Shown: positions 1-64,000 of the stretch, one piece after another
Numbering within the stretch: the stretch's first letter is position 1
Layout: every line of letters begins with the position of its first letter
DNA from: Strigops habroptila
Lineage: Eukaryota > Chordata > Aves > Psittaciformes > Psittacidae
DNA: 64,000 nucleotides
Assembly (NCBI RefSeq): GCF_004027225.2
Contig: NC_044282.2
Coordinates: forward strand, 74,348,287-74,412,286
Direction of reading: 5' to 3'
Notes under the pieces: generated by a model
Databases searched by the model: none
What the model was told of the DNA's origin: nothing
The model's input: the letters and a program-made list of their open reading frames with translations, nothing else
Translations under genes and position numbers: made by a program

Positions 1-1128
1 TTTTTCCTCATGCTATGACATAAAAGTGGTTGCACTGAAAAGACTGCCCTTTTTGAGGAACAGACCGAAGGAAAAAGACAAAATGAAGGCCTTCTACCGT
101 CGCTCCATGTGTAAGACTTTCTGACAGTTCAGCTTCTTCTCAATGGCTACACTGGCTTCCATTACTAATTTTTCACTAACCTCTCCCTGGACTGCGCTGT
201 ATTTTACCTCCTATTCTGCAATGTGCAAGTCCTGCTACAATAGAAGGAGCTGGAGCTTTTCCCTTTTTCCCTTTTTTTTTAAACCTTGGCACTGAATACT
301 TTATATATGTGCACACACACGTACCCACACGTCTACACGCACATGCACATACATATATATATTCAGTGCATTGTAACTGCATATATTTGTATACATAGTT
401 GTCTATATACACATGTCTCTATGTGTATATAAATTGACAGTGCACTGTGTTAAACTAAATAGTTCCAAATCACACATTTCATAAGCCTTTTGTTAAGAAA
501 TCACTGTAATCTTTTGTTTAAAGAAAGGGTAGAAGATAGTGCGAGGCTCTGTGGTGGTCTGTCACTCTTCAAGTATTCATCAGTTGTTGTTGCCAAAATG
601 TTTGTATTGAGTTGATTTATTTGATTTTTCCAATGAGGGGTGGACAATTTTCTCTAGTTATTGTGCAGTGAAGGGGAATATCATCAGATGTCATCTTTTC
701 CAGACCCTTTTATTTGTTATGTGAAATCCAGTATCCCTGCAGTAACCTGCACTGTACAAGGATCCCGTATCACTGTTGACATCACGTTGTATTACACCTT
801 TGCCCATTTTATCCTTCTCCATTCCATTTTCTCATTGCAAACAGTGAAGCAAAGCTTCTAACACGCATACTGCAGCACAAGCATGGCGATTATACCTAAT
901 AAAGGCACTTTTAAGACCCATACTGAGCTGAAAGGAGTCGCTTGACTTACACCACTCCTCACTCATTGAGCTGATTGCATGTCATAACACAGATGATCTT
1001 GTGCTTGTAGCTTCCAGTATTCAATATGCTTTAATGCTTAGAAAACTGTCCAACGTTTTGCAGTACAAAATAAGACCAGAAGCGAATACATTGACCATGC
1101 TGATCATTTGCTTTCATTTGCATCCCAG
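1..1128 (+). other. CCDC88A: CCDC88A intron (no exon recognised)
   Basis: Non-coding sequence upstream of the first recognisable exon. It contains a degenerate CA/TA-rich tract near 300-410. No segment translates to a known Girdin exon with acceptable splice sites. Confidence 0.6.
299..412. repeat. Degenerate (CA)n/(TA)n microsatellite tract
   Basis: Alternating purine-pyrimidine stretch with 'gcacacacacgtacccacac' and 'acatacatatatatat', imperfect throughout. It lies in a CCDC88A intron. Confidence 0.7.
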
Positions 1129-1332
1129 CCATGAATGACCTGGTGCAGTCCATGGTCCTAGCAGGAGGACAATGGACAGGTAGTTCTGAGCATCTGGAGG
1201 GTCCTGATGATATATCTGCGGGTAAAAGGAGGAAGGAGTTGGGAGCTATGGCCTTCTCTACTACAGCTATCAACTTTGCAGCTGTCAACTCTTCTGCAGG
1301 CTTCAGATCCAAGCAGTTGCTAAATAATAAAG
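1129..1332 (+). CDS. CCDC88A: CCDC88A exon (MNDLVQSMVL... QLLNNK)
   Basis: The acceptor 'catttgcatcccag' ends at 1128 and the donor 'aag|gtatag' follows 1332. The 204-nt exon enters in phase 2 (two bases, CC) and leaves one base. It encodes a serine- and glycine-rich segment typical of the post-coiled-coil tail of Girdin (RKELGAMAFSTTAINF). The last codon is split and joins to ATACTAC of the next exon at 1633, giving the K-D-T-T seen in mammals. Confidence 0.94.
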
Positions 1333-4300
1333 GTATAGGTAGAAGCTTTTTGCACCGTGATGTGACTATGTGTAACAGCAATTTCATGTAAATACTGGGT
1401 TTACTTATTTTTAAGTTATTCCACAAAAAGCAACTTTAATAAATTGAGTTGCAGTGCTAAAATGTTGCATAGTTTAATAACTGTAGTTATAAAATGTTTA
1501 CGGGTTTTTCCTACAGAGTGTTACCTAAGTAAAACTGGATTGGTTTGAAAAATACTTTAGTATATTTTACATATTTCAATAATCTTTTCACTTTATTTTA
1601 TTTTACATCTTCTTTTATGTCTCTGTGTATAGATACTACATCCTATGAAGATGTAAGTCCACAAGGTATTAGTGATGATTCTAGTACAGGATCAAGAGTT
1701 CATGGTAAGATGTGAATTTTAACTAGCTGAATTAAGGATATATTATGTGAATGTTAACCAAGTTTGCAAAGAAAAGTGAATGGCATGGTTAGGAGTGAGC
1801 ATGCTTTCTGCGATTTGCCTATCTCTTGAATGTGTAGTATCATTTCTTCAAATTGTTCTTTTCTTTCTTAACTACTACATCAGATGGTCTATAGCTCTAG
1901 TAGATGTTCTATCTCTCTAGTAGAAAGTATCTATGAAGTGCATCTGAACAGGATCAAAGCATCTTCTCTTTTAAGAAGTTATTTGGAGTTAATAGTAAAA
2001 GAAGTTATCATTTGAATCCTAAAAGACAGTTCAAACCCAAATCCAAATCTGGCCTGATTATTCAAACGTTTATTCTTCAGTGAAACCTAAATTTGTCATG
2101 TGCTGTGTTTCATAAAATCATTTCCTTCAAGCCAAGCTTGAAGTGAAAGCTATAATAGATTATGTAGAAGTGAAGCTTTAACTCTAAACAGTTACAATGA
2201 GCAGGAGCAACAAACAGGCCTTTCTGGGGACAGTAACAGCGCATTTCCTTGTGTTGCATAGGAGTGCACGCCGTTATCTGTGCAGATGCTCTTGCTCCTC
2301 CTGTTGGTGGCATTTCAACTATGTGCAAGGTTCCTTGTCAGATCTGTTGTAAGTGACCTGATCACCAGCTGCTTGCTGCATGCCCTTCACCTGCAAACCC
2401 TGGTTTCCCACTAACCAGCCTGTTTCAACTCTAAACATACACTCTCTTTCTCTATTTCTCTTTTCCTCTCCCTTGTACCTTTACTATTCCTGTAGTGCCC
2501 TTTCCTAAAGTGTCCTCTTGGGCTGCCTGGAAATCCCTTCGCTTTCTGATGTGTAAGAAACCACTTTGTTGGCAATGGGCATGCTCAGCCTGTGCAGTAG
2601 TGCATGATCCTGCCTCTGAGCATTCTGTGAGCAGAATGTGGAGGTACCGTGCCACCCGCTGAAACTTGGTTCCTCATCGTGTCTCCTCATTTCCCATTTA
2701 GCTTCCAGACCAGCCAGCCTTGATAGTGGCAGAACATCCACTAGCAATAGCAATAACAATGCTTCACTCCATGAAGTCAAAGGTATGCTGTAGGTGAATT
2801 CACATACGTGCTTCATGTCCATTGTTTTCTCTGTAAGGTCATCTATTATAGGTTAAAACAAGTAAAAAATAAAAGAATTCCCACTAAACACCACAGATTG
2901 ATTTTCTTTAAGTGTTTTATAGCCTTTATTCCTCAAAGTAGGAAAGGATACTTAATAGAACTTATTGTTTTTCATAAATATTAAAAGGGTGATATTAGTA
3001 CATAAGTTACAAACTATTGCAAACCAAACCTAACCCAAGGAAGAATGTTACAAAATAAGAATTACCCCAAATTACTTTAAAATGGCTCATTTGGAAGCAG
3101 CAAATTGCTCCATTATGGTTTTTTTCTCCTAGTATCTTAGTACATGTGTGCTGCTGTGGTAAAGCTGTGTGTGTGCCACACAAACTGGACAAAACGGCAG
3201 CTGAAATACCAACCTGTAAACATCTATGCTTTTGTTTTTAAAGGATGAATAATGTCCCTGGATGTATCAGTGTGCTCTACATTTCATATATGATCAGCCC
3301 TGATACATTTTTGGTTATGATGGAAATAATAATCTCTCGCTGGAGGCCATTGTACGTACTAGACTAGAATGCTGCCGACTCAAGACTTTGTTTAATATTA
3401 GTGGCTTGCATTTATTAAACAGTATCAGTTTGTTTGGAAACTCAGAGCTGAATGTCAGCTTGAGATTTGGATTAGTTTAATTAGTTTCTTAGTTTTATTA
3501 GTTTAATTTCTGTCTGTTCAATGATTCTTTGGGGTACTCCTCACCCCAGTTTCTATACAGTGTTGGAAATTTCTTTCTTCAAAGGTAATTTCATTTCTTG
3601 GGAGTAACGTGACATAGGAAATACTTGATAATTCAGCAATTCACAATTACTGAGAAATAGAAAGAATTGGTGCTGTGGAATTTATTTTCCATTGAATGTG
3701 CTTCCTTCAGGCCACAGTTGCCATAAACTAGAAGTAACAGCAGAAGCTGTGGGAGGAACAGCGTCTCTAAATGGTCCTCATTGAAGAACTGTGTTTAAGA
3801 AAACATTTTCTTTCCATTCCATGCTTTGTATTTCATTTAATGCAAACCCCATTACTGGTATATTAGAGCATGTGTCTCACAGTGATGCTGAGTAAGAATG
3901 AAGGCTCCTTTTTAGCCTCTTGGAATATGACGTTGCATAGATGGAGGCCCAGATTATAAGTGAGAGGTAGGGGTTGTATTCAGAAAACCACATGATGTGT
4001 AAAGAGCTGTAAGAGGTAAGTCAGGGGAGTGCAGTTGTGTTAATCTGTTTGGTTTGAGTAAGAAAGGGCAACTGGGTTTCGTATTTTAAACTGGATTTAG
4101 TGTTTTAAATGGAATTTGTTAACTTAATCTGATACTGTTCCAGATGTGAGTGTGGTCATACTGTTTAACAGCTCCCATGTATTCTTCTTACGGAATCACT
4201 GAATGCCATTTGCCCCAAAGCAGGTGCAGTTAACAATCAGAGCAGGCCCCAGAGCCACAGCAGCGGGGAGTTCAGCCTCCTGCACGAGCACGAGGCGTGG

Positions 4301-7300
4301 TCCAGCAGCAGCAGCAGCCCCATTCAGTACCTGAAGGGTCACACGAGGTCTAGCCCTGTGCTGCAGCAGCGAACACCCGAAACGCTGGATGCTCGTGGCA
4401 GACACATCAAAACGGGTTCCCCTGGAAGCGAGGTCGTGACCCTGCAGCAGTTTCTGGAAGAGAGCAACAAGAGTACCTCAAGTGAGGTTAGTTTAATGAA
4501 TGCTTTAACTACCTGTTATCCCATACATGGACACGGGGTTAATGGAAGACTTACAGTGAGGAGAACGCTGTAAAACTGTGTGGAGTTACTGGTTGCGTCT
4601 GCATTAAGGAGTAGCGTGGACTGTATCCAGATAAACTGCACTCACTGTATTACACACAAAATCATTTGGGATTTTGCAGCTTTAGCTGGGTTACTAAATT
4701 GGGTAGGAAAGTCAGTCTCTACTGCACAAAACTGCCCAGTGCATTGATGCCTGGTACACTCACCAGAGCTCAGGGGAAGGCCACAAACTCAGAGTAGGTT
4801 TACTTCCAGTGCAGCTCTTGTCCTCAGTAAGAGGACGATGCTTTGCTTCATTCCCTGAGGAGAGGCTCTTGTCTGCTTCAGTTCCATCATTTTAACTCCT
4901 GGGCAAAAAAAATTACCTTGGAGCTCATTGAAATCTGAGAGGAATAAGGCAAAGAGAATGTTTGTGTAAATCAGTGACAGTTTGTTAGAAGCCCAGAATC
5001 ACCTTGTCTCTGCAAGTATTCCAATTGCTTCATTACTAGTTCTTGAGTAAAGCTGTTCCAAAACCCAGCAGAGCTGTAGGATAACGCAAGCCTGTTACTG
5101 GCAGAGGAGCTTGTCACGAGGGAGGACCAGAATCCATCTGGTTTTAATGACACAGTTGGAAGTGAAAAACATACATTCACATCTGAATTGATTGGGTGAG
5201 GCCTGGGGTAGTGACTTGAGTCTGGAACTGAGTTTCTGGATTTTTTTGCTAGATACTTACAGTGACCTCTCACCCGTGGTCTCTCTGACAAGGAGTTTTG
5301 GGCTTTGAGCATAAGACAATACTCTTCTGGCAACAGAAACGACAGAAACCACCTGAGTCATCAGTCCATTGCTGTTCATGCATAACAGATCCCATTCATA
5401 GCATCACATCATCATTCAGGCTGCAAGGGGATCCAGGAGGTCTCTTTCCAGTCTTCTGTCAGTGTTATTTCCTTAATGCTTTTAGCTTAATCCTTCCCAA
5501 ATTGACTCTTTAAAGAAAAAACTGGGAACTGTCCAGGCCAGATGTAGGCATTGCAGGTGCCCAAAGGTTCAGTGCTTTGTATTGCTGTCAGAGATTTTTG
5601 TCTTTGTTATTTGAGTGAGGAGAGAATTTGAGCTTTCAGCTCCGGATGATTAGTTAAAGTAAGAGTGCACATGAAATGGCTCAGGAAGTATCAGTGCGTG
5701 ATGGCACAGGGCAGGTGAGTGAGAAGATAAACTTGGAGTTTTGACCATGTGATTTACAGAGTGAATCAGTATTGCAGAAGCTAACTCCAGATAGTTGTGC
5801 TCTGTCTGACACTGGTTTTCAAAGTACTTGTGAGCTGTACAGAAGACTCAGAGTATGTACCATAAATGCTTAATGCTGCTTTTAGATCTGAGAAATTAAA
5901 GTACTTTTAAGAATTGTTCTCCATTTATGTCCACAAAGATGGCCTAAGAAAAGGTGAGAATTACAGTGAATTCACGTTTCATATTTCTGACAGATGAAAT
6001 CAGCAAGTGAAGAGAATCTCTTAGATGAAGTGATGAGGAGCTTATCCGAGTCCTCGGAGCTGGCAGGGAAGGAGAAGCTGAGGAAGCAGCCGTCTGCCGG
6101 TTGTGGCATCGTGAGATCACTGAGTGTCAAAGCCACCATCGACTTCTCAGACGGACGATCCCTTAAGCCAGAGCAGCTGGTGAGGCCCAGCCTGCGGAAA
6201 AGCGACGATCCCACCTTCACTAGCTCTCCAGTGAAGTTGACAGGAGGCACCCAAGGGAAGGCCAAATCTGTTAAAGAAAAGCTCCAAGCGAGCGTTTCCC
6301 AGCGCCAATCCCGCGATTGCAATCCCTACGCCACCTTACCTCGCGCCAGCAGCGTCATCTCCACGGCAGAAGGAACCACCCGAAGGACAAGCATTCATGA
6401 TTTCTTGTCTAAGGACAGTAGGCAGCCTGTATCAGTGGATCCAGCACCAGCCACCGCTGACAGGAGCGTTCCATCGGCCTCTAGTGAGTACTCAGCACAC
6501 CGGTTACCCTCTCCTTTTGTTCACTGTGTGGCTTACAGAGTAGATTGTGTTCCACAGAGCAATGCAGCTAATGCAGTTAAACCCCGTAATGTAGGATGTC
6601 ACTCTGATGTGCCTAAAACTTCCAGGATGGAAAGGTCAAATTGTCGGGAGAGAACTTCGCTGAGCTCAAGTGTGTTTAATGATAAATTCTCTGGTAATAA
6701 CGACAGCACAGGGTCGCTCACTGTGGCTCAGCCATTTTTATCCCTTAACACTGAATTAGTTAGTAATATAAGTGGGTTGCCTCACAGACCTACATCCAAA
6801 CCAGCTGATCAGGCAAATCTGTCAGCGTTTAGATCAGTGCCAAAGAATCCAGAGCAGCTTTCTGCTCCCCAGGAACCTGATCGTAGTGAACTTGTTCCAG
6901 CCCCATGTGTGAACACCAGTGAGGCTGAATCCCCGCTGCTGGTTTCTGAAGATAACAAAACTGTGTGGTACGAGTATGGCTGTGTATGATAAGGAAGTTG
7001 TATTATTAAATCTATATATATATATATAGTCTCATACAACACATAGGTGTTCTGCTCAATGTCCACTGGATTTAGAGAAGATTTCACTCCAAGGACAAAA
7101 CAATTCCATGTTAGATCTGCGGGTGGATGTTTTCTAGAGCTCAGTCGTGTACTCCAGCATGTCTGAATGTATAATTGTAACCTCACCAAAGTCTGCATGA
7201 ACCATTAATTGCACTGTATATATTTTGCATGCCTTTAAAAGTCTTTATAATGCAAGCTATGGTTTTATTTGTCACGCATCACAGATACTTTGGTTTCTCC

Positions 7301-10300
7301 CTGTATGTTACCGAATGCATGTCAAACCAGTCGCATGCTGCACTGCCACAAATGGCACCAGGAGCAATTCCAATACAGAACCAGGACTTTTCAGCTGTGC
7401 TCGTGCTTTCAGATGTATCAGTAACACACTGAGTATGTATTTGGAGTAAAAATACTCCCCCCTCTTCTTGATTAAATGAGATATTAATGAAGAGAAGCGT
7501 TTAGAGAGATCCCAGTGTCTTACCTTTTCCATTTATGCCATGGTCTGGCATAAATGCACTTTGCACAAGGAACAGGTTACACCCCGTAATTCAGTGCCTC
7601 CAGCTTGCACAATAAATATGAATTACTGTTCATAGTTATTAAAATACTTGAACATTAATAATACAAAGACCATTCATAATCCTAAACGTGCTAAATCTTA
7701 CGAGGAGATGATAAATACTCGCATGATCCACAGCACTTGTAATGAAAAAATGACCCTTTCCACCTCTTGCCTTTTGTAAGCTTTGTCTCTCCACGCCTGG
7801 TGTACAACTGTGGTGAAGTGTATGGTTTGTTAGGAGTCAAATAACTGAGTTATAGGAGACTCCTTGTGATGTGTGGTAATAAAAACCTGTATTGATCGTG
7901 GTGGAAGCTCATTTTTTCTTCTGAACAGAAGTAACATTAATACAGTAATACAATAGAGAACAAGATGTGTAACAGGGATAACTGTTACATTGACACAGCT
8001 AAATAAAAGACACAATAACCAAAACATTGCTCGTAAGGTTATGTGAGTGTAGGGATGCTCAAGCAGATAACATTAAATCCCAGATGACCAACTAAAGAGA
8101 AATGCTGGGAAGGAATTACTTCATGTGCCACCATGTCTGCAATGGCTTGAAACGTCTCAGTGGTGAATATAAACAGTTTAAAATTGTATCATACTTAAAT
8201 TATAATTAATGAGGCTTCAGACATTAGCACTTTTTTGCCAGAGGCCATAGTCACCAGCAGTTATGGTGACCAGCATTATATATGCTATAGAAAACCTGAC
8301 TGACAATGTATCTAGAGGAGAAATACTTAAAATCTCAAATACTGAAAATAATGAATGCCATATTCTGATTTTTACATCTGAATCTCTTTTGCCAGCAGTT
8401 CTGTGGCACTCACGGTACTGCTGGGGCTTTAATTCCTGAGTGTTTCACTAGGGAAGGGCAACAAATTCACTGCTTTTTTGCGGAAAAGCAGCAGGCACAT
8501 CCCATATCTTAGTCTAGAAGGTCTCCATTTCAAGCATGAGAATTGTTAATAGAACACTGAGATAGCCCTTCCCAGAGCTCCAGCTCTATTCCAAGCTAGG
8601 GAAGAGGAACGGGGGGAGAAGTTTGGATGTTTCAAAGACGTTCCGTGGAGGGTGTAATGGCTGTTTCACAACGTGAAGCAGCCATCCTTCCCCATGGCTG
8701 CAAGCATCCCTTGTTACTGGGCTGATAAGTGTTGCTCGCAGCGAGCTGTCAGTTACTGCCGAGCTCCCTCTGGAATTGTCTCACTTAAAAAACCCACCCC
8801 CAAATCTGAAATAACCATCTGAATTTCACAGGCAGCAGAATCAGCGTGTGCTGATCTCTGGCCCTGTCACTCGACTTCATTTCTGTTAATCTCTCGATGT
8901 GTTGGAATTAGCTTTGAGGTGAACAGTGCTGAAGCGACGTGAGCATAACACATTCTGCAAGTTATTTAAGGCGTTATAGAGCTCTGAGAGTACTTATTAT
9001 AAACTCACACTGTGCTACCAGTATCTGTATCATTTGCTTAACCGATTGCAAGCCTGCATCTTGCAGCGAGGCTGCTTGGTAGGATAAGAACAAGGTTTGT
9101 AGCTCGAGGTAGTATCTCCTACTTAGATCAACAGCTGTTGTCCGAGACATCAGATAAGCTTTAGGGCATGATACTACCTCGTTTGCCAGCCTTGTCCTGC
9201 TTAGATCCTTGGGCTGTCACAGCTACAAACACCACCAGTATTGTCTCCAGATACATTATAAACCCTCCAGCACTGAGCTCTGACTGTAGCTGGGAGCAAG
9301 GCCAAGGTCTAAAGAGAAGTTGTAGAGCTCACCCCGTAGAGTGAAGGTAAAGCCTCTATCCAGGCACTGGGTGTGTTATTTCCAGCCCCTGCCCATGGGG
9401 CACTGCAGTTTCAACCATCTCATTTCTCTTCCCAGCACTGAGCTTTCCAAACAAACCAGGCCTGGGAGTGAATATTTATGCCTGACATTTAATGCCTTTT
9501 TAGCCTGTGTTTTACCTTACCCCATTGGGGCCAGCCTTAGAAGAGCTTCTCTCTTAAAGGGCTTCAGAATAACTGTCAGTGCCTTGGAACACGAGTGCCT
9601 CATGTCCTCTACAGGAGTTCTAGGCTCACCTTGTCCAGCTCAAGCTGCCATTTGGCGTGGTTTATAACCGTGTAATGAACTGCATTTCAGTTCTGAGAAC
9701 ACCAGCTTTCTGTGCTCCTGGGTTTGCTCCATTGAGTTCAGCACAGCAGCAGAAGCATGCTGCTAGAGAGTTTTTAGTGTCTCTGAATAATAAACTGTCA
9801 ACATTTCTTTATTATATATGAGAGAAAACAAATGTTTTCATGTACAGAAGGGTTATTTTTCCTCCCCTTTTTGCTCTTTAACAATAACATCGTGGATGTC
9901 TCTCTTGGTCTGTGCTCAAACAGTGGAAGGAGCTGTGAGGTTCCTTTCAGACCCAACCACTGCTGCTCCTCAGCCATGCACACGGTGCCCTTGCTCATTC
10001 CTTGGTCCCTGCTGCCTTTAAAACTGAAGAGTCAGGACTTTGCATGGTAACTACAAACACTAAGTAGGCGGCTGCTGGCCAGAAGAGGTTGTGTTGTTCA
10101 GGCTCAGTGATGTGCTTGCTGTTAAGGTTTGCTCGATGCTTTGCTTGAAGTGAATAGTGAATTAAGATCCTGCATTTTGCACGTTCAAGCTGTTGCATGC
10201 AAAGTTAATTCTGTGTTTTGCAGACCTGAATGTGAACGTTTCTGTCAGCGTGTAGCAGGTACAAACACAAAGATGAGTCGAGTCCTTGCTCTGCTGGGTT

Positions 10301-10703
10301 CAGTCAGCCTGGGTGACATCAGGTTGTGTTTATTTCCTTTTCATACAGGCATTTAGGGTTAGTGCACCTAAAAGTGACGTGTACCTGATTGTGGCTTTGA
10401 AAGCAATACCTGGTTATTCTGAATGCTAGGATGAATTGTAACAAGTGTGGTTGAGCAGGCACTTCCAGTGAGTTTCCTCCATCCCTCCTCTCTGTCCTTT
10501 CCTCTAAAACAAAACAAAAAAGGTGTTTAAGTATATCCTTTTGCTCTACTAATAAGTAGAATGTATTTTAATGCATGAGGGTTTATTTTTCATGTCCTGA
10601 TCAACACAATGAATAACATGAAATGCTTTTCTCTGCAGATGTGGAAGCTATCCCAGAAAGCAGAAATTCAAAAAGCAGGTCTAGGGAGCAACAAAGCTCC
10701 TAA
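1129..10703 (+). CDS. CCDC88A: CCDC88A (Girdin/GIV), C-terminal coding exons; gene starts left of the window
   Basis: Girdin is a large coiled-coil, actin- and membrane-associated scaffold that activates Galphai and PI3K-Akt signalling. Six in-frame exons with AG/GT borders are seen: 1129-1332, 1633-1704, 2702-2782, 4221-4486 (or from 4224), 5994-6483 and 10639-10703 (stop TAA 10701-10703). All junction phases agree. The translation follows mammalian Girdin closely: MNDLVQSMVLAGGQWTG, then RPASLDSGRTSTSNSNNNAS, then GSPGSEVVTLQQFLEESNK, then NPYATLPRASSVISTAEG, ending SRNSKSRSREQQSS. The fourth exon carries the Galphai-binding (GBA) motif VTLQQFLEESN. The N-terminal Hook-like domain and the coiled coil lie outside the window. 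Positions 1-1128 would be the preceding intron. This canonical form splices from a strong donor (CTA|GTGAGT, 6484) to a terminal exon 4.1 kb away. The identification is firm; exon borders are read by eye. Confidence 0.96.
1633..1704 (+). CDS. CCDC88A: CCDC88A 72-nt exon (DTTSYEDVSPQGISDDSS)
   Basis: A short symmetric exon (72 nt), flanked by 'gtgtatag' and 'gtaaga'. It encodes TTSYEDVSPQGISDDSSTGS, close to mammalian Girdin. Its length is a multiple of three and both neighbours are in the same phase, so skipping it would keep the frame. Confidence 0.94.
2702..2782 (+). CDS. CCDC88A: CCDC88A 81-nt exon (SRPASLDSGRTS...)
   Basis: A short symmetric exon (81 nt) between 'ttcccatttag' and 'gtatgc'. 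It encodes SRPASLDSGRTSTSNSNNNA followed by SLHEVK, nearly identical to mammalian Girdin. Confidence 0.95.
4221..4486 (+). CDS. CCDC88A: CCDC88A exon carrying the Galphai-binding (GBA) motif
   Basis: It encodes the SHSSGEFSLLHEHEAWSS region and then KTGSPGSEVVTLQQFLEESN (about 4411-4470). In mammals this second segment is the non-receptor GEF/GBA motif that contacts Galphai through the Phe of QQF. The acceptor is a tandem AAG-CAG: starting at 4221 gives K-A-G-A-V as in human Girdin, starting at 4224 drops one Ala. The donor is GTTAGT after 4486. A run of CAG codons at 4302-4317 encodes a short serine run. Both acceptors keep the frame. Confidence 0.95.
5994..6989 (+). CDS. CCDC88A: CCDC88A penultimate exon with read-through ORF; candidate alternative C-terminus ending GCV
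   Basis: 5994-6483 is the conserved penultimate exon (ENLLDEVMRSLSES, then NPYATLPRASSVIS, then RRTSIHDFLSKDS). The frame does not stop at the donor at 6484. It stays open another 168 codons to TGA at 6987-6989, adding a Ser/Pro/Asn-rich, probably disordered tail that ends TVWYEYGCV. Gly-Cys-Val is the C-terminal PDZ ligand known from the paralogue Daple. Poly(A) signals AATAAA at 7611, 7878 and 8002 could terminate a transcript that keeps this region, about 620-1020 nt beyond the stop. The conserved exon is certain. Use of the extension as a real isoform is inference, supported by the open frame, the ending and the poly(A) signals. Confidence 0.75.
   Translation: MKSASEENLLDEVMRSLSESSELAGKEKLRKQPSAGCGIVRSLSVKATIDFSDGRSLKPEQLVRPSLRKSDDPTFTSSPVKLTGGTQGKAKSVKEKLQASVSQRQSRDCNPYATLPRASSVISTAEGTTRRTSIHDFLSKDSRQPVSVDPAPATADRSVPSASSEYSAHRLPSPFVHCVAYRVDCVPQSNAANAVKPRNVGCHSDVPKTSRMERSNCRERTSLSSSVFNDKFSGNNDSTGSLTVAQPFLSLNTELVSNISGLPHRPTSKPADQANLSAFRSVPKNPEQLSAPQEPDRSELVPAPCVNTSEAESPLLVSEDNKTVWYEYGCV
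7611..8007 (+). terminator. CCDC88A: Cluster of AATAAA poly(A) signals in the last CCDC88A intron
   Basis: AATAAA occurs at 7611-7616, 7878-7883 and 8002-8007, within about 1 kb of the TGA that ends the read-through frame at 6989. They are suitably placed to end a transcript with the composite terminal exon. Signals of this kind also occur by chance in AT-rich introns. Confidence 0.4.
9090..9196 (+). ncRNA. Candidate microRNA-like hairpin with a let-7-type seed (GAGGTAG)
   Basis: CGAGGTAGTATC (9104-9115) is the exact reverse complement of GATACTACCTCG (9170-9181). Outside it, CAAGG (9091-9095) pairs with CCTTG (9190-9194). Inside it, CCTA/TAGG and CTTA/TAAG extend the stem towards the loop. 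The 5' arm contains GAGGTAG, the let-7 seed, but the bases after it differ from let-7. The hairpin lies in the last CCDC88A intron in the sense orientation. A 12-base inverted repeat alone could be chance in 64 kb; the extra pairing and the seed make it worth testing. Confidence 0.3.
10639..10703 (+). CDS. CCDC88A: CCDC88A canonical terminal coding exon
   Basis: The acceptor is 'ttttctctgcag' ending at 10638. Spliced to A of 6483 it reads NVEAIPESRNSKSRSREQQ then SS and TAA. The ending SRNSKSRSREQQSS is identical to the mammalian Girdin C-terminus. This form ends in Ser-Ser and lacks a Gly-Cys-Val ending. Confidence 0.95.
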
Positions 10704-13700
10704 TTCTATTACCCACTACCTGAGCTGTGGGCCAAGTGGTGAGTTTCCTGCCCAAAATGTAAATGAGATTAATTTCATTTACAACAAACTAACAGCATTA
10801 CCTACGAGAACAAGTGCACATTGCATTAACCAGTTGTAAATGCTGCTTGCTTAACCGGCTTCTGTCTCGCTTACTGGGTAGGCCAGAGCAGGTTGGTTTC
10901 CAGCAGTTGTTTTGCCTGTGTAGGAAAGGGAACGTCATCCCATCAGCCTTCTGCCTGTAAAAATGACATTTACTTTTATTTCTCATATCTCTTGAGGAAG
11001 AAAGTTCAAAGAAAGGAGTAACGCTGAAGTCAGTTCTTAGAAAGGGACTGATAAATCTGAAAGAATAGTTTAACAAAACAAAAAGTGTTCCCTAGCACAA
11101 GGAAAACTGCCTTTTTACAAAGCTTGTCTTTGGCATCCTGTCCTTCTCTTGACTCCATGAAAACATCTTTGCTGCATGCTGTTAGTGCTGTTAGTTCTGT
11201 TAGTGACTTAACTCTTGTGTTTTATACTTCCCTACTTTTAAGCTTTTCTTATGTTCTTTTCTCTTTCCGCCTGTCACCTGAACGCAGAGAGAAAAGTGTC
11301 CTTCAGTATCTCAGTATGAAGCCTTTATATCTGAAGTAACAAGACAGCGACTGTAGGAATCAGTAATAAGAATTAAGGGAATTTTTTACCTTCTTCGTGA
11401 CTAGAGCAGGCAAGAAATAAAAACCTACCTACCTTCCTCCTTCCTTCCTTGAATCAAGGAGCTCTACTGGAGTCTGCTGCCGGAAACTTGTAGATGGTCT
11501 TAGGAATTATTGCACATTGCACTGTTAAGATCTACTGAATAAAGGACAGTTCTCATCTCCCTAAGGACCAAGGATTTTAAGGTCTCAAGAATTTACTCCA
11601 GGGGAAACAAAAAAAAAAGAGAGAAATAAAAATACTTCTGTAATCTTCTGTTTATGAAATTAGCCACTGATTTGCTTAAGCTTCTGCTAATAATTAGCCA
11701 AAAACCCCCATAACAAGCAGTTTCTCTTCTGTACATCTAAAATGCTGTAGTATTTTGTTGGAATTGACTGTAAATACAGCTCCAAACCCCTCCCCGCTTA
11801 CTGGCACTTGGCTGCCTTACTGGGTTAGCGTAATCTGCATGAAATTGCTCTTTAAAAAGTTTCTGCTGATTTTTGTTGCATTCTGCAAGGGAAAAAAAAC
11901 ATGTTTACAAACCTGACAAAGTTCAGTCATTAACAGAAGTGGGAGCCATGGGATGCTCGTATGATCTAGAGATCGTTTGTCATTTGTGTTCTTCACATTC
12001 CCACGTTACTCTGCGGGTGTATGTTCCGATGTTCCTGACAGGACATTGTCGGGTATGATTTTTCTATGACTTTTATTTTAATATAAGGCTGTTTCCAACC
12101 ACTGGCGTTGCCAGGATCAAACTGTCTTACGATGTTTGTGTATTGACTCCTTTTTCTTACTTGTTTGTCCTTTGACATGAGCTGATTGTGGCCTTTAGGA
12201 GGTTTCTTGATGGCAAAAAAAAAAGAAATGTAAATAATATCACCTGCATTTTACAATCGGTTCCCCTTAAGGTTATCTTTTACTAGCAAGATACATTTTG
12301 TTCATTATTGATTTATATTAAAGTCAACGAATGTTATTGGTACATTCAGTGGTTGCATATATTTGTCATCTTGAAAGCATGTGGGGAGAGCTCGCAGGAT
12401 GTGTATGTGAACTTACAAGCAGAGCCAAAATGAGTTACCGTAGTTGTATTTTACTACAACCCCATAAGCACACTCATGCTCCAGTTCTAAGGGGTTAACT
12501 GTGTAACCTCACATCCCATCCTCTGACAGGCGTGTGGGTAACTTCACCTCCAGCTCACCTAAGGGAAGGAAGGCGGGATGTGTTTGCAGGGTAGCACTTA
12601 CAAAGCCTCAAGCTGTCAAGGCCAGTTGGAATGGAATTGGTTTTACTGGAGAGAGAACGCAGTTCAGCAGATTCAAAAGCATCCTGGCACCTAATTTATT
12701 TCATTTTACTGAGATTTTGTCAAAAAGGGGAAAAAAGAGGAAAGTTGGAGAAGCTTTAGAAGGGGAAATTCTCTTGGTTTTCTTCCTTAAAGCGACTTCC
12801 TTCTGAGTTACCTTTGATGATAAAATATACTAAAAGATCTAGATCTGAATAGAGTGTTCTGGGTTTACAATATAAATTACTTGGTTCGATCTGGGATTGT
12901 TTTCCCAGAGAGTTTAAACATTTTTAGTTGTTTTTCTTAAGTGAAAACAGGACCAGTTGCACAGCTCTGCCCCCACAGAATGTCCGTTCTTCCTCTGCAG
13001 ACGTTTCTGGTGTTCCATTAAAACCACTGGTTTATTGTGGCGACCAGCTCACACTGGCATCCAGTTCTGGTCCCTCACTCTCAGTGCCAAGCTCTTCACT
13101 GATTCCAGCAGAAGCATTGTGTGTTCTGCGGAACATCCACACAGAGCAGCAATCCCAGGAGGATCTGAAGCCTGGAGTGCTCCTGGTGTCCGGCTCCGCA
13201 GTGGTTGGCAGCTGGAGCTCAGTTCCCCACGTTGTAACTGGTACCAGGGCATTTTGAGAGGGATTTGGGCATCCCAAGCCACAGAGTAACAGCCACCCTG
13301 GTTGTAGTCACAGCAGCCAGGCAGTTGTGAGGGTTCAGGTAGATCCTGCAGGATCAGTATTGTCCTGACTGTGTGGTAGGCACTGCTCCGTGAGCAGCAT
13401 CGCCGGGCACACGTAGCCTGCTCTCACCACACATGGCTGTGTCAGTTTTGGCCCATGGGCATCTCCTGATGGTTCATTTCTTAGCTCAGCTCTTTTCTGT
13501 GTTCATTAAGTTGTCCCAGATGACCCATCACAACTTGCACACTTGCTTTCTGCATGTTGTTACACCTTCTTAAGGCATCGGTGCAATCACAGCCAGAGTT
13601 ACAACTACTCATTAACTGATAACGTGTGTTAGAAATGAACCCCCCATCCAAAAACCTACACAAAGTTTCCTTGTATAAGAGAGTCAGCCAGAGCCTGGGG

Positions 13701-16700
13701 GCAGAATTCCCGCTGCTGGGTCCGAGCCTGGCCTCGGTCAGGTTTGTGTGCCCAGTCCTGGCTCAGGCCTCTCTGTGCCAGGGTAGGCGGGTTTTTACCC
13801 CCTTCACCTGCATCAGCACAGAGGCCACAGTGGGATTTGGGGTTGTAGTTGCTGAATTGGCCAAGAGCGGCCCCGGAGATAGGCTGGCGTTTGAGAGATC
13901 GGGATCTGCTGCTCCCAGCACTTTGTTTTGCAGACGTCTCAGAGCAGAGGAGCTGTCAGGAAGCTCTCCACGCTCTGAGGAGTTCTAATTATTTTCTCTC
14001 TACTTTCTTAATCTTTCCAGTCTGTGCCCTTCAAATACAATAAAAATGTAAATTTAATTAGAGAGCTGCTTCACGTGTTCTGAAACACAATCTCCCAGGG
14101 GGAGACCAGGGCGGCTGTTGGACAGAGTGTGTACAACAGGAGCACACACACCGCTTTCTGCTGCAAGCACTGCCAGGTCCGTCACCGCTGGTTCCGGATC
14201 ACAAACAGGTTGTAGGGCTGCACAGTGTGTCAGTTTGATGTACTTTCCTGAGAGTCTGCTGAGGATTTAGTAACATTCCCAACACGTCTTGTTTCTATTC
14301 CCAAGACATGCTGCAGCCCCAGCGAAGCAGCTCATGTATGATTTGTGGAGTTAGATGATGATGTGTGTGTAAATAATGCTTTGATATTAATAAAACTGCC
14401 TTAAAGGAATGTACCGAGGTGTGAAACAACACTCAAAAAGCTCTTATTTAAATCTGTAATTTCCTTTACATATTGATTTTTTAATGTTTGCCACTGTACA
14501 CATTTATTAATGATGTTATTAAAATGCCAAACCAAATAATTTTTACTCTTGTGTGTACGTCTATACACACTTTCTCTGGAGACTGATGTTGCTGGGAGGA
14601 CGTTGGTGTTCAGTGCGGTCAGTTGGTGGTGTGGTCAGTGAGTCCTTCTGACTCTGCTGGAGCAGAATCTTTCCTGGACAGAGTGTAGTTTATGGTGTTG
14701 ATCTGTGTAGACCTGTGTGACTGTTCACTAGACACTATTTTGATATTATTTAAATAAAAAAAGGCACTAATTTCATAAGTAAAGCAAAAAAAAAATCATT
14801 ATAGATTTGCCAAATGTAGCGTTTAAAGCTTTGATTTTGCCTGGTTGTTACTTCTGCTGAGAGAAGTCTCAGAGTCTCTCCTGAGGACAAAGGTAGTTAA
14901 GTTTAGGCAGTACAGATCTGGAGATCCATGAAGCACAGTAAAGTGCTGTGTGCACGTGTCTTCAAAACAACTTTTCACATTTAAAGCTTTCTGGATTTAA
15001 AAACCTTCACAAGTCAAATATTGTTTGGGGTTTAAGTTATATTTTGGGGTACCCCAAAGAAACCTTAAAGGGAAGGGAGAGTGAGTGGCAGGCAGAGGAT
15101 AAGGTAAATTCTACTTTTAAAGACACGTAAGACAGTATCTTAATATCTAGTTAATTTAGTAACACATCCATCAAGCCAGAGTTCATTAGTCAACCCAGTG
15201 TTCCTAAATACCAGATGTTCCTTTCAGTCCTTTCTTTAACAACACTTATAAACCCACATGGATCTGGACATCGTTCCAGTGGCTCTTCCTATAGCATCAA
15301 CATTTTTAGGTCACCTCTCTCCCATTTGAGATGACTGTGGTGATAGCTGGGGTTGGTTTGTGTCTTTGGAAGGTGGAGGGGAGAATTCAACAACAGAACA
15401 CTTAGGAGACAGCAGTTCAAGCTCATGTCTCTGAGAACAGGCACCAGGTGCTTTGGAAGTGAAGGCCACCATGGTAAGGCTGTTTGTGCAGTGACTTGCT
15501 TTGCCCTGGAAGATGCTTTTTGTTAGTTGTTCACTCTCTAGAATTTAAGGTTTCACTTTCTTAATAGGAAAAAGAAAAATACGGCATCCTTTAGTGACAC
15601 GGTAGCAAGGAGTCATCCAAAATCATGAGTCCTTTAATGTGTTTTTTCTTCATAATTCTGTGTTCTGTCTCCAGTTTGTTGGTGCTGCTGCTTGTACATG
15701 ACATTTTTGTTAGGCTGTGTTTAGAAGCCCTTTTCCTCATCATCTTCACATCGTGTCCCTTGCTTTCACCGCTCCCCTGTCTCTGGGTTTTGGAAGGGTA
15801 CCTGTTGCCACAGCACATTTACTGGACTTCATGGAGCTTCTGCTGGTTCTGTCTTCAACACACAGTCTGTTTGAAGGGGGTTTATTCATTTAGGCAAGAG
15901 AGGAGGAGAAAGAATTAAGAGATCACATGTTGAGCATGAACTAGTGTGTGACAGCAGGTACTTTTCGGTACGAAAGTATCAATCACCTATTGAAATCCAA
16001 ATCAGCCTCCTCTCAGGATGTTTGACAGGGGATGTTTGACAGGGGAAGGCAAGTCCCCTTCTCCCGATGGGAGAAGCTCAAGTATAGCTCCTCTTTGTAC
16101 CCTTATCTCCACTCCTGTAGGCGCTGGTTAAGGTGCAGCGGAGCACAGACACAACAAAACCACACACAAACATTAGTACAGCTCCAGGTTATATTAACTT
16201 TCCTCCCAGGCATCACCAGCACAGACCAAGCACCCGCAGTAACACTACTCCTTGGAGCGCTTCTGCCAGAAGGGAGGCTGGTACCAGGGTTTGCATCCCA
16301 GTTGCTGAGAAGCTCTAGAAATGAGAGAGGTTTATGTCTATCCTCATGGGGCAAGCACAAAGTAACTTCCCAAGGGGAGGATACTGTGAAAGTGAAAATG
16401 CAGCTAAAAACATAGACAATCAAATGTGGTTTTGGTAGTGTAGACAAGTTGTCTTTTTCTAGGTGAAAATAAGAGAAAGCAATGTGTAGTAGAGGATGAG
16501 TGGGTACAGGTACACAACAGAGACACCTCGGTCCTGTGTGTACTGACAAACATTGTGGAACTTTTAAGTGAATTTCTTATATCCTAATGATGTTTTAAGT
16601 TTAACCCTTCAAGGCCAGTACCACACATGGGAAGTTCCAGTTTTATCTGTTTCGCTAATAAAGATTGTAACGTTATTTAAATAACACCTTTTCAGGTTAT

Positions 16701-16820
16701 TCAACGGTAGACTGCAAACATGTCTTGTCTTTTTAAGAATATTCTGTTCAACTTCTAGTGACCCAAAGACAGTATTTTTTCTCACCAGATTATAAACTTA
16801 CACAATTGAAAGAGTAAAAA
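10704..16820 (+). other. CCDC88A 3'UTR and CCDC88A-PRORSD1 intergenic region
   Basis: No coding sequence is supported. Poly(A) signals AATAAA occur at 11539, 11625, 14039, 14389, 14754 and 16657. Those near 14039-14394 are plausible main ends for a long CCDC88A 3'UTR, but I cannot choose between them. Small repeats include 'ccttccttcctt' near 11440, three copies of a 9-mer ending 'gttagt' near 11178-11204, and a 14-base tandem duplication (TGTTTGACAGGGGA) at about 16019-16046. Confidence 0.5.
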
Positions 16821-16843
16821 GGAGTGAGCCTGGTTTTTCCAGA

Positions 16844-16849
16844 TTTATT
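16844..16849 (-). terminator. PRORSD1: PRORSD1 poly(A) signal
   Basis: AATAAA on the minus strand (TTTATT on plus), about 70 nt beyond the PRORSD1 stop. The 3'UTR would be very short. Confidence 0.7.
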
Positions 16850-16915
16850 TGTAAAAGACTTTCACCAGTTTTTCTTTACAAAACCTATGCCTCGTCATAC
16901 AAAAATGAGCTTCAT

Positions 16916-18098
16916 CTACTTCGTGTCCTCATCAAAACGTATGATGATGGGATCGTGCCCTGTTGATCTCACAAACTTCAAGAAGTCATCAGGGCTCAAA
17001 CCCATGGTTGCACAGTTTGTCATTGGGTGGAAATACACCTTCTCATGGCCGCCCTCCAGGAAGGCAGCGTCCAGCACCAGCCTCACCTCCCCCTGGTCAC
17101 AGAAGAGCGCCAGTGGCGTGGCACAGCCTTGACCCACCTTCAGCTTTTCAAGCATGGAGTTTTCATCAGCAAACCTCAGGTTCCCGCTTCCAACACCCAG
17201 TTTTTTCGCGAGATCAGATAAATTGATTTGCCTGTTGTGCAGGAGAGTCACCAGCCAGAAGCCTTTCTTCTTTTTGTCTTTAAGGAAGAGGTTTTTACTG
17301 TGACCTCCTTTCATGTGTTGGACGTGGGGCATCATTTCTTCAACAGTGAACACCTGGAAAATGCCACCAGTGCAGTGTGAGACTCGGTATCACGTTAGAC
17401 TTTCGGTTGTGTAGTGGCAGTATCTTTTGTTAAATACTTAGAAAAGAACTGAATGTTACACTCAGCCTAAAAACTGTACCCTTTTATGAAGAAGTTTTAA
17501 AAGAACACAAATAAAATGTGACATACTGCTCCTGCTCACCTCCTGAATCATTTCTGTCTCATGTATTCAGCAAGAATTGCACACTTTGAAGATGCAGGCA
17601 GCCCTGGCAGCACTGCTTTTTGCAGGCTGACTGGGGTGACGTGGCATGTGCGCTTTGAAATGGGAGTGAGAAAAAGTCGGGAAAGCTTTAGATGCCCTCG
17701 ACTTCTAAGTGAAGAAGTGGGTGAGCTGCAGCTCCTGAAACTGGAGGGGGCAAAGGGGACCTGGGGGGCAGAAAGGGATCAACCCAGCCCCCCAAAAAAC
17801 TCGAAAACATTCTGCCAAGCCAATGGCTGCAGGTCCAGGGGGTGAGAAATTCCATATTGATTCTTAATTATGCTACAAAATCATCTACAGAGCATGAAGT
17901 TGCACTGCAGCCCGCCCTGCCCTCTCTGTGTAATTGTTTTCCCCTATATATAAGACAGACGCGGAGGACGCCGAGAGGCGCGCTCGGAGGGGGCAGCGCG
18001 GCGGCTCCTACCTCGGGGTGCTCGGCGGTGACCGTGGCGATGCCCAAGTCCCGCAGCCGCTGCTCCAGCGCCTCCCGCAGCTCCGGTGCCGCCGCCAT
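16916..18098 (-). CDS. PRORSD1: PRORSD1, prolyl-tRNA synthetase-associated domain protein (YbaK/ProX family)
   Basis: Two exons on the minus strand: 18098-18012 (29 codons, MAAAPELREALEQRLRDLGI...) and 17353-16916 (145 codons plus TAG). They join in phase 0 at HPE|VFTVEEMMPH, giving 174 aa, close to the usual family length of about 170. The domain is the stand-alone form of the bacterial ProRS editing domain (INS/YbaK/ProX superfamily), whose members hydrolyse mischarged tRNA such as Ala-tRNAPro. Family landmarks are SKNLFLKDKKKKGFW (about 49-63) with the conserved Lys of the active-site pocket, LGVGSGNLRFAD, QGCATPLALFCD and GHEKVYFHPMTN. The donor is GTAGGA and the acceptor 'cattttccag'. 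It is convergent with CCDC88A. The human copy is annotated as a pseudogene (PRORSD1P); here I see no break. Confidence 0.94.
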
Positions 18099-18300
18099 CG
18101 CCGCCCCGCTCCGCCGGGGCCCGGCCGCGCTCCCGCCCCTTCCGCCGGGCCGCGCCCGCCTTCCGCGGCCGTAGCGGGGCGCCCGCCCTGCCCTGCCCCT
18201 CGCCCGGGAGCCGGGACGGGGGTCGGGAGCCTCGGCTTGCGCCCCGTTGCGGGGACCGGGCGCGGGGTGAGCCCTCGGCAGCGCGGTCGGTCAGATGGGA
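17950..18300 (-). promoter_or_regulatory. PRORSD1: CpG-island promoter of PRORSD1
   Basis: A dense run of CpG and GC boxes ('ccgccccgctccgcc', 'gggccgcgcccgcc') around the PRORSD1 start codon at 18098. I see no TATA box at the expected position upstream of exon 1, which fits a housekeeping promoter. The exact transcription start cannot be fixed. Confidence 0.75.
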
Positions 18301-18339
18301 AGGGCGGTCTTGGCCATGGGGTCGAACTGAAAGCAGGGC

Positions 18340-20104
18340 AGTCTGGAGCTGGTTGCTGAGTCCTTCACCTTAAAACCGAGAGTGGATCAGAATGTGGAGT
18401 CTCCTCCTGCGGAGACACTCAAAACGCGAGGGGATGCGATCCTGGCCAGCCTGGGATCTGACCCTGCTCCAGCCAGGGGGTGACACCATCTCCAGAGGCA
18501 CCTTCCCACCTCCATTGCTCTGTGATCCACCTGCCTCCTGCCATCCCCCTTCAGCCTCTCCTGGCTGGAGAACAGTTATCCATAACATTCCTCCGTACAT
18601 CCCCCATACCTCCCCTCCCATGCAGCTCAATATATTCCATGTTTCCTAAAATATTCTGTGTCTTTGTCACATAATGACATTAGAACAATACATTGCTTTG
18701 ACAACACGAGGTTTCCCCGCCCAACATGAACTGTATTTGGTTCAAACACTGGTTTCAGAACAGGTATTTGTTCTAGGTACACTCATGAGCATGTGCTCAC
18801 TGTAATTTCAGGTGCTAGTGTGTTGCCGATGCTTGGTTTTGCTGAAATGTTGCTGCTAAATAAGGAAGTTAAGAAAAAAATCAAAGCTAGAAAAATCAAA
18901 ATAAACTATTTAGTCAATGAGACACGTTAAAAATGAGAACTGCAAAATCAAATGTTTGTGTGTTTTTAAAGGCAACCAGTAATAATCAAGAACTGAACTA
19001 AGGGACAAAGCCAAGCACTAACGGCCACAGTTAAGTGGAAAATATTTCTACAACCCAAACCACGGTCCTGCCCTGTGACACCAGAAATGGTTTGTTTTCA
19101 GTTTGCCCTCCAGGAAAACAGGCGATCTGTAATGAAGCTTTAGATTAGAACAGCATGAAGCTGCGGTTAAGAGACACGTGGGTACAATGTGACCCCAGGG
19201 TAATTCCCAGAGCCGTAGAGCAGCACACAGGAAGATTTCCAGGCAGCATCCAGTGGAAGCTCAACTCAAAAAGCAGATTCACAGCAAACTGGTGACTGTT
19301 TCATGTGCTAAATTTACCTTTTGAACAGAGTTTTTCAGGTCAATCCCAGGCTCACGTGAAGGACACGCTGCCCTCAGCATGAGGGCTGGCGGCTCCGTGG
19401 GTCCATGTGCTTGTGCCGTCTTTGTGCCCAGCTCATGTCCTGTGCAGGAACACTGCACTGAGCATCTTTGTACAACCTTTGGTATTTAAGCTTTTTTTAA
19501 CTGTGGTTTGGTTTTGAGACAATTTTTTCCCATTTTACCCTTGGAGAAACACTCGAGGGCCCTGTGCACTTCAAGGTATCAGTCAGTACCTGGCACATTC
19601 ATCAGCAGTTGGTCCCTTTGAAACACAGGACGCGGTTTTGGGTCAATACTCAGCATCATAAATGAGTAAATACAGTAGTGAGATACTGAGGGCTGCAAAA
19701 CACATAGCTACCACCTACTGTGTGTGGAGAACCACCTCTGTGAGCTACTGAAAGTCCCACATTGAGGGCAAAGTGTGTAAAACGCACAGCTCAAACATAC
19801 ATGGAGAAAATGATGGTTATTACTTGTAAGACACAATTTGCAACCAATTGATGTGAGATCATCGCAGAAGCAGTGCTGCCCCAAGTGGGCACCAAGGCTG
19901 AAGGTTGTTGTAGGAGGTAATTTGGGATTATCTCCAGGTTTTATGATTAGCATTGAGGAATATTAAGGATTTTACAAAAACCACTTACAGAGCTTCCTCT
20001 TGGGCATTTTTTCCCCCCAGTCTATTAAGTGATATTGTTTTAGAGATGCCAAATTAGAGAGAACTTTACAATCAGCCATGTTAAAGGTTTGGAGGTGGAG
20101 TGGG
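18340..20104. other. Intergenic PRORSD1-MTIF2, nothing recognised
   Basis: AT-rich sequence between the PRORSD1 CpG island and the CR1 element. Open frames are short and match no family I know. Confidence 0.6.
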
Positions 20105-20600
20105 AGGGCATAGAATCCCAGACTGGTTTGTGTTGGAAGGGACCTTAAAGCTGATCCAGTTCCAACCCCTGCCACGGGCAGGGACACCTTCCACTAGAGC
20201 AGGTTGCTCCAAGCCCCTGTGTCCAACCTGGCCTTGAACACTGCCAGGGATGGGGCAGCCACAGCTTCTCTGGGAAAAGTCTGTGCCAGCGCCTCAGCAC
20301 CCTCCCAGGGAAGAGCTTCTGCCTCAGAGCTCATCTCAATCTCCCCTCTGGCAGGTTAAAGCCATTCCCCTTGGCCTGTCCCTACAGGCCCTTGTCCAAA
20401 GCCCCTCTCCAGGTTTCCTGGAGCCCCTTTAGGCCCTGGAGCTGCTCTAAGGTCTCCCCTTCAGGAGCCTTCTCTTCTCCAGGCTGCCCCAGCCCAGCTC
20501 TCTCAGCCTGGCTCCAGAGCAGAGCTGCTCCAGCCCTCGCAGCAGCTCCGGGGCCTCCTCTGGCCTCAGTCAAGCAGCTCCACGTCCCTCTTGTGCTGTT
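20105..20600 (-). mobile_element. CR1 retroposon, 5'-truncated, minus orientation
   Basis: It begins with 'catagaatcccagactgg', the inverted CR1 3' end. Typical CR1 blocks follow: 'ggaagggaccttaaagctg', 'ccagttccaacccctgcca', 'ctccaagcccctgtgtcc', 'gggatggggcagccacag'. At about 0.5 kb it is one of the longest CR1 copies here. It lies directly upstream of the MTIF2 promoter, separated by the palindromic microsatellite. Confidence 0.9.
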
Positions 20601-20656
20601 GGACATTGCAAAGAAAAACTACCATCTCCTCGCAGGCAGGAGAAACCCACATTTAA

Positions 20657-20668
20657 GTGTGTGTGTGC

Positions 20669-20715
<47 letters not shown>

Positions 20716-20717
20716 TA
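20657..20717. repeat. Palindromic (GT)n(AT)n(AC)n microsatellite
   Basis: A GT run, then about 14 AT units, then an AC run. The GT and AC arms are complementary around the AT core, so the whole tract can form a cruciform. It is about 100 bp upstream of the MTIF2 CpG-island core. Confidence 0.9.
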
Positions 20718-20739
20718 TCGAGCTAACAGCTTGATAACC

Positions 20740-21250
20740 GCCCGCTCCCCGAGTCCTGTCAGGCGATTTCCCGCCTTCCGTGAGGAGAAGCGGCGCGCGC
20801 CGGCCGCCGCCACTGCGCATGCGCGGTGACTCTCGCGCCGCCGGGCGCCTGCGCAGTATCGCGGCCGAGCCCGGCGTCAGGCACCGCGGGTGAGGCGGGG
20901 CGGGCGGCCGTGGGGGTCCCGCAGCGGGACCGGGCGGGTCAGCGCTGTCCCGGGACGGGCTGCATTCTGCTCCCGGTCCCGGAGCCCCGGAGGAGGGCAT
21001 GAAGGGAGGCTGTGACCGCGGGGAGGGCAGCAGCTGGCCGGTCTGTGGAGCGGGTGCGCGGCGGTGCGGGGTAGTCCCGCTCGCAGCGGGTGTTGTGAGG
21101 CGCTGCTCGGGTCCTGCCCCTCAGGGCGGAGCGCGGGTTGTGAGGACGAAGGTTTGCGGAGCCGGGTGGCTGCTCTGCGGTAGTAGCCAAGGCAATGAGC
21201 ATAAGAGCTATCGGGGTGCGCCTGTCCCGGCGCTGCTGACCCCGGGAGCC
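20740..21250 (+). promoter_or_regulatory. MTIF2: MTIF2 CpG-island promoter with NRF1 site and noncoding exon 1
   Basis: TGCGCATGCGCGG at 20814-20826 matches the NRF1 consensus, and a second half-like site CCTGCGCAG lies near 20848. An E2F-like TTTCCCGCC is at about 20767. A good splice donor, CACCGCGG|GTGAGG, ends a noncoding first exon at 20889. The first coding exon has its own acceptor at 22267, so intron 1 is about 1.4 kb. NRF1 control is known for many nuclear genes of mitochondrial function, so the site fits the gene. The start site of transcription (about 20830-20870) is inferred. Confidence 0.75.
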
Positions 21251-22274
21251 GGGAGTGTTGCCGTGCTGTCAGCAGCCTCCCGTGGGTTTGTGCTCCGTGA
21301 GCTCGGCCTGGCTCGTCTTGACCTTGTGTTAGTTTTCTGCGTATGCAGCGTCTTGTGGGTTCCTTGGTTTTACCGGTTCTGCCCCTTTAAAGTTCTCTTT
21401 AGCGAGAAAAAAACCCAAAACCAAGTTGGTGTTGGTTGGTTAGTTGTCATCGCCTCACTTTGCAGGTATCTAGATACGAGATTAAAAGGGACCACAGTCG
21501 TTTTGAGAGGAACTGATAGCATTTTGCTCATTTGGAGCTGCTTGGAAAATGGTACAAAGCCGCCTTTGAGAGAAGGGATAGAAGGGATAGAGCATGGCAT
21601 CACTGAGCAGGGGGACAAAACAGCTCCGAGCAAGAAGAGAAGTTCAAACAGGAGGCTGTTGTATAGGATAGTTAACAAAATGGCCCAAGCCAGAGTTAAG
21701 GTGGTTAAAACAAGATGCGGGATGATCTGACAGAAGCATCTTGGAAAGCTTGGTTGCTAAGGCAGGGCTTAGCCTCAAAGGACATCTCTGTCCATGTGAC
21801 AGCACTGGTGTTACTACAGGGCTACAGTGTTTTAGTGGTGATATATGTTCTTGTAAGCAGCATACTGCAGATGTGTCTTACAGGCTCCGAGAGGTTTGCT
21901 GCACCTGGATAACTGTTGGTACAGCATGAGGAGTGCAAATGACCTTTTTTTTTTTTCTAGGTAGTGTCAAAGAAACTGAAATAGGGATTTTAATAGTTTC
22001 TATTAAAGATTGGTAAAGAAAGGTGAATGATTTGTAAGCTCTGGCAATATTAGTAGATGTGTCTGTCAGCAGTGGGGTAGTGGGGGAAAGTGAAGCACTG
22101 GAGAGAACTGAAAAACTGGAGCAGTTACTAAACAGATCAACTTTTTCAGCATTAAAAGGCCTGTTTTGAAACATAACACTCGTGCCCTGTGTTCCTGCCT
22201 GTATTATCACAGGGAAGAGTATCTTTCAGCTTTGAGTCTGATTTCAATGTGTCTTTTGTATTTGCAGTGAGGAG

Positions 22275-25200
22275 ATGAATCGAGGGTTGATACTGAAGTT
22301 AGAGAATCTGGTGCAGTTACGTGGTGCTTGTCGGCAGCTGTGGACTCTGTCCTACAGGAAAGTTTCCAGAGCACAATGGAAGCCTGTGCAGTCATCTGCA
22401 CATCCCGTGGGATCCGTCCTTCTGTATCCACACTTCTGGCAAGAAGACAAATCAATCAGTATCGCCTTATCGCAGCGCAGACATCTAGCTACAAAGGAGG
22501 TGATTAACAACATCCAGAGATCTCTGGGTTTATGTGGAAAGTGCAAGAGCTCAGTTTGAGGGTTTTAATTACCAAAAAAAAGAGCTTTATTAATGAACAT
22601 AGAGAAGCTTTTATAAATGTATAAGACAAAATGTACTTAATATATGACTGCACTGTGACTTCCTCTCAAATGTTAAAGTGCTTATACCAGCAGCATCATG
22701 AATCCTGCAGAGGCAGGAGCAAGTTATTACAAATAGAAATGAAAATCATTTTGTTAATTTTTCCCCTAGTTTTGAAATATTCAAAATTAAGAAAGATTAA
22801 ATATAGTATGCTGTACATTTTAAATATTCATTTGTTTATCATAGTTCATTAGTATCATAGTAAAAAATACGTGTTTACATCATATGGCTTGATTATTTTT
22901 TTTTATATCAATGATTTACATCATTGTCTTTTTAATACTGTTTTTATTATATCTTACTTTATGCCAGCTGTGTGTTCCTATATATGTGTCTAATTCCATA
23001 TAGGAGAAAAAGAAGAATAAAAAGATACTGCTGACGAAAGGTGAAGTGGAGATAAAGCAGAAGATGACTATTGAGGAACTTGCACAAGCTATGGGTAAAG
23101 ACGTAGGTGAGAGCCTGCTCTGTTGTTTGAGATCAAATGAAACACAGCAGTTAAAATCTGTCAGGCCACTTTCAAGAGTGGCAAAGGGAAAGATGTCCAT
23201 GATGGTGTTAGTCAGTGGTCGTTAATCTCTCCCTTAGCAAGGTAGATTGTACCCATACCAAAGGAAATATCGGTAGACTAAAGAGACAAAAATCAGGCTG
23301 TCCAAATTACCAGGCAAGACACTTTAATGTGAAGAAGCCAGGACTCTCTTCCATCTCCAGCAGAAAGGTTTCAGATCCATGTGGGCTGCTCTTCATGACT
23401 CTGTTTCCTGAGTGCTAAATTATTCTGGAAGGAAAAACACTGCACCCTGGTTTGTCAGAGCTGGACCCCTGTGTGTAAAGAATTCATGGCTAAAGAGAAA
23501 AGGCATAAAAGAGCTTCAATCTGTAATCCAACCCTTGGGTCTTGGGTTCAGGAGCAGTATGTATTTCATTAAAACAAGTCATTTGATTAACTGGGAATGG
23601 GAAGGACTGGTCTGGAAACACTCACCTCTTTAAGTGACTGTCCAAACAGCAGGGTTACAGAAGTAGGCTTGTTCTTCTGACCCATGAACCATTCTGGGTT
23701 CTACAGCAGCTCACCTTCACCAGTTTTCAGTGATGTTTTGGGGGTTATTGGCATGTTTTGACTATTGACATTTGGAATAATTCCATACCTATATAATACC
23801 AGTCTCCAATCTCTTGTTATCCAGCTGGGTACTTTTTCTGGCAAACTCCCCTCTCAGCAATGAGGAGAGAAGCAGAAAAGTCTATTGTGTCTTGCTGTAC
23901 ATTTCTGAGATAGATTTGTAATGGTACTTAGGTTGGTGTGCAGCAATTTTTGACTAGTGCATTATGTTCTGTATTCCTACTACCAAAGCAAGGGGCATAT
24001 GAACAGATTTGTCAAATTTCCTCTCTCCTTGAATCATTTCTTTGCTGTTTGGTTTAAGTGAATTTCAGTTGTTTCCTTCTTAGGGGTTAATGGAAAAGCA
24101 AGCTCTGAAAATCTGAGTGAAAAATAAGATTGTAGCATCTAATAAGTCAGTCATTTTCAGTAAATGTTTCTCAATCAAGTTCTTCTCTGAGTCTGTAGCA
24201 TAACAGGGACTTGCAGGTAAATCGAAAGGAAAAATGCTTTGTGCATGATATTTACTAGCATGATATAAACTACTAATGAAAAAGTCTTAAACTGTATGAA
24301 GTGGGATGTTTTTGTCCCACATGTTTTTGTGGTTGTAATTGTTAAATGTCTTTATCTTTTTACAGATCATATTTATGAAGCGCTGCTATACACAGACATT
24401 GACCTTGATTCACTAGAACCAGATTCCATTTTATATGAAGACCATATCAAGCTGATAGTTAAAAAATCAGGAATGAAGTATAGATCAGCAAAACTGAAAG
24501 AGGAAAAAGGAAGAGAAAACACAGATGCTGTCAAGAGGTAAGTTGTGAACTGTTCTTTTTAGTTCTTATCCTGCTTGTTTTTCATTCACTGTATTTCCTT
24601 TGTTCTGACGATATGTTGGTAATATCTGATACAGTCACAATCTGGTAATATTTAAAAGGTGAGTTTTACTATTTTGATTTCTTTGGCCATAAAGTTGATA
24701 CTCAGATTTGATTTGGTTTAGGTGAGCTTTTTCTATGCTGTTTCCTGAAGAACAGCAGATTCTTCTTTGCTCTACTGAATTGCTGTATTGATTGCTGCAG
24801 CAGTAAGACTGAGTACTAACAGAGCTAACTGTGGGGTGTAGCTGGGAGTTGTGATCACAGTAGAGAGCCTTACCCATTCATCACTGCCTTTGGTAAATGG
24901 CTCTTTGTTAGCCATAGTGGGTGTGCATGTCACTCAATGAACTTTTGGGGTATTTACAAACCACCTCTTTGTTCTAATTATAGGCCTCCTGCAGACCCAG
25001 CAGTACTAACCCCCAGGCCCCCCGTTGTTACCATCTTGGGCCACGTAGATCATGGGAAAACAACCTTACTTGACAGCCTGCGAAAAACTCAGGTGGCTGC
25101 AATGGAAGCAGGAGGCATCACCCAGCACATTGGTGCCTTCCTTGGTATGAACCACGTGTACGTGCTTGTGTAGAAAACAGCTTACTCTCCATCTTGCATC

Positions 25201-28200
25201 CCGGGCTGACTTGCTGCCAGTTCATTGGGGAAGAATGCTGCAACATAAACAATGTATATGTGAACAGTGAAAAAGGAAACGTCAGTTGTGAGTGATAACT
25301 GTGTAGATGGAACTTAGAAGTGGATTGTCTGCACAGCTGAAATTATACTTAGACCATTTTAAGTGTTCAAGGCCAGGTTGGACACAGGGGCTTGGAAGTG
25401 GTCTAGTGGAAGGTGTCCAGTGGAACCTGCTCTGGTGGAAGGTGTCCCTGCCTGTGGCTTTAGATGAGCTTTAAGGTCCCTTCAGCCCAAACGAGGCTGG
25501 GATTCTGTTCTGTTTTATGGAGGATCCCAGGACACTTTTTCTTTCCCGAGGAGTTAAAAGCAGCTTTGACCTTTTGCCAACAGTGTCTGCCTAAAATATG
25601 TCATTATTATTAAAAACAGTTCTTAAAGGGGTGATGCTTGATTTACAGTAGGTCAAATAAAGCTCTGAGAAATGTTGATTTTAAATGTACCATACCCATT
25701 TGTTCACAGTGCATTTGCCTTCCGGGGAAAAGATAACTTTCCTGGATACTCCTGGACACGCAGCTTTTTCAGCCATGCGAGCAAGAGGTACCCATGTTAC
25801 TGACATTGTCATACTGGTTGTAGCAGCAGAAGATGGAGTAATGCAACAAACTGTAGAATCCATTCAACATGCTAAAAATGCAGGAGGTAAGGTGTTCACC
25901 TTGTTAATATTACACTTTCAAGTGCAGGCCCAGTACTCAAAGTTAATGCAAATGGTGTGTGTTGCTGTGCAGTTCAAATAGTGAGTGCTTTGCAAATGTT
26001 CATTTATCTCTCAAAAGAAACTCCTTGCACTGGAATCTACAGACTTGGGAAGTAACTGTTGTAGTTCCCTTCCTTCTCCTCTGGGCGGGTGTTTGAGAAT
26101 GGACTGAATGTTGCAGTAATGCATAAAGATACTAACATACTAATGGTTTCGCAGATCTTGCAGGTTTGTGAGAAAAGAACTTGTAGGGGGTCTGTGTGTG
26201 GGTTGTTGTTGGGGGTTTTTTCCCTAGTAAGATAACTCCTCCACCTTAGCCGTGGTAGTTCAGATCTCAATGGCTACTCAGGGAATAGGTGCCAAGCGAG
26301 GTCCTGTGCTCTGAGTGGTCATAACTTGCTCTAACCTTTTGTTGCAGTTGCGCTAGTGGCAGCAAGTTGTGGTTAGGTTGGTAATGAGTGAGTTTGTTCT
26401 CTTTTTAGTTCCTCTTATCCTCGCCATTAATAAATGTGACAAACCTGAAGCTGATCCTGAAAGAGTGAAAAAGGAATTGCTGGCCCATGATGTGGTCTGT
26501 GAAGAGTTTGGAGGTGATGTTCAAGCTGTAAATATTTCTGCGCTCAAGGTAAAGTTTTGGTGGAAAAATGGTGTTCTGGGGTATCTAATATGTGCATACA
26601 GCTGCAATTTGTTTGTCAGCTGGAAAATAAAATGCTTATTTTCTTGGTATTTGATGCCTTACCATGAGCTAAGTGCTGCTGGCTCTCACCAGAATTATGT
26701 GAAGCATCCTCCTATCATATTTTGAGGGTCAGACCTTCAATGAGCAATAATATGTCAGTTTTCTTCTGGGTATTTTTTCAGGTTAATCCTAATTGCTGTT
26801 TCCTCATATATCTGCTCACTGTATAAAATCAGAGTGGAGGTTGTTGATAGTGCTATGCAGGAAGAGGAAAATTCAAATGAGGGTAAATGATTATTTTCCT
26901 AACAGATGCCTAATCACAGGAATGTAGTTCTGTAGTGATCTTACAGGATTTACCATCATCCCAACAAACAACTGAGAGCTAAAGAGTGAAAATTCAAGTA
27001 AAATCAGGACTTTAGTTTTGTGGTGGCCAAAGCAGCTTTGTCCAAACTGCTGCAGCAGCATCTTAGCTTATTGCTGACTTTCTAAATGCATCCCAAGTAA
27101 TTTTGTAAGCTTTCACCTTTTGAAGTCGTGTCCTTACTCTTTAGAACAGGCATACATAAAAATGGCTTCTCCATTCACCTCTGTAGCACACGTTGTTGCC
27201 CTGATTCGTGTAGATCTGGATCTGCTGACTGACAGTTAGCTCGTGGTATCTGTTCTCAAAAATAAAATGTAATTAGAACAAAGAGGGGGAAAAGAGAAGA
27301 AAACAGACCAACAGTTTTGTCTCTATGATGTCCTGGGGTCCTGACTGGGTGGTGGATGTCATCAAGTTTCAGTTTGGGTGTTTTGGTTGGTTAGTTGGGG
27401 TTTTGGGGGGCTGTTTGGTTGTGTTTGGCTTTGTTTCTCAATTTGCATTCCTAATACACTTGTAGCAGAATACTGCGAGGTTTGTTTTTTAATATATATA
27501 TTTTTCTCTGTGTGTATGGTTTATACAGGGTGAAAACCTGGTGGTTTTAGCAGAAGCAACAGTTGCTTTAGCAGAGATGTTAGAACTGAAGGCAGATGCC
27601 ACGGGTCTGGTAGAGGGGACTGTAATCGAGTCTCGCAAAGACAAAGGGAAAGGGTAAGTAACCTGCTGCCTTTCCAGCTTTAATGAAGCAATTTTAACAG
27701 TGCAGAGATGCTGTTCAGCTGGTTTGTACCTCAGGATTTATGTTTAACATTGAACTCGTTGTTGTTGTTAAACTGTAACCGTTTCTTTACAGTGTTTGTA
27801 ACTAAAGCATCGAAATGTTATTGTACTGCATGAGAGGCAGAAAACGAAGTTATAAACTGATAGTGCAAAATTCATCATATCACTGAAATGAAATCCTGTA
27901 AGCACAGGAAACAGCTTAAAATGCTACAACAGATGCAAATTTTTTAAGTTTCATTAAAAAATAGGAATGATGAAGTTAATATTCATAATACATACACAAT
28001 TTTTTGTGAGTTATGTGTAACATGACATTGTGCTCTTTTAAAAGGAACCTATAGTCCCTTTGCAGGTTCTCTGATAACAAGGTGTGATTTGCCCTCTAAA
28101 AATGAACTGAATTGTAGAAAGTTGTTGGGGTTTGGGGTGTTTTTTTGGTGGTGAGTTCACTTAATGTGCTAAATGTGTTTGCTTACCAAAGCTAACTGCA

Positions 28201-31200
28201 AAAAAGGGGAGAAGACTCACTTTAATTTTGCCTGTTATTTTTCTCCTCCGCTCTTCACTAGTCCACTTACCACAGCCATCATCCAAAGAGGAACTCTGAG
28301 AAAAGGCTGTATTCTGGTTGCAGGGAAGACGTGGGCAAAAGTGCGTTTCATGTTTGATGAGAATGGCAAAGCTGTAGATGCAGCCTCTCCCGGCATCCCA
28401 GTGGAAATCATGGGCTGGAAGGAGGTCCCTTCGGCAGGAGATGAGATCCTCGAAGTAGAATCTGAGGTACAGAAAGATCTCTTTAATGGAAAACTCACAC
28501 TGCAGTGAGGTGGAGGGGAAGGAGCTGAGGAAAAAATAAGTGTTAGATTTCATTCTAAATAACCTGGATAATCTGGTCAAAGATGAAGGCTGAGAAGAGT
28601 ATTGAGACCTGAACTAGGTGCTCTGAAAGAGGAATATCCAGGATATGTTCTGTGTTCCCTTCCTAAAGGCAGAGAAGACTTTTATATGATCATACTGTCA
28701 TTCTACCTGGGGAACAATCCACTGCTTAATTATATCAGTGTTTTAATTTTAGAATGAGAGAACTAGTTTCTGTCAAGAGTATGCATAAAATAAAGCCTGA
28801 AATAGGTGTGGTGAGAGCTGGCCAAATACCACATGGAATAATGAACAATAATTCTCTTCTGCAATGCAGTTACCGTAAGAATAAGCCTTGAGTCATGCTG
28901 TAGCCCAGGGAAGAAGCTGTTGTGCTCATTCTCTGCCATCCTTGCAGCAAAATCTATTGTTAAATGTGAAAGTAAATGAGGGAGCGTGTAGAGAAGATGC
29001 AAAATGCTGAAGCTGCATTCATGTGAAGTTCTCTGGTGCAGTGCTGTGAAAGGTAATGTTTCTGTCTTCCTGCCCAGCAAAGGGCCCATGAAGTTGTGGC
29101 TTGGAGAACCTACGTTGAACAACAGGAGAAGCTGAAAAAGGATGTGGAAGTTATTGAGGCAAAGCAAAGGGAGCACAGGGTGGAATACGAGAAGAAGCAC
29201 CAGCAGCTAGCCCATCTGACCTGGAGGCAGAGGAAGGCCGTGCTGTACAAGGCCAACAAGCATGTCATGTTTTTAAAGCCTAAAGAGAAAAGAGAGATGG
29301 ACGAAAATGTGCTATCGGTAATTGTTAAAGGTGCTGCTCTATTCTGTTTAAACATTGGTTTTGTGCTTCTCAAATGCTCAGTCTGAAGCATAGCACTAAA
29401 CTAGTAAGAACATTGTGTTACCAGCAGTTTGATCAGTGCAAACCTGAGCAGGTTATTGAGCCTCTCTCAGTAAGAGGAAGGGTATCCAAAAACATCCAGT
29501 GGTCAGGATGCACTTCCAGCAGGGACAGAGCAACAGGAAAATTATAAGCCTGACCCCCTTACCCAGGAACTCCTGAGTAAAACCCATATAAGTGTCTCTA
29601 GATATAAATATATATTAAAAATATACATATTAAAAGAATGAAATACAAGCTATATGAGCAGCAGTACTGCATCAGCAAAATGAAGGACAAGAATAATTAT
29701 GTATTAGTTAAAGTGGGACAGAGGGAACTTGGTTTGACCTCATATTTAGTGATACACAGTGACAGCAGTAGCTGATGAATCATGCAAACCTGACCCGAAA
29801 ATGACTGCAGATGTAGATCCTCTGGTGCTATTGTATTTATTGAGTTCATTTTTGGAATTAATAGACTTGTTAGGAGTGTTTTAACATACCGCTGAAAATA
29901 CAGTAAGAACGATGGATGTCAAAAGACTTCCTGTTGTATAGTGTGGAGTTGTCATGTGCTTAGTTCTACTTCAGTGTTTCTCTGATGAGTACAAAGTGAG
30001 CAATGCTTCTGTTTATACACACAGGTGATGTGGATGGATCTGTTGAAGCTATTCTGAACATTCTGGACAGCTACGATGCTGACAGTGAATGTAAACTGGA
30101 TATCGTTCACTTTGGAATGGGAGATATCAGTGAAACTGATATAAGTCTTGCTGAAGCATTTAATGGTGCGTGTTTAAAATGGATTTACAATTAGTACAAA
30201 CTCTTTATAGAAATGGGTAGGACTCATTCTGGTTTTGTTCTCTCAATAATAATTAGCGGCATCAATAAGGTAAACTTATATCTTAAAAATGTTTCCTTCA
30301 ACATCAAACAGTGCAGGTGGGGGAGGCTAGAAACACCACGAAACTAGAAGAATTGTTGAATTGTTAAGGTTAAACTCTGACTCTTCACTCCGGTTGTTTT
30401 ATGATGCTTAAACAGGGTAAAGCTAGAAAAGGTTACAGAAGAATTCCCTTTTGCTCAGGAAGGTAATTGGAAAGACTGTTGGTAGTTGTTGCCGTATGTA
30501 CCCCGTAATGCTCGCCTGCTGTAGATCATGGGGTCATTGGACATGGGGTAGTCCACAGGTGGACAAGAATGATTTAAAAGTTCACTTCCAGCTTGATTTG
30601 GACAACCAAGCTGTTTTCCCAGCCCCAAAATGGGAGGTTCTTACCCTTCACATGAGCTCTGGTGAGTTGTAAGCTTTAGTTTCTGCTTTGATAACCTCCA
30701 GTTCCGTCACAGGCAAACATTCTCTGAGGGCTTTTTTAGCCATTAGTTTTGATTCAAGGTTAGTAGCAGTCCATGTGCGATAGGGGGAGAAGTAAATGGT
30801 TTCTCCTTAAAAGGGAAGTAGTGAAACACTGTTTCTTGTTTTGCTAACCACTAATTCTACCCTGTGCTGCAAGTGCAACATTACAGAATAGACTTACTGG
30901 TGAAAGAGTGATCTCTTGTAGTCCTATCACTTGCTGATTGTTTTATTTACCAGGTGTTATATTTGGATTCAGTGTGAAAGCCAATGAAACTATTAAACAG
31001 CTGGCTGCTAAAAAGGGAATAAAAATTAAACTTCACAATATCATCTACAAACTTGTTGAAGACTTGAAAGAGGAGTTGAACAGCAGGCTGCCCCCTTCTG
31101 TGGTGGAGAACACAGTAGGTGAGTATTCATGGACTGAGAAATTCTTGCTTCCTAGTGTGGTCTAAGGTTTATTCTCCAATGAAGTGTTCCTGTTGTATCA

Positions 31201-31790
31201 AGTATTTAATATTCTCCTATAGCTCTTATAAAGCTTGGTCAGTGGAAGAGTATAGCTTGCTTCTGCTTACTGCCAGTTTGCTATTCTCATCTACCTCATA
31301 CAACTTTTTCCTTTCAGGGGAAGCTTCTGTTCTCAACATCTTCTCTGTAACAGTAGGAAAAAGCAAAATCCCAGTCGCTGGATGCAGGGTACAGAAGGGG
31401 TTGCTGGACAAGAAAATGAAGTTCAAGTTAATCCGCAACAAAGATGTTATTTGGAAAGGTAAGTGGCATTGCCACAAAACAGGAATTGTGTCCAGACATT
31501 GTTGGTGCCCTGTGACATTAGTGCAAAATATGTCATAATCACAACAGAAAGGCAAACCAAACCACTTCTTATTCTCTGCTGTTAGTGACTCTCTTTCTTT
31601 GATGCACTTTCTCTTTGTAGGATCTTTATCATCACTGAAGCATCTTAAAGATGACGTCCAGGTAATAAAAGCAGGCATGGATTGTGGATTGAGTTTGGAC
31701 AAGAATGTAGAATTCATTATTGGAGATAAAATTATTTGTTATGAGGAAAAAGAAGTTCCACAGACAACTTCCTGGGATCCAGGATTTTAA
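22275..31790 (+). CDS. MTIF2: MTIF2, mitochondrial translation initiation factor 2 (725 aa)
   Basis: A GTPase that brings formyl-Met-tRNA to the mitochondrial ribosome and promotes subunit joining. Thirteen coding exons: 22275-22499, 23004-23106, 24366-24537, 24984-25144, 25710-25886, 26409-26548, 27529-27653, 28262-28466, 29078-29330, 30025-30165, 30954-31118, 31318-31458 and 31621-31790. All phases agree, giving 2178 nt and 725 aa against 727 in human. The N-terminus ([12 protein letters not shown]...) is Arg-rich and acid-poor, as in a mitochondrial presequence. G-domain motifs: G1 GHVDHGKT (186-193), G2 GGITQHIG (210-217), G3 DTPGH (233-237), G4 NKCD (287-290), G5 SALK (323-326). Exon 29078-29330 encodes a charged linker within which the mitochondrial factor has its insertion. 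The C-terminal IF2 domains end TTSWDPGF. Exon 29330 uses an atypical donor (GTGCTG). Confidence 0.97.
24984..26548 (+). CDS. MTIF2: MTIF2 exons encoding the GTPase core (G1 to G5)
   Basis: Three exons, 24984-25144, 25710-25886 and 26409-26548, carry all five nucleotide-binding motifs in order. The first holds the P-loop GHVDHGKT and the G2 segment GGITQHIG, the second [15 protein letters not shown], and the third NKCD and SALK. The catalytic His of DTPGH is present, so the protein should be a competent GTPase. Confidence 0.95.
25362..25520 (+). mobile_element. CR1 3'-end fragment, plus orientation, in an MTIF2 intron
   Basis: 'gtgttcaaggccaggttgga', 'cacaggggcttgg' and 'gctttaaggtcccttcagcc', ending 'gggattctgttctg'. 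There is a short internal duplication of the 'tggaaggtgtcc' block. It is heavily truncated and lies between the exons ending 25144 and starting 25710. Confidence 0.85.
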
Positions 31791-31845
31791 AAGGCATTAA
31801 CACTAAAGGACATGTATTGTTCCTGGCTGGCCTTCAACTCTTAAC

Positions 31846-31851
31846 ATTAAA
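31846..31851 (+). terminator. MTIF2: Possible MTIF2 poly(A) signal (ATTAAA)
   Basis: ATTAAA about 55 nt after the MTIF2 stop codon. There is no canonical AATAAA close by, so this variant may be used. The rest of the 0.7-kb gap to the RPS27A 3' end shows no gene. Confidence 0.4.
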
Positions 31852-32463
31852 TGGACTTTCAGAGATGCACATGAGCTTCTTTATATCTGCGGTTATGTAA
31901 AAATGTCCTGCTTTTAAATCTTGGCAGCAACCAGCTTACCTCATTGGAACATGGGATAACCTGTAACAATTGATAGCAAGCAGCTCAAGTGTGTGAAACC
32001 ATTACACTCTGTTTATGATGACTCTGTGTTGGTTCCAAACAGCCACAACATCTTTTTCCTCCCTCCCCCCACAGTGCTGCTATACAATTTCTCAGTATGT
32101 AGTAGGACTCTACTACCCTTTTCTCTAACAACATTGAGCATTGCAGACATGACTTCAGACCTCTTAATCTCCTATTTTCCCAAACTATCTGTACTGTTTA
32201 CTGCTTTGTTTAAAGAGACCACTTCCAAGGTTAGCCAGTGTCATTTTTTTTCCCCTCTGCCATTGCTACCGGTTATCTCCTTTCAAGAAGCCATAACCAA
32301 CCAAGGCCGCTCTTTAAAGTTGCTGCTTCAATGTAGGAACAAACTACTTCATCCTAGCTGGCAGCCAGCATCCAGTTTCACAGATCTTTCCTGCTTATCA
32401 GAGAGGAAAGACAGCGCCACAGGAAGCAGAAATAACTCCTTAAACCACACAGAAGTTCAGATT

Positions 32464-32469
32464 TTTATT
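32464..32469 (-). terminator. RPS27A: RPS27A poly(A) signal
   Basis: AATAAA on the minus strand (TTTATT on plus), about 12 nt after the stop codon. This gives the very short 3'UTR usual for ribosomal-protein genes. Confidence 0.8.
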
Positions 32470-32480
32470 GTCTAGTACAT

Positions 32481-34604
<2,124 letters not shown>

Positions 34605-34678
34605 GGCGAGGCCGGCACCTGCGGCGGGGGACAAGGGGGAGCCGCGGCCACGCGTGCGGCGGCGGAGCGAGGCCTCAC

Positions 34679-34714
34679 CCGCGGCTTCCTGCCGGAATGG
34701 CGGCTCCGAGAGAA
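34679..34714 (-). other. RPS27A: RPS27A noncoding exon 1 with TOP-like start
   Basis: On the minus strand, a donor (GCGG|GTGAGG) ends this exon at 34679. Upstream lies a pyrimidine-rich TTCTCTC (near 34708-34715) suited to a 5' TOP start. GCCGCCATTCCGG just inside the exon resembles a YY1/ETS element, common in ribosomal-protein promoters. The 5' boundary is approximate. Confidence 0.55.
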
Positions 34715-34999
34715 CGCGGCGCCGGCACGCACGGGGTTCCTCTCGCCCGCGCCGAGGGGCGGGACTACATATCCCAGCATGCCCCGCCGGGGCCAGCCGC
34801 GCCGCGGGCTGCCGGGAGCCGCAGTCCAGGCCGAGGGGCACCATGGGAGTGGTAGGCGGGGCTGGGCGCGGCGGGAGCGCGGCTCCCACAGTGCACCGCG
34901 GCCGTGAGGGGAGGAGGAGGGCGGCGGTGAGGGGAAGAGGGAGGGAGTTGCTCTGTACATCAGAGCCGCGCCGGAGGAGGGGGTTGTGTGGGGAATGAG

Positions 35000-37900
35000 G
35001 GTGTTTCTGGTACCTGTGTCTCTATAGGTCTGCGTTGAGGCGTGAAATGCCAGAAATCGGTGTCCTCGCCTCCGCGCAGGCAGCTTAAAACCGCTTTATA
35101 GCCGCCTCGCCAGCTGTGGGTTCCCCAAGATCAATGCCGAGTTTATCTGGGCTTGTGTCTTTAGAATTAGAAAAGCTGTAGGTAAGTTAGGAGGAGCAAT
35201 GAGAGCCACGTTAATGTGGAAATTACTTGTTAGGTTAATGCGTATGAACTGAATATGGGAAGGGTTAAGTGGAGTTGCTTGGGTACATGAATATCATCTG
35301 ATGCTCTTTTACAATTTCACCTCTTTTAGAGTTTGATCTGAGGCAGTTGTTGAACAAAGAAAGAAAGACGTTTAGACTTTGTGTGAGAAATTGCTATTGC
35401 AAACCATTGGACGGGAGCAGAGAAACATTCTGTCTTCCCTCCTGCCCTTATTGAGAAGAGCAGGAGATGTCCAGAGAGAGTATGAACATATATATGGACA
35501 GGAACTGAGCCAGTGGGTTGTGCTGAGCAAGGACCACCTGAGGAGTGTTACGTTATATACAGTAAAACATTACAGAAAGGGAACATTTTATCATGTAAAT
35601 GAGCAATGAACAATAATCAGTAAAAAGTATTTTGCTGCTGCTTTGCTTTTTTGAGGGGAAAAAGTATTAGCAGACCAGTTGTGACCTGTTGGTCAAGGAT
35701 AGGCATGTTTTCAGATGGTTTTGTGCCCCTGTGTGCACTGCAGTCAAATAGAAGCCTCTATGATAAATTCATATTACCAGAAATTACAGTAGGGTTCATG
35801 CTTGGTAACCACTTTTCTTAACTTTGTGGCAATAATAAACCAAGAATAAATAAAGAATCTTAGTTTTCAAGATGAATAGGAATAAGGGTTTCTGGGTCTT
35901 GAGTTGGGCTGCCATTTTAAGCCCCTGCTCCTTTGGTTTTCCACACCTGTAAGTGCTAAATTCATTTAGTGCCTTGTTACTTGCTTATGGGGCTGTTTCT
36001 TATTATATTAGATCAGCACCATGGAGCTCGCTCTAAGGAGTATTATTTTATCTCTTAATTTCATTTTAAACTTATTCTGCTTATTACAAACTTCTAGAAA
36101 GCTGTTTTACTGTTCATTCTCTCCATTTAAGTATTGTGTCAAAAAGACATTCATAGATAATAAGGTACATTACCATGTACAAGAATATCGTGACTTCAGT
36201 CAAACAGGAGTGTGAGGCTTTTATTGCCAGAATAAAGAATGGCTGAAGGAACATATTTTTACTTCGTGGGAGATTAAAATCTCTGGAATCAGAGCCCACA
36301 ACTCTGACATCATAGAATCATAGAATGGTTAAGGATGGAAAGGCCCTTATAATCATCTAGTTCCAACCCCCATGCTATAGGCAAAGAGCAATGGAGCTTG
36401 AAAACAAATTATCTCCAATAATGTTTAAAGCAAATCACATTGTTTTAGTTAGGACATTAATAATTTAATTGTCACTAGTTTCTCTTGTTATTTTTTAAAT
36501 GTTTCAATTCTTGTTTTAGTTTTACATGCAAGCTACAATGATTGTGTAAAACCTTGCTAACACGTGGGGTTAGACTTCTGCTCTTCACATCCCGGTGCTG
36601 ATTCTTGTACAGTCAAACTTGAGGTGCAATCAGCATAGGCTTTGCTTGCAGAAAAGCTGGAGGATCAGTCTCAGAAGTTACAGATTCTCTCCACCTGTAG
36701 AAACAGCATAGCCTGAAAGCGAGGCTGTTGTATTCCTAAAATGCACTGTCTGAGGCTGAGAAAGTATTGGGGGATGTCTGTTTTTTCTATTCTTTTATTA
36801 AATCCCAAATTCAGGATGAGCATAGACGAAACAAGCAACACCAGCAACGACTCCTGAAGGATACGTTTTGCTTTGGTGGCTGTCAGCCTTTCTTACAGCA
36901 CTGTAGGCTCCAGTTTTGGTTGAGACTTTTTTTGTCTTACACTATGCTAAATCCCAGAACAGATGTAAGATTTTCCCAGCCTTCTGTGGATTAAAAAAAT
37001 GTGTTTTCTAGGATATTAATTTCTTCCATTTTATTGTTGATGTCAGTACCAGATCCACAGTTTCAGACACACACTAAAAACATGCTTAAACTGTAAACCC
37101 TATACCTGCACTTGGCCTTTGTTTTTCCCTCTATGGGGATAGGATACAATCATACTTGAATTTCTAGAAATGCATCTGTTTCTGCATTTTTCATTTGGAG
37201 AAGACATTAAACTGTCAGCAATATGTTTTCCTAATTCAGAGGAGATTTGTTTGGAATGGTGAACAGCTTTACTAGAGTCTGATATTAAATGAACTGTAAC
37301 GGGTGCCTCTCAGCTGAAGACTCCTGTGAAGAGCTGCAGCTTTCCTGAGCACTAGCCTGTATTTTAGTTTTAAATTGACATCCTAAACCACCTCCTGTCT
37401 GGGTCAAAATACCACTTCTTTGTTTCAGCCCTAACCCATAACCTATCCTACTTCAGCCTGCTCTTTTGGTGAAATCATCCTTGTTCTTAGAGTAATAAGA
37501 GCTCACTACTTGTCACACTGAAACTGTGTTTCTCAAGCCATGCTTTGTGACCACCTTGGGAATCAGGAAGTATTACAAAATACAACGTGAGTAGCCGACA
37601 GCTTAGTTCCTCTGGGGCGGAAGAGTGAAAGCAACTGTAGTTTCTAGTTTCAAGCATTCCAGATGTTTACAGTAGTCAGGGATCTGCAAATGGCTTTTAA
37701 TTGTTTGCTGGAGAAGCCTGCTGAAAAATACTGAAACATGACGATGCCTTGTTTGTGTAGCTCTATAGGAGCTTCACCTCCTGGTCCAAGGCTGTAAAGT
37801 CTTGTGCTCATTTCAAAACAGTCTTTTGCAAATCCTAAAAATAAATTCATCCTGAACCACTTAGATTGTAGGCAAAATCGGTAGCAATGCCTGTAGCAGA

Positions 37901-38340
37901 CAGGGTACATAGTAACACTTGACAGCTTACATCCCTCTAAGAGCTGCACTATCATTACTATAACTGTGGTATGTAACTAGTACTGAGCAGATCTGCTTCC
38001 ACAGCCCAGACTTTTCCTTCACAGTGCCTGGGCTAGGCTAAGAGAGGTGCTTAAATTTAAAGATACTATTTCTGAAAATTAGGATTTATGCTTCCATCGA
38101 TTTGCATCTCTCGTGCTTTTCGTGTCTTGCTCCCATAAACTGCCTTTAACTTGAGTTGCCTGCAACTCCCCCATCATTCTATTGCTCTTACGGGTTTCAG
38201 AAATGATTTTGAGTGCAATCAAAGGTATTTTGAGTGCAAGGTATTGTGGCCTTTAGGCTTTTTATATTGAAATAAATACTGATTTTCCTATGGGCCTTTA
38301 ATTTCATCAGCTTTTTCTTTTTCTTTTAACTCAGCTTTAG
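35000..38340. other. Former CLHC1 territory, no intact exon recognised
   Basis: Between the RPS27A CpG island and the CLHC1-like terminal exon I find no segment that aligns convincingly with CLHC1. An open frame at 35379-35609 (76 codons, contains REYEHIYGQELSQWVV) could be an eroded exon or chance. A short inverted CR1 piece lies at 36310-36380, and a 21-bp tandem duplication (ATTTTGAGTGCA core) at about 38204-38240. Confidence 0.5.
36310..36380 (-). mobile_element. CR1 3'-end fragment, minus orientation
   Basis: 'catagaatcatagaatggtt' followed by 'aaggatggaaaggccctta' and 'ctagttccaaccccc', the inverted extreme 3' end of CR1. Only about 70 bp remain. Confidence 0.85.
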
Positions 38341-38456
38341 GATTATAATCTGTCTGGAAAAACAGTGAATGGTTTGTGCAGTATGTTTAACATGAGTAGT
38401 AGGAAGCTGCTTAGGACAAATGTGGCCCCTTTAAATGCAGTTGTTTTTTTTCTCAG

Positions 38457-38670
38457 ATGCATTGAACAGGTTATTCTAAGTGATACTGTATGTACTTTGG
38501 AAGATTGGAATAAAATAGCAGTTGCTTGCAGAAACTGCAGAAACAGCAGAAAATAAGCGTGAAAAGTTGTCTCAGAGAATCGTGTCGGCTCTCCCTTCAC
38601 AGGATGGAGTGTTTGAAGCCTCGCCGCTTGCAGATGAACAAGATGAGCGTAATGGAACATGTTTTCTGTG
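38457..38670 (+). pseudogene. CLHC1: CLHC1 terminal-exon remnant, broken by frameshifts
   Basis: A good acceptor (ttgttttttttctcag) ends at 38456. The sequence after it resembles the C-terminus of CLHC1 (clathrin heavy chain linker domain containing 1), but in three frames. Frame one reads IEQVILSDTVCTLEDWNKIA then VAC and reaches TAA near 38554. Frame two reads EKLSQRIVSALPSQ and runs on to a DEQDER segment near 38650. Frame three reads VMEHVF, equivalent to the human MEHVFW ending, with the final Trp and stop replaced. The first shift coincides with a TGCAGAAAC tandem repeat at 38526-38550. The D-A codons at the exon start also seem one base out of phase. Position and strand fit CLHC1 next to RPS27A. 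No other exon is found, so the gene is probably dead here. Confidence 0.7.
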
Positions 38671-38749
38671 TAACAACAGAGGGAGCTCTTACAGCAGGCA
38701 AGTGGCGAATCCTTCCAGTTCTTTGTATGAACAGGAGTAAACACTAAGC

Positions 38750-41700
38750 ATGCAGTGCAGATCGTTATTTTACCATCAAACATCAGTTATTTGCCCCTTT
38801 TAATATGTCTGTGTGAGAATATGTGCATGTTTTTATCTCGATTAACTAAAAATGTGTTCTCAGTGTGGAAGAAAGTTGGCATGTTGAATGGAATGCTATG
38901 GTAGTGGTATGCATGTACTTTCTATCCTGTTCTCAGCTTGAGTATGTCTTGTCTGTCGTTTAATATAGTGCTGGAGGGAGATTGGAATCAGCGTGGGTAA
39001 GGGACCCTGGATCATCACTTTGAGGGAGCAGGACAAAGGGAGTGTGATGTACACATACCCTGATGCCTTGGTCCTTTTGGTTTTTTCCTGCTAGGCCATC
39101 ACTGGAGTCACAGTACAAGTTAGATTATCAAGATAATCCAATAAATCCTGCCAAAATGCAACAAACATTTACTTAGAACAAATTTAGGCTTCAGCTACAT
39201 GTGTCTGTCTCCTCCTTAGATTGCTGTGGGATTTGAGGACCATATTACACTGTCAGAGCCAGTGCAGGAACTTGGCTTAGACTGATTATTGAGAGAGGGG
39301 TAATTCAGTCTTGGAAGGCAGATGCCTACTGCAGTCATACGCCAGCAGATTCACTGGGGGCATGTTGGCAGAGCCTCTTGTCAGCAATCAACCCACAACC
39401 CCCATAAACAGGAAGAATGCTGAATGTCATTCGCTGTTGTCACTGTGCTACATGTTCCCAAAGAACAAGATATCTCTCTAATTAAACTAGATATAACTGC
39501 TGCTCTTATGTTTCAGTTTCAGTACGTTTTGGCACTGTTTAAAAGCTGTTGGGACATATTTATTTATTATATGGATAAATCTGCAGGGTTAGGATTCACA
39601 AGAGAACTTCCTTTGAAAGAGAATTACAAGTCTACAGATATTGCAAGTATTGTGTGGGTGAGGAGCAGGGAAAGGTATTCAAGTTCAGTTTTCAACACGT
39701 AGAATAATATATTCTGTAAATATAACCCCCAAGTTAATATATACATGTAGAGATATTTCTGAAATAAATCAGTGTTAAATATTTATTCTAGTAATGCCTG
39801 CCCCTTAGTAATGTGTTTCCAAATGCTTGTGAATTATTACCACTCTGCAGAGCTTGCAACTGATGTAATTTTTAGGAATATACTCTTTGTAATGAGCATT
39901 AGAACTTCTACCTCAGCAGTGGTTCAATTTTATGAAAGGCTGTCTAGTTTAGTGGTGTTTGAAGTGTATTCAGTGCCATAGAGAAAGGTCAGTTCTGTGA
40001 CCATGGGAGGCAAGGCCTTGCCAGGATGCTTTCAGAGTTGTCTTAGCTGAGCACTTCTTTTGCTAGGTTGGATGCTTTTAATCTGATGCAGCATTTTCTG
40101 TTCTCCATCTGCTACAATGAGAAGGAATTTTTAGCATTTTTAAAAGTCAAAGGGCAGTTGATACAATCCCGTTTGCAGGAAAGCAGGGAGAAAGACCTGA
40201 TACTGTCAAAAAAGTGTGAGTACAGAGATTTAAACTATTGATTAAAGCTTCAGTTTGATGAATACAGTCAGGAATAAGTGACTTGGGCAATGTCTACTTT
40301 ACATATCCTTGCAACTGAACTTTGACTGATGTTCAGGTCCATTTTCCCACAATTCTGAGGGTGAACTACAAATTAGGAATGTAGTTTTCCCTTTTAGTGC
40401 TTGTTGCTATTCGTGTAACTGAAATGAATGCAGGCCTGCCATTATGAAAGCCTGTGTCCATGCAGATGCTCCAAGAGCAGTTGGGTGAAAAGGTCAATGC
40501 TGGCAGCTTCAGTGGGATTTCTGAGCACAGCCCATCTATGGAGCAGAGCTCCAAGCAGGTGCTTATGACTGGGGAAAAAAGTACTGTTATTTCTGTAACA
40601 GAAGTAGAGCATTCATTGCTGACACTTGATCTTTTCCTTATAGCTCAGCTTGACACCACCTGAGTGACTGCAGACTTCTGCACTTCCTGATTGTGAAATG
40701 CACAGCAGCTGAATTCCATAGGAGAGGGATTTCCACAGCCTGGTGTCATCACACACAATGCAGAGGTCAACAGCCATTTCTCTTCCCATTTATATAATTC
40801 AGTTATAAAGTTAAAGAATTCTATTTCTGACCAACTTGCATTGTAAAGTTCAAACCTGAAGTAGAACTAAAAACCAGGCATAAGCCAGAGGTCAGAAAGA
40901 ACAGCCAAATATACTTTGTATGCCAGCAAAAGAGAGCAGGTGTAAACTCTCAGAAGTAGTAAAATGCCTTCATGGAAAAAATGAACAGTCCATGCTGGAT
41001 GAAAATTGATTTATTCTTAGACATGGCTGTGCCTACTGAAACCTCAGGTTCCATTTTCTCATTTCATTTTATGCTGGGGGATGTATATTCATTTTAATGG
41101 TGCTATTTCTTATTTAAGTAATGAGTGACAAAAGGTCATTATATAATTAGTTGCTACACTGATTATGAGATCAGGTGGGGTGTTGGACCTCAGATACACC
41201 GTATATATTGTAACTCAATTTACAGTGTAACATACATTGAATTTTAACCAAAAGGATGAGAACAATGAATGAAAAGATCACTGACATTTTTTCTGCGCTA
41301 AAGCTGACATCATACAGGAAAGCAGTGCAGCTGGAACTGATAATCCCCAGAGGGATTTCATGGGTCTTGTTTAATGTTTGCAGCAGCTCAAAATGAAAGT
41401 CCTTGTTAAATCGATCAAGACAGTGATGGGCAAAACCACAAAGTTTTATTCTTTATAGCCCTTTTTGCTGTGCAGAAGTGATTTCTAGCAGGGATACATG
41501 ATCAAATGGCAGGCCTGAGGTAAGTGCTGCTTTAGTTGGCCTACTTACTTGTAGCTGTTTTGTACTAAGTGTTCTCTGGAAGCTCTAGAAATCATGCTAC
41601 GTAAGAAAAACAGTGCAAGTGCAGTGTCAAATGTGTGCTCCCTGGAGCAAACACAACTGTTACAGGGGAGGATTGTGCTGCTGTTGCTTTATATGCCTTC

Positions 41701-44700
41701 TTTTCCTTCAGAACTTGGTGTCTCCCAATCCAAGAATCAGTTGCTAATCATCTATTGGGATTTAAAGCAGTTTAGACCTGTGTGTTTTATTCAGCAACCT
41801 CAAGAATTTTCAGTCACCTCATCTTGGGAAAAATAAAAACTGTCTTGAACATTCTATTTAGCAAGGTGACAATATAATTTTACCCAAAGTGTCCATGAAA
41901 GCCAAGTAGTATTTTACTAATATTCAAATACCCAACATTACATATGAAGAAGAGATGGAATTTCAACAAGATGGAGACATCTGCTAATGCCTAAGCAAGG
42001 TTAAAAATCCGTTCCTTACAAATCTGTATGTTCCCCATCTCAGGTATTATTTTGAAGAAGAGTTTTCCAGTTTCACAGCAGTGAAGTAGGAGAGCTGCCT
42101 TGTCACCTCACTGGTAAGAGAGATTCTGAAACGTTTGGCTACTGGCAATACTCACATTTATTTTTTCTCTGATTTATTAATCAAACTCAGAGTTTATGAT
42201 TTCCCCAGTGCTTCACAGACTTTGACTTGGATAAAAGAGTCTGGTCAAAATATAATAAAATGGTGGTGAGTTTTAAAATACTTCAAGACTGAACAAAATA
42301 TATGGGTACACAAGTACGCAGCAGTTTATTACTGCCAGGCTCTGGCTGGCTGACTTAATTCCCATCTCTACTCAACTGGTGTACTGCTCTCACCTCCTTC
42401 CAATGCAGACTTCACAAAGGTCAGCCACAGATTTATACCTTGATTGAATGAAGGAATTAGGCTCTTACAAGATAGGTGCTGAGGGGAGGTTAAAGATACT
42501 GGAATGAGAGGAAATGTTGTGTGGTTAGTTATGTAGCCTGGTGCCTGGGATGTGTACCCAAAGGAGGAAATCATAAGCTGTGCTTCCTGCTTCATGGAAT
42601 TCTTCTGTCTTAGAATTAATTCATCATTCATCTTCTGTCTTTAAATTAATTAATCACTGGAAAAAGTACAAATCCCCTCCAAGATCTGCTTCCCAGGTGA
42701 GTACCCTTACCACAGATAAGATGGTTTTCCTCCACCCCCCCAAGAAATTTCAGTAGAGCTTAAAGAAGCGATAGTAGTATTTTTATTGCATTCTTGTCTT
42801 TGTGAGATGTTTTCTTATGTTGCTCTGGCAGGTTTTATGGAGAGGAGGTGGCTGTATCTTAGCTTTTTGCATGCTTTAATCACGAAACTCCTGTGTGATG
42901 TGAGAGGTTTCCTGAGGTTATCAAAAGCAAATAAGATTTTGTGATACAGCTTTCACCAAATGCAAATCATAGAGAGAGGGTTATCGGTACGGAAGAGTTT
43001 GTGTTGATAAATAGGTAAATGGTAAACATACTGATAAGGGTTTACCTTGATAAGAGTCCATCAGTGATACTCACAAGACCCTTTTAAGGAAAATTAAGAT
43101 ACTCAATTTTTAAACACTTTTTATGTTGTTTCTTCAGGTTTTTCCCACTATTTAACTTTTTTCCTTCTAGTTTTCTTGTATCCCCATGGGCCAATTGTGC
43201 TCATACTTTAAACCACAGAATGCTAGGGAGCAATCTTTCACTGGTGGAAGATTAATGGTATTAACATGGTGACCTAACACACATTTATGTGGACTATTTC
43301 CATCCTCCTGGAATCCCATTGAAACCCGTGAGTCACACTAAGGATGTTTGGCCTCACACCTTTTCCTTCAGTCAGTTTTGTGACCCTGTGAGCCTCCCTT
43401 CTGGTTTTGAAAGCTGTATGTGCAGTCACTTCATTGCCGAAGCCATTAGTCAGAAAGAGCTATTGATGAGGCAGCACTGGAGGTACCTGACCAGTTATCT
43501 CAGCTCTCCCAAGCACAATTACTTATGTCCTAGATGTATTAACATTGCTTTGACACATGGTTTTGAAACTTCCAGATACATTGAGAAATCCTGATAGTTT
43601 TATTCCAAATGAATCGATGGAATCTGCTATCAAGTCACAGTGCTCCAGAACTCATTAATTAAAGCTTCTCACTGGATTTAGTAAGCTATTAATTCTGGAC
43701 TGTGTTTTCCTCCAGAGACACTCACTGACTGTTCTGCTGGAGAGCTGAAAATGGAAGTAGGTTATCTCTGAAGATAACAGAGCAAAAAAAGAAGTATTAG
43801 TTGCTGAGCTTTTGTGGTTCGTTCTGTCAAGCTTAAGCTCCAGTTGTTCTCTGTTTTATGCTCACCAAAAATAACCATAATCCAAAAACTAGATTTAAAA
43901 AGTGCTACAAATACAGTGCAGGGGACAGAATTAGCAACCATGCAGCTGCTGGCAGCAGATCTGCCAAGATGGAGTAAATGAAGTTTGAATGAAGCTCACA
44001 TAGATATGAAATTTAAAAGGTCCAATAATTTCCCAGTAACTCACCATTAACCCCTAGTGTAACTGGAACCTCTAACTAACTATGTTTCTACTTCAGAAGG
44101 ACTAAATTGTAATAAAAAAGAGTGACGTGTCATAGCAGCTGCACTCATTTGGGTCTGCAGTCCCTGATGGGTTTTGTTTCATTTTAACAAGAGCGTTTCT
44201 AACATCCTTTAAGAAGCATTGACACAGACTATCGCATGATTTAATGTTCAGAGTGAATGTTGTTCAAATGCAGGACAAACTGCACAGCCCTCCCTCCTGC
44301 AATCAGCAGAGCAGCAATTACAGTCATTTTGATGATAAACCATCAAGGAAGAGGGGAGGCAACCCACCGTGTTTCACATGCTGTAGGAACACAAAACCTT
44401 ACAGGCAGAATCCTATTTTTTAAAACAATAAAAGGCTTTTTTTCCAGTAAAACAATGTTGGAAAAGGAATCTCTGTTGGGTATCTTGCAGAGATTATTGT
44501 TTCTTGTACAGTGCTAGCACCGAGCTACAGTCTCATTTTACCAGATATTGTTCAAATACCAGCAGACAGACAGCAAAGATGAAAAGAAAGCAAAGTACAA
44601 ACACTGAGGTGGGTCTGGAAAGGTCATTGGTAGACGTGTTTGTTGTGGATACTTTTCTGAAGTCTAAAACACACACTGAAAATAGCAAAGGGAGAGAGAG

Positions 44701-47700
44701 ACACTTCATAATAACCTGAAATTTCTAGAGCACGTTATTCTAGAGGTTCATTACCAGTTAATTTGTGTTTCTGCATTCTATTAGGACCAGAATTGAAGTG
44801 TAACAAATGTGGCTGCTTTGTGAATAGAATCCAGGTGTGTGGTTAAGCTAAACGACTACTTGTTTGGCAGTCTTGAGTGTTCAGTCATTTTATTCATCCT
44901 TGAACAAAACTATAGGGTGCTGCAGAGTCCCCAGCACATAGCAGGGAGGTTACCCCGAACTCAAGGAGCCAAACTCAGCTGAAGGTTCATCTCCTGAGGC
45001 TGCTGCCATCACTGTCATGCCTCGCAGGGTCAGAACGCAGTGCTGCTGCCGACAGCACACAACTGGGCCAGAACCTCTCCCCACTCCCCTCCTCAGCTGC
45101 TGTTGCTCAGGCAACAAGATCATTCAGCAGCAGAAAAGCACAGAAGGAAACTGTAAGGAGTGGGAGGAGAGAGATTTCCCGGGGGCTATAGAAAGGGTGG
45201 GGGAAAGAAGAGGGAGAATATTGGTGCATGTCTTAGTGAAAACGCTTGCCCTTGTTTTGCACAGACAATGGTGCCAGGGGCTGCTTCAGAGCACCTTAAT
45301 TAAGCCTCTTTCTAAATTTCCTGTTTGGAGTAGCTTCTTCCCCTCTCTTGGCTTTTGAAAGAGGGGAGCAGATCGAATGAGGTGCCTGGTGTTGGATAGT
45401 GTTAATATCCTCCTGTGTACTGGAACAGCATTCTTAAGAAGTCATTTAGCTGCCTTTACCTGGTAACCTCGGCATGAGGGATCTCATCTAGTCAAATGCA
45501 AGCTGAGGCTTGTGTTGGGCCAACAGCAAAGCTGTTCTGGTGCACGCTTGCATCTCTCAGAGGAGCAATAGGACCTCTAGGCTGTTGTTGGTACTCAGGG
45601 CATCTTTTCCCCTTGGCTGTCAGGAGATCAGGGTGTGTATCGTAGGGTTCTTGCCATATGAAGGCATATAAAGGTAGTTACCCTTCTGGTAACTACCAAC
45701 TAGGGGAAAATGGTGTCTATGGTCATACTCTTTTAGGAGGAGAGAAAACATTTTAAAGTAAGGACAGCAACCCCACAACTTTCCATTAGTGTTTCTACAA
45801 ATGTGTTTGCAGTATTGATACAATTATCAAAGCTGTTAAAGGTGAGGAATTATTACTGAGATTTCTTTAAATGTAACACAGATGAAAAATGAACCTTAGT
45901 TCTAAACATTACCTCTTCATTATCACTTGTTTCAGTAACTATTACATTTCATCAGTAACAGAACATGAGTGCTCTGTAGGCTTTACTGCAATTCTGATTT
46001 CCAGTGAATTAATATTGATTGGCCAAACTAACATTTATTTTTAACACATCTTATGAAGGATCCAGGTTTTCCTTCGCAGACATTTTATTGCTGTTCTCTG
46101 TTAGCTATTATGTGCCAAAAAGCTTGACATTGTCTGACACAGTCCATATGAAAAAGAAGCATTTTAATCTTTAAAAGCTGCATTGCAGTCAAAGTCTCTA
46201 TTGACAACTAGATTGTTCTTCTTAATTGCAATGAATGATATTTTTTGGATCAACCTGTTTGTTTTTGTAGTTGCTTTTGGAAAGTTCTGATACGAATTCT
46301 TACAGTGATGCCTACAAAAATCTTGATCACAACTGTATGATTAGTACTTCTCATGTTGGCCAATATCATTATCTCATTACTTCCCTTGTAGATAATTTAC
46401 ACGTGTTGTGTCTCATCTTAGACAGTAAATTCTTCAGAGCACTGATTGTCTTTTGTTCTATATATAGCACCCTGCAGATGATGTCTTGTTTATGACTGGG
46501 GCTCCTGTGCACCCTGGTAATGGAAATCTTAATCTCTTCGTGTATATTGTTCCATTAATCTAGGTAGAGGTGGCAGCAGCAGAACAATGATGTTAACAGA
46601 CGTGTTCATGCTGTTTGGGCTGGGCCGTGTGGCACTCCCAAAGGCTGCAGTGTGCTGACAGAAGTGGGTTTCCCACTGCTTCAGAACAAAAAGTCATTCA
46701 AGGTTTTACACTTACCTCCTCATTTGAAGTTCTTCTCTTGAAGGGAATGCTCAAGAAAGCAACCACTAATTCATTAAAAAAGATTGAAGGAATGTCAGGA
46801 GACAGGCATATCTTTATTTTTGATGCAGAAAAGACTGTCATCCTGTGGCCCTTCACTTGGTGGATGTATAGCTTTGATGCCTTTCATTTTTAATTGCTGG
46901 AGGGGAGTGTCTTTTTTTCCTGCTTCCTTTTCACTGAGCTTTTCACCAGAAGGAGGTACAGAAGCCCAAAGAATGAATGGAATTGTTTACAGTCATACCA
47001 GGATTGAAATGAACTGAAAATCCAGAAAAACTATTCTCATTATGAGGAGGTATTTCTTAACAGTGTGAATATTATAGAAGTGTTGTTTGGGATATTTGAA
47101 ACTAGATTGGACAGAAGACCTGAAAGGTGACTGGTGACTTCCTAAATGTTCTATGTGTGAGCATGGATGATGCAGAATTGGCATGCTGAACCACCCTTGC
47201 TTTCCCTACACTTGCAGAAGGTCTTTATCTTTAATTAGGCTCACAGACAAGTAATGCTGCATGAATTTGCATCCCAGTAGTTGTATTCCAAGATGGAATT
47301 TGAAATGCCATTGGGAACTGTCAGCTGCTCATGGAATATTTGAATTATATTCAGAATTTTCCTTCAGCACCAAGTATGGGCATAAATATTCTTATGCATA
47401 AGGATTTATACATCCCTCATTAGTTGCACTAAATCCTCTTTACAGGATACTTTAACCACATACTTACAGTGGTGGTTTTAGTTATTCTTATGGTTGATCC
47501 TTCAGCAGAAAAATGTATGACAAGTTTTAATAGTTGTATGCTTGCTGCTGCTAAGCCCAGCTATTAAAAATACTCAATTTGTCTTCATAGCTGTGGTTGT
47601 AGGAACAGGTTTGTATTTTTCATTAGCTAATGTTTCCAAATTGAGTGTTGTGTCATTGGCAGAGAATCTGAGAGCTGAATTTCTTCCTCATTCCAGAGCC

Positions 47701-48660
47701 TACATGTGGCAGGAGGTTTGTTTGAAGAGGGACAGAGAAATGGCCTCCTCATTCTAAAGTGCTTCTGGAAATTCCCTTCTTGAGTCATACACTTGTAAAT
47801 TTAGATTCTGTTTGTCACACATGAATAATGCCTAATTCTCTTGAGCCTGATGGGAATATCTGACTCTTTGAGGTATTTCTGAATTCTCTTGGGTTTTGAA
47901 TGAGAGAGACCTGTACAAACACCACTTTGTTCTTTCTAGGACAGTGTGTGGTGCCATTGCCTGCAAAGAGAGAATATGTCTACACTAGGAATAGGCATGA
48001 TCTGGAACTTATGTCTCTGTGTATATGAGTTGCAGGGAAATGGGGAGTCATGGTTTTGAGTCCAGACCTTGGCACAACACACACTTTTAGATCTTACTAA
48101 GAAGATGAATCACAGTGTTCACTGCTGGGCAGAATGAGTGCAGACTTAGGGTCATATTTATAGCCAAGACCAACACTTTGTGGCTTAGGATCAACTGTTG
48201 CCTAAGTGTGTGAGACATACAGTGGGTTAACAGCAGCAGTATAAATAAAATATGTTGCAGAAGTTTTGGTAGCTTGGGCAGAAAGTCACAATCAGCTGCT
48301 GTGATGATTTGCTGCTGGTGGTAGGAAGCTTCTGAGCATGGAGATTGGCATTGCTGAATCTTATCTTCTAGGACAATGGTGTAGAAGATGGGGTGGTTGG
48401 CTGCAACCACCAAGATCACAGGCTTGTGGTGAAAGGCTGAGGTGCTATCTGGAGTTCCTCCACCTATGGGAAGGGTTGTGTCCCACGCTGGGTGGGCTTT
48501 CCTTCCCCTCCTTTAGCTGCCAGGAGTGGGAGCAGAGTAAGACTTGAAAGCTCCGTGCACCAGAGCTTTGCTGGAAGTTGTGGGTGAACCTTTGGAAAAG
48601 AAAATGCCTTTTGGAAGAAAATACTCAACACTGACCTGGGCATTTGAATGTCATTAGAGG
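38750..48660. other. Intergenic, nothing recognised
   Basis: AT-rich sequence without supported genes. There is an imperfect tandem duplication of about 29 bp (TCTTCTGTCTT core) at 42600-42657. Open frames here are short and match nothing I know. Confidence 0.55.
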
Positions 48661-48680
48661 TGTCAATAATTAATCAATTG

Positions 48681-48695
48681 CCGGCAGATGGCGCC
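48681..48695 (+). promoter_or_regulatory. CTCF-like binding motif
   Basis: CCGGCAGATGGCGCC matches the CTCF core (CCASYAGRKGGCRSY) at 14 of 15 positions, with G for A at the third. It lies in the otherwise featureless interval right of the CLHC1 remnant. Confidence 0.55.
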
Positions 48696-48699
48696 CACG

Positions 48700-51600
48700 A
48701 ATGTGGAGTGTCGAGGCCAGAGTCCCAGGGACCCAGTGCTGTTTGCTTGGCTGCGTTTATTACCGGAACATGCCGCTCTTCCGAAGCTCCGCAGAGCCTG
48801 TCTGCCTAAATTAATCCCTAGAACAGCAAGTAATGCATCAAATGCACAACCGCCCATTGCTACATATAAGAACTGAAACTGTCTGGAGGTTGGTTGCGGC
48901 AAGAAGTGCCTTTGCAGTGCTAGTGCCAAGGGAAGAAAAGCACTGCAGGATTCCAGAGGGTGATGCCTATGGCAGGAGTTAAAAAATCCCTTGTTCCAGG
49001 TGTGGCCTCACTTCAGGAGTGGTGACTTGTCTGCAACGAATGCATGTGGTAAATAAAATCCTTATAAAGCCCTGCAGAAGGCCACTTAATTGCGAATAAT
49101 TGCTTGGGTGGGTGTAATGGGGATGGTATGGCAGGAATGAAGTTTTTTGCTTAGTCATACTTTGCAGCATATGTTCAGGCATCTCTTTGCTCTCATAAAT
49201 ATTGGAGAGAATAAGACGGGATGCCTGCATGTGGGAGCTTTCTGCTCTTGCTCTCAGCGCTCAGGTGAAACACACAGAGGGATTAAAAATGGATTAGACA
49301 AGGATTCTTGAGGGAGTTCTTGAGAGAACTCTGGGAACAGTGCTCTGGCCTATTAATTGTGAAGGATGCAAAAAGCTGCCTGGCCCTTTTCTGGTTGGGA
49401 AGAGCACAGTATTTATATTGGGGTTTATCCCATTTACAGCTTTCTTGTTCCTTTTTTTTTTTATCTCCCCTAGCCATTCTTTTTAACTGTTTCAGGGTAT
49501 CCAGTGTGTCCTCAATTCTATTCATGTGTTCTTTCCCTCATGTATCCCATCTGCCTTAAAATGTGAATAGGACTGGAAATGCAACTGTGACCCATAAATT
49601 AATACTAAAAATCTTGTGACATTCCAACTTATGGAGATACAAAATTGTACATTTAGCCAATTTACTCTTTAGGGCAGTGCTGGATTATTTCAGAACTTCA
49701 TTGTTGAATCCAATGGGAAGGAAGTGACATGTATATATTTTGTGCATCCCTTTGTATTTATTCTTGTATATTTTCTAGCTGATGGTGTGGAAGATACTCA
49801 GAGCACGTAATTATTATGTGTTAATTACTGCCCTAAAGCTACATTTAATTAAACCTTTAACAGCAACAGATTACAAATATTCCTGGAAAACACATTTCTC
49901 TTTGTGAAGTAGGGCTATTGTGGTGCAGCTTAACTAGAACCCCAGAGACTGACAGCGCCATGCAACACCTCTTGTTCTGTGGGGAAAGATAAGAACACTG
50001 GTAACGAAGGGCAAAATGTGAGTGTCAGGATTTCAGCAGCTGAAGCTCTTCTGTCTGGCTCCTGCCAAATAGCCTATTAAACCTTTTAGCATTATGCTGT
50101 CTGTGACACTAGGAGTTGCTCCCATTTACACTAATAGCTTTACTGGGAGAGAGGAGCATGAATACCCTTCATTAGTCCTACAGATAAAATCCTGTGTAGT
50201 ACGTGCAACATAAGGTGCTTAAAACATGTTGTTCTCAATGGAGTGTAGCGTGTCATGTGTTCTGCTATATATTAGACATACATGGATAGCTAAATTGTGA
50301 ATCACTGTTCCACTGAAGTTCCACACTGGATTGAAAGTATAAAATCGGTGCATACAATTTCCATTTACTCCATGGCTTTTGCCAAACGAATTGATCCTTT
50401 ACCAGCCCCTTTGTCTCTTTTCTTCCATGTGTACTGCTTTAAAAGTCCTCCTTATAATCTTCAGTGTAGTTCAGGATGGCACAAAGGAAATGTGCCAAAC
50501 TGATCAGAATTTCATCACACAGACTTGTCAAAACCATCTTCTGAGCCATGCTACACTTTAATGCAATGCAATGTCCCTTCCTAAGTCTTGCTTCTTCCTT
50601 ACTTAGCAGTTGTTCAGAAAAGCAATATGCTATTTGCTTATGCATCACGGTTTTTTTCACAGAAAATGCCTCTTTTTTTCCCCCCTTCCACAGATACTAG
50701 TCAAGAAACCAAAAATAGTTTGATTTCTCAAAGTACAAATATTATTAGAGGCTTAAGAGTTATGGCATTGCTTAGAAACAGATCTCAAAGACTTGCATCC
50801 TGCTCAGTTGGGATTCTGAATTCCTATGAAATTGCAGAGTACAAGATATTGAGGAATCAGCCTGAGAAGCTTAAGCAGACAGTGAACTCTTATTCATGGT
50901 AAGGTGCCACACTGTGCTGATTCAAAAACCCAAACAAAACCAAGACAGAAGTAGATATGTGGTCTTTGAGCATTTAGTAGGAATGAAACGAAAAACTGTA
51001 GCAGGAAAACATCTCAGATACTATGCAAAGTGTTGCGACTCAGTGTGCATGCTTGGAAGAAAAATCTTGTAAGATACTTTGAGTAGCAGATGCTCTTGGA
51101 GTGACTAGAAGAGGCATTCTGCTGCATAGTATTTTAGCATATTCCATAAACAAGGACAAGCCTCAGCTTCAGCAAGACAGACCTGTGTTCTAGGTTAACA
51201 GACTAATGACATAGAAAACAAAGCATCAGAAATGAGGTATGCAGGAGTGAGCACAGAGGGGAAATTGCCCTGATTTACCTATGTAAATGTGGTTCACCCC
51301 CTCTGTGTACATGGGTTATTATAGAGCCTTTAATCAGGTAATCGCATACTGTGGGAAACAGCTCAGCAGAACCACATCGTGATCTGTCTTGTCCACACTT
51401 GTGATACCATCCCAGGCAAGTGTTTGCATTCCCACACATTTATTCCATGCATTTCCCTTCTCTTTGGCTTCCTCCCTAAATATATAATTAAACAGCTTGT
51501 TTCCTGCAAAGACCTATTGGGCAGTACATTTACTTTCCACTTGGTAATTGCTGCAAATCTCCCTGGTTTAAGCATTATGTCAGAGTTGAAGCTATGTTTC

Positions 51601-54600
51601 TTTGTCACAGTGTAGTTTCTCATACACAGTTGGTATTCTCACACAGTGTTTGCAGAGATACTGCTGTGCTTTGTTTGCACATCCATCTTCTGATATCTTT
51701 CTGGATAAATGAAGTTTTCCTTTGTCAGCCTTTCAAACCACCAGATGCTAAAGAGACAGGCTGAGAGGTCTAAGCTGGCACAAGATTTTTATCCCCAAAG
51801 CTGCACTTTGGGGTAACATACAATAAATTCCTGGTCACCATATGCTATTGTACGGAACAACATGTGGTCTTGTGCCATCCTTACTGGGGGAGCAGTGGTT
51901 GTGAATGCGAGCTGCTTCTGTCACTAAGATGGATGTATTCATTTTTGCAGGGCTTTTGTACACAGCTATCAGTCCGATATTACTTCCAGGCTTTGATTTT
52001 GTGTGGAATAAAAGATCTTGAGACTTCCAGGAAGAAAAGAAAACATCAGAAGAGAGGAATTCAGTATTTTTTCAAGTAGCATACTCTAAGGAAAGGAAAT
52101 ATGTAAATTCCTTTGGATTTCATTATATCAGACTGCAGTTGCTTACAGCGTGTTACTGCTGGCTGCTTCTTCACTCAGCCTTTTGCTCCGTAATGGGGCC
52201 TGCAATAGAATCACAAAATACATGTGGTATTGCCATACAGCCTCTTTGTGTCCCACACACTCACTGGGTTTGGTTTTCATTTCCAGAACACTCCATTCTG
52301 AATTTTCTTGCCATGCTGAAGGCTTCTGCACTTCGGTTTACAGAGAAGAAATTTCACAGCTCCTACTTAAAGGCTTGCAGAAAGCCTCGCTGAGGCTCTA
52401 ACATTTCCTGTTAGGTAATTGAGGTTATTGTAACACGTTACTTGAGGGGCATACAAGAGAACAGGCTCCATCTGAGATTCCAAAATAAATGCTGACACAG
52501 TTTTTCAGTTAAAAAAAGTTTGCCAGAATATTTTAGAAACTAACAATTATATGCTAATATTTCTAGACTAACAGGAATAGAAGTGAGAATTAATGAGTTC
52601 TCTGCAGGTACATCTGTCACATATATAGTGATATGAGGCATATTTCATGCTCGCAGCACTCTGCTAACATTATGCAAGCCTTGTAATAGCTCTCTGCAGC
52701 AAATACCAATCTCGATTTGGTGCTAGAGAAAATGAAACTTAATTTCCAGGCATGACAACCCTGAGGGTTTAAGAGTGGCTCCTCCTGAAGTCCATGGATA
52801 TAAATGCTCCTTGGACTATCCATAACGAGCGGTGCCCCAGTGGACTTGATGCTATTCCTCGTGACTGAAAGTGTCCTTGTCTGAAACACATTTACAGTGG
52901 AGGAGCTCTGGCTGCCACAGCTCTGCATTGCCTAGTTGAGTGCATCAATTTGCGGTAGCTGAAGCCTCCAATGCAGAGAAGCAGCAATTTCCAAACATAC
53001 CTGTTGAGCTGCTCATGTCTCCTGGGATAACGACAGATAAACACGGAGTAAATACATTTGCTCACAGAGTTTTAACCTGGGACTACGCTGACAAGATTCC
53101 TGTGGATGCTAATGAGGTGACCTGGTTTGTCTCTGTTACCATTCTCCCCTGTGCAACATTAGAACAATAAGCACACCTATCTTGGAAGAAACAGGAAGAA
53201 TAAATATTTCCCTAGTGCTGAGACAGTGTTGGTGCAGTAGAAATATGTCTTAATCTTTCTTAGGATAGAATAAGAGTACCTGGCTAAGGTGCCCAGCGCT
53301 GCTGTCCTTGTTCTACATATACTGGCAAAGGCATCCTCTTCTTTTGGCAAACTGTGTTTATTCAAAATGAACAGGTAAATCCTGGGCTCTTCTCTTCCAA
53401 CCTTCCCATAATTTACAATATGGCCGTAAAATTGCATCTGTGGTGCATTTAACCTGAAATTTCTAAAATAATTTACCTAGAAATGAAAAATTGTTTGACA
53501 TTTTGCTGCTTTTACTCACTCTGGCTTACTCTCATTTTCAGTCATAAGTAATATTACCAACTATTAGTCATTTCTAATGTAAAAGTTGAATAAAAGGAAC
53601 ATCCTTTCAATAGTTGCTGCTGTGGTTCTGCCTGTGTGTGAGATTGGGAAGTGAATTCAGTGTCTGCCAACACCAAGAATAGAAGGCCCACTCTCAATTG
53701 CTTCTTGTGTGCTCCTGGGAAATATTCGTGCTTCTTTTTGAACTACCACCCCTCAGGGTAGGATAATTCTATATACGTGCACAGCAGATATCTTCAGGCA
53801 GAGAGGTGGACCTGAAAGGGAAGCTTTAATTTGGGTCTTCACTTGCCTCACATCCTGGGGCTGTTTGAAGGTCTGTGTGAATCCCATTATAAGCTTAATT
53901 CCTGAAGCTCAGTTCTAGTTCTGAATTTTCCCTGGGCTAGAAATAAGGAGGATTTTGTTTCAATCTGGATGTCTGGTATATCTTTGATATCACTGCTGGC
54001 AGGCTTCTTGATAGAATAGAAAACCTTTCATTTTGCTCATTACTGGAATTTCCATTTCCATTGTGTGATAAAAACTTTTGTCATTAATATAGAAAGACTA
54101 TACCTCATATAATAAATTATTCCTTACCCAGGGAAATGGGGGACTCGAGTACATGGAAGTATCTCATGCTGCACCTGGGTTATTAGCTTTCCTGTTGCAG
54201 TGCTAACACATATGGCAAGCTCTTGGGCACCTGAGATAATAGTATCTATTTCCCTTCCTTTTCAGTGCATCACTAGGACTGTAATTTTGTGCCTTTGATT
54301 TAAAATCGGTTTCTTTTTGCAGACCAACATCCAGTCAAAAGGACATTTTGTCTGCAGATAGATCATCTTGGCTATTGTCTAGGAGCTTCTCAGGCATGTA
54401 TTAGTGACAAAACTATCCACCAGTACTCACTATTAGTTCCTCTACAAGGGCTTTTGAAGAATAACCAAGTTTCTTTTTATTTTTAAGGATATAGAAATAC
54501 GAGTTGTTGGTAAGAACTGTTGGTCTTTCACCACAGTTAGTGTCCCTGAACTAAAGAAACCAGTGTCTTTCTATTGTTGTTCTTTTGTTTTGTAGCTGAG

Positions 54601-55660
54601 CTGTAGCATCTGAAAAGATTGTTTTTAAAAGGGAGAAGGAAATCGAGGGGTGGTGTAATCCTGATGGTAAAGTCCTGATGACTGTAGGCTGAATCAAGTC
54701 ACTGTTGTCCTCCTTCAAGACATGTCTGCACTGGAGATTGCAGCGTAGCTCAGAGGCATCCAGCCTGGCCCTGAACTAGACTGTCCAGAAACAGGGAAAA
54801 TGAGCCCATGGCAGACTCCCTTCAGGACTGCTGCAGCTGCAGAGCTGCTGGGTCTCAGTCAAACAAGCTGGGCTTGTTTAAAACTTGTTCTGGTTTCTAG
54901 ACATTGCCTCTCAGGCTTCAGTAGGGATCTATCTGTCTGGTTTTCCCTCTTTAATGTAGGGACATGTGATGCGTGCCATAGGAAAAGCTTTACCAGTTGT
55001 GAATAACAAATGTTAGGTGGTGCCAGTGGTTTTTGTAGAATACCTTTAATGCTTTAAAGGCTGCACTAGCATCAGCAGCTAGGCAAGAGAGCATGCTGAA
55101 GTATCCATTCTGCTTCTAAAAGAGATGTTGAAACTGCATCAAAATAGCAATAGCTCTCTCTTGGTACTACTAAAGTAAATTCCTGAGAATGATGAATGAG
55201 GAAAAAATGTGTTTAATTCTTTAGATCCAATCTGTGGAGTTCAATTAGGTATCCAGTTTGCATCCAGTTATGTTTGCATGTGGTTTAGCACTGCCTCTTA
55301 ATTCAAAGAGCAGATGTGACCATGTTATTCTCTCACAGACTTCTCTGTAAATGCATGTCAGAAATATTCATTAGTTTTCTCTGTGACCTTTTTTATTTTA
55401 TTCCTGAAAATTTGTTTGTTAATAATGTACAAAATGTGGGTAAGTTTCACTTAAATAAATATATCTCACAAATTCTGAGGTTGAGACTAGTTTACATACA
55501 GAAACAATACGGAATTATAAAGACAGGCTTCTGGTGGCCTTTGGTCACTGCATGTGTGCCACACTCTGCAAAGTGGTGAGCAGATCCTCCACAGAAATGT
55601 GCAAGGTCCTGTTCCCTCTGCTTAGGGCTCGTGGTGATTAAGGTGAAAACATGCATTCAG
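48700..55660. other. Intergenic, nothing recognised
   Basis: No gene, RNA or clear mobile element is supported. 49790-49870 is rich in TAATTA-type homeodomain cores and might be a conserved enhancer, but I cannot test conservation. Confidence 0.5.
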
Positions 55661-55666
55661 AATGCT

Positions 55667-55810
55667 CCATCCCTGGCAGTGTTCAAGGCCAGGTTGGACA
55701 GAGCCTTGGCTGACATGGTCTAGTGTGAGGTGTCCCTGCCCATGGCAGGGGGTTGGAACTGGATGGTCTTAAGGTCCTTTCCAACCCAAACCATTCTGTG
55801 GTTCTGTGAA
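55667..55810 (+). mobile_element. CR1 3'-end fragment, plus orientation
   Basis: 'ccatccctggcagtgttcaa', 'ggccaggttggacagagcct', 'catggcagggggttggaac' and 'ggtcctttccaaccc', then 'ccattctgtggttctgtga'. It is the last 140 bp or so of CR1. Confidence 0.9.
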
Positions 55811-57964
55811 TAAAGATGGTCAAACAGACTCATTTTTCCCCAGGCTCTCACCCATCCAGGCCATCTGAAGCCTTGTGTCAGCTGGTTACTGTTCCTCTTT
55901 CTCAGAACTGCACCTAAGGGTGGTCAAAGCCTTCATCATCTCTCCTGTCTCCTCCCTTTACAAAAGAGGTGTTGCACCTTCCATATAATTCCAATTTGTG
56001 AAGACTCAAATTGTAAAGGAAGTCAATGGAAATGTCACAGCATTCACTCACCCTGCTCTGCTCCTGATTGTGGTTTGTGTCCTTTTAGGCCACTTGCACG
56101 TTGGCCATTGCCTAAGCACAGTCATCCTGAAGTCAGATGAGAGCTGTGTGAATAATAGAAAATCGAGATGTGAGACTATAAAATCCCAGTGCAGCAGCTA
56201 TGTTCTCCTACTGTGCAGTTCGTATTTCATTCTGAGTCATGCTTAAACAGGTTGAGCAGCTGTGCATTTAAATTGCTCTGAAGGCATGTTATTTTCATGT
56301 GAAAGTAGATGCATAAACCAGAGTCTGAAATAAATCCAGGTTGACAAGTATCATCTGTCTTAACTGTAGCTAGAATTAAAATTTCCCACTTGAACCTGTG
56401 TGTTTTGGGGACATCATGGGCAGTTCCTCTGAACTGGTTTCTCCAGTTTGATTCCTGTTGCTTTGTATCCCCAGCTTTTGAGTGAAAGGAAATAGTTCCT
56501 TCCAAACTGGAAAGATATTTTGGAAGAACAACTGTGAATTTCTGAACCTGGCCATCTTTATAGAGGTACTCTGGCTTCCATGCCTGGTACAGATGTTTCA
56601 GGTAACCTTCAGCTATAACCAAACTTGCACCTGCTAGTTCTTGATTCTGGGAAACACACACGCATATCCATATTACCAGCTGTCTGTAAGCTCCAGGCAC
56701 ACAAGCACGTGGTGCATAAGCTAATAGTGCATCATATGTTCAGATTCAGCTTCCTGTGAATTCATCTGTCTCCTACTGTCACTTATCTGGATTGTATATT
56801 TTATAATAGAGCAGCTCACGCATTAAAGATCCTTATTGATCAGCTGTGAGTTGGAGATGTGCAGTTCAGACTTGGCCTAGAGTTAAGCATAAGTCAAATG
56901 AAGGACAGGGCTGGCAAATGTTGAGGCTCAGGCACCACAATGCTGAAATCTGCATTTATTCTAATCTGTTCAGATACGATTTCTGCACCGCAGCCAGTGG
57001 CTAAGGCTGACCTTAAACCCAAAGAATCCTTGGCTGTTGATCTGTGTCCAAAGGCTTAATCCCTTTTTGTCTGGAGTTTGTTTCGTTCCTCCTTATGCTT
57101 CCACAGAAAGGAAGGATATTTTTGCTGCTCTTTTATTTGTCCTGAAGCAGTCCTTCACCATCATATGGATTATTGGTATTTTTGCACTTGTTTTTTTGAG
57201 TATTAACTTGACTTAATCCTCCTTCTGCAGCACTCTGTTTCAGCTGACATGCAAGCATGCTGTGAATTGCATCAGTGCTGCTCTGTCAGGCCAGAGGCAG
57301 TACCCCAGTGTGGTACAAGGCACCGCTCCAAAGGGTCTGAGCTGGACACGGAGCCTCCACTTCTTGCCCTGTGGTTAGTAATTGGAAACTGAGCACAGAA
57401 ATCTTCCTGACACCATCATACCATCAACAGCTGAATATGATACATTAATGTTACAAATATTACAACTGGAACAAAAAGGGAAAATTAAGAAACAAGCTGT
57501 GCTGCCCAAAGTACCCATCTGTGATCTTTGTAGGTAACCTGGCAATGCTTTATTTATTTTAATAGGTAGAATCTTTAATTCAATCAGGGGTTTGTTGCTG
57601 TGCAGGCAAGACATCTTATCTCATTCTGCTCATTTCCTTCATAATATCCTTGTGTCAATCCACGTGTCCCATGTGCACCCTGAAGAAAGCAGCTACCTTC
57701 TGCAGGCTGACTGCACTGAGGAGGAGGTTCCTGTGTGCAGGACAGGGAGGTTCCTGACCTCATTTTCAGTGCTCAGCCTTCCAGCACCTGGTTCAGCAAT
57801 TAGGGATGAAAGTCCTTGTGAGTCCCTGGAGCTCACTCTCTGTGGGAAGTGCTTGCACAGTCTGACTACACACAGAGCTGTAAATGGGGATCTCTAGAAA
57901 TTTGGTAGCTTCAAATTCAAGGAACTCTACAAAGTACGTACGAGTTGGAATTTTTCTGAGGATT

Positions 57965-58447
57965 GTATAGACACGGAGCTGTTGGAGCAAGTCCAGGAAG
58001 GCCATGAGGATGATCAGGGGCTGGAGCAGCTCCTATATGAAGACAGGCTGAGAAAATTGGGGCTGTTCAGCCTGGAGAAGAGAAGCTGCGTGGAGACCTC
58101 AGGGCAGCTTCCAGTGTCTGAAGGGGGCTACAAGGGTGCTGGAGAGGGACTCTTCAGCAGGGACTGGAGTGATAGGACAAGGGGTGATGGGTTCAAACTG
58201 AAACAGGGGAACTTCAGGTTGGATATAAGGAAGAAGCTCGTCCCTGTGAGGGTGCTGAGGCGCCGGCACAGATTTTTCCCAGAGGAGCTGTGGCTGCCCC
58301 ATCCCTGTCAGTGTTCAAGGCCAGGTTGGACACAGGGGCTTGGAGCAACCTGCTCTAGTGGAAGGTGTCCCTGCCTGTGGCAGGGGGTTGGAGCTAGATG
58401 AGCTTTAAGGTCCCTTCCAACACAAACCAGTTTATGATTCTATATGT
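57965..58447 (+). mobile_element. CR1 retroposon, plus orientation, about 0.48 kb
   Basis: It runs from 'ggagcaagtccaggaaggcc' through 'gacaggctgagaaaattggg', 'ttcagcctggagaagagaag' and 'gagggactcttcagcaggga' to 'aaggtcccttccaacacaaa' and 'ttatgattctata'. The 5' part keeps an open frame of 139 codons, but it lies in the CR1 3' region and is not a gene. Confidence 0.92.
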
Positions 58448-58449
58448 AA

Positions 58450-61400
58450 GTTTATTTCAGGGACAATAAGATGCACACCTTACCAATTACGTGTTCTTCA
58501 AGATAAAAAAAAACCCCCATGAATGAAAACCCAACCCCCTTTAGATTTCTTTTTTAATATCACCATGACAGTGTATTTCTCTCCTTGGCTCATTTCTCTG
58601 AAACAGCTGAATCATTTCTTGCTGCAAAGCTCTCCAAAATTTTCAGCCAATGGCATGGAAAATTTTGATGCAAAGGTTTCTAAGCAGCTGAAGTCAAGTT
58701 GTTCGAATGGGGAGTGGCAGGGACCTGCACAGTATGGAATTGTGTGAGCCCAGACATATAAACCCACAACCTTAATGTTAGAGCCTCCAAGTGAATAGAA
58801 CATGAAAGACTTTTACTGTGTTAAAGGGACATAAAATGTTTGAAAACAATGTAATAGTTTCTCACTAATAGTAATTGTGTTCCTGTGGCTAGGATATTAG
58901 GTGTGCAAGTATTACGGAAATCTGACCTTTCCCATAAATCTGAGCAGGATAACATGGCTTTGATTTCATCAGAGTGTAGAGTTTCTGTCTGCTTAGCACT
59001 GGGGCTGGAAGCTTTTCTGTTCCTAGCTGTAAGTTGAGATTCCATATCACATCCTCAGTGAGTTTCTGTATTACAAAGGTTGTGTAAGTTGAACCACGCT
59101 AACATCACCTATGGATTCCAGGCTGTGTGATTAGCATCACAAATGGCCTTACAGTGTGCATACTGTACACCCACCGATTAGGCTTTCTTTTCAATCCTCT
59201 TTGGTCCTTCATAAAAAGAGGGAAGGGCTTCTCTTTGGTGATGGTGTTGCAAAGAAAAGCTGCTAATGAAGGAATGATGAATGGTCTGATTGTGTTGCTG
59301 TTTGTATAGTTTCACCTTCATTTGCATCAGTACCAGGCGCAGATCCCAAGACTCATTTTTCAGTTTTCAGTGCTCCTCTTCTTTGCCCCCTGCCTGCACT
59401 GGAACCAACCAGAGCAGCACATTTATCTTTGCCTCCTAGTACACAGAATAGGAATATTTCCCTTCTTGCGTCAGTGGGGCCTGCTCATGGTGGAATGTGG
59501 ACCTCTCCCCAAGCACATCTCCCCTCTTCTGTTGCAGGTTGATCTGGAAATCTCACACCAGCTGGAGGATACACAAAGTGCACTGGGAGCCATCACTGTA
59601 CTGTCCCTCTGGAATGATTAATGCATCATTTCTAAGTGAGGAGCCATTTCCTGCTCCAAGGAATGGATCTCTTATTTAGTATCCTCTTCCAGCAGTTCCC
59701 ACAGTGTGTTTGGCACAGTAAAACTGACTGCCCCCACCCAAAACGCAGAGAAAGTGCATGAACAGAGTGTCAGACTGCTTACATAGCAACCCCCTAAATG
59801 ATTCAAACCAAAAGTGTGAGGCAATTCTGCAGAGCAAACACTGGAGCAATCCCTCTCTGCCCATAGCCACAGCTGAGGATACACAGCCCCCGTCTGACGA
59901 GTGACTCTTCAGATCTGGAGTTCTTTAGGCCTTCCTGGTTTTTCCTGGTGTTTTGAAAATATATCAACTGCCAAAAAATAATTGTTTTCTTTTAAGAAAA
60001 GAAAAAAAGTAAATGAAAGAATGTGGCCCTTTGTGTTCTATATCTGTCCAGGGAACAAGCTTCATTTGATTGAATGCCAGGGAGAGGATAATGCAATCTC
60101 CCATTAAGCTCGTCTGCATCTTTTTCCAGGATGACAGTTTAAGTCTGCTGGCTACAGATGGCCTTTGACAACTGACAACACTTGCTGTTATGCCAGTGTA
60201 TGACTTCATCGGTGTGACACTGCATGTGACTACAGCTCTCTTCCTCTTTCACTTGCAGAAACTGGTCTCCATCTCACTAGCACCACAATAACAGAGGTTT
60301 CCCATGCATAAAAAGAACCAGAAGCCTGAAACTGCATTGCTGTTCATGCTAAAAGCACTGGGAGCTGGAAAAACACAGTATTGTCAGAATCTGTTTGTCT
60401 GGGGCTTTAACCACCAAGTCTGAAGTTGGCCAGATTTGGTAAAGCATCTTTACAGCTGCAATACTTTTTCAAACCAAATTCCCAATTCTGCTAAGGGCCA
60501 CCTAGCTGTAATATCCATCCCCCGTGCACCAGAGAAACACCAAGTAATGAAACACCAATTGCAGAAGCAATTTCTGTCTCCTCTGAATCTTGGCAACCTC
60601 AGGGAATGCTACAAGTTGAATGAATGAAGTCATCCGTCATCCGGCAGTGACTGGAGTAGGATGAACTCATTCTCATTCTGCCTTTTGCTTCAGAAGCAGG
60701 GGAAAAAAAGTAAGGTTTATATTCTAGTCTTTTCTTTTTACCACCTTTGAACAGGGCTCTCAGGTTGCTCTGTGGTTGGTAGCTATTGTCTTTTCCTAAT
60801 TTTTATTACAGTTGTTTGATCTAAACATGGTCCTAAGGCCTGTTCCAACACAGGTAACTGAATCTTGGCTTTAAAAAAAGAGTGAAAAAATACTTCTATC
60901 ATTTCCTCAACATTTTTTCTGTTTCTTGTTCTAGACAAACAGCTGAGATAGATACACATAGAGTGGTTTGGCTCTTAGGTAGTGAGTGTATGCACATGCT
61001 GTCAAAGTAGCCCATCACAGGCCTGGGCTGGGGATGAAGTTCAGCAAATATTAGGCCTCATGACAGAAGATGATAGCCAAAAAGTTAAATGCTGTACAGG
61101 AACAAACCTCCAGTCCTCACAGAACATAGAGATGGTGTTACCTGGCAGCACCTGAATTCCTCTAGCAGACATGCAAACACTTTGAATGCCAGGCACGTGG
61201 CCTCTGAGTCCTGGAATATGCACAGCGCAGAAGGGACCATGAGTCTTCCCTCTTATAGGAAGTTCTCAGTTGTGTCTTGGAAGAGGGGATGCAGCTGGTT
61301 GTGGCAGCAGGAAACACTGGCTGGCAGGGGTACATCAGTGTGCCCAGCTGGAGCCAGGCTTGATCAGTAGAGACAAAAATACTAGGAGTCATGTTTTCCA

Positions 61401-64000
61401 TTCTTCATTTTAATGGAACTCCAGGAAGCCTCCTCTGAACTGGATGGTACAAACATTTCAAATTACTCATTCAAATTCATGTTAGTCATTCAGTTTTAGC
61501 AAAATGATGTGGTTTTCAATATCCAGGGAACAATGAAGGGTATATATAATAATCTCTATTTGTTTAAAGATCACATTTCAGAGATGATCCCATCTTCACC
61601 TTGGAGTCACAGTCATGAGTCTGTGAACCATGCGAAGAAATAGGAAAATGAATGTGCTTATCTAAAAAACTTGTTTTCTTTGAGTGATAATGTCCTTGCG
61701 TCTGTCCTACTGTCAAAACCAGTGGACAACTTAGCAGAGGAATAACAATTGACATCCCAGGATTTGTGTTTGGGATGTTATTTCTGCAGAGCATCAGGAA
61801 ATTCCATAACAACTTCAGAAGACAGTTTATCGAAATAAAATTGGACTGTCCTGGATAAGTAAAGTGCCTCAGTTCGAGGGCCCTGTGCTGTAAAGCAGCC
61901 TGAATTAGCCTTGGTCTGATGAATGCATCACAGAATAGGTCTGTGACTCTCTTCACAAGATAACTTCTGTAAGTATTACTAGTAGAATGTTATATTCCCC
62001 ACATCCTGCTAAGGAAGAGTGGGACAGATGCTGCACATTTAAATCGTTGACACTTATCCCATCTGGTCAAATGGTAGTTTAAGAGATGGAAAAATAGAGG
62101 AGTGACACTGACAGGAAGAATTTCTATCCCAGTTTCTTTAGTCATGTGGCAGACGTGTTAGATGAACAAGCAGGGTGACATCCAGTGTGTTGGAAGGGCT
62201 GAGTTAGAGTTCCTGTTGTGCTCTGAAATCCATCACCTCCTCTACCAGGCAGTGTCTGATCCCTTCAGGCTGGCAAGCATGTAGCCAGCTAAATGTCATC
62301 TCTGTTGTGATGCTCAAACCACCCTCTTCACAGGCTTAGCTACCAAAATGCTAATACTATTTCTATAGTCTCCTAATGCAACTCCTTCCAAATGATCTTG
62401 GATCAAAAACGTCAGCTGCCGCTTGTGCCCTTGATCCTTGTGACTGTGGATAAATCTGTTTGCTCTCTTGTTTTGAGACTTAAAAACATGTGAATTTTGC
62501 CCTTGTTTAGCCTTTCTCTGTCTAGTGACTGTGAAGTCGAGCCCTTGGAAAGGACAGAGAAGAACAGCAGCAGCTTGGCTGTGAGACATCACTTTGGCTG
62601 GCAGTTTGTGAAAGAACACAGTCTGTTGACTGGTAGTGATATAAATATTCAGGACTGGATTGACAGTATGCAGGACATAAGCCTGCTGGGAATAGCGAAA
62701 TTGAGACGTGACTTCTTTCCTCCTTTTGTGCTCCTTTTGGGAAGGCATGAAGGGTGGCCAGCAACAAGTTTCTTTCCTTCCCAAGATAAGGACAAGTAGA
62801 CCTGAGCTGCGAGGAGTTGTTGGTATTGTTTTCCACTTGGTTTCAACTTCTGCAAACAAAGCTAGAGCTGGTAAGTGAATATGGTTTAGAGAGCTTGCTG
62901 GACCCTCCCAAAAGTGCTGAGTCTCAAGGCTGCTCTTGCTTCTAGGCTGCATAAATGACAGAGCACTTTGGTGTTGGCTACATCAGGCCTTTTCTATTGC
63001 AGTTCACCTCATTGCCTATCAGTGTGAGGCTTGATGTGAAAGATAATTTCAGTGCTGGTGAAGAAGCAGCTCTCAGTGACACTTAAGGGGCTGCATTTAA
63101 AACCTAATTAATACAGTGACATCAGTACTGAGGAACGTTACTTGCAGTCAAATGTGGCCAGAGAGACCAATGCTTCTACTCTGAGATATAACCATTAAGA
63201 AAAACAAGCTTTAAATGGCTGTCTAGTATGCATATCCCCAGAATGTTGAATTGACCAGTAGAGCCCTTTTTAACTTACCTGCTTTTGGGTCAGATAAAAC
63301 CAGTGTGATTGTTCAGAAGCACTCACAATATCCAGGTGGGATGAATACTAGAGCCAAGAAGCTGCAATTCTGCTTATTGACAGACCTAAACCTGTGTTAG
63401 GTGTGAGAGTTGCCCCAATAACGTAGAGTAGGACCTAGATCTGTTTATCTGTATTGTGTGGGTATATGTGAAGCAGAACTATTTCATCTATGTGTTTACA
63501 TGTATGCCCTTTATTTCCCCTTGTCTTTTGGGGCATTTTTGTGTATGCAGCAGGAGTGCACCAGAGGTGAGCTCTGAAAATTGTTGGGTGATCTGCAGGC
63601 AAAAAGCATAGGAGGGGAAAGGCATGAAAGCAAAACTACCAGATTATGAAAGGCAACCAGGACTGACTTTCTGCTTTGTTCTTATTGACACGTGCTGTTT
63701 CTACTTCACATTCTTACGTTGCTGAGAAACGCTGTCATCTGCAAACAAAAACAGCTCATGCGGTATAGAGCCGAGTGTGTGCAGAATGTAAAGAGGGAGG
63801 TATCTGCAGCCAGCCCACAAGAGCTTGTCACGTTATTTCCATGCACACAAAAGGTTACTTACTTCTTGGCACCAGATTTACCACCCTGCAGTTAATGGAT
63901 TTTATGGCAGGAAGTTTCTCTGAAGACTTGATTCCCATATTCTTAAGTAGTAAATAAAAAGTTGTGAATTATGTTCCAAAGCATCAGTCAGTATTGTATT
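58450..64000. other. Intergenic, nothing recognised
   Basis: AT-rich. The longest open frame (62314-62952, minus, 212 codons) matches no family I recognise and is listed as a finding. No RNA gene or mobile element is supported. Confidence 0.5.

What the first reader, a model, noticed from the sequence alone, without database searches (positions are those of the whole stretch)
6484..6989. Alternative Girdin C-terminus ending in a Daple-type Gly-Cys-Val PDZ ligand
The frame of the conserved CCDC88A penultimate exon continues 168 codons past a strong splice donor without a stop, and ends TVWYEYGCV. By a simple random model that is unlikely (below 0.1 percent for one given frame). Daple (CCDC88C) is known to bind Dishevelled PDZ domains through a C-terminal Gly-Cys-Val; the standard mammalian Girdin ends in Ser-Ser without it. 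Poly(A) signals at 7611, 7878 and 8002 would allow a composite terminal exon. The inference is that birds may make two Girdins, one of them able to reach Daple-type PDZ partners, and that the tail is ancestral to the Girdin-Daple pair.
Basis: partly seen in the sequence, partly recalled or inferred. Interest (0 to 1): 0.8.

Follow-up and report, generated by a model that had tools for sequence, protein, structure and literature searches.

The report
Long Girdin tail with PDZ ligand
This stretch is the bird version of a known long form of the cell-scaffold protein Girdin, made when the last splice is skipped, so the finding is real but already described in other vertebrates.

Summary
The frame of the penultimate CCDC88A exon runs past the donor at 6483/6484 for 168 codons (counting the one split by the junction) and ends WYEYGCV, stop TGA 6987-6989. 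The alternative splice to 10639 gives the ordinary Girdin end...SREQQSS (stop 10701-10703). The tail is coding by conservation: of 112 distinct proteins from two database searches, 69 read through and reach W[YF]E[YF]GC, 24 carry the spliced short end, 19 do neither. Named long forms, over three searches, come from a shorebird, turtle, Komodo dragon, camel, whale, human, frogs and teleosts. This is not new: Ear et al. 2021 (PMC8042451) describe it as GIV-L. The intron after exon 31 of CCDC88A is left unspliced, adds about 150 residues and ends in an EYGCV-type PDZ-binding motif, which is also in worm and fly Girdin. It binds Dvl and ParD3 and directs Girdin to junctions. One item I did not find in that paper's main text: a second conserved island, PFLSLNTELVSNISGLP (residues 247-263), in 68 of 69 long forms, function unknown. 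I had no transcript or dN/dS data.

The parts
5991..6483 (+). penultimate coding exon of CCDC88A (counterpart of human exon 31 by the description of Ear et al.), shared by both forms
   Evidence: tblastn with grey whale Girdin P0087 (5991-6986, 52%) and chimpanzee CCDC88A P0092 (5991-6485, 62%)
6483..6491 (+). alternative splice donor A|GTGAGTAC, which also encodes Ser-Glu-Tyr when read through
   Evidence: sequence; Glu-Tyr found within 20-65 residues after STAEG in 69 of 69 long forms
6484..6989 (+). long-form (GIV-L) tail with stop codon TGA 6987-6989
   Evidence: open frame; tail identity 28-84% to the 66 long forms
6729..6782 (+). second conserved island QPFLSLNTELVSNISGLP in the tail, function unknown
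   Evidence: coordinates; conservation
6945..6986 (+). SEDNKTVWYEYGCV: C-terminal PDZ-binding motif with its flank
   Evidence: coordinates; W, Y, E, Y, G and C each 98% or more; last residue V in 67 and I in 2 of 69
7611..8007 (+). three AATAAA signals (7611, 7878, 8002) that could end the long transcript
   Evidence: exact matches; use not shown
10639..10703 (+). terminal coding exon of the short form, NVEAIPESRNSKSRSREQQSS and stop TAA
   Evidence: join of 5994-6483 with 10639-10703; same end in bird records P0089 and P0132 named girdin-like
4424..4462 (+). GSEVVTLQQFLEE, the G-protein-binding (GBA/GEM) motif of Girdin, upstream of both ends
   Evidence: coordinates; aligned to mammalian Girdin; which letters form the motif is recalled

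Best explanation
The stretch is the coding part of the long terminal exon of CCDC88A in a bird and makes the bird form of GIV-L. When the donor at 6483/6484 is used, the exon joins 10639 and Girdin ends SREQQSS. When it is not used, and a poly(A) site in the intron (probably one of 7611, 7878 or 8002) ends the transcript, the protein gains 168 residues (counting the one at the junction) and a C-terminal WYEYGCV. That end binds PDZ proteins such as Dishevelled and ParD3 and holds Girdin at cell-cell junctions. Shown here: both frames, both ends, and their conservation. Shown in human or zebrafish by others: transcript, PDZ binding, junction localisation. Inferred for this bird: that the transcript is made, which poly(A) site is used, and that the tail binds the same partners.
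For: Open frame and two ends in the window. Of 112 distinct proteins, 69 are long, 24 short and 19 neither. Named long forms include Limosa P0002, and human P0126, chimpanzee P0127, turtle P0134 and Komodo dragon P0135. Glu-Tyr follows the core in 69 of 69 long forms and an Asn stands at the junction in 24 of 24 short forms, so the split-codon design is old. [quoted passage not shown] The 2024 review PMC10943482 reports it too (passages).
Against: I had no RNA data for any bird. Many of the matching proteins are predictions from unnamed assemblies, and such predictions favour open frames. Of the 19 'neither', 7 lack the exon core, but others read on without GCV: P0038 ends early in a mammal-like tail, P0086 (eel Synaphobranchus) keeps the island and lacks GCV, and P0101-P0105 (teleost paralogs by similarity; P0105 is Boreogadus) end in other residues. 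So the motif is missing in places.
Confidence: 0.93

Rival explanations
1. The open frame is a chance run into intron, with no protein made.
For: The window holds other stop-free runs of 150 codons or more, and the six of them scanned had no Pfam match; no transcript evidence was available.
Against: The same frame, with two conserved islands, occurs in birds, reptiles, mammals, frogs and teleosts, and human cells make it (PMC8042451).
Confidence: 0.02
2. The window is CCDC88C (Daple), so a GCV end is the ordinary end of that gene.
For: Daple is known to end in a PDZ-binding motif that binds Dvl (PMC4484057 and PMC6702192, passages).
Against: Five upstream exons and the shared exon match mammalian Girdin/CCDC88A at 52-96%, the short end matches bird girdin-like records, and the best-named hit is Girdin. 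No Daple tail was compared.
Confidence: 0.01
3. The long transcript is made mainly as a regulatory unspliced or early-polyadenylated RNA that lowers the short form, and the tail protein is secondary.
For: The donor's exon side is weak (CTA|GTGAGT), which would suit regulated skipping; poly(A) signals lie just downstream.
Against: A purely regulatory role would not keep the protein ends WYEYGCV and PFLSLN..LVSNISG; GIV-L protein was stained in human colon with an isoform-specific antibody (PMC8042451 section 11 passage).
Confidence: 0.04

Closest known systems
GIV-L, the long isoform of CCDC88A/Girdin (Ear et al. 2021, PMC8042451)
   Same: Same gene, same unspliced intron after the penultimate coding exon, same tail length class (about 150 versus 168 residues), same EYGCV-type end, GBA motif upstream.
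   Different: Described in human cells and zebrafish; the words chicken, bird and avian do not occur in its main text. Human and chimpanzee records P0126 and P0127 end GCI, this one GCV.
Daple (CCDC88C) C-terminal PDZ-binding motif
   Same: PMC8042451 calls the two motifs highly conserved in sequence and reports that both bind Dvl and ParD3 (passages).
   Different: A different gene; there all C-terminal transcripts contain the motif (PMC6702192 passages). Whether the rest of the tail is shared was not tested.
Invertebrate Girdin (C. elegans GRDN-1, Drosophila Girdin)
   Same: C-terminal EYGCV motif, according to PMC8042451 section 4.
   Different: No GBA motif and no extended C-terminal region, according to PMC8042451 and PMC10943482. 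I compared no sequence named as invertebrate.

Membership tests
GIV-L isoform of CCDC88A | the gene is CCDC88A | tested here: met
   stretches at 26-109, 1128-1331, 1602-1706, 2701-2784, 4217-4489 and 5991-6986 match mammalian Girdin/CCDC88A at 52-96%; best-named hit is girdin isoform x1 of a bird
GIV-L isoform of CCDC88A | reading frame continues past the exon-31 donor for about 150 residues | tested here: met
   168 codons without a stop
GIV-L isoform of CCDC88A | C-terminal PDZ-binding motif EYGCV | tested here: met
   ends WYEYGCV, stop TGA
GIV-L isoform of CCDC88A | G-protein-binding GEM/GBA motif upstream | tested here: met
   GSEVVTLQQFLEE at 4424-4462; which letters form the motif is recalled
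GIV-L isoform of CCDC88A | a transcript lacking the splice | not testable with these tools
   no RNA data held
GIV-L isoform of CCDC88A | binds Dvl and ParD3 PDZ domains, sits at junctions | not testable with these tools
   binding shown for human and zebrafish proteins, localisation for human, by others (PMC8042451)
Daple (CCDC88C) | the gene is CCDC88C | tested here: inconclusive
   in the listings (the last shows 120 of 223) one record is named 88C, fish P0203, and it lacks this part; no Daple tail was obtained for comparison
Daple (CCDC88C) | homology of the tail beyond the last residues | not tested
   the search of the own genome for other WYEYGCV ends did not complete

The most novel reading that the evidence does not exclude
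The long tail carries a second ligand besides the PDZ motif: the island PFLSLNxxLVSNISGxP, kept through tetrapods and teleosts. It may bind a second partner, so that GIV-L bridges a PDZ protein and something else at junctions. The weak exon side of the donor, fixed by the Ser/Asn split codon, keeps both forms in play across bony vertebrates.
Probability: 0.35. Interest if true: 0.4.

Novelty: already known. Interest (0 to 1): 0.17.

Why it matters
It extends a recently described Girdin form to a bird, and shows that both C-termini are kept side by side in the bony vertebrates sampled. That makes Girdin's role at junctions, and its overlap with Daple, something testable in chick embryos. The second conserved island gives a concrete peptide to test for a further partner.

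Tried and rejected
Chance open frame: rejected on conservation. Pfam and PDB sequence searches with the 331-residue frame gave only noise (a fungal family at E 0.045; a DegP-like protein at E 0.47). A structure prediction on alignment A1 (the window frame and 28 hand-picked proteins of the 86) gave mean pLDDT 48.8, pTM 0.17 and no helix or strand in the tail: the tail is probably disordered, so I ran no fold search. A third protein search with part of the coiled coil of P0087, meant to bring in Daple and sharks, listed 120 of 223 matches. Of its 109 new proteins, 5 were long, 7 short and 97 neither; 89 of the 97 lack the exon core, and the 8 with it include a red-deer record cut off inside the motif (P0199), two carp-family records with a short-like end (P0139, P0140) and three paralogs with other ends (P0158, P0165, P0190). 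It gave no Daple tail, and the two shark records (P0204, P0218) lack the exon core. dN/dS was not done: I had no other bird's DNA. Of the 66 long forms, 8 run on past GCV or GCI (P0005, P0007, P0009, P0010, P0058, P0060, P0065, P0067), all with Trp next, most simply a TGA stop read as Trp by the gene predictor; I took them as ending there and did not pursue readthrough. The first join of the short end used 10640 and gave a wrong frame; it was corrected to 10639. A paper search with four terms at once found none; a looser one found the GIV-L paper. A search for any three of Girdin, GIV-L, chicken and PDZ-binding motif listed only that paper.

Full report
What is in the sequence. On the + strand the frame of an exon beginning after 5990 stays open to 6986 (332 codons) and ends SEDNKTVWYEYGCV before TGA. 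It passes a splice donor, CTA|GTGAGTAC, at 6483/6484. Using that donor with the acceptor before 10639 gives ...SASNVEAIPESRNSKSRSREQQSS and TAA at 10701-10703. Five upstream stretches in the window match mammalian Girdin, including the G-protein-binding stretch at 4424-4462 (which letters form it is recalled). The window lies in a 1.15-Gb assembly of 89 contigs, in which this frame found one place, 12 candidates scored. The closest named relative of the frame is a shorebird Girdin, 82% identical, so a bird is the likely source.

Is it more than chance. A 168-codon open frame arose in 1 of 4000 simulations from a model of the tail itself and in 0 of 4000 in each of five others. The window has several other long open runs, so this is supporting evidence only. 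The case rests on relatives. The first protein search returned 86 proteins. The second, with an alignment of the window frame and 28 of those 86, returned 112 at E up to 1. The session then held 112 distinct proteins, which I sorted: 69 long with W[YF]E[YF]GC, 24 short ending as SREQQSS or a variant, 19 neither. Of these 19, seven lack the exon core, five (P0101-P0105) resemble a teleost paralog and have another end, and the other seven stop or diverge in the core, soon after it, or in the tail. Among those seven, P0086 keeps the island without GCV and P0038 ends early in the tail. Identity to the 66 long forms is 44-88% in the exon part and 28-84% in the tail. In the tail, conservation sits in three places: Ser-Glu-Tyr at the donor, an island at residues 247-263, and the last 13 residues. 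Predicted proteins are biased towards open frames; the islands are not explained by that bias.

The donor. Read through, the donor bases encode Ser-Glu-Tyr, and Glu-Tyr is found within 20-65 residues after STAEG in 69 of 69 long forms. Spliced, the split codon becomes Asn, in 24 of 24 short forms. This double use probably holds the base before the junction at A, a poor base for a donor; that is inference from protein sequences, as I saw no DNA but the window's. It would help to explain why the site can be skipped in so many animals.

What is known. Ear et al. 2021 (PMC8042451; I read the outline, sections 4, 5 and 13, and passages) found this form by comparing the EYGCV end of worm and fly Girdin with vertebrate transcripts. 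They report that the intron after exon 31 encodes it, that three of five human cell lines named in section 5 show it by RT-PCR, that it binds ParD3 and Dvl through the motif, goes to junctions, and falls in colon adenomas. They propose that the PDZ motif is older than the G-protein motif. A review (PMC10943482, passages) repeats this. The finding is therefore a correct rediscovery in a bird genome.

What is left over. The island PFLSLNTELVSNISGLP is kept, allowing small changes, in 68 of 69 long forms: 65 by a core pattern and P0029, P0032 and P0082 by near variants judged by eye; P0085 has lost part of it. Its letters do not occur in the main text of Ear et al.; figures and supplements were not seen. 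It may be a second short ligand. Teleost proteins such as P0101 keep parts of the tail but end DKPLTIA or similar, which fits with PMC8042451's choice of the zebrafish copy that has both motifs (section 4). I could not test whether Daple has the island, because the genome search did not complete for that question.

On recounting, I changed the lower bound of exon identity from 43% to 44%, corrected where the antibody staining was done (colon tissue), and added the proteins that read on without GCV.

Noticed in passing
window 6729-6782: Second conserved island QPFLSLNTELVSNISGLP in the GIV-L tail, in 68 of 69 long forms; its letters are not in the main text of the GIV-L paper.
   Followed up: partly
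proteins P0101-P0105, P0158, P0165, P0190: Girdin paralogs of teleost type (P0165 is named 88Aa) read on past the exon core but lack GCV; seven of the eight end DKPLTIA-like and P0105 otherwise, a likely loss of the PDZ motif after duplication.
   Followed up: partly
proteins P0126, P0127, P0021: Human and chimpanzee long forms end WYEYGCI, not GCV; P0021, an unnamed cluster of 18, does too.
   Followed up: no
proteins P0005, P0007, P0009, P0010, P0058, P0060, P0065, P0067: These database proteins continue past GCV or GCI, each with Trp next, which looks like TGA read as Trp by the predictor.
   Followed up: no
protein P0059: Record named Lampetra planeri is close to teleost Girdin sequences in the alignment by eye; possibly mislabelled or contaminating.
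   Followed up: no
window 20155-20826, 20894-21727, 34273-34995 (+), 62317-62982 (-): Other stop-free runs of 222-278 codons without a Pfam match; not identified.
   Followed up: no
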